Shown: positions 1-64,000 of the stretch, piece by piece
How the letters are laid out: each line of letters opens with the position of its first letter
How positions within the stretch are numbered: position 1 is the first letter of the stretch
Assembly (NCBI RefSeq): GCF_014077625.1
Contig: NZ_JACFXU010000013.1
Coordinates: forward strand, 1,178,001 to 1,242,000
From: Sediminihaliea albiluteola
GTDB lineage: Bacteria; Pseudomonadota; Gammaproteobacteria; Pseudomonadales; Halieaceae
DNA: 64,000 nt
Reading direction: 5' to 3'
The notes under the pieces: model-generated
What the model was told of the DNA's origin: nothing
Databases searched by the model: none
Seen by the model: the letters and a program-made list of their open reading frames with translations, nothing else
Made by a program: the position numbers and the translations under genes

Positions 1-146
1 GTACTGCGCTGCTTCTCGGCAAGCGCTTTCAGTATTGGGAACACAGTCTCACTCAGTAAATGTGTATCACCACTATCCACTTGATAATACACAAAAGCTG
101 ATTCGGATCGATCGTAGAATCTGGCCGGCCCTGTTAAACGCCACAC
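1..146 (-). CDS. PqqD-like protein, HPr-rel-A/exosortase type (3' end off the window)
   Basis: An open frame on the minus strand starts at a GTG (144-146) and runs off the left edge after 48 codons. It begins VWRLTGPARFYDRSE, followed by FVYYQVDSGDTHLLSE. This W-x-L start plus the later GDTHLL block is what I recognise from the small PqqD-related proteins found with HprK-related kinases in exosortase loci. Family members are proposed to bind peptides as chaperones. A GGGG run 9-12 bases upstream of the GTG could be the ribosome site, and an in-frame GTG three codons further upstream is an alternative start. The rest of the protein is not visible. The PEP-CTERM genes nearby support the family call. 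It could also be an unrelated short protein, since only about half is seen. Confidence 0.55.
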   Translation of the reverse strand, partial: MWRLTGPARFYDRSESAFVYYQVDSGDTHLLSETVFPILKALAEKQRS

Positions 147-283
147 GCGGAACACCCCACAGTAATATTGTTTGTTATTAAGGGAGGATTATGTCGGATA
201 ACTATAGCTTATCGCACAGCCTACAAGCTATTAATGTAAAAGCTTGCTCGCCAACAAAAAGCAGTTAGCGCTCAGGCAGCGTT

Positions 284-673
284 TTATTGAATGTCTGGTT
301 CAGTGAAACAGACCTTGAGCTCCGAACCAACCACCTCTTCACTTGCCACTGCATTAGGGTGCATTTGCTCGTAGCTCAAAAAGCGCTGAATCTCAGACTC
401 ACGCTCAGTACCAGGGGCCATGGAAGCAAGCCCATTCATTGCGAAGGACTCTAAAAGTGCTTTAGAAAAGCAGACTTTATCAGTGCTGGTCATCACTCCC
501 CAAGCCGAACGGTTACCCAAGGACAAAAGTACAACACCTCCTACAGCTGCACCACGAGCGAACTGGCGTCGCGAGTTGGACATTCCACTTGGCTGGGACT
601 GTCCCTCAGCACTTATAGCTTCCGAGCGTTCTGCTTTATCGAGATCCTTATTTGCTTCACTATCCATTCTCAC
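284..673 (-). CDS. Small Tat-signal protein of the PEP-CTERM locus, function unknown
   Basis: 129 residues. The first ~33 residues are polar, followed by a twin-arginine signal (SRRQFARGAAVGG) with a hydrophobic stretch ending near SAWG, so the product is probably exported folded by the Tat system. The mature part is only about 75 residues, with no domain I recognise. It contains two similar short blocks, VCFSK and VCFTE, with the only two cysteines, which could form a disulfide or bind a cofactor. The start is GTG at 673, with AAGGA six bases upstream; ATG at 667 is an alternative. It is transcribed alone, with a sigma-54 promoter 72 bases upstream and a putative PrsR site beyond that, so it is likely co-regulated with the PEP-CTERM gene at 14205-15125. 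The long pre-signal region is typical of some Tat substrates but could mean the start is further downstream. Confidence 0.7.
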   Translation of the reverse strand: MRMDSEANKDLDKAERSEAISAEGQSQPSGMSNSRRQFARGAAVGGVVLLSLGNRSAWGVMTSTDKVCFSKALLESFAMNGLASMAPGTERESEIQRFLSYEQMHPNAVASEEVVGSELKVCFTEPDIQ

Positions 674-744
674 AACCTGTCCTTGTAGCTAAGCTGCTAT
701 GAATCCACTTCTATTAGCTTGGGCAGCGGCTAATATAAAAATGA

Positions 745-760
745 AGCACATAACGTGCCA
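745..760 (-). promoter_or_regulatory. Sigma-54 (-24/-12) promoter of the small Tat-signal gene
   Basis: On the minus strand the sequence reads TGGCACG-TTAT-GTGCT. The -24 element matches the RpoN consensus perfectly. The -12 element keeps the essential GC, and GG and GC are separated by exactly 10 bases. Transcription should start near 734, about 60 bases before the GTG at 673. The sigma-54 activator PrsR is encoded in the same locus, and a dyad shared with the other sigma-54 promoter lies upstream. Confidence 0.75.
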
Positions 761-830
761 AACTTCTTAGTCATTGATTATAAAGGTAATTTTTAGCCAC
801 TTCCTATCCAAGCGACAAAACCTTGGTAGA

Positions 831-851
831 ACTGTAAAAAAAGCTGACAGT
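831..851. promoter_or_regulatory. Putative PrsR enhancer site (copy B)
   Basis: Dyad ACTGT-N11-ACAGT, with AAGCTG filling the right half of the spacer. It sits 72 bases upstream of the -24 element at 745-760, a normal distance for a sigma-54 enhancer. A 21-bp site in the same orientation, with the same N11 spacing and 17 identical bases out of 19 in the alignable core, lies upstream of the PEP-CTERM promoter (15313-15333). No third copy was found by eye in other intergenic regions. Assignment to PrsR is inference. Confidence 0.5.
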
Positions 852-874
852 CATACCTAGTATTACAATGCCTA

Positions 875-2170
875 TTATAGACGCCAAGGCGGCATAGCGC
901 CTGGAGCTGTTTCTCTGCGCTCCAAAACTGACTTCACATCAATGACCACCCCCCGCTCACTTAGCAGCCGACTGATGGCATCTAGGCCACCTTGTAAATA
1001 TTCTTTATGCGGGACCGCCAACACCACAGCCTGGGCATTGACTAACTCCGTTAGCGGCTGCAACTCCAAGCCATACTCCAAGCGCGCCTCATCGGCACTG
1101 GCCAAAGGGTCGTGCACCCTCACATCACAGCAGTAGTCTTGCAGTTCACGGATGATATCCACCACTCTTGAATTGCGCAGGTCTGGGCAATTTTCCTTAA
1201 AAGTCAGCCCTAGCACAGCCACTCGGGCACCGCTGACTGGGTGCCCAGCACGGACTAATTGCTTGACCGTCTGCTCGGCAATGTACTTACCCATACCGTC
1301 ATTGGTCTGCCTACCACCTAAGACCACCTGTGGATGGAAACCGACACTCTGGGCTTTATAAGTAAGATAATAGGGATCAACACCAATACAGTGCCCTCCC
1401 ACTAAGCCGGGGCGAAATGGGAGAAAATTCCACTTGGTACCGGCAGCTTCCAGTACGTCCAATGTATCGATTCCTAAACGATTAAAGATCATCGCAAGCT
1501 CGTTCATCAGCGCTATGTTTAAATCACGCTGGGTGTTTTCAATGACCTTAGCAGCCTCTGCGACTTTGATACTTGCGGCTCGGTGCACTCCGGCTAGCAC
1601 GACACTTTCATAAAGCTTAGCGACTCGTTCTAGAGTTGCTTGAGAGTCACCAGAAACGACTTTAATAATGGTTTCTAGTTTGTGTGCGGTATCGCCGGGG
1701 TTAATACGCTCAGGCGAATAGCCCACGCGAAAGCCTTGCTCACTGTCAGGAGTCCACTCGAGCCCCGATTCACGCTCGAGAATTGGCACACAAACCTCCT
1801 CAGTGCAGCCGGGATAGACCGTGGACTCAAAAATCACCGTGGCTCCGGCCTGCAAATGCTGTCCTACCGTCCGGCAAGCAGCCTCCAATGGTCTTAAATC
1901 TGGCCGCTGAGCATCATCAATTGGCGTGGGCACTACCACTATGATGATTGCTGCCTCTTGTAAACGACTTGGGTCACTGCTCAGCTCCAAGTACTCCGCG
2001 GCCTGCAGTGCCTCCTTGCTAACCTCACCACTGGGGTCATAGTGCTGTCGATAGTGCGCCAACTTTGATTCATTGAGGTCAAAACCAAGCGTGGGTCGCA
2101 GGCGTGCAAAGGCCACTGCCAGTGGCAAGCCAACGTAGCCTAGGCCAACAATTGCAATTTTATCAGTCAT
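875..2170 (-). CDS. tviB: UDP-N-acetylhexosamine 6-dehydrogenase (TviB/WbpO type)
   Basis: 431 residues, the usual length of nucleotide-sugar 6-dehydrogenases. It oxidises C6 of a UDP-HexNAc to the uronic acid, using two NAD+, for exopolysaccharide synthesis in the cytosol. An N-terminal NAD-binding motif (GLGYVGLPLA, residues 9-18) and the FESTVYPG block are present. The catalytic-cysteine motif GGHCIGVDPYYL lies near residue 260, followed by the UDP-binding C-terminal domain (GLTFKENCPDLRNSRV). The GHCIGVDPYYL form and the pairing with a WbpP-type epimerase point to the TviB/WbpO branch (UDP-GlcNAc/GalNAc) and not the UDP-glucose branch. It follows the epimerase gene by 20 bases in the same operon, so the likely end product is UDP-GalNAcA or UDP-GlcNAcA. 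Which sugar is oxidised cannot be told from sequence alone. Confidence 0.88.
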   Translation of the reverse strand: MTDKIAIVGLGYVGLPLAVAFARLRPTLGFDLNESKLAHYRQHYDPSGEVSKEALQAAEYLELSSDPSRLQEAAIIIVVVPTPIDDAQRPDLRPLEAACRTVGQHLQAGATVIFESTVYPGCTEEVCVPILERESGLEWTPDSEQGFRVGYSPERINPGDTAHKLETIIKVVSGDSQATLERVAKLYESVVLAGVHRAASIKVAEAAKVIENTQRDLNIALMNELAMIFNRLGIDTLDVLEAAGTKWNFLPFRPGLVGGHCIGVDPYYLTYKAQSVGFHPQVVLGGRQTNDGMGKYIAEQTVKQLVRAGHPVSGARVAVLGLTFKENCPDLRNSRVVDIIRELQDYCCDVRVHDPLASADEARLEYGLELQPLTELVNAQAVVLAVPHKEYLQGGLDAISRLLSERGVVIDVKSVLERRETAPGAMPPWRL

Positions 2171-2190
2171 AGATTTAATCCCTTGAGTGC

Positions 2191-3216
2191 TTATTGCTGC
2201 TCTAAATACCAGCGTGTGCTTAGCTCCAAGCCTTTAGCGACGTCGAATTCTGGCTGGTAAGCCAGTAAACGCGAGGCCTTACTGATATCGGCTTGTGAGT
2301 GGCGCACATCACCTTCGCGAAAATCAGCATACTCAGGCTCAGGGATTGTCACTGTTACACCAGCCTTAATCAGTAAGTCACGAATTAAAGCGAATAATTC
2401 ATTGAGGCTGGTGCGCCCACCAACAGCAACATTAAACACTTGATTAGCTGCTCCAGGGTCAGTGGCTGTTGCAGCTAGTAAATTTGCCTGCACTGCATTG
2501 CTTACAAAGCAAAAGTCCCGTGAAGTTTTGCCATCGCCGTTAATTCGACAGGCTTTACCTTGTATTTGCGACTCGATCCAACGAGGAATCACCGCAGCAT
2601 AAGCGCCCTGTGGATCCTGCCTAGGACCAAATACGTTGAAATAGCGCAAGCCGATACAGTCCATTCCGTAAGTGCGCGCGAACACCTCAGCATAGAGTTC
2701 ATTGACATACTTAGTCACAGCATAAGGTGATAAAGGCTTGCCAATACGCTCCTCTTGTTTAGGCAGGTCAGGGTGATCTCCGTAAGTAGACGAAGACGCG
2801 GCATAAACAACCCGTCGCACTCCGGCGTCCCGGGCTGCAACCAAAACATTAAGAAAGCCGTTGATATTGTTGTGGTTTGTTAACAGAGGATCTTTTATGG
2901 AGCGCGGAACAGAGCCCAGTGCAGCTTGATGCAATACAAAGTCTGCGTCCACCACGGCACGCTGACAATCCTCGAGCTGACAAATATCGCCTTCTTGGAA
3001 GTCAAACAACTCCCAGCGCGCTTCGCCTACTATGCGTCGCACATCATCTAAGTTTTCTTGGCGACCCGTTGAGAAATTATCTAAGCCAACAACACGCTGA
3101 CCTTGCTTTAATAACTCTTCTACAAGGTGAGAGCCAATGAAGCCCGCCGCCCCAGTTACCAGCCATTTGTACTGTTGCTGCTGTAATTCATCATTGAGTC
3201 TTTGCTGGCTCGTCAT
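2191..3216 (-). CDS. tviC: UDP-N-acetylglucosamine 4-epimerase (TviC/WbpP type)
   Basis: 341 residues, an extended short-chain dehydrogenase. It interconverts UDP-GlcNAc and UDP-GalNAc (or the corresponding uronic acids) through a 4-keto intermediate with bound NAD+. Visible motifs are the Rossmann [10 protein letters not shown] (residues 22-31), the catalytic serine block [15 protein letters not shown] and the YAVTK active-site motif, all in the form typical of WbpP/TviC. The ATG at 3216 has a good ribosome site (TAGGGAGAG). It is first in a two-gene operon with the dehydrogenase and divergent from prsK. The 186-bp divergent region carries overlapping -10-like boxes (TATAGT on plus, TATACT on minus, near 3310) but no sigma-54 site that I could find, so these sugar genes are probably not direct sigma-54 targets. 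Confidence 0.88.
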
Positions 3217-3402
3217 CTACCACTCTCCCTAAATATAAAATGCTGCTTTCTACTGTGTACTGAGTCTCAAATCAAGGTGCTCAGCATTTACAGCTTTAAA
3301 GCTAGAGTATAGTGTCTATAAGTACTGCAAAGCACGATAAAGCTAAATCACGCCTCTCTATCTTGACGCGCTACCGCTCTGCTGGAGCATACAGGTATTC
3401 AT

Positions 3403-5466
3403 ATGCCGGATAATGTGGGACTTTATAGCTACCTAGCTGCCTGCTTTGTATTTGGGGCGCTTAGCTTGTTGCTGTTGGTCTCTTGGCGCAAGCGCCCCTA
3501 TGCTGCGCTACTGATTATTGCCAACTTACTTACCGCGGTCTGGGCCGGCACGATTGGTATCGGTACCCTCGCACAGCAGCCACCGCTAGTGCTAATACAA
3601 GTAACAGAATTATGCCGTAATGCCGCGTGGATTTTCCTCTTATTACGCCTAACAAGTAGTCAATTTGCAGACCAATACTGGCTTTTAGCTGGACAGCGCT
3701 GGATATCAGTGTTTTGTGCGGGCCTGTTGCTTGTAACAACGCTGCTATTTCTACCTAATGCCCTGAGCGGCATCGCCCCAGCAATAGCTAAAAGTAGCAG
3801 CACAATCACACCGCTTACCTGGCTGGCAGTTTCGATCATTGCACTAGTCTTGATAGAACAGTTAATTCGCAATGCATCTGACAGTGAACGCTGGTCAATC
3901 AAGTACCTAGGCCTGGGCCTATGCTGCCTGTTTGGCTATGATTTTTTCCTCTACGCAGAGGGTCTGTTATTTCTAAAGCTAGACGCCAATCTATGGCAAG
4001 CGCGGGGTCTTGTTTCAACAGTAGCCGCACCGCTGCTGGCTGTGGCTATTGCTCGCAATTCAGACTGGCAACTCAGCTTGCATGTATCGCGCCATGTTGT
4101 GTTCCACTCGGTGACTATTATTGCCGCTGGTTGCTACCTGATGGCCATGTCAGCTGTCGGATACCTTATTCGAATGCTGGACACCACTTGGGGCGGCGTG
4201 CTGCAAACCTCCTTCATGGTTGCCGCAGGCGCTTTTCTATTGGTACTTCTGCTATCAGACAAGTTTCGTGCTAAAACTCGGGTATTTCTCAGCAAACACT
4301 TTTTCAGTTACCAATATGACTACCGTGAAGAATGGCTAAACTTCACCCGCTCCCTCGCCGAGATTGACGATGACGATGTACCGGAGGGTATCGTGCGAGC
4401 CATGGTGCCCTTAGTGGGCAGCCAAGCAGGCTTACTCTTTGCAGAAGAAGGTGGCCGCTACACTTTGCTGGCTAATTACCAGATGCCGCCACCGGAAGGT
4501 GAGCTTGGCATGGGCAACCTAGCTCACTGGCTTAGCCAAAGCGGCTGGGTAATTGATATTGATGAGTTCCAGCAGCAGCCTAGTAGCTACCCTCAGCTGA
4601 TCCTCCCCAACTGGGTTCAGCGAGTATCGCAGCCCTGGCTAATAGTGCCTTTGATGTTTGGCAACCGCCTCCCTGGTATTTTGCTAATACGACGCTCCGA
4701 TTTACAGCAGAGCATTCACTGGGAAGAACGCGACCTCATCAAAACCGCCGCGCGTCAGGCCGCCAGCCACTTGGCTCAGTTTTTAGCCCGCAAGGCGCTA
4801 GTAGAAGCGCGCCAATTTGACGCCTTTAACCGTCTCTCCGCCTATGTTATTCACGACCTGAAAAACATCCTCGCACAGCAATCCTTAATCGTCGCTAATG
4901 CTGAAAAACATAAGCATAACCCAGAGTTTATCGATGATATGATTGATACCATACACAACTCGGTGGAGCGCATGACGCGCTTGATGGAGCAGATGCGCAG
5001 CGGCTTGCGCGAAGCAGAACTTCAACACTTTGACCTTGCGGAGTTATTGGGCCGAGTTGTCGCCAATCGCTCTTCTGGAAAGCCCTGCCCTAGCCTGCAA
5101 GTTGAAGCTGGCCCCTTTCCGATGCAGGCAGACCCTGAGCGCCTAGCCACTGTATTTACACACTTAGTTCAAAATGCACAGGATGCCTGTGGCAAGCACG
5201 GCGAGGTCAGTCTGCGTTTGCACGCTCAGGATAGACTATGGGTGACCAGCGTTCGTGACAACGGTCAGGGCATGAGTCCAGAGTTTATCAGCAAACGACT
5301 TTTTACACCTTTTGACAGTACTAAAGGCTTAACAGGTATGGGCATTGGTGCCTTTGAGAGCAGAGAGTATATTCGCAGTATTGGTGGCGATATCCGCGTT
5401 GATAGCCAAGAGGGCTCTGGCTCGACATTCTGGGTGTTTATTCCAGCGCCCGATAATAACGAGTAA
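3403..5466 (+). CDS. prsK: PEP-CTERM system sensor histidine kinase PrsK
   Basis: 687 residues. The first ~290 residues are a run of hydrophobic membrane helices, followed by a GAF-like cytoplasmic region. The kinase core shows a phospho-acceptor H-box at His484 (YVIHDLKNILAQ), an N-box (HLVQNAQDACG) and ATP-lid glycines (DNGQGMS, GMGIGAFES). Length and architecture match the PrsK family found in exosortase A genomes. It should autophosphorylate in response to an unknown envelope or EPS-related signal and pass the phosphate to PrsR, encoded 36 bases downstream. The gene is divergent from the sugar-nucleotide operon. A small GC hairpin (5470-5485) separates it from prsR. The membrane part has no classical periplasmic sensor domain, so the signal may be sensed within the membrane. 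Confidence 0.92.
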   Translation: MPDNVGLYSYLAACFVFGALSLLLLVSWRKRPYAALLIIANLLTAVWAGTIGIGTLAQQPPLVLIQVTELCRNAAWIFLLLRLTSSQFADQYWLLAGQRWISVFCAGLLLVTTLLFLPNALSGIAPAIAKSSSTITPLTWLAVSIIALVLIEQLIRNASDSERWSIKYLGLGLCCLFGYDFFLYAEGLLFLKLDANLWQARGLVSTVAAPLLAVAIARNSDWQLSLHVSRHVVFHSVTIIAAGCYLMAMSAVGYLIRMLDTTWGGVLQTSFMVAAGAFLLVLLLSDKFRAKTRVFLSKHFFSYQYDYREEWLNFTRSLAEIDDDDVPEGIVRAMVPLVGSQAGLLFAEEGGRYTLLANYQMPPPEGELGMGNLAHWLSQSGWVIDIDEFQQQPSSYPQLILPNWVQRVSQPWLIVPLMFGNRLPGILLIRRSDLQQSIHWEERDLIKTAARQAASHLAQFLARKALVEARQFDAFNRLSAYVIHDLKNILAQQSLIVANAEKHKHNPEFIDDMIDTIHNSVERMTRLMEQMRSGLREAELQHFDLAELLGRVVANRSSGKPCPSLQVEAGPFPMQADPERLATVFTHLVQNAQDACGKHGEVSLRLHAQDRLWVTSVRDNGQGMSPEFISKRLFTPFDSTKGLTGMGIGAFESREYIRSIGGDIRVDSQEGSGSTFWVFIPAPDNNE

Positions 5467-5502
5467 GGCGCCGCCTAACAGCGGCAAGGAAGGAGTAGCG
5501 AT

Positions 5503-6861
5503 GTGGCTGTAACAAAAAAACATTTGCTGGTTGTTGAAGACGATAAAGGCCTTCAAAACCAGCTAAAGTGGGCCTTTGAAGATTTTGAAGTGGCCATTGC
5601 TGGTGACCGTGAGGAGGCTATCGCTCAACTGCGCCGCTACGAACCCGGTGTGGTGATTCTCGACTTAGGCCTGCCGCCAGACCCTGGGGGCGTGAGCGAA
5701 GGTCTGGCTACACTCAGTGACATTCTATCCCTTGCACCGGAAACCAAAATTGTAGTGGTAACCGGCGACAGCGACCGCGCTAATGCGGTAAATGCCGTCG
5801 GCCGCGGCGCGTATGATTTCTACCAGAAGCCGGTTGATCCACAGTTACTCAATATGATTGTGGACCGCGCCTACCGTGTCTTTGAACTCGAGCGGGAGAA
5901 CTATCGGCTCAGCCAGTTTGAAGACAAAATGCCTCTCAAAGGCATTATTGCAACTAGTCCGCAAATGCTTCGTGTATGCCGGACCGTTGAAAAAGTCGCA
6001 CCTACCGATGTCACAACTTTAATCCTTGGTGCCAGTGGCACTGGAAAAGAGCGCATTGCTCAAGCTTTGCACGAATTAAGCCATCGCTCCAAGGGCAAAA
6101 TGATCGCTATTAACTGTGCCGCGATTCCTGAGAACCTATTGGAGAGCGAACTATTCGGATATGAAAAAGGCGCTTTTACGGGTGCCTCTCAAACCACACC
6201 CGGAAAAATTGAATATGCAGATGGCGGCACGCTGTTCTTAGATGAAATCGGCGATCTACCCATGGAGCTACAAGCCAAGCTCTTGCGCTTCCTGCAAGAG
6301 CGGGTGGTTGAGCGAGTTGGCGGGCGCAAGGAAATCCCGGTCGACGTACGCATTATCTGCGCCACCCATCAAGACTTAGAAGCCCGCATCGCCGACGGCC
6401 GCTTCCGGGAAGACCTCTATTATCGAGTGAGTGAGCTAAGCATCACTATTCCACCACTGCGAGAGCGGGACGGTGATGCGCTGGTATTAGCGACTGTCTT
6501 TCTCGACCGCTTTGCTCGGGAAATGGGCCGCAATATTAAATCATTCGACACAGAGGCACGCAAAGCGATTGAAAGCTATCACTGGCCCGGCAATGTGCGC
6601 GAACTCGAAAGTCGGGTAAAACGTGCTGTGATTCTCGCCGAAGGAACAAGCCTCTCTAGCGAAGACTTAGAATTAGAAAGTGTGGCCACTGGGCAAGATT
6701 TGCCCTTGAACCTAAAGCAGGTCCGGGAGGACGCGGAGCGCAAGGCCATCTTACGCGCCTTAAGTCACTGCGGGGATAACATATCGGACACGGCAAGCCT
6801 GCTTGGCATCACCCGCCCCACTTTGTATAACTTATTGGAAAGGTATCAGCTTAAAAACTGA
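5503..6861 (+). CDS. prsR: PEP-CTERM system sigma-54 response regulator PrsR
   Basis: 452 residues in three parts. A receiver domain carries the phospho-acceptor Asp54 in VILDLGLPP. The AAA+ activator domain has Walker A GASGTGKE (176-183), the sigma-54-contacting GAFTGA loop (223-228) and Walker B GGTLFLDEIGDLP. A Fis-type helix-turn-helix closes the protein (DTASLLGITRPTLYNLL). It should be activated by PrsK, bind enhancers and drive RpoN-dependent transcription of PEP-CTERM genes. The start is GTG at 5503 with a strong ribosome site (AAGGAAGGAG) seven bases upstream; an ATG at 5501 is out of frame and stops after three codons. Two -24/-12 promoters with a shared upstream dyad occur in this locus and are the obvious candidate targets. 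Confidence 0.94.
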   Translation: MAVTKKHLLVVEDDKGLQNQLKWAFEDFEVAIAGDREEAIAQLRRYEPGVVILDLGLPPDPGGVSEGLATLSDILSLAPETKIVVVTGDSDRANAVNAVGRGAYDFYQKPVDPQLLNMIVDRAYRVFELERENYRLSQFEDKMPLKGIIATSPQMLRVCRTVEKVAPTDVTTLILGASGTGKERIAQALHELSHRSKGKMIAINCAAIPENLLESELFGYEKGAFTGASQTTPGKIEYADGGTLFLDEIGDLPMELQAKLLRFLQERVVERVGGRKEIPVDVRIICATHQDLEARIADGRFREDLYYRVSELSITIPPLRERDGDALVLATVFLDRFAREMGRNIKSFDTEARKAIESYHWPGNVRELESRVKRAVILAEGTSLSSEDLELESVATGQDLPLNLKQVREDAERKAILRALSHCGDNISDTASLLGITRPTLYNLLERYQLKN

Positions 6862-6883
6862 AGGCTAACCCTTACCCCTCCAA

Positions 6884-6907
6884 TGCAGCAGAGTTCAATC
6901 TGCTGCA
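6884..6907. terminator. Hairpin between convergent prsR and prsT
   Basis: A perfect 9-bp stem, TGCAGCAGA / TCTGCTGCA, with loop GTTCAA. It is followed on the plus strand, after six bases, by a short TTTT. It would end prsR transcripts and overlaps the stop codon and last codons of prsT. Confidence 0.5.
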
Positions 6908-9681
6908 GCTAATTTTGCATATAAGGCCTCAGCTGCTGCGCGCTCAGAGAACTCTTTATCGCTAGCAAGTAGCTTTTTAAGTAGTTCACGTGCAGTCACT
7001 TCATCCCCGGCAGCGAGCTCTACTTGTGCACTGTGATACTGAAACTCAGGAACCTCTGGAGACTCTGCCAGCAACTTAGAAAATATAGACCTAGCTTCTC
7101 CATACTTTCCATTGCTGCTCAGCACCATGGCCAAGGTATCCTGCACGGCAGCAGACTTACCCTCAGTTTGCTGAACTGCAGCACGCGCATATTCCAGGGC
7201 GCGCGCCGGTTGCTCGTCACGCAGCATCCAAGCCAAGTTATTTAAGGCCACCACATTATTGCTGTCTACATTAAGCACCGCGCTAAACTGCTCCATAGCA
7301 TCTCCAGCGCTTCCCGCTAAGCGGAAGCGTTCAGCTAAGAGCAAGCGCGGAGCCACGTCAGCTGGATGCTGATCAACCCAAGACTCTAAAGTGTCTTTTG
7401 CTAGGCTTTCATTACGCATCAGCAGATGCTGCTGTACCAAATTCATCAGCGTGCTGACACTGGGCTGATCCGCATGCATTTGTTGCAAAATACTGAGTGC
7501 TTCACCCGACTTACCATCTAAGTTCGCGGCGGCTGCTTGTAACTGCAATACCTGCGGACTCCCCGGCGCCAGCCGCAAGGCCTCCGTAAGATGTTGATTG
7601 AAACTTTCGCGATCAGCTTGAGTGTATGCGTAGCGGGCCATCGATAACTGCAGGCCTGGATCTTCAGGATTGAGTTCTAAGGCACTATTTAATGCACTGA
7701 CCATCCCTTCTTTATCACCCAAGCCCTCTGATACCGCAGCTAACACTCGATAGTCAGCCACACGAGGTTGGTCGATCAACTTGAAGAGTTTTTGCAGCTG
7801 CTGCTTAGCTTGCTCCAACTCACCCTGCTGCAATCTTGCCAAAGCCATGGTCCTGAGCACTGCTGGGTTATCCATATACTGTGGTTCCAGACCAGTGAAG
7901 GCACTAGCCACATTCTCGACCTGTTGATTACTCAAGTAATATCGAGCTATCAACAAGCGCGCTTGTAAGTATTGCGGCTTAGCACTACGTGCCCGCTCAA
8001 GGAAAGTGAGCATAGTCTCAAAATCACCTTGGTATGCGCTCACTGCTGCGTGTGCCATCAAACTTGGCACAAAGTCCCGGTGTTCTGCCAGCACCACTTC
8101 GTAATAGCGTTTAGCGGCAGCATAGTCCTGCTCAGCAAAGGCCAGCGTCGCCAGCGCGTGGTTAGCAGAGGGGTTGCCCGGCTCTAACACATCCGCCCTT
8201 TCAAATGCTTGCTTGGCCGATGCTTTATCTCTCAATGCAAACTGCGAACGGCCAATTAACAGCCACGGTTCAGGCTGTTCTGGCGCGCGGTCACGGTAAG
8301 CCTGCGCCGCCTCAAGGGCTTTTTTATTCTCGCCCTCTTGCAGCAATGCAGCCACCAGAACAGCATCAGCACTACCCGACTCCGGTGCCATTTCAATGGC
8401 CTGCTCTAAGAGATTAAATCCTTCCTGCTCACGTCCAGCGCTGAGGTAGCCAGCCCCTAAACGCATTTGAGCCGAGGCCGAGCCAGGCTCTAAACGCGCT
8501 ACCTCGGATAAGACATCCAGCGCCTCATCCATGCGCTGTTGACTGACCAGTGAGTTGGCAAGAATATTTAACAGGTCACTGTTGCCTGGCGTCTCTTCGA
8601 GCATCTGGCGAACCAGCTGTTCAGCCTTGTCCGCCTCGCCGAACCTAACCCACATCTCGGCCATGAAGCGATTACCGATAGGGTTGCTGTTATCAAGCTC
8701 GTAGAAATCTTTGATGTGACGGTAAGCCAAGTTATGATCACCGAGCTGAGCCTGAGTTAAGCCCATGTAAAGTAACACGCCCGGAATATCAAACTTTATT
8801 GGCTCGGCAATTAACAGCGCCGATAATGCCTCTGGGTAATTACCCGCATAAAACTCCACGAGCCCTAGAGCATAATTAACTCGAGGGGACTGGGGTACAT
8901 TATTTAGTAGTACTTTCAGGTCATTGCGCGCGGCATCAAAGGCTTGCTGCTGAATATTGACAAAAACTCGCTTAAGACGATATCCCAACAACTCAGGGTT
9001 GAGCTCAATCGCACGGCTATAATAATTAGCTGCGTCTGCGGGATTACTGGACTGTACTACATCACCCAGTAGAGCCCAGGCCAACCCATAGTCCGGGGCT
9101 TGCTCAGTCAAGGCGAGTAAATGATCACGTGCCGTCGCTAGCTCGCCATTGCGAGCAGCTAGCATAGCTTCCACATACTTTACGTAAGTGCTATCAGGCG
9201 CTAAAGCCAAGGAAGTTGCTAGGCGCCGCTGAGCGACAGCCAACTGTCCCTGCTGCATCTCAGCCATAGCTTTGGCGGCTAACACTGCCCCACGGCTACT
9301 ATCGGAGAGCCCCTCTAACTCGATCGCCTGCACATCTTGTAAGCGCCCTAAAGAAACCCAGGCTTGAGCAAGCAGAGGCAGTACGCGATCACGCTGCTCG
9401 TCACTTGCTCGATCGATAACCCGACCTAATTCTTTTTCCGCCGCCTCTAAATCACCGGCCTGGAAGTGCAGCTCACCGAGCAGCAGCCTAGCCTCCATAT
9501 TCGATGGGTTTTGACGCACTGCATTTTTTAGTTGGATAACAGCAGCCGCACTGTCACCTGCAGACAAATTCTGACCTGCCCGTTCAAGATACTCGGCATC
9601 TGAAATATCGCTTGAGCAAGCAAGCAAAGATAAAACAAACACTATCATTAAGGCTGCTGAAGCCGATCGCTTATAGCTCAT
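6895..9681 (-). CDS. prsT: TPR-repeat lipoprotein PrsT of the PEP-CTERM system
   Basis: 928 residues. The N-terminus is a lipoprotein signal (VLSLLACSSD, lipobox LLAC). The remainder is tandem tetratricopeptide-like helices, visible as recurring patterns of the type L-x3-A-x6-A-x8-P through to the C-terminus. Size and layout match the PrsT family, which regularly accompanies PrsK/PrsR. It is presumably anchored in the envelope as a scaffold for EPS export or protein sorting; the exact job is unknown. The ATG at 9681 has AAGGAAG upstream. The gene is convergent with prsR, which is the family's usual neighbour. I see no internal frameshift. The last ~200 residues keep the repeat pattern, so the protein looks complete. 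Confidence 0.92.
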   Translation of the reverse strand: MSYKRSASAALMIVFVLSLLACSSDISDAEYLERAGQNLSAGDSAAAVIQLKNAVRQNPSNMEARLLLGELHFQAGDLEAAEKELGRVIDRASDEQRDRVLPLLAQAWVSLGRLQDVQAIELEGLSDSSRGAVLAAKAMAEMQQGQLAVAQRRLATSLALAPDSTYVKYVEAMLAARNGELATARDHLLALTEQAPDYGLAWALLGDVVQSSNPADAANYYSRAIELNPELLGYRLKRVFVNIQQQAFDAARNDLKVLLNNVPQSPRVNYALGLVEFYAGNYPEALSALLIAEPIKFDIPGVLLYMGLTQAQLGDHNLAYRHIKDFYELDNSNPIGNRFMAEMWVRFGEADKAEQLVRQMLEETPGNSDLLNILANSLVSQQRMDEALDVLSEVARLEPGSASAQMRLGAGYLSAGREQEGFNLLEQAIEMAPESGSADAVLVAALLQEGENKKALEAAQAYRDRAPEQPEPWLLIGRSQFALRDKASAKQAFERADVLEPGNPSANHALATLAFAEQDYAAAKRYYEVVLAEHRDFVPSLMAHAAVSAYQGDFETMLTFLERARSAKPQYLQARLLIARYYLSNQQVENVASAFTGLEPQYMDNPAVLRTMALARLQQGELEQAKQQLQKLFKLIDQPRVADYRVLAAVSEGLGDKEGMVSALNSALELNPEDPGLQLSMARYAYTQADRESFNQHLTEALRLAPGSPQVLQLQAAAANLDGKSGEALSILQQMHADQPSVSTLMNLVQQHLLMRNESLAKDTLESWVDQHPADVAPRLLLAERFRLAGSAGDAMEQFSAVLNVDSNNVVALNNLAWMLRDEQPARALEYARAAVQQTEGKSAAVQDTLAMVLSSNGKYGEARSIFSKLLAESPEVPEFQYHSAQVELAAGDEVTARELLKKLLASDKEFSERAAAEALYAKLAAAD

Positions 9682-9860
9682 TGTTACTTCCTTTTCGACC
9701 CTGTACCAAGGTGAATTACTGCTATTATCTATTGGTGAATGCGCTCACCTTTGTAGCAAACACTATGACTAAGCGACGCATACTCTCTCTGCTTAATTAC
9801 TAACCAATTTACGCAGTTGTGCACACAAAAAGAAGCCCGAGCAGCAAGCCCAGTGTGCAC

Positions 9861-9876
9861 TGGGTCACAGTTTGCT
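9861..9876 (+). promoter_or_regulatory. Possible sigma-54 promoter of the nitroreductase-fold gene
   Basis: TGGGTCA-CAGT-TTGCT has GG and GC separated by exactly 10 bases and a perfect -12 box, but a weak -24 box. The start site would be near 9887, about 25 bases before the ATG at 9912. An inverted repeat, CCCAGTG-TG-CACTGGG (9849-9864), overlaps its 5' end. The dyad found upstream of the two better sigma-54 promoters is absent here. Confidence 0.3.
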
Positions 9877-9911
9877 CAATAGCTAGCGATTATTCGCTCA
9901 AAGGACACACT

Positions 9912-10979
9912 ATGCCTACAAAGCAGGCCTTAGCTGAACTTGTCAAACTGATCGCTCGAGCACCATCTGCGGACAATAGCCAACCTTGGAAAATCAGCCA
10001 TGAGTCGCAGGACTTGCGGCTATCCTACGATAGTGCCCGCGTTGCTGGAAAAACCTTTGCTGCCGATCACCCGGCAACTTTATTGGCGATAGGCGCTGCC
10101 GTTGAGCATGGCATGCAAGGAGCTAGTGATTGGGGCATGGAACCACAACTCCGGCTACCTGAGGAACAACCAGATCAGAGCGGCAACTACGCTTGGATCC
10201 GCATTTCTAATAACAGCCAGCATGAAGTCTCTGCTGAACAGCACAATTGCTACCAGCGCCACACTAACCGCTGCGCTTACCACTCGACAGCATTGGCGGC
10301 ACAACTCTTAAGCCAGCTTGCCCAAATGACTGAAGGACAAGCGCAATGCCAAATAATAGAACACCCTGAGACGATTAGAGAAGCTAGCAAACTGGTCAAG
10401 CTTGCGACACAGATACGTTTTCAGCGGCAGGATGCTCACCGCATGCTCATTGACAGTATTCGCTTAAGCCCTGCAGAAGCAGCCACTGGCGATGGTCTAG
10501 ACCTCGCCACCCTAGGCCTGCCGCCCGGGGGGGGACTGTTTCTAAAAGCAATTGCAAACTGGCAGCGTATGACCTACCTAAACCGCTTCGGTTTGTTTCG
10601 CTTGCTCGCCAGCATTGACGCAGCGCCTGTCGCTAAAGGACCTGCCTTAATAGCCATTACTGGCACTAATGATAAGCGCGGCGCTTTTGATGCCGGACGC
10701 TTAGTGACAAGGATCTGGACTGAACTGAACGTACAGGGTATTGCTGTACACCCGAACTATGTCATATCGGATCAGCTGCACCAACACAAAAATCAACACT
10801 TAGCTCTGCACTTGCAGAGGAAAGCCACTGAACTGCAACGCAGCTGTGACAAGCTTTTCAACTTAAGTGAAAACACGACTCTACACATGCTGTTACGGGT
10901 GGGCTATCCAAAACAAGGGGCAGTCCTCTCCCAACGACTGCCATTAAAAGCAGTTTTCGACTCAAGCGCTAATACCTAG
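9912..10979 (+). CDS. Nitroreductase-fold flavoprotein of the PEP-CTERM locus
   Basis: 355 residues counting from ATG 9912, which has AAGGA six bases upstream; the frame is open for 31 more codons upstream but without a better start. The N-terminal motif APSADNSQPW (residues 17-26) is the FMN-binding signature of Acg/nitroreductase-like proteins. RHTNRCAYHS and a GVAVHP-like block (GIAVHP) near residue 275 are further family features. It is expected to bind FMN and reduce an unknown substrate in the cytosol. The last 18 bases overlap the convergent ThiF gene. Its neighbours (E1-like enzyme, LuxI-fold acyltransferase) suggest a shared pathway. The substrate is unknown, and the middle region (residues ~120-230) is divergent enough that activity cannot be taken for granted. 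Confidence 0.7.
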   Translation: MPTKQALAELVKLIARAPSADNSQPWKISHESQDLRLSYDSARVAGKTFAADHPATLLAIGAAVEHGMQGASDWGMEPQLRLPEEQPDQSGNYAWIRISNNSQHEVSAEQHNCYQRHTNRCAYHSTALAAQLLSQLAQMTEGQAQCQIIEHPETIREASKLVKLATQIRFQRQDAHRMLIDSIRLSPAEAATGDGLDLATLGLPPGGGLFLKAIANWQRMTYLNRFGLFRLLASIDAAPVAKGPALIAITGTNDKRGAFDAGRLVTRIWTELNVQGIAVHPNYVISDQLHQHKNQHLALHLQRKATELQRSCDKLFNLSENTTLHMLLRVGYPKQGAVLSQRLPLKAVFDSSANT

Positions 10980-11825
10980 TTTGCGCCGCGCTATCGCTAA
11001 TAAGAGTCGCTGCAATAGGTTGTTGTTGCCTCCGGGACGCCAAGTATTCACTAAGCGGTTGCGGTAGGCATCAAAGTGCAAGCCACGGGGAGCAAGCGGC
11101 ACTCGCCCACGTCCCAGCAGCAACTTCAAGCCTTGAGTAGCCGCCATCCCAGCACAAAGCTCACAAGCCATCGCGGTTGAAGGTCCGCGCTGCTCAGCAA
11201 AATTGACCCGCTCGGGATCTGCCAAGTATTTCATCTGGAGCATGCGCGGGGACAAGCCTAAGAGAAAACGGATGGCTTGCTCTTCTGGACTCTGACCCTC
11301 TAATTGAAAGTAATCCTCAAAACTCATTCCACCTGGGGCAAAGGCCAAAAATGCCACCCCCATACCAAGCGGTGCCGCTGTAATGGCTGGTATCCCCTTA
11401 GCCTCACAGGCAGCAAAAACGGCGCGACGCACATCCAGCACAAAAAAATCTAAAGCGTCGACATACAAATCGACCCCTTCAAGAAACTTATCAATATTGC
11501 TTTGCTGAACGCCATGAGGAAACTCGGTCAAATGTAAACCCGGATTGACGCCTCGAGCTAACTCTGCCATCACCTCAAGCTTGTTGCGCCCCAAGCTTGC
11601 AACTGTGGCCCCTGCCTGGCGATTAAAGTTGGCCAACTCATACTGGTCCATGTCCGCAATATGAAACTGACCAACACCAAGGCGGGCCAGTGTCAGCAGA
11701 TGACTGCCACCCACCCCACCCATACCTGCGATGGCGACACGGCTGCTTTGCAAGCGTCGCTGCTCGTCTTCAGTTACCCAGCCCAAATTGCGAGAGAATG
11801 CTTCGCTATAATCGAAATCAAGCAT
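10962..11825 (-). CDS. ThiF/MoeB-like E1 adenylating enzyme
   Basis: 287 residues. The nucleotide-binding loop GMGGVGG (34-40), the acidic pair in HIADMDQYE, the FNRQ arginine finger and the APLGMG block are all present, so ATP-dependent adenylation of a carboxyl group is likely. Canonical MoeB/ThiF enzymes have two CxxC pairs for zinc; only one (CELC, in the C-terminal third) is visible here. The gene overlaps the upstream acyltransferase gene by 8 bases, so the two are translationally coupled. No ubiquitin-like or ThiS/MoaD-like carrier gene lies nearby, so the adenylated partner is unknown. It could be a peptide C-terminus or a free acid. Thiamin or molybdopterin synthesis is unlikely in this context. 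Confidence 0.8.
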   Translation of the reverse strand: MLDFDYSEAFSRNLGWVTEDEQRRLQSSRVAIAGMGGVGGSHLLTLARLGVGQFHIADMDQYELANFNRQAGATVASLGRNKLEVMAELARGVNPGLHLTEFPHGVQQSNIDKFLEGVDLYVDALDFFVLDVRRAVFAACEAKGIPAITAAPLGMGVAFLAFAPGGMSFEDYFQLEGQSPEEQAIRFLLGLSPRMLQMKYLADPERVNFAEQRGPSTAMACELCAGMAATQGLKLLLGRGRVPLAPRGLHFDAYRNRLVNTWRPGGNNNLLQRLLLAIARRKLGISA

Positions 11826-12654
11826 GACTTAGGCCCCAAGTGCCAAACAGGGCTTGCAAGCCCAAACGAGGCTGTCGCCTTAGGCTCTCAAGCTCAGCCC
11901 TTTCTTTTAATAACTTGGACGCCGACCAACTCTCGCTAAAATCAGCGTGGATTGCCTGATATAAAGCACTTAACTCAGGGGCCATGTGAGCCACCACATC
12001 AGCTGAGTCAATTGTATAAGGTGCGCGCCAACCGTGATAATCGATTTCGCTACCCGCAGCCACAAAATGAATACCTGAGCGCGATAACAGGCGAGGCAAG
12101 AAAGGCTCCATCATGGCAAACACGCGATTTCTCCCTGTCAATTCGGCCAGCGCTGTAGCCGAAAGATAGGCCGCAACGGCAATCAGCGAGAAGCTGCGTT
12201 TCTCTCGCAAGCTATAGTCAATTCCCGAAGGTTCACCAAAACGAGTTTGGTCCTCCCCTGCACGCCGACGAAAGTCACTATCTACAGCCAAACGAGAAAT
12301 CTCACAGGATCTATTGCGGTTGTCATCGAGTAAGGCCAGCGCCGAGGCATCCAGTGCTTGCCCACAGAACGTTTCCAGCGGCAGTGGCCGCCCCGGGGTG
12401 GTTTCAACTAAACGCACACAGCCTGCAGCTCGCCCCGTAGACCTGTGGGTGATCAAACAGTGGTGAGAAGCACTATCAAAGCTATCGCTTTCAAATTCAT
12501 CAGCAAAGCGAGATTTCGGCTCGTAGCCAAACTCCTCACAATACACCCGGTAGCGAATGTGAAAGCAACGTTGAATATCTTCAGCACTACTTGCGATACT
12601 GACGGCAAAGAAGCGACGAAAATCATCAACTAATAAAGTTTTGCCCTCAGACAT
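11818..12654 (-). CDS. PEP-CTERM/exosortase-associated LuxI-fold acyltransferase
   Basis: 278 residues from ATG 12654, preceded by GGAGGGCGG; an upstream in-frame start at 12678 is less likely. The fold is that of autoinducer synthases. It shows the HIRYRVYCEEFGYE N-terminal block (32-45), acidic DEFESDSFD (52-60), GCVRLV with Arg81, and the CEISRLAV motif (Glu118, Ser120, Arg121) that in LuxI proteins binds the acyl donor and substrate. Family members recur with PEP-CTERM systems and are believed to transfer an acyl group to a small amine or amino acid. It is coupled by overlap to the ThiF-like gene. No dedicated AHL receptor lies beside it, so the product may be a structural or lipid intermediate and not a signal. 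Confidence 0.82.
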   Translation of the reverse strand: MSEGKTLLVDDFRRFFAVSIASSAEDIQRCFHIRYRVYCEEFGYEPKSRFADEFESDSFDSASHHCLITHRSTGRAAGCVRLVETTPGRPLPLETFCGQALDASALALLDDNRNRSCEISRLAVDSDFRRRAGEDQTRFGEPSGIDYSLREKRSFSLIAVAAYLSATALAELTGRNRVFAMMEPFLPRLLSRSGIHFVAAGSEIDYHGWRAPYTIDSADVVAHMAPELSALYQAIHADFSESWSASKLLKERAELESLRRQPRLGLQALFGTWGLSHA

Positions 12655-12753
12655 AGTACCGCCCTCCAAGCTTGGCATACCTGCCGAAGCTAATAATCGT
12701 GCAGCTGCTCCGCTTAAGACTAGTCCCGCAGAGCATTAGCGTAAAGAAAATAC

Positions 12754-13275
12754 TCACCGAGTCCGAAGCCTGGCAACAATATCGTCGGCAAGATTTTCGA
12801 TCGCGGGAATTAATGACTGATAAACCACCTCAAAACCAGCTTGCGCACCAAAGTATGGGTCAGGCACATCCAAAGACTCAGCTCCTGGCACAAAAGATAG
12901 CAAGGCTTTAACTTCTGCCTGAGCGGAACTAGGACAGCTCTTTTGCAGTTCTGTGAGTACCGCCTCATCTAAAGCCAGCACATAGTCGAAGTACATAAAG
13001 TCGCTTGCTGCGAGGGGACGAGAGCGCAAGCCTGCAATATCAATAGCCCTGCCTGCCAAGGCCCGCACAGCGCGCGGATCTGGCGCTCGGCCCGACATCG
13101 ACACCTCGGTCCCCGCCGACTCGACTCGTATCACTGAACTTAAGCCCCGCACTCGCAAGTAGTGCTGAAGCATGCCCTGCGCCATAGGTGAGCGGCAGAG
13201 ATTCGCCTTGCATACAAACATGACACTGCACTTAGCAGGGAAAAACAGCCACTTAGCTCTTTGAAAAAATTGCAT
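12754..13275 (-). CDS. Low-molecular-weight protein tyrosine phosphatase
   Basis: 173 residues. The phosphate loop VCKANLCRSPMAQG has the CX5R-S signature, and the general-acid loop DVPDPYFG is near the C-terminus. In EPS loci such Wzb-like enzymes remove phosphate from the tyrosine kinase that controls polysaccharide export. The loop has Ala where most family members have Gly (CxGNxCR), a mild change. About 12 residues precede the core, longer than usual, so the start could be internal. It follows the protease gene by four bases, so the two are probably translated together. No bacterial tyrosine kinase is visible in the window; one would be expected further left. The role in EPS control is inference from position. 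Confidence 0.83.
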   Translation of the reverse strand: MQFFQRAKWLFFPAKCSVMFVCKANLCRSPMAQGMLQHYLRVRGLSSVIRVESAGTEVSMSGRAPDPRAVRALAGRAIDIAGLRSRPLAASDFMYFDYVLALDEAVLTELQKSCPSSAQAEVKALLSFVPGAESLDVPDPYFGAQAGFEVVYQSLIPAIENLADDIVARLRTR

Positions 13276-13279
13276 TAGC

Positions 13280-14044
13280 TTAGGGCTCCAGCAAGGCGTT
13301 TAAATAACGCACCGGTACAGCAAAACTAATGCGGGACGGCAACTTGCTATCCGACAAGGGACTACTTGCACTGAGACTGCCCTGCACCACCGCCACCACT
13401 TTACCCTTTTCAATGTCATACACTGGACTGCCGCTCTGCCCCGGTAACACCTCAGCATCCAACTGATAAGTCATATAACCTGATTTGCGCGCGCGTAGCT
13501 GCATCGCCGATAAATTTTCAGCCGAGCGCACGGGGCGTGCTGCAGGCACTATCGCAGATACCATACCGCGGTGGGTCACGGGATAGATCCCTCCCAAGAT
13601 ACCTGTTGGAAAGCCGGTAAAGGCCACTGAGCGACCCGGCGCCAATAAGGCTCCATCAGCTAGACTCAGACCATGTAAATTGCCAGCGCCGACAAGCTCT
13701 AATATTGCCAGATCATGGCTGCGGTCTACCTGGGCTAGCTGAGCTGCGTATGCGCGCACCTCCTGACCTTGACCAGCAAAAACCACCAGCGTCTCTGTTG
13801 GCCCAAGCTCATTATCAACTACGTGCCAACTGCTGGCGACCCGCCCACCACCTTCCAGTACAAAGCCGCTGCCAAAAAAACGTACCGGGCCTTGGCTTCC
13901 CCGCTGCGGCAAACTTTTAGTGAGCGCGCCGATGCCCACTACTGATGATGCTACTCTAGCTACAAGCTCATCTATTTCCTGAGCCTGCAAACTACTTGGG
14001 ACTGCTGCACCGAGCAGAATGCTCAATAGGACAATCACTCGCAT
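13280..14044 (-). CDS. Exported trypsin-like serine protease
   Basis: 254 residues from ATG 14044; a TTG directly before it is ignored. A Sec signal peptide (VIVLLSILLGAAVPSSLQA) ends about residue 21. The catalytic triad of the chymotrypsin fold is visible: His in ASSWHVVDN, Asp in RSHDLAILEL and Ser in LPGQSGSPVYD. No PDZ domain follows, so it is not a DegP-type enzyme. It should act in the periplasm or outside the cell. It heads an operon with the tyrosine phosphatase and lies beside the PEP-CTERM gene, which suggests processing of envelope or sorted proteins. Its target is unknown. It is not an exosortase, which is a polytopic membrane cysteine protease. Confidence 0.8.
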   Translation of the reverse strand: MRVIVLLSILLGAAVPSSLQAQEIDELVARVASSVVGIGALTKSLPQRGSQGPVRFFGSGFVLEGGGRVASSWHVVDNELGPTETLVVFAGQGQEVRAYAAQLAQVDRSHDLAILELVGAGNLHGLSLADGALLAPGRSVAFTGFPTGILGGIYPVTHRGMVSAIVPAARPVRSAENLSAMQLRARKSGYMTYQLDAEVLPGQSGSPVYDIEKGKVVAVVQGSLSASSPLSDSKLPSRISFAVPVRYLNALLEP

Positions 14045-14136
14045 CAAACTTTCACCCCCAGCCTAATCATGGCCAATACATGTATTAACAATATGCCAGC
14101 ATCACGCTAAAGCTATAAATTTATTGCTGAGAATAA

Positions 14137-14160
14137 AAAACCACCCAGAGGGGTGGTTTT
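14137..14160. terminator. Rho-independent terminator of the PEP-CTERM gene
   Basis: A perfect 10-bp stem, AAAACCACCC / GGGTGGTTTT, with loop AGAG. On the minus strand the stem ends in a T-rich tail (TTTTTTATTC), as expected for a terminator of the gene ending at 14205. It could work in both directions. Confidence 0.85.
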
Positions 14161-14204
14161 AGTATTTCACTCGGCCTAAGCCAAGTGGAAGTTAGTACTA
14201 AAGC

Positions 14205-15125
14205 TTAGGCTTTAGACTGACCGCGACGGCGGCGTGTAAAACCTACACCTAGTAAGCCTAGCCCCATCAGTGCAAGGATTGAGGGCTCGGCAACTTCTCG
14301 AGCTGAAAGCTTCATGTCAAAGTGAAACTCGTTGGATTGATTCTCCTGAGTCTGCAAACCGATACAACCGGGGCCGACACCCACTTGCGCACAAGCACTG
14401 GCAGGCAGTGGCATGAGACCGTTACCGTCCAGTAGCACCTCGAAGGTGTACTTATAACCAGCTTGAACAAAGCTAAATGATAACTGCTCTGGGTTCAGCA
14501 CCAAGAACACATCATCGCATTCTGAGACAGAGGCGTCGAAACACCCGCCTTGGTTAGGCGTCTCAAAAAAGTCAATGTTGATCAGACTCGGGTTAACTGG
14601 AGGGTTAACTGTCAAGCTAGTGAAGTCGTTCGCTGCATTGGCTTGAGCGAGCCCGAACCACTGAGTCAATGTAACGGTATCGAGTGTTGAACCGGTAATA
14701 GGGAAGTTGTCATGAGTGTAAGTACTGCCGCCAACAATATCGGCATACAGACCACCGCCCTGATCGGTCAGTGCAAACTGGGTACGCATCCCATCAAAGG
14801 TTGTGGTGTTGGCACCTTCAACAGCCACTGTATCGCCATCAGCTGCTTCGATTGAGCCCATTGCACCATTTGTAATACTGAGCGCGCTCTGGTTTGCTTC
14901 GTTACCCCAGGCGATTTTTGAGTAGCCCTCTACGCCACCAAAGTTTGCTGGGTTGACCACCATTGGTCCTTCCTGAGTTGGGACTGGATTGCCATTCACA
15001 AGCAAGGCGTTTTCCCACATAGAGAGAAGAGCCCAGTCCCAATCGGTAACCAGCGCTGCGTTAGCCTGCGCTGATAATGCTAGCGCCGAGCCAACGGCGA
15101 CTGCTTTAGCAAAAGTAAGTTTCAT
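14205..15125 (-). CDS. THxN-type PEP-CTERM sorted surface protein
   Basis: 306 residues. It has a Sec signal peptide (AVAVGSALALSAQANA), a secreted middle part, and a C-terminal sorting tag made of EVAEPS, a 15-residue hydrophobic segment (ILALMGLGLLGVGF) and the basic tail TRRRRGQSKA. The middle carries TYTHDNFPI, the THxN signature of a known PEP-CTERM subfamily. Such proteins are cut by exosortase and released or attached to the EPS matrix. The tag reads V-A-E-P-S where V-P-E-P-S is usual, so the first proline is replaced. It carries a sigma-54 promoter and a putative PrsR enhancer, a 5' leader of about 100 bases, a good ribosome site (GGAGAAGG) and its own terminator. Confidence 0.88.
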   Translation of the reverse strand: MKLTFAKAVAVGSALALSAQANAALVTDWDWALLSMWENALLVNGNPVPTQEGPMVVNPANFGGVEGYSKIAWGNEANQSALSITNGAMGSIEAADGDTVAVEGANTTTFDGMRTQFALTDQGGGLYADIVGGSTYTHDNFPITGSTLDTVTLTQWFGLAQANAANDFTSLTVNPPVNPSLINIDFFETPNQGGCFDASVSECDDVFLVLNPEQLSFSFVQAGYKYTFEVLLDGNGLMPLPASACAQVGVGPGCIGLQTQENQSNEFHFDMKLSAREVAEPSILALMGLGLLGVGFTRRRRGQSKA

Positions 15126-15234
15126 AATCCTTCTCCATTATATTTTGGGTAACTGTTGCGCGTAGCGCCCAGCAACCCTGTCTTCCTTAACCTGCCTCGT
15201 TCGAATGAGCGAGATCATCCTTCACAATAGATAA

Positions 15235-15250
15235 AGCAAGCTCAATGCCA
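15235..15250 (-). promoter_or_regulatory. Sigma-54 (-24/-12) promoter of the PEP-CTERM gene
   Basis: The minus strand reads TGGCATT-GAGC-TTGCT: TGGCA at -24, perfect TTGCT at -12, and 10 bases between GG and GC. Transcription would begin near 15224, leaving a leader of about 100 bases. It fits the presence of the sigma-54 activator PrsR. Confidence 0.8.
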
Positions 15251-15312
15251 AATATCATAAAAACAATATAAATCAGAATCTTACAAAAACAGCGGAAGGA
15301 CAAAATGTGCAT

Positions 15313-15333
15313 AGTGTTAAAGAAGCTGACAGT
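15313..15333. promoter_or_regulatory. Putative PrsR enhancer site (copy A)
   Basis: AGTGT-N11-ACAGT, 64 bases upstream of the -24 element at 15235-15250. It shares the 11-mer AAGCTGACAGT and the TGT(T/A)AAA half to its left with the site at 831-851. The other bases of this 315-bp divergent region (15126-15440) are AT-rich, with no further motif that I recognise. Confidence 0.5.
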
Positions 15334-15440
15334 TTTAAACCAGTCCTAGCATCTTCTTTACAAACTGTATTTTGGGGAAGCCACTCGCATCAGACTACGA
15401 TATAGTGTGCCAAATACTTTTAATATGGATAGTGAGTACT

Positions 15441-16661
15441 ATGTTCTACGGTTGGCGTATCGTCAGCGGCGTCTTCATCGCCCAGCTTTTTATCATTGGT
15501 TTTATGACCTATTCCTTCGGCCTCTTCATGGTTCCGCTACAAGAAGAGTTCGGCGCCAGCAGAGCCCAAGTCAATCTCGGCATGACTGCAGTCACCGTCG
15601 CTGGCTTAATACTATCGCCAGTGATCGGCTCTTTGGTTGATCGCATGTCGATCCGAGTTTTAATGACCGCTGGAGCAATCATATTTGCCGCCGGACTCTA
15701 TGGTATGTCCTTAAGTCAAAGTATCTGGCACTTTGTGGTGATATTTGGCATTTCGGTAAGTTTCGGTAGTTTATTGTTGGGACCACTCACAGGCTCGACC
15801 ACTGTTTCCCGCTGGTTTAGTAAAAAAAGAGGCCAAGCCCTTGGTATAGCGGCTGTTGGAACCTCCGTGGGCGGCTTGCTATTACCGGTGGTTATTGGTG
15901 ACTGGATTGCAGAAGCCGGCTGGCGCAACGCACTACTCTACCTGTCCTATGTAGTTATGCTTTTCGTGCTACCCCTAATGATTCTAGTGATTAGAAGCCA
16001 CCCATCAGAGCTGGGCATGTATCCAGATGGTGCAGAGACCAACGACTCTAACGAAAGTGCGGTACCGGCCATTGACCTAAAAGCGATCTTGCGCCACCCA
16101 GCCTACTGGACTATCGGCCTTTCCATTGGCCTGATATTCAGCGTCTACTCGGCCTTAATGGCCAACTTAGTACCCTATGCTGAAGACACTGGCATTACCT
16201 TAGAAGCTGCCAGCCTGTTAATGGGAGTGATTGCCGGTTTTGGCCTGGCGGGTAAGATTATTTTTGGCATGGCAGCAGATAAAATCAGCCTGCGACTGGG
16301 GCTTTGGATAGCTATCGTGTTAATCTTAGTTGGGCTTGGAATCCTGCTCTTAGAGCCATCTTACGCTCTCACCGTAGTCGCCTGTGCCGTGATAGGCCTC
16401 GCATCCGGTGGCATGCTGCCAGTCTGGGGGGCAATGCTAGCGGTAGTATTCGGTGTAGCTAGTTACGGTAAGGTTATGGGCCTGATGAACCCATTGATTA
16501 CACTGCTGGTAATGCCCAGCTTCGTGATCACAGGTTACATCCACGATCTCACTGGCAGTTACAGCAACGCCTTTTGGCTCTACTGTGGCCTACTGGTTGT
16601 TTCGGCGCTGATACTATTCCGTTTGAAAATGCCGGCGAGCTCAGCAGCCGCCAGCAACTAA
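15441..16661 (+). CDS. Major facilitator superfamily transporter (monocarboxylate/oxalate-formate type)
   Basis: 406 residues from ATG 15441. The MFYGWRIV start is typical of this MFS branch, while the frame open upstream to 15372 lacks it. About 12 hydrophobic helices are visible. The loop after helix 2 has GSLVDRMSIRVLM, the family's G-x3-D-R motif, and SRWFSKKRGQALG lies in the central part of the first half. It probably moves an organic anion across the inner membrane by proton coupling; the substrate cannot be read from sequence. It stands alone, divergent from the PEP-CTERM gene and convergent with the acyl-CoA dehydrogenase gene. It might take up the acid that the dehydrogenase pathway degrades, but nothing in the sequence proves a link. 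Confidence 0.8.
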   Translation: MFYGWRIVSGVFIAQLFIIGFMTYSFGLFMVPLQEEFGASRAQVNLGMTAVTVAGLILSPVIGSLVDRMSIRVLMTAGAIIFAAGLYGMSLSQSIWHFVVIFGISVSFGSLLLGPLTGSTTVSRWFSKKRGQALGIAAVGTSVGGLLLPVVIGDWIAEAGWRNALLYLSYVVMLFVLPLMILVIRSHPSELGMYPDGAETNDSNESAVPAIDLKAILRHPAYWTIGLSIGLIFSVYSALMANLVPYAEDTGITLEAASLLMGVIAGFGLAGKIIFGMAADKISLRLGLWIAIVLILVGLGILLLEPSYALTVVACAVIGLASGGMLPVWGAMLAVVFGVASYGKVMGLMNPLITLLVMPSFVITGYIHDLTGSYSNAFWLYCGLLVVSALILFRLKMPASSAAASN

Positions 16662-16671
16662 ACGCTCTCAG

Positions 16672-16701
16672 GCAGCTGTAGGCATATATGCCTACAGCTG
16701 C
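16672..16701. terminator. Perfect 30-bp palindrome between convergent genes
   Basis: Arms GCAGCTGTAGGC / GCCTACAGCTGC flank ATATAT, giving a 12-bp hairpin in either strand. It contains the fadE stop codon (16692-16694) and lies 11 bases after the MFS stop. It lacks a T-run on both sides, so it is either a weak bidirectional terminator or an RNA-end stabilising hairpin. Confidence 0.45.
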
Positions 16702-19094
16702 TCAAAGTCATCTGTCAGCACACAGTCAAAGCGCAGTGCATCATAGTGCGCAATACCCGCAGCCGCTTCTTCACTAATCACTTCTTTGGCCACCGCATCG
16801 TTCAAGGCAGTCTGTAAATCTACTCCAGAGACTTGGCCTTTTCTCCAAGCTTGATTAAAGCGCTGCCAAGTGTCATCTACCTGCAGCAGCGTCTGATAAG
16901 TGCGCTCAACACGCCCCACAGCATCCTCAGCATCCTCAGGCATGTAGACCTTCGAGAGCAGGAGTGACCGCACTGAGCTAGGCTGCATAATTAAGTCACC
17001 TAAGCGACGTATCTGATCATCACTAGGCTGGCGGTGTATACGCCCAAGAGGCAGGCAGATGACGCGCAACAAGCAAGCGAGCCAGCGCTGGGGGAAGTTC
17101 TCCAGAAACACCAGCAATGCCGTCTGCGCTCGATACAGTGCCTGAGTCAGTGCAAAATCGGCGTGGATATCCACAGCCTCACTCGGAGACTGGCTCTCGC
17201 GAAACTTGAGCAAACTACAGGCGATAAACAGCTGGCTGTGGACATCGCCAAGACGCGCCGACAGTAACTCGCGACGTTTGAGCTCACCCCCCAGCACAGC
17301 TAGTGCCATATCGGAGCATACCGCCAATGCGGCACTCATATGATTAATATGCTGATACCAGCGCTTGCCAAATTCATCCACCTCAGTGGGGGTAGGGCTA
17401 AAGCGTGAAGCGCTCAGGCCGAATAGGCTAAGTCGCGCAATATTGGAGAACACATGGGCCAAGTGTCGCATCAGCAAGGGATCAAAAGCCCGCACCCCCG
17501 CTTCAGGGTCAGAGGCCTCAAGGGTTTGCATTTCATCGTATAGATAAGGGTGGCAACGCATTGCACCCTGGCCGAAAATCATTAACGAGCGGGTCAATAT
17601 ATTGGCGCCCTCTACGGTAATGGCAACTGGAATACCGCGATAGGCAAAAGCCATGAAATTGCGCGGCCCCATCTGGATTGCTCGGCCAGCCACTACATCC
17701 ATACCGTGATTGACGCTGCTACGCATTAACTCCGTGGCGTGATATTTAGCCATGGCAGTGACCACCGATGGGGCGCCATCAGCCAAGCCGCGAGTCACTA
17801 ATTCACGCATTGCCTCCAGAGTGAAGGCTGTGGCGGCTATGTCAGCTGTAGCTTCCTGCACGCCTTCAAACTTGCCAATTTCGATATTGAATTGACGGCG
17901 TATGCGGGAGAAGGCTCCCACAGTCAGGTAGTTCATTTCACCGCTCGCTGTGGCCAATGCCGGCAGGGAAATACCCCGCCCTATACCCAGACACTCGATC
18001 AGCATACGCCAGCCTTTACCGGCCATTTCAGCGCCACCAATAATCCAGTCGATCGGAATGAAGACATCCTCGCCGCGGATCGGCCCGTTCATAAAAGGTG
18101 TGCCGGGATTGTGCCGCGTGCCTATTTCCACCCCTGGATGGTCAGCTGGCAGCAGGGCACAGGTAATTCCGTAATCTACTTTGGCAGTGTCACCTAACAG
18201 GCCCTCGGGGTCTTCTAGCTTGAAAGCCAAGCCGACCACCGTAGCCACTGGCGCCAAGGTGATCCAGCGCTTGCGAAACGTGAGGCGCAGGCCCAGCACT
18301 TCCTGCCCCTCGTGTTCACCGCGACAAACAATGCCCAGGTCTGGTATCGCCCCGGCATCAGAGCCAACCTCTGGCCCGGTTAAGCCAAAGCAGGGGATTT
18401 CATCGCCGCTGGCAAGCCCTGGCAGCCAGCGTTGTTTTTGCTCTTGCGTACCGTACTTCATCAGTAGCTCGCCTGGCCCCAATGAGTTAGGCACCATCGC
18501 TGTCACGGCGCCGGTAATCGAACGGCTGGCGATTTTGCTCATAATCCGACTTTGCGCATAAGCACTAAAATTTCGGCCACCATATTCTTCGGGAATGATC
18601 AGGCCCAAAAAACCCGCCTTTTTCAGGTAGGCCCAAGTCTCTTCACTTAGATCCTGTTTTTTATGAACTTCCCACTCATCGATCATGCCACAGAGCGTCT
18701 CCACCTCATTATCGAGAAAAGACTGCTCCTGCTCGCTCAATGTGGGTGATGTAATAGCGCTGAACTTTGACCAGTCGGGCTGGCCACTAAACAGATCCTT
18801 TTCCCACCACGTGGTACCGGCTTCTAGCGCCTCTCTCTCGGTAGTGCTCATCGGGGGCATGGCCTTGGCCAGCAAATTGTAGACTGGACGACTGAGTAGT
18901 TTCAGCCGCAGAGGCGCGTAGTTTAGTACTAGCACAAGCGCCAGCACTGGCCACAGTAGCCACCACATAGCCGACTCAAACAATGTCAGCACGAATACGC
19001 TCAACACCATAGTGATTGAGCTAGCGACAAGACTAACTCGGTAGTACAACAAAGCCGCTAATACAGCGACAGCAAGCAAAAGAGTGATCAGCAT
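16692..19094 (-). CDS. fadE: Acyl-CoA dehydrogenase, FadE type
   Basis: 800 residues from ATG 19094, which has AAGGAGG five bases upstream; an in-frame start 45 bases earlier lacks a site. The first ~75 residues are hydrophobic (membrane anchor), as in E. coli FadE. The acyl-CoA dehydrogenase domains follow (FGLTGPEVGSDAG and RKRWITLAPVA blocks), then the long C-terminal extension special to this family. It catalyses the first step of fatty-acid beta-oxidation, forming the 2-enoyl-CoA and passing electrons to an electron-transfer flavoprotein. It is monocistronic. Full family length argues that it is intact. Substrate chain length cannot be inferred. Confidence 0.92.
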   Translation of the reverse strand: MLITLLLAVAVLAALLYYRVSLVASSITMVLSVFVLTLFESAMWWLLWPVLALVLVLNYAPLRLKLLSRPVYNLLAKAMPPMSTTEREALEAGTTWWEKDLFSGQPDWSKFSAITSPTLSEQEQSFLDNEVETLCGMIDEWEVHKKQDLSEETWAYLKKAGFLGLIIPEEYGGRNFSAYAQSRIMSKIASRSITGAVTAMVPNSLGPGELLMKYGTQEQKQRWLPGLASGDEIPCFGLTGPEVGSDAGAIPDLGIVCRGEHEGQEVLGLRLTFRKRWITLAPVATVVGLAFKLEDPEGLLGDTAKVDYGITCALLPADHPGVEIGTRHNPGTPFMNGPIRGEDVFIPIDWIIGGAEMAGKGWRMLIECLGIGRGISLPALATASGEMNYLTVGAFSRIRRQFNIEIGKFEGVQEATADIAATAFTLEAMRELVTRGLADGAPSVVTAMAKYHATELMRSSVNHGMDVVAGRAIQMGPRNFMAFAYRGIPVAITVEGANILTRSLMIFGQGAMRCHPYLYDEMQTLEASDPEAGVRAFDPLLMRHLAHVFSNIARLSLFGLSASRFSPTPTEVDEFGKRWYQHINHMSAALAVCSDMALAVLGGELKRRELLSARLGDVHSQLFIACSLLKFRESQSPSEAVDIHADFALTQALYRAQTALLVFLENFPQRWLACLLRVICLPLGRIHRQPSDDQIRRLGDLIMQPSSVRSLLLSKVYMPEDAEDAVGRVERTYQTLLQVDDTWQRFNQAWRKGQVSGVDLQTALNDAVAKEVISEEAAAGIAHYDALRFDCVLTDDFEQL

Positions 19095-19195
19095 GGAGTC
19101 CTCCTTGAGGATTAAAGCAAAGCTAGTGCTAGCCCCCACTGTGGCACAGTTTTAGGAAAATACCCAAACATCCTAGTTAAGGGCGCTTGCTAGGA

Positions 19196-19225
19196 CTTGA
19201 ATTTCAACAATTAAGTCCCATCTAT
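19196..19225 (+). promoter_or_regulatory. Sigma-32 heat-shock promoter of the hsp20 gene
   Basis: CTTGAAT (19196-19202) and CCCATCTAT (19217-19225) are separated by 14 bases. This is close to the RpoH consensus CTTGAAA-N11-16-CCCCATnT. The start of transcription would be near 19232. Confidence 0.75.
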
Positions 19226-19231
19226 ATAAGT

Positions 19232-19309
19232 GTCGGGGCGTGTCTTACACAGAGCGACCTTCGACCAGTTCAATGATTAAAACGTGTTGCTTCTTTAGGA
19301 GAATATGTA
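19232..19309 (+). ncRNA. ROSE-like RNA thermometer in the hsp20 leader
   Basis: The ~78-base leader can fold into two elements. The first pairs GTCGGGG with CCTTCGAC around an inner GTGT-CTT-ACAC hairpin. The second (19282-19308) pairs ACGTGTT with AATATGT and then CTTC with GGAG, closing over the ribosome site AGGAG. The pairing leaves a G unpaired inside TTGCT. A TTGCT opposite the Shine-Dalgarno with a bulged G is the hallmark of ROSE elements, which melt on heat and release translation. The pairing was worked out by hand. Confidence 0.65.
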
Positions 19310-19798
19310 ATGAACACAATCGATTTTAGCCCTTTATACCGTAACAGCGTCGGCTTTGACCGCATGGCCTCACTCTTAGATGCCGCTTTTCGTAACGACA
19401 CTGCCGGCTCTGGCTACCCGCCTTATAATATTGAGTCGCTGGACGATTCGCGTTATGCCATTACCCTAGCCGTTGCAGGCTTTAAGCTCAGTGAACTCGA
19501 CATCCATGTTGAAGGCGGAGTACTCACTGTTAGCGGCCGCAAAGAAGAGGAAGCTGAGCGCAAGTACCTACATCGCGGTATCGCTAACCGCGCTTTTGAG
19601 CGCAAGTTTAATTTGGCTGAGCACGTGGAAGTTAGGGGAGCCACATTGGAGCACGGCTTGCTAACTATCCAGCTGCTTAAGCAGATACCAGAAGCTATGA
19701 AGCCCCGCCGAATTGCTATTAGCAAGGGCGATGATGCCTTAGAGCACGATAGTAGCACTGCTGAAAGCAAAGCCACTGACAAGCAGCAGGCCGCCTAA
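19310..19798 (+). CDS. ibpA: Small heat-shock protein Hsp20 (IbpA-like)
   Basis: 162 residues. An alpha-crystallin domain spans about residues 35-135, with YAITLAVAGF and the conserved block ERKFNLAEHVEV (IbpA-type FxLAdhV). The C-terminal tail is polar and carries a degenerate IxI-like tract (IAISK). It is an ATP-independent holdase that binds unfolding proteins. The N-terminus MNTIDFSPLYRNSVGFDRM is typical of IbpA proteins. The gene stands alone behind a sigma-32 promoter and a thermometer-like leader and is followed by two hairpins. Compared with E. coli IbpA, the C-terminal tail is longer by about 20 residues of low complexity. Confidence 0.92.
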   Translation: MNTIDFSPLYRNSVGFDRMASLLDAAFRNDTAGSGYPPYNIESLDDSRYAITLAVAGFKLSELDIHVEGGVLTVSGRKEEEAERKYLHRGIANRAFERKFNLAEHVEVRGATLEHGLLTIQLLKQIPEAMKPRRIAISKGDDALEHDSSTAESKATDKQQAA

Positions 19799-19805
19799 GG
19801 CCAAT

Positions 19806-19828
19806 GGGGCCCGCTTACCTCGGGCCCC
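19806..19828. terminator. GC hairpin after hsp20
   Basis: A perfect 8-bp stem, GGGGCCCG / CGGGCCCC, with a 7-base loop, directly after the hsp20 stop. No T-run follows. Confidence 0.45.
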
Positions 19829-19849
19829 TAACTAGTACAGAAAATTTAG

Positions 19850-19875
19850 CTTTGAGGGGCAGATGCCTCTCAAAG
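19850..19875. terminator. Hairpin shared by hsp20 and the DUF1244 gene
   Basis: An 11-bp stem, CTTTGAGGGGC / GCCTCTCAAAG, with one G-T pair and loop AGAT. On the minus strand it is followed by TAAATTTT, so it may end the DUF1244 transcript. Confidence 0.5.
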
Positions 19876-19925
19876 CTTTGCTCCACCTTATCAGCGATCA
19901 AAAGCTTACCGTCCAGCTTGCTTAG

Positions 19926-20165
19926 CTACTTCTGATACTTTTCCTTCCATTCGCTATAAGGCATACCATAGACCCGCTCCCGAGCGGCATCATAATCGAT
20001 CTCCTGCCCCGCCTCTTCCGCCGCTGCCATATACCACTTGGCTAAGCAGTTACGGCAAAAGCCTGCGAGCTCCATCAAATCGATGTTCTGCACATCTTTG
20101 CGGCTATCGAGGTGCTGCAGTAAACGACGGAAGGCTGCTGCTTCAATTGCTTCACTATTTGACAC
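19926..20165 (-). CDS. DUF1244 family protein
   Basis: 79 residues, the normal size for the family. Conserved blocks are AAAFRRLLQHL, VQNIDLMELAGFCRNCL and YGMPYSEWKEKYQ. FCRNCL gives a CxxC pair that could bind metal. Members are small cytosolic proteins of unknown function, common in proteobacteria. The gene is convergent with hsp20 and lies just downstream of the LuxR-type gene on the same strand, 72 bases away, so it may share that transcript. Nothing in the sequence reveals a function. Confidence 0.85.
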   Translation of the reverse strand: MSNSEAIEAAAFRRLLQHLDSRKDVQNIDLMELAGFCRNCLAKWYMAAAEEAGQEIDYDAARERVYGMPYSEWKEKYQK

Positions 20166-20237
20166 TCTACTCTCCTAATCCATTGATATTTAACTGTGTT
20201 TTAGAACATGTGCTTCTAGAGCGCTTAACTAAGCCCC

Positions 20238-21371
20238 TCAATCCCCCAGATGTGCGACACTTCTTAAGATCAGTTGCACTAAGCCTGTTTGTCGAGTCAC
20301 ACCAGTCTTGGCAAATACCGCACTCAAATGCGACTTAGCTGTGTTGCGCGATATATTCAGCGCCCTACAAGCCTCGTCCAAGCTAGCGCCATTGGCCAAC
20401 TGTAAAGCAAGCTTAGCTTCGGCAGGAGTAAAGCCGAATAAGGTCATCAGTATGTCCGATTGTGTTTCGCGAGGCTGAGCGGGGTCTGACACAAAAATCG
20501 CTACCGAGGGGTTGCGGCTGCCATCTGGCGCTGCTGCTAGTGGCAGCGGACGCATTAGCATGCCAATCCCAGGGCCACCCGCTGTACCCAAGCGCAGGGC
20601 CCTGATAAAAGATGGTTCGCCGCGTAAATGGGCCTGCATCACATCATCGAGGCAGGCGCGAAAGGCGGCATTGTCACGGCGGTCAACTAATCGCAGCTGT
20701 CCATCTTCGGACTGCATCCAACCCTTCTGAGCCAACAGTGCTTCGGCGGCGCGATTACTGTGTCGGATGCGAGCATTTTGATCCAAAATAAAAGCGGCCA
20801 TCGCCATCCGGTCAACCGCAGTGGCGAATAATGCGCGCTCACTCTCGACTCGTGCGATCCTTGCTTGCAAACGCAGAGTCTGCTGGATATGGGGTAAGAG
20901 CTGTCGGCACAGCGCCTGCTGATATGTAGAAAAATTCTCTTTGGCCGCCAGCCTGGCAAAGCGTAGACGCGCACTGTTCCCTAAATCATCACCTAGATCA
21001 GCGCCCATCAAATAGCGAATTCCGGTGCTCTTTACATACTGCTGATAGTAATCTGAAGCGTAATAAGCCTCAGCAGACATAAACTCTTCAATGGTAAACA
21101 CTTCCCCAGCCGGCAAGTTAACAAAGGGGTCTATGGCGAAATAAGTTTCGTTGTAGGAGTCGTAGATTTCAGATGACAACTCCACAGAATTAATCACCAC
21201 ACCGGCATCCCCCTCTCGAGGGGCGCGCAGAATAAGTGTCACATAGTCGGCGTCGAGTGCTTCTCCCAACAAACGCAAAAACTCTTCCCACGGCGGATCC
21301 GCCACCGGCCCACGGGACAGGGCCAGTAGCAGTGCGTTCATTGGCTCAGAAATTGTGTAGCTGCGAGTCAC
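20238..21371 (-). CDS. LuxR-type transcriptional regulator with sensor N-terminus
   Basis: 377 residues. The C-terminal LuxR helix-turn-helix reads FTPAEAKLALQLANG, then LDEACRALNISRNTAKSHLS, then AVFAKTGVTRQ. The middle (~residues 190-250) looks like a PAS domain (AAFILDQNARIRHSNRAAEALL). The N-terminal ~170 residues are of the helical/GAF-like kind found in stand-alone LuxR regulators, not an acyl-homoserine-lactone domain that I can recognise. There is no receiver aspartate, so it is not a response regulator. The start is GTG 21371; ATG 21341 is an alternative. Its neighbour upstream is an SDR gene on the same strand, a possible target. The ligand is unknown. Confidence 0.82.
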   Translation of the reverse strand: MTRSYTISEPMNALLLALSRGPVADPPWEEFLRLLGEALDADYVTLILRAPREGDAGVVINSVELSSEIYDSYNETYFAIDPFVNLPAGEVFTIEEFMSAEAYYASDYYQQYVKSTGIRYLMGADLGDDLGNSARLRFARLAAKENFSTYQQALCRQLLPHIQQTLRLQARIARVESERALFATAVDRMAMAAFILDQNARIRHSNRAAEALLAQKGWMQSEDGQLRLVDRRDNAAFRACLDDVMQAHLRGEPSFIRALRLGTAGGPGIGMLMRPLPLAAAPDGSRNPSVAIFVSDPAQPRETQSDILMTLFGFTPAEAKLALQLANGASLDEACRALNISRNTAKSHLSAVFAKTGVTRQTGLVQLILRSVAHLGD

Positions 21372-21509
21372 GTGGACAGATCCCAGTAAATGGGCATATT
21401 GTCGGAGTTGCAGCGCACAGGGTCAAATACCCTGAAAATGTGCTCGGGCTATAAAGGCGAGGGCTAGATCGCGCAGTACCCAGCCCAGACCAAGCCCATC
21501 TTGCCGGTT

Positions 21510-22301
21510 TTAGACGGGCATATACTCGCCGCCGTTAACATCCAGCGCCGCTCCGGTAACTACCGCTGCATAATCGGAGGCAAGGAACACTGCCGCTTTG
21601 GCGCAATCGGCGTCGTCGGGGATAATGCCCAGAGGAATATTACGCGTCACTTCGGCAATCATTTCTTCTTTCGAGCGGCCAGTTTCTTGCACCTGCCAAT
21701 CAAAATAGCCTTCCACTGAGGGGCCCCACATCCACCCCATGTGGGCGCTGTTAACGCGAATATTGTCAGCCCCTAGCTCTAAGGCCAAGTGCTTAGTGGC
21801 ATTGCGCAGGGCTGCCTTAGAGGCACCGTAACCACCTTGGGTCGCCAGTGGCTTGTGCTCTACCATGGTCGCAATCATGACAATGGCCCCACCACCGGCT
21901 TTACGCATAGCGGGCACACAGGCCTGTGTGAGCTGCATACTGCCAAAGAAGTTCACTTCCATGCTGCGCCGCCAGCCATCGAGGTCGGCCTCGGCGATCG
22001 GTTCAAAGTTACCGGCATCGTAGGCGCTATTAAACAACACATCGATGCGACCAAAAGCTTCTGTCGTTTTATCTGCAAGATTTTGACACTGAGCGACATC
22101 GCTAATATCAGTGGGGACCTTTAAAACCTTTGTGTCCAAGCCTAAATCTCGAATTTCCTGCTCAGCAGCATCTAGTTTGGCTTCAGTTCGAGCCGCTAAG
22201 ACAACTGCTGCGGCACCTTCTTTGGCGGCCAGTGTCGATAACTCCTGACCGAGGCCGGGACCGATACCTGAGACAATCACAACCTTGTCTTTCAATAACA
22301 T
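21510..22301 (-). CDS. SDR family oxidoreductase
   Basis: 263 residues, classical short-chain dehydrogenase size. The cofactor loop is an unusual GIGPGLGQEL in place of TGxxxGIG. NSAY takes the place of the NNAG motif, and the active site is YGASK. The residue 13 positions before that tyrosine, normally serine, is threonine (IATMVEHK). Threonine can sometimes act for serine, so activity is possible. The C-terminus LDVNGGEYMP is a standard SDR ending. It is probably an NAD(P)-dependent alcohol/ketone oxidoreductase. The substrate is unknown, although SDRs of this style are frequent in steroid or lipid degradation. The gene sits between a LuxR-type regulator and dnaE on the same strand. Confidence 0.82.
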   Translation of the reverse strand: MLLKDKVVIVSGIGPGLGQELSTLAAKEGAAAVVLAARTEAKLDAAEQEIRDLGLDTKVLKVPTDISDVAQCQNLADKTTEAFGRIDVLFNSAYDAGNFEPIAEADLDGWRRSMEVNFFGSMQLTQACVPAMRKAGGGAIVMIATMVEHKPLATQGGYGASKAALRNATKHLALELGADNIRVNSAHMGWMWGPSVEGYFDWQVQETGRSKEEMIAEVTRNIPLGIIPDDADCAKAAVFLASDYAAVVTGAALDVNGGEYMPV

Positions 22302-22465
22302 CTTTTTGTGCTCCGAGTTTTTTTTATCACTAGAAAAGCGCTGCCACTATAGCAGCAAAAATCTGCGCAAAGCGCGGCTGAGTGCCCTAGACAATGACAG
22401 CTTTGCATAGCTGATACACCACCCGAAAGGGTGAGCTATCTAGCAGGCCTTGACCTCAAGGTAAA

Positions 22466-25400
22466 TCAGGCATATTGCAGTGCCACACGCTCACTGCCTA
22501 TACGCTCGCGCAATGCTTCAATGAGCTCATCCGAAGGCAGCACTTGCCAGCGCTCACCCAACCTCACCCGCGCGCGGTTATCAGGCTGAGAATAAGACAG
22601 TGCAACGGGACAGCTTCCGCCAGCAGCGCTACTTAAGGTCTGTGCCAACCAATCAGCAAAGTGCTCATCGACCATGTCCCGATGAATTTCAAGGCGCAGC
22701 TCTGAGGCGTAATCTTGTCGCGCCTGTAACAGACTCCGCACTTCGCGCACCCGCATTGCCAGACCACCGGAGTAGTCATCGTGGGCAACGGCTCCCTCTA
22801 CAATCACAATGCTGTCTTTTACCAGTAGATCGCGGTGGGCGTTATATGCCTCTGCGTAAACGGTTACTTCAATCCTAGCACTGCGGTCATCCAATTGCAG
22901 AATGGCCATCGTATCGCCGCGCTTAGTCTTCATCGTGCGGGTAGCGACAATCAAGCCGGCCAGTACTTGGCTACCTTGCTTGTCAGCACGCAGGTCAGCA
23001 ATTCGAGTTGGAGCAAACATCCGCACTTCGGATTCGTAATCATCGATCGGGTGGCCGGTGACATACAAGCCTAGAGTATCCTTCTCTCCGCCGAGGCGCT
23101 CTTTACCTGTCCATGGCCGCACTTCGCGAAACGCCGCATAGACATCATCACCGCTATCCACTGGGCCTGCCAGTACTTCACCAAAGAGGTCTGCCATACC
23201 GCTGTCGCGGTTGCTAGCACTCTGTTCGGCAGCTTTAAGCGCATCATCGACACTGCTCATCAAAATCCAGCGCTCGACGCCCAGCGAGTCAAAAGCTCCC
23301 GAGCGAATCAGTGCCTCTATAGCGCGACGATTGACCTTGCGCGGATCGGTACGGGCACAAAAATCAAAAAGATCAGTGAAAGGGCCACCCTCTTCCCGCG
23401 CCTTGAGTATATTCTCGATCGGCCCTTCACCCAGTCCTTTAATGGCTCCCAGGCCATAGATGATGTCCATCGCCGGATTGACGGTGAACATATACTGCCC
23501 CTCGTTCACATCGGGCAACTTGAGGGACAAATCCATACGCCGACACTCTTCGACAAACACCACAATCTTGTCGGTGTTGTCTAGTTCTGAGCTCATCACC
23601 GCCGCCATAAAGGGCGCTGGATAGTGCGCCTTCAACCAGGCGGTTTGATAAGAGACCAGTGCATAAGCTGCCGAGTGCGACTTGTTAAAACCGTAGCCAG
23701 CAAACTTTTCCACAAGGTCAAATATCTTCATCGCCAGCTCGGCATCAACGCCTTTACTTGCTGCACCCTCAGCAAAAATACTGCGCTGTTTGGCCATCTC
23801 TTCGGGTTTTTTCTTACCCATCGCACGGCGCAGCATGTCCGCACCACCAAGGGTATAGCCGGCCAATTCCTGTGCGATCTGCATCACCTGCTCCTGATAC
23901 AGGATGATGCCGTAGGTAGGCTTTAGAATAGGCTCCAGCCACTCGTGCTGATATTGGGCATCAGGGTAAGAAATCGCCTCACGCCCGTGCTTACGGTTGA
24001 TGAAGTTATCTACCATGCCAGACTGCAAAGGCCCTGGCCGAAATAAGGCCACAAGGGCGATGATGTCTTCAAAGCTATCCGGTCGCAGGCGCTTAATTAG
24101 GTCTTTCATGCCCCGAGATTCAAGCTGGAACACCGCGGTAGTTTCAGCCGACTGCAGCAACTGGAAACTGGCGGCATCATCTAAGGGCAGTTGCGTAATA
24201 TCTAGCGGCTCTTCCCCGGCCGCGGCACGCACTTCATCGACCATTTTCAAGGCCCAGTGAATAATGGTCAGGGTCCGCAGCCCTAAGAAGTCAAATTTGA
24301 CCAGCCCGGCATCTTCTACATCACCCTTATCGTACTGGGTGACTAGTCCACTGCCGGTCTCATCACAGTAGAGGGGTGAAAAGTCGGTCAGGCGAGAGGG
24401 CGCAATAACCACCCCCCCAGCGTGCTTACCGACGTTGCGGGTGATGCCTTCGAGTTGCACCGCCATATCCCAGATTTCCTGAGCCTGGCTGTCCTCATCT
24501 AAAAAGTCCCGCAGTGTTTCTTCCTGCTCGATCGCCTTGGACAGTGTCATGCCCACTTCGAATGGAATCATTTTTGATAGCTTATCGGCCAGGCCATAGG
24601 CCTTTCCTTGCACCCGGGCGACATCGCGCACCACAGCCTTAGCTGCCATGGTGCCAAAGGTGATGATTTGCGATACCGCATCGCGGCCATAAGTATCAGC
24701 GACGTACTCAATAACCCGGTCGCGCTTCTCCATACAGAAGTCGACGTCAAAGTCTGGCATCGATACCCGCTCAGGGTTCAGGAAGCGCTCAAACAGTAGA
24801 TCGTATTGCAGCGGATCGATATCGGTAATTTCCAGGGCATAAGCCACTAGTGATCCAGCACCTGAACCTCGACCGGGGCCAACGGGAATATCGTGCTGCT
24901 TAGCCCAGCGGATAAAGTCCATCACAATCAAGAAGTAGCCTGGAAAGCCCATCTCATTGATTGTGTTGAGCTCAAAATCCAAGCGCTCGCGATAGCGCTG
25001 CTCAGTGTGGGCAAAATCAGGCGCGCTGGTATCAAACAACACCGCTAAACGCGCACTCAAACCCTCGTGAGATAGCTGTGCGAAGTACTCCTCCATGCTC
25101 AGGCCTTCAGGCACTGGGTAGTCCGGCAAGTAAGGCTTACCGAGCTCCAGCGTGACATTACAGCGCCGTGCAATAGCTACGGTATTAGCCAGCGCTTCAG
25201 GTAGATCTGAGAATAGCTCAGCCATCTCCTGCGGACTCCGCAGATACTGCTGCTCGGTATAAGCACGGCTACGCCGCGGATCATCCAGTGTCCGCCCTTC
25301 CCGAATACAGACTCTTGCCTCATGCGCTTCGAACTCATCGCTATCGAGGAAACGCACATCGTTGGTCGCCACGACCGGACAGTGCAAGCGCTCAGCTAAA

Positions 25401-25954
25401 GCTACAGCGGCGTGTAGATGGGCCTCATCACCCTCGCGCCCAGTGCGGTGCAACTCGAGGTAATAGCGGCCCGGGTAAACTGACATCCAGTGTCTGGCCC
25501 GCGCCTCTGCTAAATCGTCTTTGCCGCCGAGCAAGGCCTGCCCGACATCACCTGCCGCGCCACAAGACAGCGCGATCACCCCCTCCGAGTGCTCAGCTAG
25601 CCACTCTTTGCTGACATAGGGCTGCCCTAAATACTGCCCTTCAAGATAAGCTCTGGAAATCAGCTCGGTCAGGTTCCGATAGCCTGCATCATTCATTGCT
25701 AGCAGACAGATTAGAAAGCTGCGCTCTTCTTCATCGCTGTCGCGGACGTAGAGATCAACGCCAAATAGGGGTTTTACACCCTTAGCGAAAGCGGCCTTAT
25801 AAATTTTCACTAAGGCGTAAAAGTTGGCCACATCAGTGACCGCTACAGCCGGCATCCCAAGGCTCGCGCTACGCTCTATCAGGGGTTTAACCCGAACGAT
25901 GCCATCGACAAGGGAGTATTCAGTATGGAGGCGGAGGTGTACGAATTCAGTCAT
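22466..25954 (-). CDS. dnaE: DNA polymerase III alpha subunit
   Basis: 1162 residues, typical for DnaE1. A PHP domain opens the protein ([13 protein letters not shown]). The polymerase palm has the catalytic aspartates in MPDFDVDFC near residue 400. An HhH region and a C-terminal OB fold ([13 protein letters not shown]) follow. It is the replicative polymerase subunit, working with epsilon and the beta clamp. It is the last gene of the lipid A/envelope cluster, 168 bases after rnhB, the usual gammaproteobacterial order. That gap holds only a small stem (AGCGG-CTAT-CCGCT, 26060-26073). Two small stems (CACCC-GAAA-GGGTG at 22420-22433 and CCTTGA-CC-TCAAGG at 22448-22461) follow the stop, without a T-run. 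Confidence 0.97.
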
Positions 25955-26122
25955 GGTAGAGAGTTTACCGCTGGCACTCAGGGCAAGCTAGCAAGAGCTG
26001 TGCTTTTCACTGTGTGAGTAGATTTTTGAGGCTTAATTAATCAGTGCTACTGCGCGCAGAGCGGCTATCCGCTAGGGAGTGCTCAGCTGCTTCGCGGGGC
26101 TCGGCAATGACAATCGAATTGT

Positions 26123-26725
26123 CTAAGGCTTTGGCTCAAGCATATCCCGAACTGGAGCAAAACTGCGCCGATGTACAGCTGTCACGCCCAGTTCCTGCAA
26201 GGCGGCCAGGTGTGCCGCTGTTGGATACCCTTTGTGTTTAGCAAAACCGTAACCGGGGTAGACTGCATCGAGCGCCACCAGTTCTTGATCGCGCTGTACT
26301 TTGGCCAAGATGGAAGCTGCGGCAATAGCAGGCACCCGGTCGTCACCTTTCACTACCGGTTCGGAGGGGTAGTCCCAGCGCGGCAGACGGTTGCCATCTA
26401 CCAATACATAGCTCGGGGTGACTGACAGAGCATCTACTGCGCGCTGCATAGCCAGCAGGGATGCTTGTAGAATATTGAGTGAATCAATCTCTGCCACTGA
26501 GGCTCGAGCTAGCGCCCAGCAAAGGGACTGTTGTTTGATTTGATCAGCTAGCGCTTCGCGCTTTCGCTGGCTGAGCTTCTTAGAGTCGCGCAGGCCCTCA
26601 ATGCTTCGCTTAGGGTCCAATATGACCGCAGCTGCTACGACGTCACCTGCTAGGGGGCCGCGCCCCACTTCATCGACACCCGCGAGACCGGGCCCTTCAA
26701 AATCAACCGTGAATAGATCCTGCAT
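26123..26725 (-). CDS. rnhB: Ribonuclease HII
   Basis: 200 residues from ATG 26725. The [12 protein letters not shown] motif ([13 protein letters not shown]) supplies the first two catalytic acids, and further acids are in LVDGNR and [21 protein letters not shown]. It removes ribonucleotides and RNA primers from RNA-DNA hybrids. Its ATG overlaps the lpxB stop (TGATG), so the two are translationally coupled; the TTG one codon upstream is not needed. Length and gene order (lpxB-rnhB-dnaE) are standard. Confidence 0.96.
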
Positions 26726-27864
26726 CAAGACTTACCTTCGGCGAGCATGTCGAGTAAGGCCTCGGCCGTATGCTGGGCAAAGCCCAGTGCAAGCTCCTGA
26801 TGAATCGCATCAAAGGCCTGCTCCTGCTCTTGCGCCGCTCCTGCGCCCTGCAGCAAGGGCAGTAGCGCATCGCACATCGCGCTGGCGCTAGCATCGTTCT
26901 GAATCAGCTCTGGCACCAGTGCTCGACCCGCTAAAATATTAGGCAGCGAGGCCCATGGAGTCTTGACCAGGCGCGATACCAAGGCCCATGACATCGGCGA
27001 CATTCGATAGGCCACCACCATTGGTCGCTTTAGCAGCATCGCCTCAAGTGTGGCAGTGCCCGAGGCCAACAATACGGCGTCGGCGGCAGCCATAATCTCA
27101 CGAGACTGACCGTCGACCAGCGTCAGTGGCAAATCCGGGTAAGAGGCCAGCAGCAATTCCAGCTGTTGGCGACGCGCTGGATTGGCAGCTGGCAGCACCA
27201 CATGCAAGTTAGGTAAGCGACTGCACAAGGCCCTAGCCGCTTCAAAAAATAAGGGAGCTAGCTGGCTAACTTCAGCGCCACGGGAACCCGGTAACAGCGC
27301 CAGCACTTTGCCATCCACCGGCAGTCCAAGCGCCGCTCTGGCCGCAGGCGTGTCCACTTGGCGGGGAATCTCGTCAGCCAGCGGGTGGCCGACAAAACTG
27401 GCGGCCACATTGTGCTGCTGGTAGATCGGCAACTCAAAAGGAAACAAACACAGGACCCGATCAACGGCACGGCGAATGCCTTTAATGCGTCCCTGGCGCC
27501 AAGCCCAGACCGTGGGACTAACTAAATGAGCAGTCTTAACTCCCACTTCGCGCAATTTGCGCTCCAAGCGGAGATTGAAGTCGGGGGAATCAATGCCGAG
27601 GAATAAGTCAGGAGGGTTATCACGAAAATGCCGGTACAGGGCTCGGCGGATACGCAGCAGTTCTGGCAAACGCTTCAGTGGCTCGACGAAACCCATCACC
27701 GAGAGCCGCTCCATAGGGAACATGCTCTGCAGACCCTGGGCCTCCATTAAGGGCCCTCCAATGCCTTCTACTTGCAGCTCGGGTACTCTTTCACGCAGAG
27801 CAGCCAAAACCCGAGAGCCGAGGATATCGCCGGAGGCCTCCCCGGCCAAAATGCCTATGCGCAT
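26725..27864 (-). CDS. lpxB: Lipid-A-disaccharide synthase
   Basis: 379 residues, normal length. N-terminal [13 protein letters not shown] and central [11 protein letters not shown] and [13 protein letters not shown] blocks are diagnostic of LpxB, a GT19 glycosyltransferase. It joins UDP-2,3-diacylglucosamine and lipid X to form the lipid A disaccharide at the inner membrane surface. It starts six bases after lpxA and overlaps rnhB. Nothing unusual is seen. Confidence 0.96.
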
Positions 27865-27870
27865 AGCTTG

Positions 27871-28641
27871 TTAACGGACGATACCGCGTTCCGAGGCCCG
27901 TACAGAGTCGATCAGCACTTGCACCTCCGGCGTATCGCGCAGCATAGTTTCCAAACGCTGCAGCGCCAGCTCAAGGGTCAGGCCCTGACGGTAAAGGATT
28001 TTGAAAGCTCGGCGCAGCTGACTGATCGCTTCAGAAGAGAAACCTCGGCGACGCAGGCCTTCAATATTAATTGTTTTGGCCTCTGCTGGCGCACCACTGA
28101 CAGTCACATAAGCTGGCACATCCTTGCCTATTGCCGTGCCCATGCCACTGAAGCTGTGTTCACCGATTTTGCAGAACTGGTGGACCAGTGTATAGCCGCT
28201 CAGAATAGCCCAGTCACCGACTCGCACATGCCCCGCTAGGGCTGTGTTATTGACCAAAATAGTGTGGTCACCCAAAATACTGTCGTGGCCAATATGCACA
28301 TAAGCCATGATCAGGTTGTGGTTGCCAATAGTGGTCTCAGAGCGGTCCTGCACTGTGCCGCGATGAATGGTGACATTCTCGCGAATGATGTTGTTATCGC
28401 CAATAACCAGACGCGTGGGCTCATCCCGATATTTCAAATCAGGGGTCGCCTCACCTACTGTTGAGAACTGATAAATGTGGTTGTTCTCGCCAATGCGAGT
28501 CGGACCTTTGATCACCACATGGGACTCAATGATAGTACCCGCCCCGATTTCCACTTCGGGACCTATCAAGCTCCATGGCCCAATGGTGACGTTATCCGCC
28601 ACCTTGGCCTTTGGATCAATAATGGCTGACTCGTGGATCAT
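27871..28641 (-). CDS. lpxA: UDP-N-acetylglucosamine O-acyltransferase
   Basis: 256 residues. The N-terminal two thirds are left-handed beta-helix hexapeptide repeats. The catalytic His lies in NNTALAGHV, and the C-terminal GLRRRGFS helix block is typical. It transfers a 3-hydroxyacyl chain from ACP to UDP-GlcNAc, the first step of lipid A synthesis. It follows fabZ after three bases, so supply and use of the hydroxyacyl-ACP pool are linked genetically. The product could be confused with LpxD, but length and C-terminus fit LpxA. Confidence 0.97.
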   Translation of the reverse strand: MIHESAIIDPKAKVADNVTIGPWSLIGPEVEIGAGTIIESHVVIKGPTRIGENNHIYQFSTVGEATPDLKYRDEPTRLVIGDNNIIRENVTIHRGTVQDRSETTIGNHNLIMAYVHIGHDSILGDHTILVNNTALAGHVRVGDWAILSGYTLVHQFCKIGEHSFSGMGTAIGKDVPAYVTVSGAPAEAKTINIEGLRRRGFSSEAISQLRRAFKILYRQGLTLELALQRLETMLRDTPEVQVLIDSVRASERGIVR

Positions 28642-28644
28642 ATT

Positions 28645-29076
28645 TTAGCGGTCGGCACAAAGAATGGTGGCCGATGCGGCAAGCTCGCCATCGACATCGG
28701 AACTAACATCAAACTTCCACACACCGCGGCGATCAGAAACAATCGATGCGCGCAGCATGACTCGGTCACCCGGTACACAGGGACGCTTGAAGCGCAGCTT
28801 ATCAGCACCAACAAAATAATAAATTGAGCCGTCAGCAGGTGTTTTATTCATCGTCTTAAATCCGAGAATACCCGCTGCTTGAGCCATAGCTTCCAGCAAA
28901 AGCACACCGGGAAAAACCGGCTTGTCTGGAAAGTGCCCATTAAAGAAAGGCTCATTGATACTCAGGTTCTTATAGGCGACGATCGATTCGCCCAGCTTCA
29001 TCTCAACTACCCGATCAACTAGCAGGAAGGGGTAGCGGTGAGGTAAATGTTTGCGTATTTCGGCGATGTCCATCAT
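28645..29076 (-). CDS. fabZ: 3-hydroxyacyl-ACP dehydratase FabZ
   Basis: 143 residues, a hot-dog fold. The conserved block [19 protein letters not shown] carries the catalytic His and Glu, and [14 protein letters not shown] is the standard start. It dehydrates 3-hydroxyacyl-ACP in fatty-acid elongation and competes with LpxA/LpxD for the same substrate. Two adjacent ATGs (29076, 29073) are possible starts, with GGAGGG upstream. The gene sits between lpxD and lpxA, the usual order. Confidence 0.96.
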
Positions 29077-29096
29077 AGGACAACTATCCCTCCGTA

Positions 29097-30110
29097 TTAT
29101 TCGTCCCGCTGTTTTTCGAGACGTGTCAGGCGCCGTTGAATTGAGTCAAGCTGCGCAAAGCGTACTGCGTTGCGCTTCCAGTCCCGAGTGGCGGTCATCG
29201 GGGTACCGGAAGAGTATGAGCCGGGCTCGGTAATGGATTTAGTTACCATGGTCATGCCGGTCACATGAACGTTGTCACAGATCTCAACATGGCCAACTAC
29301 ACCCACGCCGCCGGCGAGCGTGCAATTAGCCCCTATAATCGTGCTTCCGGCCAAGCCAGCGCAACCTGCGATCGCGGTATTTTTTCCGATCCGGCAGTTA
29401 TGCGCTATTTGTACGAGGTTATCGATGATCGCGCCATCTTCAACGACGGTATCATCAATAGCACCGCGATCAACCGTGGAGCAGGCCCCAATCTCAACTC
29501 TATCACCTAAGGTGACGCCACCGAGCTGGTGTATTTTTTCCCAGCCAGCGGGCCCCGGGGCAAAGCCAAAACCATCTGCTCCCAAAACAGCTTGGGAGTG
29601 AATGGTACAGTACTTGCCGACCGTCACTCCGTGGTTCAATACTGCATTGGGGTAAATTCGCGAGCCCTCACCAATCCGGCAGCCGTGGCCAATATAAACG
29701 TTAGCACCAATGACCACATCCGCGGCAATCACCACACCAGCCTCAATCACTGCATTGGCGGCGATAGAGGCGCTGCTGTGAACATCAGCTGCGTTGTCAA
29801 CCGTAGCAGCGGGGTGAATTCCCGGCGCTGGCTCTGGCGCTTTGCTAAACAGGCCGCTGACCCGCGCGAAGCACAGGTAAGGGTCCTCGGCGATCAGGTG
29901 ATCCACCGGGCATCGATCAGCCAGAGCTGGAGCTACAATCACAGCACCAGCGGTAGTGCTCAAGAGCTGCTCTTCATACTTCCGGCTAGCCAGAAATGCG
30001 AGCTGATCCGGGCCCGCGGCACTGAGTGATGCAAGCCCGCTAATGCGGCGCCCAGCCTTCCCCGAGAAGGCTATACCCAGAAAGTCTGAGAGCTCCTCGA
30101 GCGTATACAT
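29097..30110 (-). CDS. lpxD: UDP-3-O-acylglucosamine N-acyltransferase
   Basis: 337 residues. An N-terminal UDP-binding domain is followed by hexapeptide-repeat beta-helix turns and the catalytic His block [11 protein letters not shown], then a C-terminal helix. It adds the second hydroxyacyl chain in lipid A synthesis. It starts four bases after skp in the envelope operon. Length is normal and no change is seen in the active site. Confidence 0.96.
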
Positions 30111-30114
30111 GCGC

Positions 30115-30624
30115 TTACTTCGCTGCGCTTTGGTTCAGCTTATCGGTTACTTTCGCGGTGATGCTATAACCGGCGTCAGCGTGGATAACCGAAGTGCGCT
30201 GCAGCAATAAGCCAATGCCTTCGCTGCTGATCAGGTCGCGCAATACTTCTTGGACCTTGGGTGACATTTCCTGCAGTAAAGCCTGCCCAGCGGACTGTTC
30301 AGCTTGCTGTAGCTTACCGGTGACGTGCTCTAAGTCAGACTGCTTGCTCTGAATCTTTTTACGCGCTGATAGTTGCTGCTCCTGGCTCATTACCGCTGCA
30401 TCTTTCTGGTAGTCCTTGAGCAACTTATCGAACTCATTTTTCAATTTGTCAAACTCAGCCTTGTCAGATTTGTAATCGGACTGCGAGCGAACTTCATCGA
30501 GACGCTTTTGCGCGTAATCGGTTTGCAGAATCGCCTGCTCCAAGTTAACGACTGCGATCTTGCCTTGGGCCAAAGCGATTGTCGGCAATAGCAAAGCTGC
30601 GACAGTCAGTGCAATTTTCATCAT
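30115..30624 (-). CDS. skp: Periplasmic chaperone Skp/OmpH
   Basis: About 169 residues from ATG 30624; ATG 30621 or an upstream ATG 30645 are alternatives, but the signal peptide KIALTVAALLLPTIALA fits the inner starts. After cleavage the mature protein begins QGKIAVVNLEQAI and contains a long, charged, coiled-coil-forming middle (residues ~45-110), the tentacle arms of the Skp trimer. It holds unfolded outer-membrane proteins on the way to BamA, encoded directly upstream. Position and fold are standard. Confidence 0.93.
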   Translation of the reverse strand: MMKIALTVAALLLPTIALAQGKIAVVNLEQAILQTDYAQKRLDEVRSQSDYKSDKAEFDKLKNEFDKLLKDYQKDAAVMSQEQQLSARKKIQSKQSDLEHVTGKLQQAEQSAGQALLQEMSPKVQEVLRDLISSEGIGLLLQRTSVIHADAGYSITAKVTDKLNQSAAK

Positions 30625-30663
30625 TCTAGACACTATTATCTCCATTACTGGGTTACAAAAAAA

Positions 30664-33273
30664 TTAGAAGCCACGGCCAAGGGTGAACTGGAATACCTCT
30701 TCCTCATCATCCGGACCGGCGTTAAGAGGCTTGGCAAGGCTGAAAGTCATCGGACCAAAACCTGTAATCCAGCTGACACCCACACCTACTGAGTAGCGCA
30801 GTTCATCGACATCCACATCAAAGCAGTTGAGCTGTTTAGAGCTACAACGGGTATTAAACACGTTCCCTGCATCCACAAAGAAGGCTGAACGCAATTTGCT
30901 GCGATCTTTTAAGAAAGGCAATGGAAAAAGAAGTTCCACACTACCTTCAATCAATACGTTACCACCGAAGGGATCTGGGTCATCGCGCACTGTCGAGTAA
31001 CGCAACTTGCCTGTCACAGGATCGCGCACATAGCCAAAACCTCTACCATCAGGGCCGCCACGCTCTACAACGGCGCCTTCTTCGTCTAGCTTAGTAACTG
31101 GGCGGTCAATTTCGTAGAGCTCTGCTGGCGTACTGCGCGGCCCCAAGGTATTACTCTCATAGCCCCGCACTGAACCAAAACCACCAGCGAAGAAGTGCTC
31201 GTAGAAAGGCAGCAGGCTGGTGTCACCGTAGCCATCGCCATAACCCAACTCAGTGCGGAAGCGCAGGGTCCACTCATTGGCAATTGGGTAGAATACTTCA
31301 CCGCGATAAGTCAGCTTATAGAACTCAAGGTCAGACCCTGGCACTGACAGCTCCAGAGCCACTGACTGAGCGGCACCGCGTGTTGCCAGACGACCGCGGT
31401 TCAAAGTCGACTGACTCCAGCTAGAGGTCACTGTCCAGTTGAGATACTCGTTGTCGTGAAGATCTAGGAAGCCCTTATCTGTGGGAATGGTCAAGGCCTC
31501 TGGCAGCAGCACATCCATTGGCATCAGCTGCTCAACATCGAGATAACTCTGCGTGGTTTGATCAAAGGTGCTGTCGTAGTAAAAGTCGATACCGTTTTGT
31601 AGTCGCGGACTAGCCTTAATTTCCTGTACTGCGAAGCGACCCGCAGTAATCTCGGTATTAGATACGCCAAAACTAAAGCCTAAACGCTCGGTCTCGCTAA
31701 TCGGGTAACCAAAGTTCAGAGAGGCACCGAGCGTATCAGTGGTGTAGCTCGCCACGTTGACCTCTGACAAGTCGGTTGAGCGATAGTAGATATTAAAGCC
31801 GCGGCTGACACCATCTTCGGTGTAATAGGGGTTGGTATAACTGAAGTTATATAAATCCTGATAACGGGAGCTGTTCATGGAGATACCCACGCGACGCCCC
31901 GTACCGAGGAAGTTATCTTGCTGTAGGTTAAGACCCAGAATGAGGCCCGCATCTTGTGCGTAACCAAAGCTAGCGCCGATGCTACCAGAGGACTGCTCTT
32001 CGACGCTGAAATCAACATCGATAAGGTCATCGTGGCCCGGCACTTCCGGTGTTTCAACAGTAGCTCGACTAAAGTAACCCAAGCGCTCTAAACGCACGCG
32101 CGATTGTTCAATAGCCGCGGCAGAGGCCGGCGCACCTTCCATTTGCCGCATTTCCCGGCGCAGTACATCATCGGCAGTTTTCTTGTTGCCTTGGAAGTTT
32201 ACCCGGCGCACATACGTACGCTTGCCAGGGTCAACAAAGAACTTCATTGATACCGTAGAGTTTTCTTCATCCAGCTCTGGTATACCAGTGACTTTGGCAA
32301 AGTTATAGCCTTCGTTGCCCAGGCGTCGGGTGAGATACTCTTCCGTCGCGGTGACCAACTGCTGCGAGAAGGTCTGCCCTTCAGCAATCAGTAAAAAGCG
32401 ACGTAAATCAGATTCAGGCAGTACTAGATCGCCAGACAAATCGACCGTACTGACAGTAAACTTCTTGCCTTCGCTAACGTTGGCAGTGATGTAGACTTCT
32501 TCTTTGTTAGGCGAGACCGATACCTGAGTGGAATCGATGGTGAACTGCAGATAGCCACGGTCCATGTAGTATGAACTCAGCGTCTCCAGATCCCCGGTCA
32601 GTTTCTCTCGTGAATACTTATCGTTGTTAGTAAAGAATGAAAACCAGCCCGTAGTCTTCAGAGCGAACAAATCGCTGAGCTCTTCGTCACTAAAGACCTC
32701 ATTGCCCACTATGTTGATGTGCTTGATCGATGCTACCGTACCCTCGTCTACATCAATGTTAATCGATACTCGGTTACGTGGTTCCGGCAGCACCTCGGTT
32801 TCAATATTGGCATCGTAGCGCCCCTGCTGGACGTACTGACGTTGCAGCTCTAGCTGCATACCCTCAAGCGTAGAGCGCTGGAAGACCTGCCCTACTGCCA
32901 AACCAGCCCCTTTTAGGCCATCGAGCAGCGCCTCGGTCTCAATCGCTTTGTTACCTTCAATTTTGATTTCGCTGATGCTCGGCCGCTCGGCGACGATGAC
33001 CACCAAGACGTTGCCGTCGCGGCCAATGCGAATATCGTCAAAGTTGCCGCTGGCAAACAAACTGCGAGCCGCAGCCTGAATCGCCTCTTCACCGACTAAG
33101 TCACCTACTTGCAGAGGCATGGCAGCAAAGACACTGCCGGCGGAAATGCGCTGCAGCCCTTCCACTCGAATGTCACTGATAATAAATGATTGGGCGGAAG
33201 CTAAGGGTGCAAAGAGCGCCAAACTTAGCACTAACCATGAGGGTAATCGCGAGATCAAAGTACTTTTAAACAC
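30664..33273 (-). CDS. bamA: Outer membrane protein assembly factor BamA
   Basis: 869 residues, a little longer than E. coli BamA. A signal peptide (LVLSLALFAPLASA) precedes five POTRA domains, beginning IISDIRVEGLQRI. The 16-strand barrel shows the family motif GSVRGYESNTLGPR near residue 700 and a C-terminal FTLGRGF ending in Phe. It is the central insertase for outer-membrane barrels. The start is a GTG. It lies between rseP and skp, the canonical order. A loop insert around the VRGY region (residues ~715-770, rich in charged and Gly residues) looks longer than usual, probably an extracellular loop. Confidence 0.96.
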   Translation of the reverse strand: MFKSTLISRLPSWLVLSLALFAPLASAQSFIISDIRVEGLQRISAGSVFAAMPLQVGDLVGEEAIQAAARSLFASGNFDDIRIGRDGNVLVVIVAERPSISEIKIEGNKAIETEALLDGLKGAGLAVGQVFQRSTLEGMQLELQRQYVQQGRYDANIETEVLPEPRNRVSINIDVDEGTVASIKHINIVGNEVFSDEELSDLFALKTTGWFSFFTNNDKYSREKLTGDLETLSSYYMDRGYLQFTIDSTQVSVSPNKEEVYITANVSEGKKFTVSTVDLSGDLVLPESDLRRFLLIAEGQTFSQQLVTATEEYLTRRLGNEGYNFAKVTGIPELDEENSTVSMKFFVDPGKRTYVRRVNFQGNKKTADDVLRREMRQMEGAPASAAAIEQSRVRLERLGYFSRATVETPEVPGHDDLIDVDFSVEEQSSGSIGASFGYAQDAGLILGLNLQQDNFLGTGRRVGISMNSSRYQDLYNFSYTNPYYTEDGVSRGFNIYYRSTDLSEVNVASYTTDTLGASLNFGYPISETERLGFSFGVSNTEITAGRFAVQEIKASPRLQNGIDFYYDSTFDQTTQSYLDVEQLMPMDVLLPEALTIPTDKGFLDLHDNEYLNWTVTSSWSQSTLNRGRLATRGAAQSVALELSVPGSDLEFYKLTYRGEVFYPIANEWTLRFRTELGYGDGYGDTSLLPFYEHFFAGGFGSVRGYESNTLGPRSTPAELYEIDRPVTKLDEEGAVVERGGPDGRGFGYVRDPVTGKLRYSTVRDDPDPFGGNVLIEGSVELLFPLPFLKDRSKLRSAFFVDAGNVFNTRCSSKQLNCFDVDVDELRYSVGVGVSWITGFGPMTFSLAKPLNAGPDDEEEVFQFTLGRGF

Positions 33274-33332
33274 CGAATAAGGCCTGCCAGCAAGTCATGT
33301 TGATTGATTTGATTTATTCCCGACACACTCGG

Positions 33333-34688
33333 CTACAGGCGTGCGAAATCGTTATAGAGGGCCAGTGCCATGATTCCTAGAACCAGGAACAAGCCCAATT
33401 GGTACCCAAAAGCCTGTATTTTCTCAGGTACGGGCCGCCCCGCCAGCAGCTCCACTGTGTAATACAGCAGATGCCCCCCATCTAATACCGGTATCGGCAA
33501 GAGATTGAGAACCCCCAAACTGACACTGAGTAAAGCCAGAAAGCTGATATACGACTCCAGCCCCGACTTAGCGGAAGCGGAGGCCACTTTAGCAATGGTA
33601 ATGGGGCCACTCAAGTTTTTTGGTGAGATCAGGCCCTGTATCATCTTCTTGATTGAGCTGAGCGTAAACACAACTAACTCACCAGTCCGGTCTACCCCAG
33701 CGACCAAAGCCTCTACCGGACCCCGAGGGAAGCTGCGCAGCAGCTCTGGCGGCATTTCAGGAATCACCACAGCAACACCTACTCGCCCAATGGCCTCACC
33801 CTCATCCGAGACGACTCGCTCCGGCACGATAGCAAGTTGTAATTCTTGCTCACCACGGCGCAGTTGCAAAGTAATTTCTTGGCCAGGGCGGGCGCGGACA
33901 TACTCAACCCAGTCCTGCCATAGCGGCATGGCGATGCCATCTGCTGAAAGCACCATATCACCGCTCTCCAGTCCCGCCAGCTGAGCTGGACTGCCCGGGC
34001 TAATCTCACCGACTTGCGGCAAAATTTCAGGGGTATAAAGGCTCAAACCAAGCCCACCGAACAAATCCGGCTGCTCCTGCTCCGACAGCCATTCGTTCAC
34101 CACGGCTTCAGATTCATAGAGCACGTCGGATTCGGGGTATTTCACCGTAAAATGAATGGTTCCGGAGTCGCCTATTCGGTCTAGCAATTGAAAACTCAAG
34201 GCCTGCCAAGTAGGCGTTGGCTTACCATCCACTGCGACAATTTCCTGGCCGACTTCTAGGCCCGCCACCTCAGCAATGGAGCCAGCCTCCACCTTGCCTA
34301 CCAGCGGTGCATAGCCAGTTTCCCCAGCCATGAATAAACACCAATAGGCCAGGATCGCCAGCAAGAAATTAGCCAGAGGCCCTGCAGCCACCACAGCAAT
34401 CCGCTGTAACACCGGTTTGCGGTTAAAGGCTTGGTGCTGATCTTCTGCTGCCACTTCAGCTTCACGCTCATCCAGCATCTTCACATAGCCACCCAAAGGG
34501 ATAGCCGCAATGCTGTATTCAGTACCCTGTTTATCGCGCCAGCTATAGAGCGACTTGCCAAAGCCGATTGAAAAGCGCAGCACCTTCACACCGCAGCGCC
34601 TAGCCACCCAAAAATGGCCGTACTCGTGCACCGCCACCAAGATTCCCAAAGTCGCCAGTGTAATTAAAATGGTGTAAATCAAATCCAT
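33333..34688 (-). CDS. rseP: Site-2 intramembrane protease RseP
   Basis: 451 residues. The zinc motif HEYGHFWVARRCGVKV is in the first membrane helix. Two PDZ domains occupy the periplasmic part (VGKVEAGSIAEVAGLEVG and VGEISPGSPAQLAGLESG), and the LPIPVLDGGH motif is in the C-terminal helices. It cleaves the anti-sigma factor RseA to release sigma-E during envelope stress. Its ATG overlaps the dxr stop (TAATG). Everything needed for activity is present. Confidence 0.96.
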   Translation of the reverse strand: MDLIYTILITLATLGILVAVHEYGHFWVARRCGVKVLRFSIGFGKSLYSWRDKQGTEYSIAAIPLGGYVKMLDEREAEVAAEDQHQAFNRKPVLQRIAVVAAGPLANFLLAILAYWCLFMAGETGYAPLVGKVEAGSIAEVAGLEVGQEIVAVDGKPTPTWQALSFQLLDRIGDSGTIHFTVKYPESDVLYESEAVVNEWLSEQEQPDLFGGLGLSLYTPEILPQVGEISPGSPAQLAGLESGDMVLSADGIAMPLWQDWVEYVRARPGQEITLQLRRGEQELQLAIVPERVVSDEGEAIGRVGVAVVIPEMPPELLRSFPRGPVEALVAGVDRTGELVVFTLSSIKKMIQGLISPKNLSGPITIAKVASASAKSGLESYISFLALLSVSLGVLNLLPIPVLDGGHLLYYTVELLAGRPVPEKIQAFGYQLGLFLVLGIMALALYNDFARL

Positions 34689-35908
34689 TATTTTGCTCCC
34701 AAGCCTGCAGAACGGCGTCCCGCGACTTGGCTAATAAGCACCTCGGCAGTGTGCCTTGCTTCTAGGTCAGCTGTTTCGACCACAGCCAGTGAAGTCGGTT
34801 CAATGATCGCTGAGCGCCCCAAGGTCTGCTCAATGATCGATGCTATAGCAGTAAAGCCTATACGTCCCTCTAGAAATGCTGCCACAGCGACTTCATTGGC
34901 AGCATTGCATACTGCCATAGCAGTCCCCCCGGCGCTAACAGCTTCGCGAGCCAAACGCAGGCAAGGAAAACGCCCCTCATCAGGCGCTTCGAAATCGAGC
35001 TGTGCAATCGCCACCAAATCCAGCGGCTGCACGCCTGAATCAAGACGCTCCGGCCAAGCTAAGCCATAAGCAATTGGCGTACGCATATCTGGGTTGCCCA
35101 GCTGCGCCAATACCGAGCCATCGCAATACTGCACCATGGAATGCACGATACTTTGCGGGTGCACCACGACTTCTATTTGCTCTGGCGACAGGTCAAACAG
35201 CCAGCAAGCTTCAATAAACTCCAGACCTTTATTCATCAGTGTTGCAGAGTCTACCGAAATCTTTCGCCCCATTTCCCAGTTGGGATGGGCACAAGCCTGA
35301 TCTGGAGTCGCTGCGGCCATTTGCGCCGCGGTCCAAGTGCGAAAAGGCCCACCGGAAGCGGTCAGCAGCACTTTGCTCAACCCGCCGTGCTCTATTTTAC
35401 CGCTGCGATCTACCGGCAGACATTGAAAAATTGCGTTGTGCTCGCTATCAATGGGCAACAGCAGCGCCGCCGAAGTCCGCACCGCATCCATCAATAGATG
35501 TCCAGCCATAACCAGTGATTCTTTATTAGCAAGCAGTACCCGCTTGCCGGCCTGGGCTGCAGCCAGCGTCGACGGCAAGCCAGCCGCCCCCACTACTGCC
35601 GCCATTACTGCATCGACCTCGGGGTCAGTGGCGGCCCGACGCAGCCCCTCTTCGCCCTGCAACACTTGAGTGCCCAATTCTTTGGGCATCGCCAAACGCA
35701 AGTTTTCGGCGGCCTCAGGACACATCATAATCGCGTACACTGGTTGGTGTGCAAGGCACTGCTCTAGCATCTTCGCCACAGAGGTATTGGCCGCAAGGGC
35801 GTAGACACGATAGCGCTCTGGGTGGCGCGCGATAACATCTAGGGTGCTCACCCCAATGGAGCCCGTAGAGCCCAGAACGCTGATTGCCTGCTGCGATTGA
35901 TATGCCAT
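34688..35908 (-). CDS. dxr: 1-deoxy-D-xylulose 5-phosphate reductoisomerase
   Basis: 406 residues from ATG 35908; the frame remains open upstream into cdsA but without family sequence. The NADPH loop [15 protein letters not shown], the metal and substrate blocks [12 protein letters not shown] and [12 protein letters not shown], and [12 protein letters not shown] are all present. It makes methylerythritol phosphate, the committed step of isoprenoid synthesis, and so feeds UppS encoded in the same cluster. It follows cdsA by four bases. Confidence 0.96.
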
Positions 35909-35912
35909 TGTG

Positions 35913-36749
35913 TTACCAGCCGGCCAAGAGTAAACCGAGAACAAATACCGGCGCCGCAGCGCAAATACTGTCGAGTCGATCGAGAATGCCACCGTGTCCT
36001 GGTAGCAGCGAACCACTATCTTTCACTTTGCTATGTCGCTTCACCATACTGACGGTCAAATCGCCAACCACCGAAGCCAATGCCGTGGCCAGGGTCACTG
36101 CCACGACAGCCGCTAAGCTCACGTGGGCCATCTGCGGCGGCAATAAGGACCAAAACAGCAAGGCCAGCAGTAGCACAGCAAGCATGCCGCCCCAAAAACC
36201 CTCCCAGGTCTTAGCTGGGCTCACATCTTCGGCGAGCTTGTGACGGCCAAAGCGCTTACCCGAAAAATAGGCCCCAATATCGGCCGTGGCCACAATCAGG
36301 ATCATGCAGACCATGAGCAAGCCACCCCGGGGGAAGCTCAACAAATACACTGCCGCCACCCAAGCCAAGACCATAATAAGGAAGCCCATGACACTGCGAG
36401 CGAGCACGCTACCCCAAAATACCGCACTAGTGGGGTAGCTCTTCACCCACAACAGGGCAAAAGACCACCACAAACACGCTAAACCTAAGATCGGTTGTAC
36501 CTGCTCCCGCAGTGGTCTATCACCCAGATCGCAGTACAAATACAAGGCCAACATCGCCGCAACTATCGATAACACGTAGAGTAGCCGCGCTATCAGATGA
36601 CGCCAGCCAGCCATCAGCGCCCACTCCCAGGAGCCTAAGGCAACCACCAGGGCAAAAGCTATGGCCAGCCCGAGTAGGGGCAAAAAAGCCACGGCAGAGA
36701 GAAACAAAGCGGCCATCGCCAGGGCAGTGAATATACGCTGCTTAAGCAT
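35913..36749 (-). CDS. cdsA: Phosphatidate cytidylyltransferase
   Basis: 278 residues from ATG 36749. Polytopic membrane protein with about eight helices. The C-terminal signature spans [20 protein letters not shown] and [16 protein letters not shown]. It makes CDP-diacylglycerol from phosphatidic acid and CTP. Its start overlaps the end of uppS by eight bases, so translation is coupled. A TTG four codons upstream is not needed. Confidence 0.95.
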
Positions 36750-37470
36750 CGGAGTTCCCAATTTTTATTTTATCAGCTACGCGCAGACCAAAGCGCCGCT
36801 CACGACGGCCATAATCGGCCAGCGCTCGAACAAACTCCAGCTCGCCGAAATCAGGCCACAAGATCGGGGTGAAATAGAACTCGCTGTAGGCAAATTGCCA
36901 CAACATGAAATTACTAATGCGTGCATCACCGCCCGTGCGTATGCACAGATCAGGTGGCGGCAGATCGCTAGCGGAGAGATAGGGTGCCATCACCTCAGGA
37001 GTAATAGCTTCGGGCTGCAAGCGTCCTGCCTGCACCTCCATAGCCAGCGAGCGGGCCGCCTGAGCGATATCCCATTGGCCACCATAATCAACAGCAATGA
37101 CTAATGTAGCGGCCTGATTCGCCTCAGTCAGCTGCTCCGCCTGCAACATGCGGCGCTGCAAACGTTCACTGAAGCGCTCCCTCTGCCCGATAAAGCGCAG
37201 TCGAACGCCATCCTTATGCAGCTGACGCACCTCATTGCGCAAGTAAATCAACAACAAGGCTAACAAGGCTCGAACCTCGCGCCGAGGCCGTCCCCAATTT
37301 TCACTGGAAAAGGCAAAGAGAGTCAGAACTTCTACGCCCTGATCTCGACAGGCACGCAACACACCACGCACCGCCTCCACGCCAGCACGATGACCTGCCG
37401 GACCAGACAGGCCCTTCAGCTTGGCCCAGCGATTGTTGCCGTCCATGATAATAGCAACATGCCGCGGCAC
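36742..37470 (-). CDS. uppS: Undecaprenyl diphosphate synthase
   Basis: About 242 residues. The substrate loop HVAIIMDGNNRWAK, the LTLFAFSSENWGRP block and the C-terminal RTGGDARISNFMLWQ and YFTPILWPDF blocks identify a cis-prenyltransferase. It makes the C55 carrier lipid for peptidoglycan and EPS repeat units. The only usual start codon in frame is GTG 37470, directly before PRHVAIIMDG. That is shorter at the N-terminus than most relatives and lacks a clear ribosome site. The frame stays open back to the frr stop, so a non-standard upstream start is possible. Confidence 0.94.
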   Translation of the reverse strand: MPRHVAIIMDGNNRWAKLKGLSGPAGHRAGVEAVRGVLRACRDQGVEVLTLFAFSSENWGRPRREVRALLALLLIYLRNEVRQLHKDGVRLRFIGQRERFSERLQRRMLQAEQLTEANQAATLVIAVDYGGQWDIAQAARSLAMEVQAGRLQPEAITPEVMAPYLSASDLPPPDLCIRTGGDARISNFMLWQFAYSEFYFTPILWPDFGELEFVRALADYGRRERRFGLRVADKIKIGNSDA

Positions 37471-37533
37471 TGCCGCGACAAAATCACTACCCTGCGAAGC
37501 AGCGCCCCCAGTTGTTGATCTCAGCTCGATGAC

Positions 37534-38091
37534 TTAGATTTCCATCAAGTCCGCTTCTTTGACGCTGAGCATTTCATCTACTCGCGCCACAAAGCTGTCG
37601 GTGAGTTTTTGGATGGTATCTTGGCCGCGACGCTCTTCGTCTTCACTAATCTCTTTATCTTTGACCAGATCTTTCAGCAGCGCCATGGCGTCACGACGTG
37701 CATTTCGTACTGATACCCTTGCTGCCTCTGCCTCTGAGCGAGCCTGCTTGATATAGCCTTTGCGGGTTTCTTCAGTCAGCATCGGCATCGGGATGCGAAT
37801 TACCTCACCTGCAGTAGCGGGGTTGAGCCCTAAGTCAGACTTCATGATGGCACGCTCAATTTCAGGCACCATCGTTTTGTCGAAAGGAACCAGCGACAGA
37901 GTCCGAGCATCTTCAACGTTTATATTCGCCATCTGGTTTAAGGGCGTATCAGCACCGTAATAATTCACTCGAATACCGTCCAATAGGCTAGGGTGAGCCC
38001 GGCCGGTGCGGATTTTGTTGAAGTTGTGCGTCAGTGCCTCAAGAGTTTTCTCCATGCGGCCAGATGCATCCGATTTGATATCGTTAATCAC
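37534..38091 (-). CDS. frr: Ribosome recycling factor
   Basis: 185 residues, exact family length. Typical blocks are [48 protein letters not shown] and RNARRDAM. It splits post-termination ribosomes together with EF-G. It is 15 bases downstream of pyrH, the normal order. Nothing unusual. Confidence 0.97.
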
Positions 38092-38106
38092 GTCTCTTCT
38101 CTCCTT

Positions 38107-38844
38107 TTACTCAGACGCCTGCTCGATCAAGGTGCCATCCTGGCCGCCTCGAACAATGTTAAGTAAGGCACCTGGTTTTTCCATTTCAAAAACCCGTACT
38201 GGCATATTGTGATCGCGACACAAGCAAATAGCGGTCAAATCCATCACTTCCAGCTTTTTGTCCAACACCTCATCGTAACTGAGTCGCTCATATTTCTGCG
38301 CCTCAGGATGCTTAAAGGGATCTGCCGAATAAACGCCGTCAACCTTGGTCGCTTTTAGCACCAACTCTGCGCCCACCTCAATACCGCGTAAACAGGCGGA
38401 TGAGTCAGTGGTAAAGAAGGGGTTGCCAGTGCCGGCACTGAATATCACTACATCGCCATTACTTAAGGCCCGTATCGCTTTACGCCGATCATAGTGGTCG
38501 ACCACTCCGCTCATGGGAATGGATGACATAACCTGAGTGGCTATATTGGAGCGCTCCAGGGCATCGCGCAGAGCCAGTGCATTCATCACTGTCGCCAACA
38601 TGCCCATATGATCGCCAGTGACTCGATCTAGACCGGCTTTCTGTAGAGCAGCGCCGCGGAACAGGTTACCCCCGCCCACGACCAGACCAACCTGAACACC
38701 AATACCAACTAGCTGGCCCACTTCCAGCGCCATGCGGTCGAGTACTTTGGGGTCGATGCCGAATTTTTCGGACCCTGTCAGCGCCTCTCCACTGAGTTTC
38801 AGTAAGATGCGCTTATATTTTTTTTCAGCTGTGTTTTGCGGCAT
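38107..38844 (-). CDS. pyrH: UMP kinase
   Basis: 245 residues. The amino-acid-kinase fold shows [24 protein letters not shown] and [16 protein letters not shown]. It phosphorylates UMP to UDP and is usually GTP-activated and UTP-inhibited. It is the first gene of the frr-uppS-cdsA series. The 292 bases to tsf contain the tsf terminator and a GC palindrome, plus a possible -10 TAATAT about 60 bases before the ATG. No strong promoter is visible. Confidence 0.96.
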
Positions 38845-39085
38845 GATTTAGTCTCCTAAGCTGGGGGCGTATATTACAGGACATCTTCCTAACACCCCAG
38901 TGCATTTTAGTCATAGCTAGCCACTCTCGGCCCGAATAGGGCCCCGGGGCCCGGTCAAGCACTCCACCGAAGATCAGGGCCCAGCAAGCAGTGACTATTC
39001 TCTGCAGCAAAAACATTGAGCTAGCAGCGCCTGCTGTTATTTTCTAGCCAGTCCACAATATTAGGCACAGCAAGAAACTTTAGAC

Positions 39086-39115
39086 AAAAAAAACGGGACC
39101 CCTTGAGGTCCCGTT
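39086..39115 (-). terminator. Rho-independent terminator of rpsB-tsf
   Basis: On the minus strand, stem AACGGGACC / GGTCCCGTT with a 6-base loop is followed by a run of eight T. It lies 22 bases after the tsf stop. Confidence 0.93.
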
Positions 39116-39136
39116 AAGTGATATCACTCGCAGTAC

Positions 39137-39994
39137 TTAGCCTTTCAGCTGAGCAGCCACTTCATCTGCAAAGTCGACTTTCTCAACTTCAATGCCTTCA
39201 CCCACTTCAAAGCGAGCAAAAGACACTACCTCAGCACCGGCAGCAGACACCAACTTACCAACTGTGGTGTCAGGGTCTTTAACAAAAGCTTGCTCGGTCA
39301 GGCTGTTTTCAGACAGGAACTTCTTCACGCGACCGTCAATCATCTTCTCGATAATCTCTGCTGGCTTACCAGACTCTTGAGCCTGCGCACTGTAGATTTC
39401 CTTTTCTTTGGCAATCACCTCTTCTGGCATGTCGGCTGGTGATACCACCTGTGGGTTAACCGCAGCAACGTGCATTGCAACATCTTTAGCCAGATCCTGG
39501 TCGCCGCCTTTGAGCTCAACCAATACTGCGATGCGGTTATTGCCGTGCACATAAGCACCCACTACACCGGCGTCAGCTGTAACAATCTGAGCGCGACGCA
39601 CAGTGATGTTTTCGCCAATTTTCTGTACCAGTGCTTCGCGATCAGCTTCTAGTTCGCCAGCCATCAAGGCAGCCACGTCGGACTGCTTATTTTCGAATGC
39701 TGCGCCTAAGACCTTATCAACAAAGGCCAAAAAGCCAGCGTCACGAGCAACAAAGTCAGTTTCGCTATTTACTTCTAACACAACGCCGTAGCTGCCATCT
39801 TCGGCAAGACGTGTTGCAACAACACCGTCAGCTGCGGTACGACCGGCTTTCTTAGCAGCCTTCATGCCGCTTGATTTACGCAGATCTTCAATTGCCTGAT
39901 CTATATCGCCACCGGCAGCTGCCAGAGCCTTTTTACACTCCAACAAACCCAGTCCGGTGCGCTCACGAAGTTCTTTGACCAGTACTGCAGACAT
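39137..39994 (-). CDS. tsf: Elongation factor Ts
   Basis: 285 residues. It begins with the UBA-like domain [19 protein letters not shown] and continues with the TDFVARD loop that contacts EF-Tu and two core subdomains. It exchanges GDP on EF-Tu. It follows rpsB after 119 bases, which include a hairpin with CCCC/GGGG arms around 40045-40070 that may tune tsf relative to rpsB. A strong terminator closes the operon. Confidence 0.97.
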
Positions 39995-40113
39995 ACTGTC
40001 CTCCTGCTAGTCCCATAGGGGAAAATTTTTAATACGGAATTCCCCAGCAGCGAATAGCACCGCCGGGGATTATTGCCAAACCCAGTCACAAGCCTGTCAC
40101 CGGGTGAGTGTTC

Positions 40114-40851
40114 TTACTCGGCTGCGGCTTCTTCGACAAACTCGTCTTTATTGACGACAGCTTCGCCGGATTCAGCACGGCCAGCTAGGCAGGCATCAGC
40201 CACTGCTGTCACATACAACTTGATAGCGCGAATGGCGTCATCGTTACCGGGGATCACGTAGTCCACACCGTCTGGGTTAGAGTTGGTGTCCACCACGCCG
40301 ATCACGGGGATGCCCAGCTTGTTCGCTTCGGTGATGGCAATGCGCTCGTGATCAACGTCGATAACGAACAGCGCATCAGGCAGTCCGCCCATATCCTTGA
40401 TACCGCCGATACTACGCTCCAGCTTTTCCATATCGCGAGTACGCATCAGCGCCTCTTTCTTGGTCAAGTGATCAAAAGTACCGTCACTTTGCTGGGCTTC
40501 GAGCTCACGCAGACGCTTGATCGAGGCACGGATTGTTTTGTAGTTGGTCAGCATACCACCCAACCAGCGATGGCTGACGTAAGGCATGCCAGCTCGCTCC
40601 GCCTGCTCCTTAATGATCTTGCCAGCGGCACGCTTAGTACCAACAAACAAAATCTTATTTTTGGAAGCAGCCAGCTTTTTCACCATGGTCAAAGCGTCTT
40701 CAAACGCCGGCACGGTGTGCTCGAGGTTAATAATGTGGATTTTATTACGGGCACCAAAGATGTACTTGCCCATCTTGGGGTTCCAGTAACGGGTCTGGTG
40801 ACCAAAGTGTGCACCTGCTTGAAGCAGGTCACGCATGCTTACTTGCGACAT
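40114..40851 (-). CDS. rpsB: 30S ribosomal protein S2
   Basis: 245 residues from ATG 40851. The family start [19 protein letters not shown] is clear; the frame is open further upstream only because the leader contains no stop. Conserved blocks include [30 protein letters not shown] and [21 protein letters not shown]2 binds the 30S body late in assembly. A structured leader precedes it, which in gammaproteobacteria lets S2 repress its own operon with tsf. Confidence 0.97.
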
Positions 40852-40871
40852 ATTAAATACCTTGTATTGGG

Positions 40872-40989
40872 TTAATCCTCCACATATCCCATGCTCCAAA
40901 CCGGCGTGCCGGCACCCTGGACCAGGTTGCGATATGTGTGTGTCATTAGGGTTTCCTCCCAACTGAAGCCGAACCTTAGTCGTAAGGTT
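40872..40989 (-). promoter_or_regulatory. Structured rpsB mRNA leader (S2 autoregulation site)
   Basis: An 8-bp stem, CACATATC (40881-40888) with GATATGTG (40931-40938), encloses two perfect inner hairpins, CCGGC-GT-GCCGG (40901-40912) and CCTGG-A-CCAGG (40916-40926), forming a three-way junction just before the ribosome site GGAGG. A further hairpin, AACCTTA-GTCG-TAAGGTT (40972-40989), lies nearer the 5' end. The arrangement fits the known conserved S2-binding leader of rpsB in this class. Confidence 0.65.
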
Positions 40990-41006
40990 TTGTCAGGAAG
41001 CCGCGC

Positions 41007-41035
41007 TTTATACCACATAAGCCCACCTGATTAAA
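41007..41035 (-). promoter_or_regulatory. Sigma-70 promoter of rpsB-tsf
   Basis: On the minus strand TTTAAT, a 17-base spacer, then TATAAA, followed by a GCGCGG discriminator. A GC-rich discriminator is typical of ribosomal promoters under stringent control. The -35 box is weak. Confidence 0.5.
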
Positions 41036-41201
41036 GCAGAACTCTCAGCAAGCACTTTTCTCAGTCTTCGGCCCAGGGCAGGCTTTTGAGCCATGCTTGC
41101 GGTAGAATAGCCACCATTATCTAGCTCCAGATTGAGCAATATCCATCTGAAGCCAAGTAACACCCCACTCTATTAACCAGTTTAGGTGCTCACAGGACAG
41201 T

Positions 41202-41975
41202 ATGGCGGTATTAATTAAGACAGCTGAAGAATTTGAAAAAATGCGAGCAGCAGGCCGACTGGCTGCCGAAGTGCTCGAAATGATCGAGCCGCTGGTCGAA
41301 CCTGGCATGACCACCGGTGAAATCGATCGCATCTGCCACGAGTATATGACAGAAGTACAGGGGGTGATCCCTGCCTGTCTCAATTACCACGGCTTCCCCA
41401 AGTCGATCTGCACCTCGGTAAACGAGGTGATCTGTCACGGCATCCCCTCGGATACCAAAAAGCTCAAAGACGGCGATATCATCAATATTGACGTCACCGT
41501 GATCAAGGACGGCTACCACGGCGATACCAGTATCATGGTGCTGGTCGGCGACGCCCCAGACCACGCTAAACGCTTGGTGCGCGTAGCCCAAGAGTGCCTT
41601 TATAAGGCCCTGGATATTGTGCGCCCCGGTACGCGGCTAGGTGACATCGGAGCCATCATTCAGCAGCATGCTGAGAAAAACTATTATTCAGTGGTCCGAG
41701 AGTACTGTGGCCACGGGATTGGCCAGGGCTTTCACGAAGACCCTCAGGTGCTGCACTACGGTAAAAAAGGTACCGGACTCATACTAGAACCGGGCATGAC
41801 CATCACTATCGAACCGATGATTAACGCGGGACGTCGCCACACCAAACTCAATAAGAAAGACGGCTGGACGGTTTCTACTAAAGATGGCCGTCTGTCGGCT
41901 CAGTGGGAACATAGTATTGGAGTGACCGAAGACGGCTGTGAAATTTTCACCCGTCGCAGCAACGAAACCTTCTGA
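41202..41975 (+). CDS. map: Methionine aminopeptidase type I
   Basis: 257 residues. The pita-bread fold carries its five metal ligands: Asp in INIDVTV, Asp in GYHGDTS, His in GHGIGQGFHEDP, Glu in TIEPMI and Glu in WEHSIGV. NYHGFPKSICTSVNEVICHG is the standard substrate block. It removes the initiator Met from nascent proteins. It has AGGA upstream of the ATG, is divergent from rpsB and is followed seven bases later by glnD. Confidence 0.97.
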   Translation: MAVLIKTAEEFEKMRAAGRLAAEVLEMIEPLVEPGMTTGEIDRICHEYMTEVQGVIPACLNYHGFPKSICTSVNEVICHGIPSDTKKLKDGDIINIDVTVIKDGYHGDTSIMVLVGDAPDHAKRLVRVAQECLYKALDIVRPGTRLGDIGAIIQQHAEKNYYSVVREYCGHGIGQGFHEDPQVLHYGKKGTGLILEPGMTITIEPMINAGRRHTKLNKKDGWTVSTKDGRLSAQWEHSIGVTEDGCEIFTRRSNETF

Positions 41976-41982
41976 GGTACAC

Positions 41983-44658
41983 ATGAACCCCGCCGACCAC
42001 ACGCTACCACAGGCCGTGTTTGACCCGGCGGTGTTCACTAAGGCACTGGCGTCGGGCAGTCCTGCCAAGCATGCCAAAGCGGCGCTCAACCGCGCCGCCG
42101 CATATTTTGAAGAACAGTTTTATGCCGGTGTTGAAGCTGGCCCACTGATTCGACTGCGCGCTGCCTTTATGGACTCTATGCTGGGCATCCTCTGGGACAG
42201 CCAGCAATGGCCGTCAACTGACATTGCCTTAGTGGCTGTCGGTGGCTATGGCCGGGGCGAGTTGCACCCCCATTCTGATATCGACATTCTGATCATCACC
42301 GGCCACGAAGCCGATGATGAGAACAGCCACCGGCACATTGAGATTTTTCTCACCCTGCTGTGGGATACCGGCCTGACGATAGGCCACAGTGTACGCACAG
42401 TGAACGAGTGCCGCCGAAGAGCAGCCCGCGACATCATCATTCTTACCAACCTGATGGAAGCGCGGGTCATTCGCGGCGACGCGGCACTGATGCAGGCCGT
42501 TCACGAAGCCACTGCCCCAGAGCAGATGTGGCCCAGCGGTGAGTTTTTTCGTGCCAAACTGGCCGAGCAACAAGCGCGCCACAACAAATACGCAGACACT
42601 GAATACAATTTAGAGCCGAACGTAAAAAGCTCTCCGGGAGGCCTGCGCGACCTGCAGATCATCGGCTGGATTGCGATGCGTCATTTTGGCGTCAAAACAC
42701 TGGACGACTTGCCCAGCAATGACTTTCTCACACCCGATGAACGCCGCATTCTCGATAGCGGTCGTGAGTTTATGTGGCGGGTGCGCTATGCCCTCCACAT
42801 AATTACCGGCCGCGAAGAAAACCGTTTACTGTTTGACCACCAGCGTGAACTGGCCAAAATGTGGGGCTTTGAAGACGGGGACAAGCTTGCCGTCGAGCAG
42901 TTCATGCAACTCTATTACCGCTCGGCAATTTCCCTAGGGCAACTTAACGAAGTGCTCGTGCAGAATTTTGATCAGGCTATTTTGCACGCTACCGGCAAGG
43001 ATGAGCTGCGCCAAATCAACGATCGCTTTGTCAGCCGCAATGGCTATCTCGAAGTACAAGACGAGATGCTGTTCCAGCATTACCCCTCGGCGCTGTTAGA
43101 GGTCTTTTTACTCTGCGCTAGCGACCAAGACATTATCGGCGTGGGAGCTCCGACCATTCGCTTACTGCGCGACAACCGCCATCTGATTGATGACCACTTC
43201 CGCGCCGATCCACGCAACCACAAACTATTCCTAGATATTTTAAAAGCGCCCTACAAAGTAACTCGTCAGCTACGGCGAATGACTCGCTATGGCATCCTAG
43301 GCAACTATTTACCAGAGTTTGGCCGCATTGTTGGGCAAATGCAGCACGACCTATTCCACAGCTACACCGTGGATGCCCACACTTTGCAAGTGATCCAAAA
43401 CATGCGGCGCTTTCTGAGACCTGAATTTGAAGAGCGCTTCCCAATCTCTAGCCGGGTTACACGACGCCTACCGCAAATCGAATTGCTTTATATCGCCGGC
43501 CTCTATCACGATATCGGCAAAGGTCGAGGTGGCGATCATTCAGAGCTGGGCGCGGTCGACGCCGAGCGCTTTTGCCAACAACACGGCCTGCTGCAGCGCG
43601 ACACAGAGCTAGTGGTATGGCTGGTGCGCAATCACTTAACCATGTCGGCAGTATCACAGCGCAAAGACATCTCTGACCCTGAAGTCATTCAGCAATTTGC
43701 CCAGCACGTGGGCGATGAAGACCGTCTAGACTATCTGTTAGCGCTGACCGTAGCTGATATCAATGGCACCAATCCCACCCTGTGGAATGCCTGGCGCGCT
43801 AGCCTTCTGCGTCAGCTGTACACCGAAACCAAACGAGCCCTGCGGCGCGGCTTGGAAAACCCCATCGACAAACAGGCTTGGATCAATAACACCCGACAAA
43901 ACGCTATCGATTTACTTGAGTGTCGCGGCTTCACGGTGCAAGAACTGGAAGAGCTGTGGCGCGAACGCGGCGAAGATTACTTTTTGCGCGAGCAGCCCGA
44001 AGATATTGTCTGGCACACTGAAGCCATCGCCGGACACTATGACAAAACGCAGCCGCTGGTACTAGTGCGCAACTCTTCTGACTCCAGCGTCGCCAACGCC
44101 ACGCAAATTTTTATTCACGCGCGCAGTCACGCCCACCTATTTTCTCGCGTCTGTGCCGAGCTAGAGCAGCTCGACCTCAGTGTGCACGATGCCAGAATTT
44201 ACAGCGCTAGTGACAATATGACCCTGGACACTTTTTTTGTCCTGGATTCAAATGGCAACTCAATCGCTGAAGATGGCGCTAGGTTGAGACAGATCAAAAC
44301 ACACCTCACCGAAGCACTGGGTCAAAACATTGATCAGCCAGTATTTATGCAGCGCCTGACCCCGCGACAAATGAAGTCCTTCCCCACCCCCACAGAGACC
44401 CGCATGTCTATTGACGAAATCAAGCAGGTCAGCGTCCTGGAAGTGGCCTCCCCCGACCGCCCCGGCCTGCTGGCACGGATCGGCCAAGTGTTTGTGGAGC
44501 AGGAAGTTTTGTTACAGGCAGCGAAAATTCAAACCTTGGGTGAGCGGGTGGAAGACGTCTTTTTTATCACCGACCTCAAGGCCCAACCTATCACTGATCC
44601 CGCGCACTGCGACGCCATTCAACAAGCTATCTGCGACCGCCTCGACAAGCAGATTTAA
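41983..44658 (+). CDS. glnD: PII uridylyltransferase/uridylyl-removing enzyme
   Basis: 891 residues from ATG 41983. The nucleotidyltransferase motif GGYGRGELHPHSDIDIL (87-103) adds UMP to PII under nitrogen limitation. The HD hydrolase motif (LYHDIGKG, 507-514) removes it. Two C-terminal ACT domains sense glutamine, the second starting VLEVASPDRPGLLARIG near residue 819. It is the primary nitrogen sensor that controls GlnB/GlnK, glutamine synthetase and NtrBC. It is co-directional with map (7-base gap) and dapC (15-base gap). All motifs are intact. Confidence 0.96.
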   Translation: MNPADHTLPQAVFDPAVFTKALASGSPAKHAKAALNRAAAYFEEQFYAGVEAGPLIRLRAAFMDSMLGILWDSQQWPSTDIALVAVGGYGRGELHPHSDIDILIITGHEADDENSHRHIEIFLTLLWDTGLTIGHSVRTVNECRRRAARDIIILTNLMEARVIRGDAALMQAVHEATAPEQMWPSGEFFRAKLAEQQARHNKYADTEYNLEPNVKSSPGGLRDLQIIGWIAMRHFGVKTLDDLPSNDFLTPDERRILDSGREFMWRVRYALHIITGREENRLLFDHQRELAKMWGFEDGDKLAVEQFMQLYYRSAISLGQLNEVLVQNFDQAILHATGKDELRQINDRFVSRNGYLEVQDEMLFQHYPSALLEVFLLCASDQDIIGVGAPTIRLLRDNRHLIDDHFRADPRNHKLFLDILKAPYKVTRQLRRMTRYGILGNYLPEFGRIVGQMQHDLFHSYTVDAHTLQVIQNMRRFLRPEFEERFPISSRVTRRLPQIELLYIAGLYHDIGKGRGGDHSELGAVDAERFCQQHGLLQRDTELVVWLVRNHLTMSAVSQRKDISDPEVIQQFAQHVGDEDRLDYLLALTVADINGTNPTLWNAWRASLLRQLYTETKRALRRGLENPIDKQAWINNTRQNAIDLLECRGFTVQELEELWRERGEDYFLREQPEDIVWHTEAIAGHYDKTQPLVLVRNSSDSSVANATQIFIHARSHAHLFSRVCAELEQLDLSVHDARIYSASDNMTLDTFFVLDSNGNSIAEDGARLRQIKTHLTEALGQNIDQPVFMQRLTPRQMKSFPTPTETRMSIDEIKQVSVLEVASPDRPGLLARIGQVFVEQEVLLQAAKIQTLGERVEDVFFITDLKAQPITDPAHCDAIQQAICDRLDKQI

Positions 44659-44673
44659 ACAGGCCCCGATACT

Positions 44674-45864
44674 ATGAACCCACAGCTTAAGCTGCTCCAC
44701 CCCTATCCCTTTGAAAAACTAGGCGAGCTGTTTGCCGACATAGAGCCCAGTTCGGCGCACAGCCCCATTGCGCTATCCATCGGTGAGCCCAAGCACCCTG
44801 CACCACAATTCGTACTCGATACTTTAGCCAGTCACTTGAGCAGCCTCTCCAAGTACCCCAGCACACGAGGCAGTGAAGCCTTAAGAGAGAGCATCGCGAA
44901 GTGGTTGAGCCGCCGTTTTGACTTAAATGCCATCAACCCAAATACACAGATACTGCCAGTCAACGGCACCCGTGAAGCCTTATTTTCCTTTGCTCAGGCG
45001 CTCATTTCAGCAGAACAAAATGCCAGCGTACTGTGCCCCAATCCCTTTTATCAAATCTATGAAGGTGCCGCCCTGCTGGCCGGTGCTAGCCCACAATTTA
45101 TCAATTGCAGTGAAGAAAACCGTTTCTTACCCGATTTCGATAGTGTCAGCCCACAGCAGTGGCAAGACTGTCAGCTGCTATACATCTGCAGCCCCGGTAA
45201 CCCCAGTGGCGCAGTGCTGCCACTGGACACACTGCAAGAGCTGATCCAGCTAGCTCAGCAATACGATTTTGTGATTGCGAGTGACGAGTGTTACTCGGAA
45301 ATTTATTTTGATGAAGACGATGCACCACCGGGCCTATTACAAGCCTGTGCGGCACTCGGAAACGACAGCTTTGAGCGCTGCGTGGTATTCCACAGTCTAT
45401 CGAAGCGCTCCAATTTACCAGGCTTACGTTCGGGCTTTGTGGCCGGAGACGCCGATGTCTTAAGCCAGTTTTTACGCTACCGCACCTATCATGGCTGCGC
45501 TATGCCAGTACATCACCAAATGGCTAGCATCGCCGCTTGGAGTGACGAACAACATGTGGCCGAGAACCGGCGTCGCTACCGAGAAAAGTTTCGTGCCGTA
45601 CGGGAGATCCTTAACCCGGCACTACCCACACAGCTACCTGACGCAGGCTTTTACCTGTGGCCGGCAACACCTATAGCAGATACTGATTTCGCCCGTGCTT
45701 TATTGGCGGATTATAATGTGACCGTGCTCCCCGGGCGCTATCTCGCCAGAGATACTCCGCAAGGCAACCCCGGCCAAGGACGCATACGCATGGCCCTAGT
45801 AGCGGAGCAGGCCGACTGTGTCGAAGCTGCTCAACGCATAGTCGATTGTGTTAGGAATTTATAA
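44674..45864 (+). CDS. dapC: Succinyldiaminopimelate aminotransferase
   Basis: 396 residues, a class I PLP aminotransferase. The PLP lysine is in FHSLSKRSNLPGLRSGF. Other conserved blocks are GEPKHPAPQFV, CNPFYQIYEGAA-like (PNPFYQIYEG) and SPGNPSGAV. These details and the position next to dapD/dapE favour DapC over general aspartate aminotransferases. It converts N-succinyl-2-amino-6-ketopimelate to N-succinyl-LL-diaminopimelate, for lysine and peptidoglycan. The nth gene starts directly at its stop. Confidence 0.9.
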   Translation: MNPQLKLLHPYPFEKLGELFADIEPSSAHSPIALSIGEPKHPAPQFVLDTLASHLSSLSKYPSTRGSEALRESIAKWLSRRFDLNAINPNTQILPVNGTREALFSFAQALISAEQNASVLCPNPFYQIYEGAALLAGASPQFINCSEENRFLPDFDSVSPQQWQDCQLLYICSPGNPSGAVLPLDTLQELIQLAQQYDFVIASDECYSEIYFDEDDAPPGLLQACAALGNDSFERCVVFHSLSKRSNLPGLRSGFVAGDADVLSQFLRYRTYHGCAMPVHHQMASIAAWSDEQHVAENRRRYREKFRAVREILNPALPTQLPDAGFYLWPATPIADTDFARALLADYNVTVLPGRYLARDTPQGNPGQGRIRMALVAEQADCVEAAQRIVDCVRNL

Positions 45865-46521
45865 ATGTTGAAAAAAGCCGAGCGCGTTGAATTTATACAG
45901 CGGCGCTTACAAGAACTGTACCCAGAAACTCCAATTCCGCTAGATCACAGCGATCCCTACACCCTGTTGATCGCGGTATTGCTCAGCGCCCAATGCACGG
46001 ATGAACGAGTCAACCAGGTGACTCCTGCGCTATTTGCTCGAGCTGACAACCCCAAGGATATGGCCGCGCTTGATGTCGAAGAAATTCGCAGCATTATCCG
46101 GCCTTGCGGTTTGTCTCCGCAAAAATCCAAGGCAATCAAGAAACTCAGTGAAATACTATTGGAGGAGCACCAGGGCCAAGTACCGGCTGATATGGAAGCA
46201 CTCGAGCGCTTACCGGGTGTCGGCCACAAAACCGCCTCGGTGGTTATGGCCCAGGCCTTTGGCGTACCGGCCTTTCCTGTGGACACGCATATTCATCGCT
46301 TAGCTCAGCGCTGGGGCCTGAGCAACGGCCGCAGTGTGCTACAAACCGAGCGCGACCTAAAACGCCTGTTCCCCAAGGAAAACTGGAACCGACTCCACCT
46401 GCAAATTATTTTTTATGGCCGGGAGTTTTGCAGTGCCAGAGGCTGCGATGGCCGTGTGTGTGAAATCTGTCGCACCTGCTACCCCAACCGCAAGCACCCT
46501 AAAAAAACGCACAAGCCATAA
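45865..46521 (+). CDS. nth: Endonuclease III (base-excision glycosylase)
   Basis: 218 residues. The helix-hairpin-helix with catalytic Lys (LPGVGHKTASVVM) and the catalytic Asp (FPVDTHIHRLAQR) are intact, so it should remove oxidised pyrimidines. The C-terminal iron-sulfur loop differs from the E. coli type C-x6-C-x2-C-x5-C. Here the cysteines are spaced C-x4-C-x4-C-x2-C-x2-C (FCSARGCDGRVCEICRTC), followed by a short basic tail. This resembles a variant seen in other bacterial Nth-like proteins with a His or Cys at the second position. A cluster may still form with a different ligand set. It begins immediately after the dapC stop. Confidence 0.92.
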   Translation: MLKKAERVEFIQRRLQELYPETPIPLDHSDPYTLLIAVLLSAQCTDERVNQVTPALFARADNPKDMAALDVEEIRSIIRPCGLSPQKSKAIKKLSEILLEEHQGQVPADMEALERLPGVGHKTASVVMAQAFGVPAFPVDTHIHRLAQRWGLSNGRSVLQTERDLKRLFPKENWNRLHLQIIFYGREFCSARGCDGRVCEICRTCYPNRKHPKKTHKP

Positions 46522-46538
46522 GTTTATTGCCAGCGAGG

Positions 46539-46564
46539 GCCGCTGCCCAACTAGCTGCAGCGGC
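46539..46564. terminator. Hairpin between convergent nth and MAPEG genes
   Basis: A perfect 8-bp stem, GCCGCTGC / GCAGCGGC, with a 10-base loop, 17 bases after nth. There is no T-run. Confidence 0.35.
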
Positions 46565-46629
46565 ATAAGCATCTGCTCAGTGAGTGCAGGCTAGGCATCA
46601 ATCGATTTATGCCCGGATTGAGCAGCTGC

Positions 46630-47061
46630 TTAAAACAGTGCGTAAAACACCGCCCGCAACACCATGACCCAGAGAGCCAGCGAGGCAATCAGGTAGACTA
46701 AGAAGCGGTGCATCACGCGGTTGTAAGTACAGTGCACGAAACTGTGTAAGTAACGAAACACGACAAACACCCAAGCACAGCCCACGTAAAAGCCATCGAC
46801 CTGAGCAAACATCATCAAATAGATCGAGATCGTATAAAAAATAACGGGCAACTCAACCAAGTTACGCAAGTTATTAGCTGGGGCCTGTATCTGAGCAGGC
46901 AATATGCGCTCAACATCCGCCGGTGTGAGCAATTGCTCGGAATCAACATTGCTCGAACTCATATATGCGATGCGCCGCACAAACATCACTAGCCAGACCA
47001 AAAACGTTAGCAGCATCATTGCCAACAAGGGCAGAGCCAAACCTTGAGCAGAAAAAGTCAT
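46630..47061 (-). CDS. MAPEG family membrane protein
   Basis: 143 residues with four hydrophobic helices. The MAPEG signature region RNLVELPVIFYTI and the RYLHSFVHCTYNRVMHRF block are present. Bacterial members are small inner-membrane proteins related to glutathione transferases and eicosanoid enzymes; most have no proven substrate. It stands alone between convergent nth and the divergent ArsC-like gene. It may act on lipophilic electrophiles with glutathione, but that is only inferred from the family. Confidence 0.82.
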   Translation of the reverse strand: MTFSAQGLALPLLAMMLLTFLVWLVMFVRRIAYMSSSNVDSEQLLTPADVERILPAQIQAPANNLRNLVELPVIFYTISIYLMMFAQVDGFYVGCAWVFVVFRYLHSFVHCTYNRVMHRFLVYLIASLALWVMVLRAVFYALF

Positions 47062-47213
47062 TTTTTATCACCTTTTTTATCCATTGTTAGTCATCAGCAC
47101 TCCAGCTGATCAAGCCAGCCTAGCATAAGGCAAACTCAGCCTCGCTGTAATTAAAACCGTCTTCTTGCTATGCTGAGCGTCTACAAACTTTCCACGCATG
47201 ACAGGACTACGAA

Positions 47214-47570
47214 GTGCTTACTCTCTACGGCATCAAAAACTGCGACAGCGTAAAAAAGGCACGTCGCTGGCTAGACGACAAGGGCATTGAATTCCGCTTC
47301 CATGACTTCAGAGAAGATGGCTTAGAGCAAGCGCAAGTAGCGGCCTGGCTCGATGAGCTAGGCTGGGAAACGCTGCTTAACAAGCGCAGCAGCAGCTGGA
47401 AGGCTCTTGATCAAGCTACCCGCGACAGCATGGACCAAAACAAAGCGCTGAGCGCGATTATGCAACAACCCACGCTGATTAAGCGCCCGCTACTAGATAC
47501 CGGTAAAGCGCGCAGCTGTGGCTTTTCAGCGGAGCGCTACCAACAACTCTTCAGTCAGCATACGCTTTAG
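47214..47570 (+). CDS. ArsC/Spx family protein (YffB-like)
   Basis: 118 residues, a thioredoxin-like fold. The start LYGIKNCDSVKKARRWLD matches YffB: one cysteine (NCDSVK, no CxxC), then the conserved KRPLLD block. True arsenate reductases have a different second block. The function is unsettled; a glutathione-dependent reductase role has been suggested for the family. The start is GTG 47214 with AGGA seven bases before it. It lies 50 bases before dapD on the same strand, a conserved pairing in gammaproteobacteria. Confidence 0.85.
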   Translation: MLTLYGIKNCDSVKKARRWLDDKGIEFRFHDFREDGLEQAQVAAWLDELGWETLLNKRSSSWKALDQATRDSMDQNKALSAIMQQPTLIKRPLLDTGKARSCGFSAERYQQLFSQHTL

Positions 47571-47620
47571 CGAGCGGCTGGCCGGCGGCCCACCAATCAA
47601 GCACGGCAAAAGGTAAGACC

Positions 47621-48640
47621 ATGACACAAAGCGCTTTCGCTTACGGGATCGGCATTGGTACTCAAAACAACCGGGGCGAATGGCTTGAAGTCTACTTCCC
47701 ACAGCCGTTGCTAAGCCCCTCTCGAGCTCTGCAACAAGCACTGGGCAATTGCGATAACCAAAGCAGCCTTAACCGCAACAAACTATCGGCCCTGCACCAG
47801 ACACTCGAAGCAGCAGGCGAGGCCTCTGAAGCGGTCTTAGTCGCGGCATTGCTCGACAGTGAAGCGCCTGTAGTAGCGGTCTTGCTGCGCGAGGACAGCG
47901 CCCCAAAGACGGTCCCAGAGGCTTATCTTAAGTTGCACCTGCTATCACATCGCTTAGTCACACCCCATGGCAGCGTACTGGATGGCCTGTTTGCCGTTTT
48001 ACCCAATGTCGCATGGACCAGTGAGGGCGCTATCGCCATCGATGAATTGCCCGAGCGCCAGTTAGCGGCGCGACTGCGCGGCGACACGCTGGAAGTCAGC
48101 AGCGTCGATAAGCTGCCCAAAATGACTAATTACGTCGTGCCCGCCGGAGTAAGAATCGCGCACACTGCACGCGTACGCCTGGGTGCTTATTTAGGTGAAG
48201 GCACCACTGTCATGCACGAAGGCTTTGTCAACTTTAACGCCGGCACCGACGGGCCAGGCATGATCGAAGGGCGCATTTCCGCCGGCGTGCGTGTCGGTAG
48301 CGGCTCAGACTTAGGCGGTGGCTGCTCCACTATCGGCACCCTGTCCGGCGGTGGCAATATTGTTATCTCGGTCGGCAGGGAATGTCTGATCGGCGCCAAT
48401 GCCGGCATTGGCATCCCCCTTGGAGATCGCTGCACTGTGGAAGCCGGCCTGTTTGTGACCGCCGGCACAAAAGTCAGCGTGCTTGATAGCCAAGGCCAAG
48501 TCCTGGAGGTTGTCAGCGCTCGCGAGCTGGCGAATAAAGCCGATTTACTGTTTCGCCGCAACTCCATCAGCGGCGCCGTAGAATGCCTTAGTAATCACTC
48601 GGCAGTGGAATTAAATAGCGAACTACATGCCCACAACTGA
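47621..48640 (+). CDS. dapD: Tetrahydrodipicolinate N-succinyltransferase
   Basis: 339 residues, the longer DapD type seen in Pseudomonas. A left-handed beta-helix follows the N-terminal domain, with [20 protein letters not shown] and [14 protein letters not shown] carrying active-site residues. It succinylates tetrahydrodipicolinate in the DAP/lysine route using succinyl-CoA. It belongs to the dapC/D/E set spread over 5 kb here. dapE begins 19 bases after its stop. Confidence 0.94.
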
Positions 48641-48659
48641 TTCGACCGGAGCTCTGCCC

Positions 48660-49790
48660 ATGGAAAAAACGCTGGCCCTATGTTGCGAGCTAATCTCCCG
48701 TCAATCAATCACTCCCGATGATGCTGGCTGCCAAGCATTAATTGCCGAGCGGCTCTCGGCTATCGGCTTTGAATGCCAAGCAATGCCCTTTGCTGAGGTT
48801 GACAACCTCTGGGCTGAACGCGGTGACAGTGGCCCAATTTTGGTCTTTGCCGGCCATACTGATGTGGTACCCACGGGGCCGCTAACACAGTGGCAAACGC
48901 CGCCTTTTGAACCCACCTTGCGCGATGGTGTGTTATACGGCCGCGGAGCTGCCGATATGAAAGGCAGTCTTGCTGCCATGATTATTGCCTGCGAAGAGTT
49001 TGTCGCCGAGCACCCCGATCACAAAGGCCGAATCGGCTTTTTGATCACTTCAGATGAGGAGGGCCCGGCAGTCAACGGTACGGTGAAAGTTATGGAAGCC
49101 CTGGCACAGCAGGGCAAAAGCATTGACTGGTGCCTGATAGGAGAGCCCTCTAGTACAGCGCAGCTTGGCGATGTAGTAAAAAACGGGCGCCGCGGCTCCT
49201 TGGGGGCCAAGCTGACCATCAAGGGAGTGCAGGGACATATCGCCTATCCGCACTTGGCTGATAACCCCATCCACCGCGCCTTGCCCGCATTGCAGGCACT
49301 GACTGACGAGGTTTGGGATAGAGGTAACGAGTCCTTCCCTCCCACTACCATGCAAATCTCTAATATCAACGCTGGCACAGGAGCCACCAATGTGATTCCG
49401 GGAGAGTTACATTTACTGTTCAACTTCCGTTTCTCCACCGAAGTGAGCGACGCTGATCTACGAGGCCGCACCCAAGCTATCCTTGATGCACACGACCTGG
49501 ACTATGAACTGGAGTGGAACCTCAGTGGACAGGCTTTTCTCACCCCCAGTGGCGAGTTAGTTGACGCTGCGGTGGACAGTATTCGCGCCGTGGCCGGAAT
49601 CGACACCGAGCTATCCACTGCTGGGGGCACCTCCGATGGCCGCTTTATCGCGCCCACCGGCGCCCAAGTACTTGAGCTAGGACCGATCAACGCCAGTATC
49701 CACCAACTCAATGAGAATGTACTGGCTGCTGACCTGCCGCGGCTAGCGGCAATGTATAAAGGTATTTTGCTCCGCTTACTCTGCGATTGA
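48660..49790 (+). CDS. dapE: Succinyl-diaminopimelate desuccinylase
   Basis: 376 residues from ATG 48660, preceded by GGAG; an ATG at 48627 would overlap dapD. M20 peptidase with metal ligands in [39 protein letters not shown] and the C-terminal [13 protein letters not shown]. It releases LL-diaminopimelate from the succinyl form. Its 3' end overlaps the convergent SDR gene by 15 bases. Confidence 0.95.
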
Positions 49791-50528
49791 CTGCAGTTGC
49801 CCTTCGAGCCCCTGGCGTACCAAGGATTGATTGATGGCGCCCGGCACCAGAAACACCTGCTCGGAGTCCAGCGCAGCTAAACTGGCATCGACCACATCGG
49901 CCGGTTCCATCCACATCTCCTCGGGCATAAGACTCTTATCAAAACCGGCAAAACTTTCTGTATCGTGAATTTCGGTGCGGGTCAGCCCAGGGCAAAGGCA
50001 CTGGACACGAATACCATTGGCAGCTTCTTCTTCCTGCAATGAGATCGAAAAGCTATTGAGGAAGGCCTTGCAAGCACCGTAGACCGCGCTTAATTTCAAG
50101 GGCAGAAATGAGCCGACCGAGGACACGTTAATCACATAACCGCGCTGCTGCTCGCGCATAAAAGGCAAGGCTGCACGACACAGGCTCACCGCTGCATCCA
50201 TGTGAACCCGCATCATCTTATGCTCCTGCTCGATATTGGATTCTGCAAAAGCACCAAAAGTACTGAAGCCGGCATTGTTAATAAGTATCGTCACCGGCCC
50301 TTTTTGACGCAGGGCCTCCACTGTTCTGGCGACACCTTCAAGCGTCGCCAAGTCGGCAACCACCGGCACTAACTCGACTTCTGCAGACAGCTCTTCTGCC
50401 AAGGCAGTCAAGCGCTCGGCACGCCGTGCCACAGCAATAATGCGATCACAGCGTCCCGCGAGTGCGCGGCAAAACTGCTCCCCCAAGCCCGATGAGGCGC
50501 CGGTAACCAAAGCAATGGTTTTTGACAT
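49776..50528 (-). CDS. SDR family oxidoreductase
   Basis: 250 residues. Complete classical SDR motifs: [20 protein letters not shown], catalytic Ser in NVSSVGS and YGACK. The NADP-type arginines AVARRAERL follow strand 2. Likely an NADPH-dependent ketone or aldehyde reductase of the DltE/YdfG-like group; the substrate is unknown. It is convergent with dapE and 25 bases downstream of rsmJ, probably in its transcript. Nothing links it to lysine synthesis. Confidence 0.85.
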
Positions 50529-50553
50529 GCAATTGTCTCCTTCGAAATGATAT

Positions 50554-51348
50554 TTAATTCAATGCTCTTAAAACATGCACATCAAAGCGCACTGCTTTGC
50601 CGCTAATTGAGTGCGAGGGGCGCCGGTCTGCGAGGTAGGCGGCCTTTAAAGGTCGTTTGACCACGACCCTTGCTACATCTTGGCTTAGCGCCCATTGCAA
50701 CAAACGTTCGCTGTCTTCCTCATTGCCAACAGGAGCTAATAAACGCTGAAAAAGCGCCATATCCTTTTTAACAGCGGCGCTTTTACCTCGCTGAGGAAAC
50801 ATGGGGTCTAAATAAATCACATCGCAAGTCTGCAGCTGTGCCGCTGTGAGTTGCCTGGCATCTCCTATATGCAAGCGCATGCGCTGGGTCACATCGCGCA
50901 ACCAACTATCGCCACCTGCAGCACGGTTCAGGCCGGACTCCAAGAGCGCGGCAATGAGCAGCTCTCGTTCGCAAAGCCTCACCTGACAACCCAAGTCAGC
51001 GAGTACAAAACTATCTCGCCCCAAGCCGGCTGTCGCATCTAAGACCGTCAAACCCGGTTTGCGCAGCACACCCACAGCCTTGCCGAGCAGTTCATTCTGG
51101 CCGCCCTTACGCCGGTGTCGCATACCGGCAGCGCCAAAATCAACCGCCACCGGCCCGGGCGCTTTAGCTCCTAGCTCTTGCAGTGACAGCCGCTTGCCGT
51201 CCATCACTACCAGCGCCTTAAGATCACTGTTTACAGCCGCGATGTCAGTTGTGGTGAGTAATTCGAGCCCTAGATGCCGGGCCATTTCTAGCGCCAGTTT
51301 GCGGTCGGTAGCGGCACTAGCAAGCAGTGCAATGGCGGTGGCAGTCAT
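50554..51348 (-). CDS. rsmJ: 16S rRNA m2G1516 methyltransferase
   Basis: 264 residues. SAM-binding motif LDATAGLGRDSFVLADLG, acidic CERE after strand 2, and the catalytic-type YLDPMFPQRGKSAAVKKDM block, all typical of RsmJ. It methylates G1516 of 16S rRNA. It is the second gene after the cyclase-like gene on the same strand, only 10 bases apart, so co-transcription is likely although functions look unrelated. Confidence 0.92.
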   Translation of the reverse strand: MTATAIALLASAATDRKLALEMARHLGLELLTTTDIAAVNSDLKALVVMDGKRLSLQELGAKAPGPVAVDFGAAGMRHRRKGGQNELLGKAVGVLRKPGLTVLDATAGLGRDSFVLADLGCQVRLCERELLIAALLESGLNRAAGGDSWLRDVTQRMRLHIGDARQLTAAQLQTCDVIYLDPMFPQRGKSAAVKKDMALFQRLLAPVGNEEDSERLLQWALSQDVARVVVKRPLKAAYLADRRPSHSISGKAVRFDVHVLRALN

Positions 51349-51358
51349 CTACAAAAAA

Positions 51359-52642
51359 TCACTCGACGCAGGCAATGTCACTGCTGTGCAGTGACTCAGG
51401 AGCAAGGCGCTCTATAGAGCAATCTTCAATTGAGTTGGCGCTCTGATCTATTTCGGCGATGCCCAGCTCTAGACTCTGCTCTTCAAACTCAATACTCAAT
51501 TGCAAATTGTAAGCCAGGCGCTGCACCCCATGTTTATCAGTGATTTTAATCCGCTGTGCAACACTGTGGTCAATGCCGTCATGCTGCCTAGTGAGGTCAC
51601 AGTGCATACCAAGGATGGTACGACCGGACAATTGAATACCGCGCATAAGGGCCAAGCGGCTGTTGCAGTGCTCTACAAATTGCGCTGTGCTAAGTACTTC
51701 ATGCCCGCCGCTCTCTCGGTAAGCTGCCGCCCTAAAGTCACCGACCAAAATTTGGTGGCGCATCGCCTTCTCTAGCATGCGCGCTAAGTCAATGGTGACA
51801 TCACCCACAATATAGCTAAACACCGTCGGATTAACGCCTTCAGCTTGGTAGAGCTCATAGTGGCTACCCACGTGATAGGCACTGCGAATCACCGGCACCG
51901 TATTGCCTACAGATACCTCCCTAGCTACCGCATTATCGGCCACCACCAAGAGTAAAAACATAAACAGGTCTTGGCAGCAGGACTCGCTGACATCACGGTT
52001 CCAAACATAGTAACCATCGCCCGTAGTCGTACGAGAGAAGTTGATGCGAATACCTTGAGAGAGTAGCTTGGTATAGGCTGAGTTCATTGAGTAAGACAAA
52101 CTATTTAACTGGCTTGCTTGCTCAAAAGGCGTAAACAAAGAGAACTCTGCTATGTCGAACAGTAAAACTGCCCGGGATTCGACATAGCCCAGCCCGTAGC
52201 GTTTGATCAATTCCTCAACCGCAGCCAAGACTTCCGGACCCTCAGACAGTGCTGATGGGAGCCTGATAAAGCTTGGTGCCACATCTAGGCGACTGGCAAT
52301 GGCAAATAGCTCTTCGCGCTTTTTACGCCGAGTCCCTGAAATCAAGCGGCGAATAAATTGCTCATTTTCACTTGCGCTATCACTAGGCTGAGCACAGTAA
52401 TTACCAAGAAAATAATGTGGCACCCAGATAAGCAACAAGCCGCGCTCATCAGAACTCCAGCACAGCACGATATTTTGCCCCATACGCCACTGCTTACGCA
52501 GAGTGAGCTCAAGTGACTTGAGGTTAGCGCGCTGCTCTAGGCTGATCGCGGGCAGCTCATCCAAAGATGGCTTAGCTTTTGCCTTATTGGGGTGAAACTC
52601 AACCATAGGGTGCTCGTAATTAATCGCCTGACAGGCTAGCAT
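51359..52642 (-). CDS. Divergent class III nucleotide cyclase-like protein
   Basis: About 427 residues from ATG 52642 (AAGAG five bases upstream); ATG 52606 is an alternative. The central region looks like a class III cyclase domain. AVLLFDIAEFSLF matches the first metal-binding strand (usual FxDIxGFT), TTTGDGYYVWN matches the second metal loop (GDGxxA), and a block VTIDLARMLEKA corresponds to VNxAARLE. In that last block the usual Asn is replaced by Asp, while the Arg is kept. No membrane helix, HAMP or receiver domain is seen. The ~150 N-terminal residues match nothing I know. It could make cAMP or cGMP, or be an inactive nucleotide sensor. It is divergent from an LRR lipoprotein gene, with under 100 bases between. 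Confidence 0.55.
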   Translation of the reverse strand: MLACQAINYEHPMVEFHPNKAKAKPSLDELPAISLEQRANLKSLELTLRKQWRMGQNIVLCWSSDERGLLLIWVPHYFLGNYCAQPSDSASENEQFIRRLISGTRRKKREELFAIASRLDVAPSFIRLPSALSEGPEVLAAVEELIKRYGLGYVESRAVLLFDIAEFSLFTPFEQASQLNSLSYSMNSAYTKLLSQGIRINFSRTTTGDGYYVWNRDVSESCCQDLFMFLLLVVADNAVAREVSVGNTVPVIRSAYHVGSHYELYQAEGVNPTVFSYIVGDVTIDLARMLEKAMRHQILVGDFRAAAYRESGGHEVLSTAQFVEHCNSRLALMRGIQLSGRTILGMHCDLTRQHDGIDHSVAQRIKITDKHGVQRLAYNLQLSIEFEEQSLELGIAEIDQSANSIEDCSIERLAPESLHSSDIACVE

Positions 52643-52727
52643 TATAACTCTTAGCCTGCACCAAGATGAGTCACTGTAGCCGCTATGGCGGGCATTAGCG
52701 CTATGAGTGCAGGCGACACTGACCAAA

Positions 52728-53234
52728 ATGAGTACCCACATGCTGTCACGACTATCTGCCTCGCTGCTGGCACTGCTATTACTGAGTGCCTGCCAACAAT
52801 ATGACTTCTCTGTGAATGACAAAGTCGTCTATACCCCTCACCCATTATTTAGCGACTTTGCCGCGGCAGATCCTGCCTTACAGCAATGCATTGAGAAAAC
52901 TATCAAAGACCGAAAAATCACCCAGATGACACAGCTCAAAGAGCTGTCCTGTCGCAGCGCAGGCATTGAAAGCTTAGAGGGCCTCGCAGCTTTTACCGCT
53001 TTGCAAGAGCTCGACCTCAGTGACAACTCTATCGTCGATATCAGCGAACTCGCCGCCATCGGTAGCCTGAGCGAGCTTTATTTAACAGCTAACCAGATCC
53101 TCGATCCCTCGCCCCTGACTGACTTACCAGCCCTAGACAGCCTTGACCTTTCCGCCAACAAAAGCCTGCGCTGTCCCAATCGGCAAACGCTATTGCGTGT
53201 TGGACGCTTACAGCTGCCCCGGCACTGTGGCTAG
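52728..53234 (+). CDS. Small leucine-rich-repeat lipoprotein
   Basis: About 168 residues; starts at 52728, 52740 and 52707 are all possible. The signal SASLLALLLLSAC has a lipobox (LSAC), so the protein is lipidated. The mature part has about three LRR units (LQELDLSDNSIVDISEL, LSELYLTANQILDPSPL, LDSLDLSANKSLRC) capped by cysteines at both ends (LSCRSAG and LPRHC). Probably a surface or periplasmic binding protein, with unknown partner. It is divergent from the cyclase-like gene and 41 bases before the acyltransferase gene. Confidence 0.78.
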   Translation: MSTHMLSRLSASLLALLLLSACQQYDFSVNDKVVYTPHPLFSDFAAADPALQQCIEKTIKDRKITQMTQLKELSCRSAGIESLEGLAAFTALQELDLSDNSIVDISELAAIGSLSELYLTANQILDPSPLTDLPALDSLDLSANKSLRCPNRQTLLRVGRLQLPRHCG

Positions 53235-53275
53235 CCTAGCCCCGCTAGCAAATACTCTTTGAGGATAGCGCCCCT

Positions 53276-54148
53276 GTGATTCTGTACCGACTGATCAGCC
53301 GACTGCCCTTTCCGCTGCTCTATGCCCTAGCTTGGCTGGCCTACTTACTGCTCTACTATGTCGTAGGCTACCGTAAGTCTGTTGTTAAGCAGAATCTCAG
53401 TCGCGCTTTTCCAGAAAAATCTTCGACTGAAATTAGCGCGCTTAGCAAACAGTTTTATCGCCGTTTTACTCAAGTTGCCTTAGAGATCGTCAAAGCACGT
53501 CGGATGACTGAAGCCGATTTTGCTGAGCGCATGGTGGTCCGCAACCCAGAGTTTATCGAGCAGCTGACAGAAAACTTTACGCGCTCAGCTATTATCCTCA
53601 CCGTGCACCAAGGCAACTGGGAGTGGATGCTGCACGGGGCCTCCACTAGCTTAGGTATCCCGATTGACCCTGTTTACAAGCCCCTGCACAACCCCACGAC
53701 TGACCGTCTCATCTACGATATCCGCCGACGCTTTGGCGGCCGCCCTCTGGCCATGGCCGACGCAGCACGGGATATTTTACGCCGACGCCGTGAGTTTCGA
53801 CTCTTTGTCATGGTCGCGGACCAGTCACCGATACGCAATGAGCGGGGTTACTGGAGCAGCTTTATGAATCAGGAGGCAGCTTTTTATTTAGGTGCTGAAA
53901 GCATAGCGCAAATGACCCAGTTCCCAGTCGCCTTCGTTCAGTGCCACCGAGTTCGCACCGGCTATTACGAAATGGAATTCCATCACTTGGCCAGCCCCCC
54001 TTACGAGAAGGGCAGCCACAACATTATCGATGCCTATATCAAAGCAGCCGAAGCCGCTATTCGCAATGAACCCGAGAGCTGGTTGTGGAGCAATCGTCGC
54101 TGGAAACGCGACCGTGCCAAAGAAGAAGCGCGCAGTAATAAATCCTAG
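53276..54148 (+). CDS. LpxL/HtrB-type lipid A acyltransferase
   Basis: 290 residues starting at GTG 53276. One N-terminal membrane helix is followed by the HX4E catalytic motif in TVHQGNWEW. The YRKPVV-like start (GYRKSVVKQNLSRAFPE) and the final WLWSNRRWKRD block are typical. It adds a secondary acyl chain to Kdo2-lipid A, or acts on a related lipid. It is shorter than E. coli LpxL (about 306) and divergent in the middle, so lauroyl versus myristoyl specificity cannot be assigned. Co-directional with the LRR lipoprotein gene. Confidence 0.85.
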   Translation: MILYRLISRLPFPLLYALAWLAYLLLYYVVGYRKSVVKQNLSRAFPEKSSTEISALSKQFYRRFTQVALEIVKARRMTEADFAERMVVRNPEFIEQLTENFTRSAIILTVHQGNWEWMLHGASTSLGIPIDPVYKPLHNPTTDRLIYDIRRRFGGRPLAMADAARDILRRRREFRLFVMVADQSPIRNERGYWSSFMNQEAAFYLGAESIAQMTQFPVAFVQCHRVRTGYYEMEFHHLASPPYEKGSHNIIDAYIKAAEAAIRNEPESWLWSNRRWKRDRAKEEARSNKS

Positions 54149-54151
54149 ATG

Positions 54152-54919
54152 CTAAGCTCGCTTGAGATCCAACCAAGCAAAACCATCGCCCTGCTCAGCC
54201 CATATCACCCGCTCATCCAGCTCGCCATAGACTGCAGAGAGCGCTTCGGCGGCTAGTGTTTTACAGTTATTGTTCTCACTGATATGAGCGACCACTAAGT
54301 AGCGCAACTGATCGCAGCCTATGTCCTGCAACAAGGCTGCAGCCTGCTGGTTATTCAGATGCCCCCAGTCACTAGAGACTCGCTGCTTCAAACTCTGTGG
54401 ATAGGGCCCATTGAGCAGCATTTCCAAATCGTGATTGAACTCAAGCAGCAAAGCATCACAGCCGCGGTAGTGGCGCAGCACATGCGCTGTAATACTTCCC
54501 AAATCAGTCAGCACCCCCAAAGATAGGCCATCGTAAGTGAAGCGGTACTGACAGGGTTCGCGAGCATCGTGGGGCACAGCAACCGTTTGAACGTGAACAT
54601 CCCCCAGGTTAAAACTCTGATCGCTGTTGAACAGCTCTAGCTCATGACAGTCTTCTATCCGGCCGCTCGCGAAGGTGCCGTGGCTGGTGTATACAGGGGT
54701 TTTATAGCGCCGAGAAAAACGCGCCACGCCGGCACTGTGATCGCTATGCTCGTGCGTGACCAGAATAGCGTCCACCGCTGCAGGAGCAACACCTAGCGCC
54801 GCCATGCGACGCTCAGTCTCTCTCACCGAGAAGCCACAATCGACCATTAGCAGAGTATCCCCAGCACTCACAAGGGTGGCATTACCCTTGCTCCCGCTGC
54901 CCAAAGAGGCAAAACGCAT
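54152..54919 (-). CDS. Metallo-beta-lactamase-fold hydrolase (YycJ/WalJ-like)
   Basis: 255 residues. The metal motif HEHSDHSAGV is complete, with further His in VPHDAREP and VAHISENNN. The short GSGSKGNATLV start is typical of the YycJ-type family, which includes likely exonucleases or RNA processing enzymes. It lies 12 bases after bamC in the same transcript, an arrangement common in gammaproteobacteria. Its substrate is not known. Confidence 0.85.
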   Translation of the reverse strand: MRFASLGSGSKGNATLVSAGDTLLMVDCGFSVRETERRMAALGVAPAAVDAILVTHEHSDHSAGVARFSRRYKTPVYTSHGTFASGRIEDCHELELFNSDQSFNLGDVHVQTVAVPHDAREPCQYRFTYDGLSLGVLTDLGSITAHVLRHYRGCDALLLEFNHDLEMLLNGPYPQSLKQRVSSDWGHLNNQQAAALLQDIGCDQLRYLVVAHISENNNCKTLAAEALSAVYGELDERVIWAEQGDGFAWLDLKRA

Positions 54920-54931
54920 TGTGCAGTCCCG

Positions 54932-55981
54932 CTAGCGGATATTGCCTTTGATGATAGCTAAGAGGGCCTGCTCTTGACGCTTGTCATAGGCTGGATCCGA
55001 AGATCGCAGACGTATCGCCACCTGCTCTGCCGTGTCTTCAGTCACCAGTAGCTCAAAGCTTTTGTTCTTTAAGGGGTGCTCATCAGAGCCAAACAGCCAA
55101 GAGAACCAACCCCCTTCTTCTTGCTCAGATGGCCCAAGATAGCGGACGTAGTAGGTTCCGGCACTGCGATCGCGGTCTTCGATCTCAAAGCTTGAATCCT
55201 CCAAAGCCTTAGCTAGCGAGGCCCATGCCCGTCCAAAAGGTAAACCAAGACTAATGTAGGTATAACCCTCGGGGGCTTCCTGCATGGAAACCTTACCCAC
55301 GGCACTCATAGCCTGCTCAGCAATCATCGACACTGGAGCAGTATCGGCACTGTTGGCGATAAACTGCGCTACAGCCTTAAGCATTTCGCCTTCTTGAGCG
55401 AGATTATCTGACTGTTTGGGCCAGCGATTAATGTCTCCAGCCTGGTTCATCTGTAAGACATGTAGCTCACTACTGCCACGCTGAACACCTTGTTCAATAC
55501 GGAAACGGAAGCGGGAGGACATATCCTGCCCATCTAATTGCAGCCAATTGGTCTCCATAATACCGGCCCGGGCATCCAAGCGCCCTACCTGGATACCTGC
55601 GGCGGCGAGGAAGCCGCGAACTTGCGGCCAAAGCTGCCCCGGTGCTATCGCCACCAAAGCCCAGCTTTCGTCACCCAGCGACTGGATACGCACCACCTCA
55701 TCAGCAGCTCCCCCAACCAAGGGAGTCGGGCGTGGCACTTCAAACTCACCAGCCATCAGCAACTGATCTTGCACCGCTGGTATAGGATAAATTTCCTCTA
55801 GGGCTGAAACCTGCTTGCCTTCAGGGACTTTAATCACTGCCGTTTCTGGGGCTTTTTTATAGTCTTCAGAGGTGTCGCGAAACACGCCATCATCACTAAA
55901 TAGATAGCCACAGCCAGCTGTGCTTGCCAGCAGCGTAGTGCAAATGCCGACGCGCGCGGCACATTTCATAAAATTGCTCAT
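54932..55981 (-). CDS. bamC: Outer membrane assembly lipoprotein BamC
   Basis: 349 residues. A lipoprotein signal ends at STAGCGYLF. The unstructured N-terminal stretch with VFRDTSEDYKKAPE is the segment that, in E. coli, binds BamD. Two helix-grip domains follow. It is a non-essential part of the BAM complex that works with BamA (encoded at 30664-33273). Its ATG overlaps the dapA stop (TGATG), the usual dapA-bamC order. Confidence 0.93.
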   Translation of the reverse strand: MSNFMKCAARVGICTTLLASTAGCGYLFSDDGVFRDTSEDYKKAPETAVIKVPEGKQVSALEEIYPIPAVQDQLLMAGEFEVPRPTPLVGGAADEVVRIQSLGDESWALVAIAPGQLWPQVRGFLAAAGIQVGRLDARAGIMETNWLQLDGQDMSSRFRFRIEQGVQRGSSELHVLQMNQAGDINRWPKQSDNLAQEGEMLKAVAQFIANSADTAPVSMIAEQAMSAVGKVSMQEAPEGYTYISLGLPFGRAWASLAKALEDSSFEIEDRDRSAGTYYVRYLGPSEQEEGGWFSWLFGSDEHPLKNKSFELLVTEDTAEQVAIRLRSSDPAYDKRQEQALLAIIKGNIR

Positions 55982-56853
55982 CAGACTCCTGCCGCCTCGA
56001 GGGCCGCGATCACTCTTGCATGGTACTGCTCATCCAATTCGGTTAAAGGCAGGCGAATACCTGACTGCACATAACCACGATACTGCATGGCCCACTTTAC
56101 TGGAATAGGATTGGCCTCTAAAAACAAGGCGGTATTCAGTGCACTCAAGCTGGCATCAATCTGTGCTGCAGCCTCACGATTACCCGCCAATGCTAAGCGG
56201 CACATGTTCGCCATCTGCCGCGGAGCCACATTAGCTGTGACAGAGATATTGCCGTGACCACCTTCTAGGATCAACTCTAGTGCGGTAGCATCGTCTCCAG
56301 AGTAGATAGCAAAGCCTTCTCGGCAACGCGCCTTGAGGTCGGGAACTCGGTCTAAATCGCCAGTGGCATCTTTTATGCCAACGATATTATCAATCGCGGA
56401 CAGAGCCACCACTGTATCGTTGTGCATATCGACTGCCGTGCGCCCTGGCACGTTATACAGGATTTGCGGAATAGCCACTGCCTCGGCCACGGCTTTATAG
56501 TGCAGATAAAGGCCTCGCTGTGTCGGGCGGTTATAATAGGGTGTCACTAGCAAGCAAGCATCGGCGCCATTTTCAGCAGCCGTGACTGTTAACTCTATCG
56601 CTTCGCTAGTCGAGTTGGCCCCGGTTCCGGCAATAATCGGTATACGGCCATTCACATAGCGCACACAGTGGCGAATCACCTCACAGTGCTCTGGCACGCT
56701 CAGTGTCGCGCTCTCACCTGTGGTACCGACAGCTGCTATGCCATTTGTACCCGCCTCAATATGCATATCGAGGATATTTTCCAGCCGTTTCCAGTCCAAA
56801 CTGCCATCGGGCTGCATGGGGGTTACTAAGGCGACAATACTGCCGGTTATCAT
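55981..56853 (-). CDS. dapA: 4-hydroxy-tetrahydrodipicolinate synthase
   Basis: 290 residues. A TIM barrel with Schiff-base Lys161 (VGIKDATGD), Tyr133 (ILYNVPGRT) and the GTTGESATL phosphate/pyruvate loop near residue 43. It condenses aspartate semialdehyde with pyruvate, the first step unique to DAP/lysine synthesis. It heads the dapA-bamC-MBL transcript and is divergent from the DUF3806 gene. Confidence 0.97.
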   Translation of the reverse strand: MITGSIVALVTPMQPDGSLDWKRLENILDMHIEAGTNGIAAVGTTGESATLSVPEHCEVIRHCVRYVNGRIPIIAGTGANSTSEAIELTVTAAENGADACLLVTPYYNRPTQRGLYLHYKAVAEAVAIPQILYNVPGRTAVDMHNDTVVALSAIDNIVGIKDATGDLDRVPDLKARCREGFAIYSGDDATALELILEGGHGNISVTANVAPRQMANMCRLALAGNREAAAQIDASLSALNTALFLEANPIPVKWAMQYRGYVQSGIRLPLTELDEQYHARVIAALEAAGV

Positions 56854-57013
56854 TGAGGTTCTCCAGATTGCGGTCTCAGGCGCTCAGATCTAGACGCCCA
56901 AAGGAAAGTGGGCAATTATCCATGTAAGGGCTCGGATGACAACCTGAATAGGTTAAAGTAGCCTTAATCTTGCCCCTTAGGGCTGAGCCTATCATCAAGC
57001 GAGGGAGGTCACC

Positions 57014-57526
57014 TTGGTTATTACACGTTTCATCCTACCAGCACTGCTGCTCTGCCTACTGGGCTTAATGGCGACCCAGCCCGTTGCCGCCCAAAGCGAA
57101 GCCAGAATCAGTGAGCTGTCCCTTTTGGACCACCAGTACATGGAGCAGCAGCGGACTCTCTTGGAAGACATTACCCGGCGCCATTTTGGCCGTGGTTTTA
57201 GCGGCGATACTGATAGCGACTTGCAGCTTCTGCAAAGCCTACTGGACCAGCGGCTGGTCAAACCCAGTCAAACCCGCGAGCTGCAAGCTATGGGCATGAT
57301 CCTGGGTGACTTATTGGCCGCTGAACTAAAGCTGCACTGGGTGATCTACGAGGACAAACTAGGTCGCAGCCGCGCACTTCGCGATGGCAATACTGACAAC
57401 TTTTTGTTTCCTATGACTATGATATCTAGGCGCCAAGAGGCTGGCAGCAACACAGCCGTGGCAGTTATTTACCGCAAGGCCTACGACATTATGGCGGCCA
57501 CTCAAACCAAGCTGCCTTTCCAGTAG
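57014..57526 (+). CDS. Exported DUF3806 protein
   Basis: 170 residues. It begins at TTG 57014, which has a very strong ribosome site (GGGAGG) five bases upstream, with no ATG or GTG nearby in frame. The signal peptide is ILPALLLCLLGLMATQPVAAQ. The mature part has the DUF3806 pattern LGDLLAAELKLHWVIYED, GRSRALRDG and FPMTMISRRQEAG. The function is unknown; members are periplasmic proteins scattered in gammaproteobacteria. It is 66 bases ahead of the MCE operon but probably not part of it. Confidence 0.8.
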   Translation: MVITRFILPALLLCLLGLMATQPVAAQSEARISELSLLDHQYMEQQRTLLEDITRRHFGRGFSGDTDSDLQLLQSLLDQRLVKPSQTRELQAMGMILGDLLAAELKLHWVIYEDKLGRSRALRDGNTDNFLFPMTMISRRQEAGSNTAVAVIYRKAYDIMAATQTKLPFQ

Positions 57527-57592
57527 ACGGTTGCCACAAGCCAGCGCCAAGCAGTAGACTGAGCGGCCCCCTTGAACTCCTGTCCATAGTTA

Positions 57593-58723
57593 ATGAGCCA
57601 GCAAGCCCCCGAGTTCCAGCTCGATGAAGACTCGCCACAGGCGATAGTCCTACAGCTCCGTGGCAACTGGGTGCAGGGCCAGCAGATGGCTGATTTCGAA
57701 GCACTGCGCGCCGAACTCGTCGCCGCCGCGCCGCTCAAGTTGATCGTGGATGGCTCAGAGCTAGGCCGCTGGGATTCACTGCTGGTGGCCTTCTTGCTCA
57801 AGTGCTTCAATCATTGTCGCGCCGAAGGCATCGCCTTTGAACAGCGGAAGCTACCAGACAGCGCTAACAGTTTGCTGCAACTGGCCACCGCCGTGCCAGC
57901 TCACGAACGCCACAACGAGAGTCGGCAAGCACTGCTAACCCGACTCAACCCGCTGCGCATGCTGCGCAATCTAGGCCATGAGCTGGCTGGTTCAATGGCC
58001 TTTATCGGCGACTTGGTCATCGCACTCTTGCGCTTGATTATGGGCAAATCCAACACCCGTCTCAGCGACTTTCGCGATTTTTGCTTCCAGACCGGTCCCG
58101 ACGCTTTAGCGATTATCAGTCTGACCAGCGTGCTGGTGGGCATGATCTTAGCTTACCTGGGCGCAGTGCAGTTGAAGATGTTCGGCGCGGAAATTTATGT
58201 CGCCGATTTAGTGCTGATCGGGATGTTGCGCGAAATGGGCGTACTGATGACGGCAGTGGTCATGGCCGGACGCACTGGCGCGGCTTACGCTGCCCAGCTT
58301 GGCACGATGCAAACCAATGAAGAAATAGACGCTATCACTACCATGGGCGTATCCCCCATGGAGTTTTTGGTCGTACCGCGGGTGCTTGCACTGTTAGTAA
58401 TGCTACCCCTGCTAACTATCTATGCCGACCTTTTAGGCGTGATTGGCGGCACAATCGTCGCCGGCGGCATGGGCATTGGCTGGTTGCAGTATTTCAGCCA
58501 AATTGAGCAGGCGTTCTCATCAACCCACTTTCTGGTTGGGCTCAGCAAAAGTTTTGTATTCGCTGTACTGATCGCTGTGGCAGGCTGCCGCTCCGGCATC
58601 CAAAGCGGACGCGGCTCAGCCGCAGTGGGCAATGCTGCGACAGAGGCCGTGGTCACCGCTTTGGTTTATTTGATCGTGGCCGATGCAGCAATCAATATCA
58701 TTTTCCAACAACTGGAGATCTGA
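57593..58723 (+). CDS. mlaE: MCE-system ABC permease with fused STAS domain
   Basis: 376 residues. The first ~110 residues form a STAS-like domain (IVLQLRGNW and LIVDGSELGRWDSLLV), the role of MlaB in E. coli, here fused to the permease. The membrane part has the MlaE signature LREMGVLMTAVVMAGRTGAAYAAQLGTM, cut in two by the known re-entrant helix, and EEIDAITTMG. It forms the inner-membrane core of a lipid transporter with the next two genes. The two-base gap to the ATPase gene shows one operon. The direction and lipid cargo are unknown. Confidence 0.88.
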   Translation: MSQQAPEFQLDEDSPQAIVLQLRGNWVQGQQMADFEALRAELVAAAPLKLIVDGSELGRWDSLLVAFLLKCFNHCRAEGIAFEQRKLPDSANSLLQLATAVPAHERHNESRQALLTRLNPLRMLRNLGHELAGSMAFIGDLVIALLRLIMGKSNTRLSDFRDFCFQTGPDALAIISLTSVLVGMILAYLGAVQLKMFGAEIYVADLVLIGMLREMGVLMTAVVMAGRTGAAYAAQLGTMQTNEEIDAITTMGVSPMEFLVVPRVLALLVMLPLLTIYADLLGVIGGTIVAGGMGIGWLQYFSQIEQAFSSTHFLVGLSKSFVFAVLIAVAGCRSGIQSGRGSAAVGNAATEAVVTALVYLIVADAAINIIFQQLEI

Positions 58724-58724
58724 T

Positions 58725-59537
58725 ATGACTGCCGCCTCTGACAGCGCCAAGCTAGCAAGCTCAGCCCAAGAAGCTCATATCGAGGTCCGCGATCTGACTA
58801 TGGCCTACGGTGCCCGAGTCATCCAGCGCGAGCTCAATTTCAAAGTTAATCGCGGCGATATTTTCGTCATTATGGGCGGCAGTGGCTGTGGCAAGAGCAC
58901 CCTACTAAAACACATGCTAGGCCTAATTTCGCCGGCGCAAGGCGATATTCTCTACGCGGGACGCAGCTTCACTCAAGCCGACGCCGCCACCCGCGATGCC
59001 ATGCGGCAGAGCTGGGGCGTCACCTATCAGTCAGGTGCCCTGATTAGTTCTATGAGCCTGGGAGAAAACGTCAGCCTTCCCCTACAGCTCTACACCAACT
59101 ACAGTCGCGCTGAAATCGCTGATGTCGTGTCCTACAAACTGTCACTGGTCGGCCTTGGGGGCTACGAGAGCTACTACCCTTCCGAGGTCAGTGGCGGGAT
59201 GCTCAAGCGCGCGGCACTATCTCGCGCCATTGCTCTCGATCCGGAGGTGTTATTTTTTGACGAACCCTCCGCCGGCCTAGACCCGATCAGCTCACGCATG
59301 CTGGACGAACTCATTGTAGAATTAAAAGAGTCTATAGGCTCCACTGTGGTGATGGTGACGCACGAACTGGCCAGCATTTTCGACATTGCCACCAACTCGG
59401 TTTATCTCGATGCCAACAGTAAAACTATGATTGGCTACGGCGATCCCAAATACTTACGCGACCACAGTGAGCAGGCTATTGTGCGTCAGTTCCTGACCAG
59501 GGGAATCAACGCTACTAAGGGAGATTCAGTACCATGA
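58725..59537 (+). CDS. mlaF: MCE-system ABC transporter ATPase
   Basis: 270 residues from ATG 58725. Walker A GGSGCGKSTLL, signature VSGGMLKRAALSRA and Walker B VLFFDEPSAGLDP are present. It powers the MlaE permease. The first ~30 residues are poorly conserved and polar. It ends in a 4-base ATGA overlap with the MCE gene, as expected for a single complex. Confidence 0.9.
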   Translation: MTAASDSAKLASSAQEAHIEVRDLTMAYGARVIQRELNFKVNRGDIFVIMGGSGCGKSTLLKHMLGLISPAQGDILYAGRSFTQADAATRDAMRQSWGVTYQSGALISSMSLGENVSLPLQLYTNYSRAEIADVVSYKLSLVGLGGYESYYPSEVSGGMLKRAALSRAIALDPEVLFFDEPSAGLDPISSRMLDELIVELKESIGSTVVMVTHELASIFDIATNSVYLDANSKTMIGYGDPKYLRDHSEQAIVRQFLTRGINATKGDSVP

Positions 59538-60502
59538 GCGAGAACAGCCATAGTGTCGCTATCGGCGCGTTTATCATCGGCGCCCTACTGATCATTATCA
59601 GTATTGCGGTGTTCATTGTCGGCAGTGGCTTGGGCAGTAGCAAAGAGCGAGTCGTCATGGTCTTTGACGGCTCAATCAAAGGGCTGTCCGTCGGCGCACC
59701 CGTCGCCCTGCGCGGAGTGCAGATTGGACAGGTCGTTGATATCAACCTGATCCTAGAAGGTGACCGCGACAACCTGATCATGCTGGTGACCGCTGACTTA
59801 GATGATAAAAATGTCCAGCGCCGGGGCAACAGTAAAGATGAACTGACCGAGGAACTGATTGCCCGGGGGATGCGCGCCCAGCTCAACACCCAGAGCCTGC
59901 TAACGGGTTTGCTCTATGTACAGCTAGACTTTCACCCGAACTCACCAGTACAGCTGGCCGACTTAGATAGCCCTTATCTGCAAGTTCCCACTATTCCCAC
60001 CGAGCTGCAAAAGCTTAGTCGACAGCTCGAAGAAATAGACGCAGCACAAGTCGCCATCGATTTGCGCGAAATCGCCAGCGGCTTAAAAACAATTATTACC
60101 GGGGACAAATTCCAAGCACTGCCAGGACAAATCGAATCCGCTGCTCTCTCTCTTAGCCAGCTCAGCGAGGAACTCAGGGCCAGCTTAGCTAACAGCGGCC
60201 CCAAATTAGATCTAGTGCTAGACAACACCGCCGCCACTGCCGCCACAGCCAATGAACAGCTACCCCGTATAGCCAATATGGTAGAGCAAAATCTCGAGGT
60301 ACTGGCAGGCAGCATGCAGGCTTTTGAAAAAACACTTGGCGAGGTCAATAACCTGGTCAGAGAAGACTCACCCACCACCTACGAATTGAACAAAGCCCTG
60401 CGTGAACTCGCCCTAGCAGGGCGCGCGATGCAGTTATTAGCCAAAACATTAGAAGAGCAGCCCGAAGCGCTGCTCCGGGGTAAAAGCGAGGATTCACTAT
60501 GA
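59534..60502 (+). CDS. mlaD: MCE-domain lipid-binding protein
   Basis: 322 residues. One N-terminal membrane anchor (IGALLIIISIAVFIVGSG) is followed by a single MCE domain (DGSIKGLSVGAPVALRGVQIG and LLTGLLYVQLDF). The C-terminal half is helical with coiled-coil-like runs. It is longer than E. coli MlaD (183), more like MCE proteins that form an extended tube. It overlaps neighbours by four bases on each side. The cargo is presumably a phospholipid. Confidence 0.88.
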   Translation: MSENSHSVAIGAFIIGALLIIISIAVFIVGSGLGSSKERVVMVFDGSIKGLSVGAPVALRGVQIGQVVDINLILEGDRDNLIMLVTADLDDKNVQRRGNSKDELTEELIARGMRAQLNTQSLLTGLLYVQLDFHPNSPVQLADLDSPYLQVPTIPTELQKLSRQLEEIDAAQVAIDLREIASGLKTIITGDKFQALPGQIESAALSLSQLSEELRASLANSGPKLDLVLDNTAATAATANEQLPRIANMVEQNLEVLAGSMQAFEKTLGEVNNLVREDSPTTYELNKALRELALAGRAMQLLAKTLEEQPEALLRGKSEDSL

Positions 60503-61089
60503 AGCAACTAGCACGCCTTGGCCTGCTTGGTCTCACGCTGCTACTGGCCGCCTGCGGCAGCACCCCACAAAGTAGCTACTACCACCTTAGCAGTAAGGCT
60601 GGTGGCGGCGAAAGCAATCACCCGGCACTGGGCATTGGGCCAATAAAAATTCCTGAGTATCTCAATCGCAACGCCATGGTATTCAAGCGCGGCGACAACC
60701 AGCTACACATTGCCAACTTTCAGCGCTGGGCAGAGCCGCTAGAAGAAGGCATAAGCCGTGTCATGAGCCTGAATCTGGCAGGTTTTCTGGACACCCAGAA
60801 TATCCGCCGCTACCCCTGGTCGCGCAGTGAAACACCTGATTACGGCATCCAAGTGTGGATTCTTAGCTTGGACATGACAGCCAGTGAAGCTGTTTTGCTT
60901 GCTGAGTGGCGCCTTAACAAACCGCACAGCGGAAGCGAAGTTCTGCGCCGCATCGGCCATTACAAAAGCGCTGTTAAGGGTGCTGATGGTGCGGCCATGT
61001 CTGAGAGCTACAGCCTCTTACTAGAGCAGCTAAGCCAAGATATTGCCGACAGCATAGCCAGTGATATGGCTTCAGGAATTGAGTCTTAG
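60499..61089 (+). CDS. PqiC-like lipoprotein of the MCE system
   Basis: 196 residues. A lipoprotein signal (LTLLLAACGST, lipobox LAAC) is followed by a domain of the ABC-transport auxiliary (DUF330/PqiC) kind: LGIGPIKIPEYLNR, FQRWAEPLEEGISRVM and RRYPW. Such lipoproteins in the outer membrane receive or cap MCE tubes. Presence of PqiC and absence of MlaC and MlaA genes set this operon apart from the classical Mla set. A terminator hairpin starts just before its stop. Confidence 0.85.
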   Translation: MKQLARLGLLGLTLLLAACGSTPQSSYYHLSSKAGGGESNHPALGIGPIKIPEYLNRNAMVFKRGDNQLHIANFQRWAEPLEEGISRVMSLNLAGFLDTQNIRRYPWSRSETPDYGIQVWILSLDMTASEAVLLAEWRLNKPHSGSEVLRRIGHYKSAVKGADGAAMSESYSLLLEQLSQDIADSIASDMASGIES

Positions 61090-61123
61090 TCTAAGCTCAG
61101 CTAAGTAGCGCAGAGCTTAGACT
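61088..61123. terminator. Hairpin ending the MCE operon, followed by a 7-base repeat
   Basis: A perfect 11-bp stem, AGTCTAAGCTC / GAGCTTAGACT, with a 14-base loop. It is followed by three tandem AGTTAAA units (61124-61144), the last of which contains the stop of the convergent SDR gene. Confidence 0.55.
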
Positions 61124-61139
61124 AGTTAAAAGTTAAAAG

Positions 61140-61904
61140 TTAAAACTGATCGTTGCGCATCATGGCGTCCGAGCCGCCATCGACAAAAAATACCGAGCCA
61201 CACACAAAATCCGCTTCTTCACTTAGCATGAAGCGCATTACATTGGCGATATGCGCAGGCTTGGCCATACCGCCCCAGGGTACACTGGCCTGGAAATCGC
61301 GCATTGACTGACCGAGCTCTTCATCTTCAAACACACTTTCGGCGAGCGGGGTCTGGGTGATGCCAGGCGCCACGGCATTCATCCGCACCCCAGCTTTGGC
61401 ATAGGCCACTACGTTGCGACGCATCCAGGCGACAATGGCTCGCTTTGACCCGGCATAAGCCACATGGCCATCCCGCTCTTCCACTGCGGCACAGGCCGCC
61501 GCTTCATCGCCCGCTAAGCAGGCTGTCACGAAAGGATCATCGGCCGACATCATAGGCGCCGAGTTCGATGACACAATCAATACGCTACCACGGCGCTTAG
61601 CCACTAGATCTTTTAAACCCTCCACTGTAGCCACTACCGCGAAGTAGTTTACTTGAGCAATCAGTGACAGCGGTCTGGCTATCGGCGGCAAGCCAGCACA
61701 GGCAATAAAACCATCAAGACCATCGGGTGCCAATTCCGTCACCCCAGCCACCGCAGCAGCTCTGCCTTCGGCCGTAGATAGGTCGGCGATGACATCGCCC
61801 TCTTTGATATCGACGGAAATCACCTGGTCGCCGCGCGCGGTGAGTTGCTGGCGCAGTTCTGCACCAATACCGGTGGCGCCACCAGTCATTGCGTATAAAG
61901 CCAT
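61140..61904 (-). CDS. SDR oxidoreductase (3-alpha-hydroxysteroid dehydrogenase-like)
   Basis: 254 residues. Glycine motif TGGATGIG, catalytic Ser in VSSNSAP and YAGSK. The insert between Ser and Tyr (about 45 residues) and the unusual CAGLPP block resemble 3-alpha-HSD/carbonyl reductases. NAD-type Asp in SVDIKEGD suggests NAD(H). The substrate is unknown; steroid or hydrophobic ketone is a guess from the family. It is on the same strand as the TonB-dependent receptor upstream, which could supply a substrate. Confidence 0.78.
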   Translation of the reverse strand: MALYAMTGGATGIGAELRQQLTARGDQVISVDIKEGDVIADLSTAEGRAAAVAGVTELAPDGLDGFIACAGLPPIARPLSLIAQVNYFAVVATVEGLKDLVAKRRGSVLIVSSNSAPMMSADDPFVTACLAGDEAAACAAVEERDGHVAYAGSKRAIVAWMRRNVVAYAKAGVRMNAVAPGITQTPLAESVFEDEELGQSMRDFQASVPWGGMAKPAHIANVMRFMLSEEADFVCGSVFFVDGGSDAMMRNDQF

Positions 61905-62226
61905 ATTACTTTCCTTAGTTACTAAATACAGGTCGTCGATTGTTACTTAATTTGCCCGAGAGTCAAACTCGATCTGTTGAAACTCTATAAATAATTGCGC
62001 AGCCTGGCAGCAAAATGAGCTAAAACCGAGGCTTATTGATCTCTATATAACCGGGCAGCTATCGGCGAGAGCTGCTACGACGGGCGCAGCAGCTAGCTCA
62101 TTATAAACTGGGTGCTAGCCATCCATGGCCAGCGACAAGGGAACTCAGTCCTCGAAGACAGCAGGCCGCCCCCGGGAAGCCCACTCCAAAGGATAGATAG
62201 TAAATAAGGCGGACAGCTATCTATGA
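61905..62226. other. Intergenic region between SDR and TonB receptor
   Basis: 322 bases without a credible gene. On the minus strand a TATAAT (around 62101-62106) could be the -10 of the SDR gene, but no convincing -35 lies 16-18 bases before it. ATAGATAG and CTATCTAT near 62194-62225 are complementary but far apart. Nothing else recognised. Confidence 0.5.
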
Positions 62227-64000
62227 TCAGAAGTTGTAGCGCAGCTCCATGCCATACATCCGCGGCTCATCTCGTCGATCATAAGCCGGGGAGCCATCGG
62301 AAAACTGCGAAGCCAGCTCACCGCCCAAACCACCGGGGTTTTTATTCCTCGGTTTCCAGTTGGTGGCGTTAGTGACATATGCGGCAATTTCCCAGTCGCC
62401 AGCGGGACTCAAATAAGCGACCCGGGCATTAAGCTGCTCCCGATCGCCGGTATCAGGACAAGAATTGAATGGCGCCTCTGTCAGATCGCCGGTAGCTGAG
62501 CCATCAGAAATGACCAGCTTGCCATCTATCTTGGCCAGCTTATACACATCGGAAGGCCGGCCCAGCGCACTGTTGTTCACCACATAAGTACAGCTGCTCT
62601 GGGACACGCCTTCGCTGAAGTTATAAGCTGCAGAAAAACTCAGCTCTCCGCCATTAGCGAAATCTAAGGTATAGGTACCGCCAAGGCTGTAGTTAAGATC
62701 GGGTGATTCAGCAAAGTCATCTCCGGAGCGATCAATGCTCTGACAGACACCGTCGACCACTTTGCGCTCTTGTCGGCGGGTGTATTCGGCGTCGAGCAAA
62801 CCGGTATTAAAAAACAACTCCAAGGCGGGAATGGGCAGCCAGTTAACACTGAGCTCCATGCCCTTGCCTTTGACATCAGATGTTTCAAAGAGGTATGCGC
62901 CTGTGCTGCTATTGGACAGACATGCCGACTCGATAAACTCTAACTGCTGAAGATTGTCGTATTCATAATTAAACAGCGCCCCATTAACACGCAAAGTGTT
63001 ATCTAGCCATGAGGACTTCATCCCCAACTCGTAGTTAGTGACCTCCTCAGGATCAAATGCCGGCGCTAAAACTTCACCTGCGCTATTAAAGCCACCCGCT
63101 TTGTAACCCTCAGAATAGGAGGCATAAAGCAGTACATCATCCGTGACATTCCAGTCTAGCACTAGCCGCGGCGTTACTTGCGACCAGCTTTTGTCTGACT
63201 CTAAATACCCCAGTGCACCATTGGGATCATAATTCCCCTGCCCATCTAAGCGGGTTTCTGTTGGAAAACCAAAAGCCAGCACGTATTCATTGAACTCAAC
63301 ATAGCGACCGAAGGTCTTGTCATCTTCGGTATAGCGCACACCAGCGGTGAGCGATAAGTTATCGAGAATATCGTAGCTTAGGTCGACGAAGACGCCTGTT
63401 GATTCGTATTCACCATCAATAAAAATATTTTCGCTGAAATCGATGCCAGAATTAAGCGCCTGGGCACCACTGCTAAAAGCGCGGCGTCCATAGGGGTCAG
63501 GAATAACGAGGAAAGCAACATCTAGCGCCTGGCCAGGCGCTAGAGCGCTGTAGGGTACGCCAATTTCCCGCTCTGCCACTAACTTATCCAGTGACTGTGG
63601 GCTGAGAATAATGCCACTTTGTTGTTTAGCGTGCTCCCAATAATAGCTCGCACCAGCTGTCCAACGGAGGCGCTCACCATACTCTCCGTCTAAGCGGAAC
63701 TCCTGACCAAACTGTTTGTTTTTCTCAGCATTGAGATCATTAAAACGATACAGTGGATCAGCTGAGCCGTCCTTTTCTTCTGGGTTGCGCGAATTATAAG
63801 TGCGCCAAGAAGAGATTGAGGTCAGTGAAGCAAAGTCCAGGTCATAGGCAACGTTCAGCGAACTGCCAAACAAGTAGCGCCGCTCAGGCAGTAACTCATC
63901 GTTTTCTACCTTGGTAAAAGCACCTTTTTTATGCCGCGGCCCGATGACCGCAGAGGAAGCAGGGCGAGAATCCTGATCGACCTCGTCATACTCCGCACGT
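62227..64000 (-). CDS. TonB-dependent receptor, C-terminal part (N-terminus off the window)
   Basis: At least 590 residues, open to the right edge. The barrel pattern is clear: alternating strands, DNLSLTAGVRYTEDDKTFGRYVEF, APAFDPEEVTNYELGMKSSW (the family's late-barrel block), SYSEGYKAGGFNSAG, and a C-terminal GMELRYNF ending in Phe. It imports a large or scarce nutrient across the outer membrane with TonB energy. The signal peptide and plug domain lie beyond 64000. Two cysteine-containing loops (ACLSNSS and VCQS; also SCTYV and NSCPD) suggest disulfides outside. The YKAGGFN-type receptors are abundant in marine degraders of lipids and aromatics, which fits the SDR next door. The ligand is unknown. 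Confidence 0.9.
   Translation of the reverse strand, partial: RAEYDEVDQDSRPASSAVIGPRHKKGAFTKVENDELLPERRYLFGSSLNVAYDLDFASLTSISSWRTYNSRNPEEKDGSADPLYRFNDLNAEKNKQFGQEFRLDGEYGERLRWTAGASYYWEHAKQQSGIILSPQSLDKLVAEREIGVPYSALAPGQALDVAFLVIPDPYGRRAFSSGAQALNSGIDFSENIFIDGEYESTGVFVDLSYDILDNLSLTAGVRYTEDDKTFGRYVEFNEYVLAFGFPTETRLDGQGNYDPNGALGYLESDKSWSQVTPRLVLDWNVTDDVLLYASYSEGYKAGGFNSAGEVLAPAFDPEEVTNYELGMKSSWLDNTLRVNGALFNYEYDNLQQLEFIESACLSNSSTGAYLFETSDVKGKGMELSVNWLPIPALELFFNTGLLDAEYTRRQERKVVDGVCQSIDRSGDDFAESPDLNYSLGGTYTLDFANGGELSFSAAYNFSEGVSQSSCTYVVNNSALGRPSDVYKLAKIDGKLVISDGSATGDLTEAPFNSCPDTGDREQLNARVAYLSPAGDWEIAAYVTNATNWKPRNKNPGGLGGELASQFSDGSPAYDRRDEPRMYGMELRYNF

Follow-up and report, generated by a model that had tools for sequence, protein, structure and literature searches.

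The closest described counterpart of the regulatory element analyzed here is found in Haft 2006 (PMC1569441), in the available text of which a motif 1 of 17 nt with the 3' end TTTACA, followed by a sigma-54 motif, is located upstream of 99 out of 167 PEP-CTERM genes of proteobacteria. According to that text, a spacer of 32–92 nt (mean 62.8, s.d. 10.6) leads from motif 1 to the −24(GG)/−12(GC) element, PrsR is predicted to be the protein that binds motif 1, and a few sites before other genes are noted. Another example is pepA of Aquincola tertiaricarbonis, an RpoN1-dependent PEP-CTERM gene with a mapped transcription start and a predicted enhancer upstream (PMC9850573, 2023). No binding test of PrsR was found in PMC9850573 or in the available text of Haft 2006 (PMC1569441). 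Given the 2006 prediction and the work on pepA, a PrsR site of this kind does not count as new.

Two further systems resemble the genes that lie behind the element. The HPr-rel-A system (TIGR04352, TIGR04353) is represented by curated protein families, and no paper naming this system was found in the open-access literature searched. In lasso-peptide clusters (PadeK/ThcoK and PsmK/PsmN; PMC9266682), the precursor is phosphorylated by a tailoring kinase and receives a hexose from a nucleotidyltransferase homologue.

The window, a stretch of 64,000 nucleotides of the Sediminihaliea albiluteola genome, contains two copies of the element, A and B (Table 1). Copy B, compared by length and 3' end with the element in the available text of Haft 2006 (PMC1569441), is likewise 17 nt long and ends in TTTACA; its distance of 72 bp to the promoter lies within the range of 32–92 nt and is followed by GG/GC, and the setting is also alike, as prsK, prsR, prsT, and rpoN (one gene) are all present in the genome. 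Unlike the usual element of that text, in which a PEP-CTERM target is usual and not required, copy B is followed by a non-PEP-CTERM operon. Copy B and pepA of A. tertiaricarbonis (PMC9850573) have in common a −24/−12 promoter, an enhancer upstream, and prsT nearby, whereas pepA is itself a PEP-CTERM gene. The downstream operon corresponds to the HPr-rel-A system, since PqqD_rel_X (36.9 bits, cut-off 35) and HprK_rel_A (341 bits, cut-off 200) pass their curated cut-offs and an NTP_transf_5 gene (170 bits against PF14907) comes next; the family names, by which the comparison was made, cover neither the Tat-signal gene at the start of the operon nor the PrsR box. The likeness to lasso tailoring enzymes, namely a kinase and a nucleotidyltransferase-like enzyme beside a precursor gene, is a resemblance only: the putative substrate here is a predicted Tat-exported protein, and no lasso cyclase or leader protease was recognized among the neighboring ORFs of the own operon locus (L080), some of which were scanned with profiles. 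New here are the composite counts in this genome, the co-occurrence of the motif with prsR in the family, the helical phasing of the spacing, and the recognition of the HPr-rel-A operon as an additional and widely conserved class of targets of the predicted PrsR box.

Architecture of the Locus

A preliminary description of this DNA had placed a −24/−12 promoter, with a dyad 72 bases upstream, before a small Tat-signal gene, and both elements were located there on the minus strand, with 72 bp from the final ACA of the box (833) to the T of TGG (760). Close counterparts of this promoter, TGGCATGGTATGTGC and TGGCACACAATGTGC, occur at a spacing of 73 bp in genomes G303/G334 and G295. It had further been claimed that the same dyad, with 17 of 19 identical bases, stands before the sigma-54 promoter of a PEP-CTERM gene at a similar distance and that PrsR is encoded between the two copies. 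The former is true, with a spacing of 64 bp at copy A, and the latter holds as well: prsK, prsR, and prsT are all positioned between copies A and B, and prsR scores 704 bits against TIGR02915 (cut-off 503).

Table 1. Features of copies A and B and of the associated genes, with positions given within the window unless stated otherwise
Feature	Position	Strand	Basis or remark
PqqD_rel_X (TIGR04353), 5' part, second operon gene	1-155	minus	profile match
Rest of PqqD_rel_X, HprK_rel_A (TIGR04352), and NTP_transf_5 (PF14907)	left of window, L080:9873-12156		profile matches
Small Tat-signal gene, first of the HPr-rel-A operon	284-673	minus	129 aa from GTG 673; 127 aa from ATG 667
Sigma-54 promoter (−24/−12) of copy B, TGGCACGTTATGTGC = TGGCACG-N4-GTGC	746-760	minus	sequence
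PrsR box (predicted), copy B, 17-mer core TGTCAGCTTTTTTTACA	833-849	minus	sequence; same box type upstream of homologous operons in other genera
Copy B, wider imperfect dyad ACTGTCAGCTTTTTTTACAGT	831-851	minus	sequence
prsK, histidine kinase	3403-5466	plus	TIGR02916
prsR, sigma-54 activator (receiver, AAA+, and Fis-type HTH domains)	5503-6861	plus	TIGR02915
prsT, TPR protein	6895-9681	minus	TIGR02917
PEP-CTERM protein gene, THxN family	14205-15125	minus	NF038125, PF07589
Sigma-54 promoter of copy A, TGGCATTGAGCTTGC	15236-15250	minus	64 bp from box A
PrsR box (predicted), copy A, 17-mer TGTCAGCTTCTTTAACA	15315-15331	minus	sequence
Copy A, wider 21-bp element ACTGTCAGCTTCTTTAACACT	15313-15333	minus	sequence

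Definition of the Motif and Its Occurrence in the Genome

The dyad originally proposed, ACTGT-N11-ACAGT, is present at copy B as described but is not the conserved unit; the right arm of copy A reads ACACT, and the 21-bp dyad is therefore imperfectly shared. Its core CTGT-N11-ACAG, taken alone, is found twice in the window against 0.92 expected, which is chance level, and was dropped as a motif; the second exact match lies at 62901. The AAGCTG spacer, suggested as a general feature, is confined to one sub-type, and the proposed combination of dyad and spacer is too strict. The conserved unit is instead TGTCRR-N5-TTWACA, a consensus distilled from the best matches to the 19-mer ACTGTCAGCTTNTTTNACA in the own genome, of which copy B carries the instance TGTCAG-N5-TTTACA, a 17-bp imperfect inverted repeat; the bases flanking the 17-mer are barely informative (about 0.4 bit at most).

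The earlier argument that a motif shared by two RpoN promoters is unlikely by chance is borne out by these counts: copies A and B alone match the 19-mer exactly within the 3.3 Mb of the genome, and TGTCRR-N5-TTWACA combined with GG-N10-GC yields nine sites in the same genome against none for the reversed pattern. The next best three matches to the 19-mer all lie 62–96 bp before a −24/−12 element. One candidate with three mismatches and a −24/−12 element at 94 (L007) is situated inside a coding gene and was judged a chance match.

In the own genome, PF07589 detects six PEP-CTERM genes, and each of them has the box and the promoter, at spacings of 63, 64, 64, 65, 74, and 75, and a seventh PEP-CTERM-like gene has a box at a spacing of 96. 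Boxes also occur elsewhere. At L226 (C5:88686-88781 of the own genome), a PrsR box and TGGCATATATATTGC stand in phase about 200 bp before a TonB-dependent-receptor-like gene, which is a candidate for an unexpected member of the regulon. At L003/L054 (C5:73618-73711), a box and a sigma-54 site are followed by approximately 360 nt without an obvious gene, possibly an extended leader or a small RNA missing from the annotation, and then by a membrane acyltransferase-like gene. In genome G340 (L043), a PrsR box lies at 1500, and the gene that begins about 70 nt past its promoter is acyl-carrier-protein (ACP)-like, a non-PEP-CTERM target.

Co-occurrence with prsR and Phasing of the Spacing

When 120 genomes from the same family were scanned for TGTCAGC-N4-TTNACA plus a sigma-54 element, 48 composite matches were obtained in 23 genomes, and the reversed pattern returned none. 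The gene downstream mostly carries a PEP-CTERM-like C-terminal tail, as judged by inspection. As had been anticipated, the motif is enriched in prsR genomes: prsR exceeds the cut-off in 40 of the 120 genomes and is present in 21 of the 23 that are motif-positive (Fisher p = 1.6e-10), where sites from related genomes are samples without independence. In the remaining two, both fragmented assemblies, prsR was undetected; conversely, the strict composite pattern is absent in 19 of the 40 prsR-positive genomes. The expectation that such enrichment would be confined to PEP-CTERM genes is wrong, because the HPr-rel-A operon, which begins with the Tat gene, forms the second target class.

The distances between box and promoter cluster at 41–43, 51–54, 62–66, 72–75, 85–86, 96, and 106–108, with almost none between, and the best period of the main set is 11.0 bp (about 10.9–11; vector length 0.86), a strength equaled in 0 of 5000 simulated sets. 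HPr-rel-A promoters of other lineages fall into groups of 61–64, 72–78, 83–87, and 93–97 with a period of 11.05 (0 of 2000 simulations). Such phased spacing is the mark of a protein that has to bind on a fixed side of the DNA with respect to the polymerase, and a dependence on the helix face has been reported for a sigma-54 system under NtrC control (review PMC7408454). The available text of Haft 2006 (PMC1569441) contains no mention of helical phasing.

The HPr-rel-A Operon as a Target

Behind copy B, the order of genes is Tat gene, PqqD_rel_X, HprK_rel_A, and NTP_transf_5, followed by exopolysaccharide genes. In two other genera (G041 and G308), a Tat-signal gene, a PqqD-like gene, and HprK_rel_A stand in the same order behind the same box type, the small first gene of G308 being recognized by position and size only, without an NCBIfam match. 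Within the family, 33 of the 34 genomes with HprK_rel_A also contain prsR (p = 1.6e-21), and a box, called at HPr-rel-A loci with at most one mismatch, precedes 27 of 31 untruncated loci together with a phased sigma-54 site, compared with a mean of 0.03 in a control with shuffled box columns. The predicted structure of the HprK_rel_A kinase (pLDDT 94) matches the folds of PEP carboxykinase and HPr kinase.

A wider set comprises at least 80 loci from a GTDB scan (Massilia, Thiobacillus, Sedimenticola, Magnetovibrio, Malonomonas, and others), at least six of which come from assemblies also included in the family set. Among the matches listed, the box and promoter precede 52 of the 77 operons with enough upstream sequence, compared with 0.13 in the shuffled control and 2 on the reverse strand, and prsR exceeds its cut-off in 45 of the 50 HprK_rel_A genomes checked. 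Of 82 loci among these matches, 79 contain PqqD and 82 contain the NTase, and in nearly all of them PqqD, kinase, and NTase share the same strand and this order. The box with its promoter ahead of the HPr-rel-A operon thus recurs across several proteobacterial classes, and copy B is no odd exception. A recognizable box is absent at 25 of the 77 operons among the matches listed, and prsR is present in most of those genomes; therefore, control of the HPr-rel-A operon by PrsR would be common and not universal.

Lineages differ in detail. The HPr-rel-A box of Thiobacillus-like and related genomes (L166, L179, L180, L187, L191, L192, L203, L215, and L224) is TGTCGGAATAATTTACA, a distinct sub-type whose position 5 is G and whose spacings, at 74–78, are slightly long. 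In two Hydrogenophaga genomes (G421 and G422; loci L213 and L217), HprK_rel_A is present, prsR is below the cut-off, and the operon box is absent, which is consistent with a joint loss of regulator and site.

The Predicted Tat-Signal Protein

The first gene of the operon in the window encodes the twin-arginine motif SRRQFAR within a putative signal, SRRQFARGAAVGGVVLLSLGNRSAWG, identified by inspection. It matches neither TIGR01409 nor PF07589/TIGR02595 and is thus not a PEP-CTERM protein, unlike the product of the gene behind copy A; no Pfam or NCBIfam family matched any of the first-gene Tat proteins tested, the window gene included. The consensus of 46 first genes comprises SRRxF (SRRrf ... 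TLaSRP), a hydrophobic stretch, and then C..SG..SGN.S ... C.G.sPGyW..h...W ... F..vF ... VAAlLNA, of which the window protein is a divergent and short version that lacks the PGYW segment. The core C..SG..SGN.S ... TPGYWK ... VAALLNA of this family, whose part up to TPGYWK is shared by most lineages, was seen at L165, L184, L190, and other loci. A simple Tat detector applied to the set of at least 80 loci was positive for 51 of 80, which is only a rough figure, because it missed the known cases L081 and L147 and took wrong frames in L146, L154, L196, and L222.

Proposed Mechanism and Alternative Explanations

In the proposed mechanism, PrsK would phosphorylate PrsR, which in its phosphorylated form would bind the imperfect inverted repeat of 17 bp. 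Through a short loop of the DNA, in phase with the helix, PrsR would then be brought to the RNA polymerase-sigma-54 complex at −24/−12, where the promoter would open, to yield a transcript of the whole cassette, i.e., the Tat-exported protein, the PqqD-like carrier, the HprK-like kinase, and the NTP_transf_5 enzyme. PrsR is accordingly the putative binder and PrsK its putative activator, and both the transcription start and the co-transcription of the genes are predicted. The core idea of the preliminary description, a PrsR enhancer before a sigma-54 promoter, finds strong comparative support in the co-occurrence with prsR, the zero or near-zero controls, the phasing, and the six of six PEP-CTERM genes, and the site of copy B is very probably a real binding site of this regulator of matrix proteins.

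Were chance responsible, copies A and B would be two unrelated dyads near sigma-54-like sequences, a coincidence made thinkable by the chance-level count of CTGT-N11-ACAG in the window and by the commonness of loose −24/−12 matches (106 found, 93 expected). The full composite, however, gives zero or near zero in its controls, and the spacing is phased and the arrangement conserved before homologous operons; on these grounds, chance is already refuted, and its likelihood is negligible. Another sigma-54 activator of the NtrC-like type might bind the box instead, with prsR merely co-occurring, both being found in exopolysaccharide loci. About a dozen NtrC-like regulators per genome are available for such a role, and prsR went undetected in two motif-positive family genomes; yet the strong co-occurrence is specifically with prsR, the same box precedes all six detected PEP-CTERM genes of the own genome, and PrsR was arrived at independently, by phylogenetic profiling, in the available text of Haft 2006 (PMC1569441), which renders another activator quite improbable.

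A further question concerns the extent of the transcript, as the box could drive the small Tat gene only, with the downstream HPr-rel-A genes expressed separately. The Tat gene stops at 284 and PqqD starts at 155, and the approximately 130 bp that separate them offer room for a promoter or a terminator. Against this stand the common strand and the PqqD-kinase-NTase order in nearly all loci (79/82 and 82/82 among the matches listed), as well as the position of the box, which in many lineages precedes the entire cassette, so that separate expression is considered unlikely. The stretch 745-851 is, in all likelihood, a PrsR box with a sigma-54 promoter that would transcribe the HPr-rel-A operon by the same switch as the PEP-CTERM genes.

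As to the function of the operon, it may be speculated, by analogy, that the HPr-rel-A cassette phosphorylates and further modifies the Tat protein before export. A broader, tentative possibility is that PrsR co-induces the PEP-CTERM matrix proteins and an unrecognized modification system, in which the PqqD-like carrier would present the Tat protein to the kinase and subsequently to NTP_transf_5, with phosphate and a sugar or nucleotide being added before Tat export into the exopolysaccharide matrix; the odds are judged to be somewhat against it.

Biological Significance

The PrsR element has been a prediction since 2006 and has until now been read as a switch of PEP-CTERM genes. The same box and the same phasing at the HPr-rel-A operon in several proteobacterial classes provide a regulatory context for an almost unstudied operon and suggest that its expression coincides with production of the exopolysaccharide matrix. 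They also draw attention to an undescribed family of predicted Tat-exported proteins, which, by analogy, would be the likely substrate of the HprK-like kinase.
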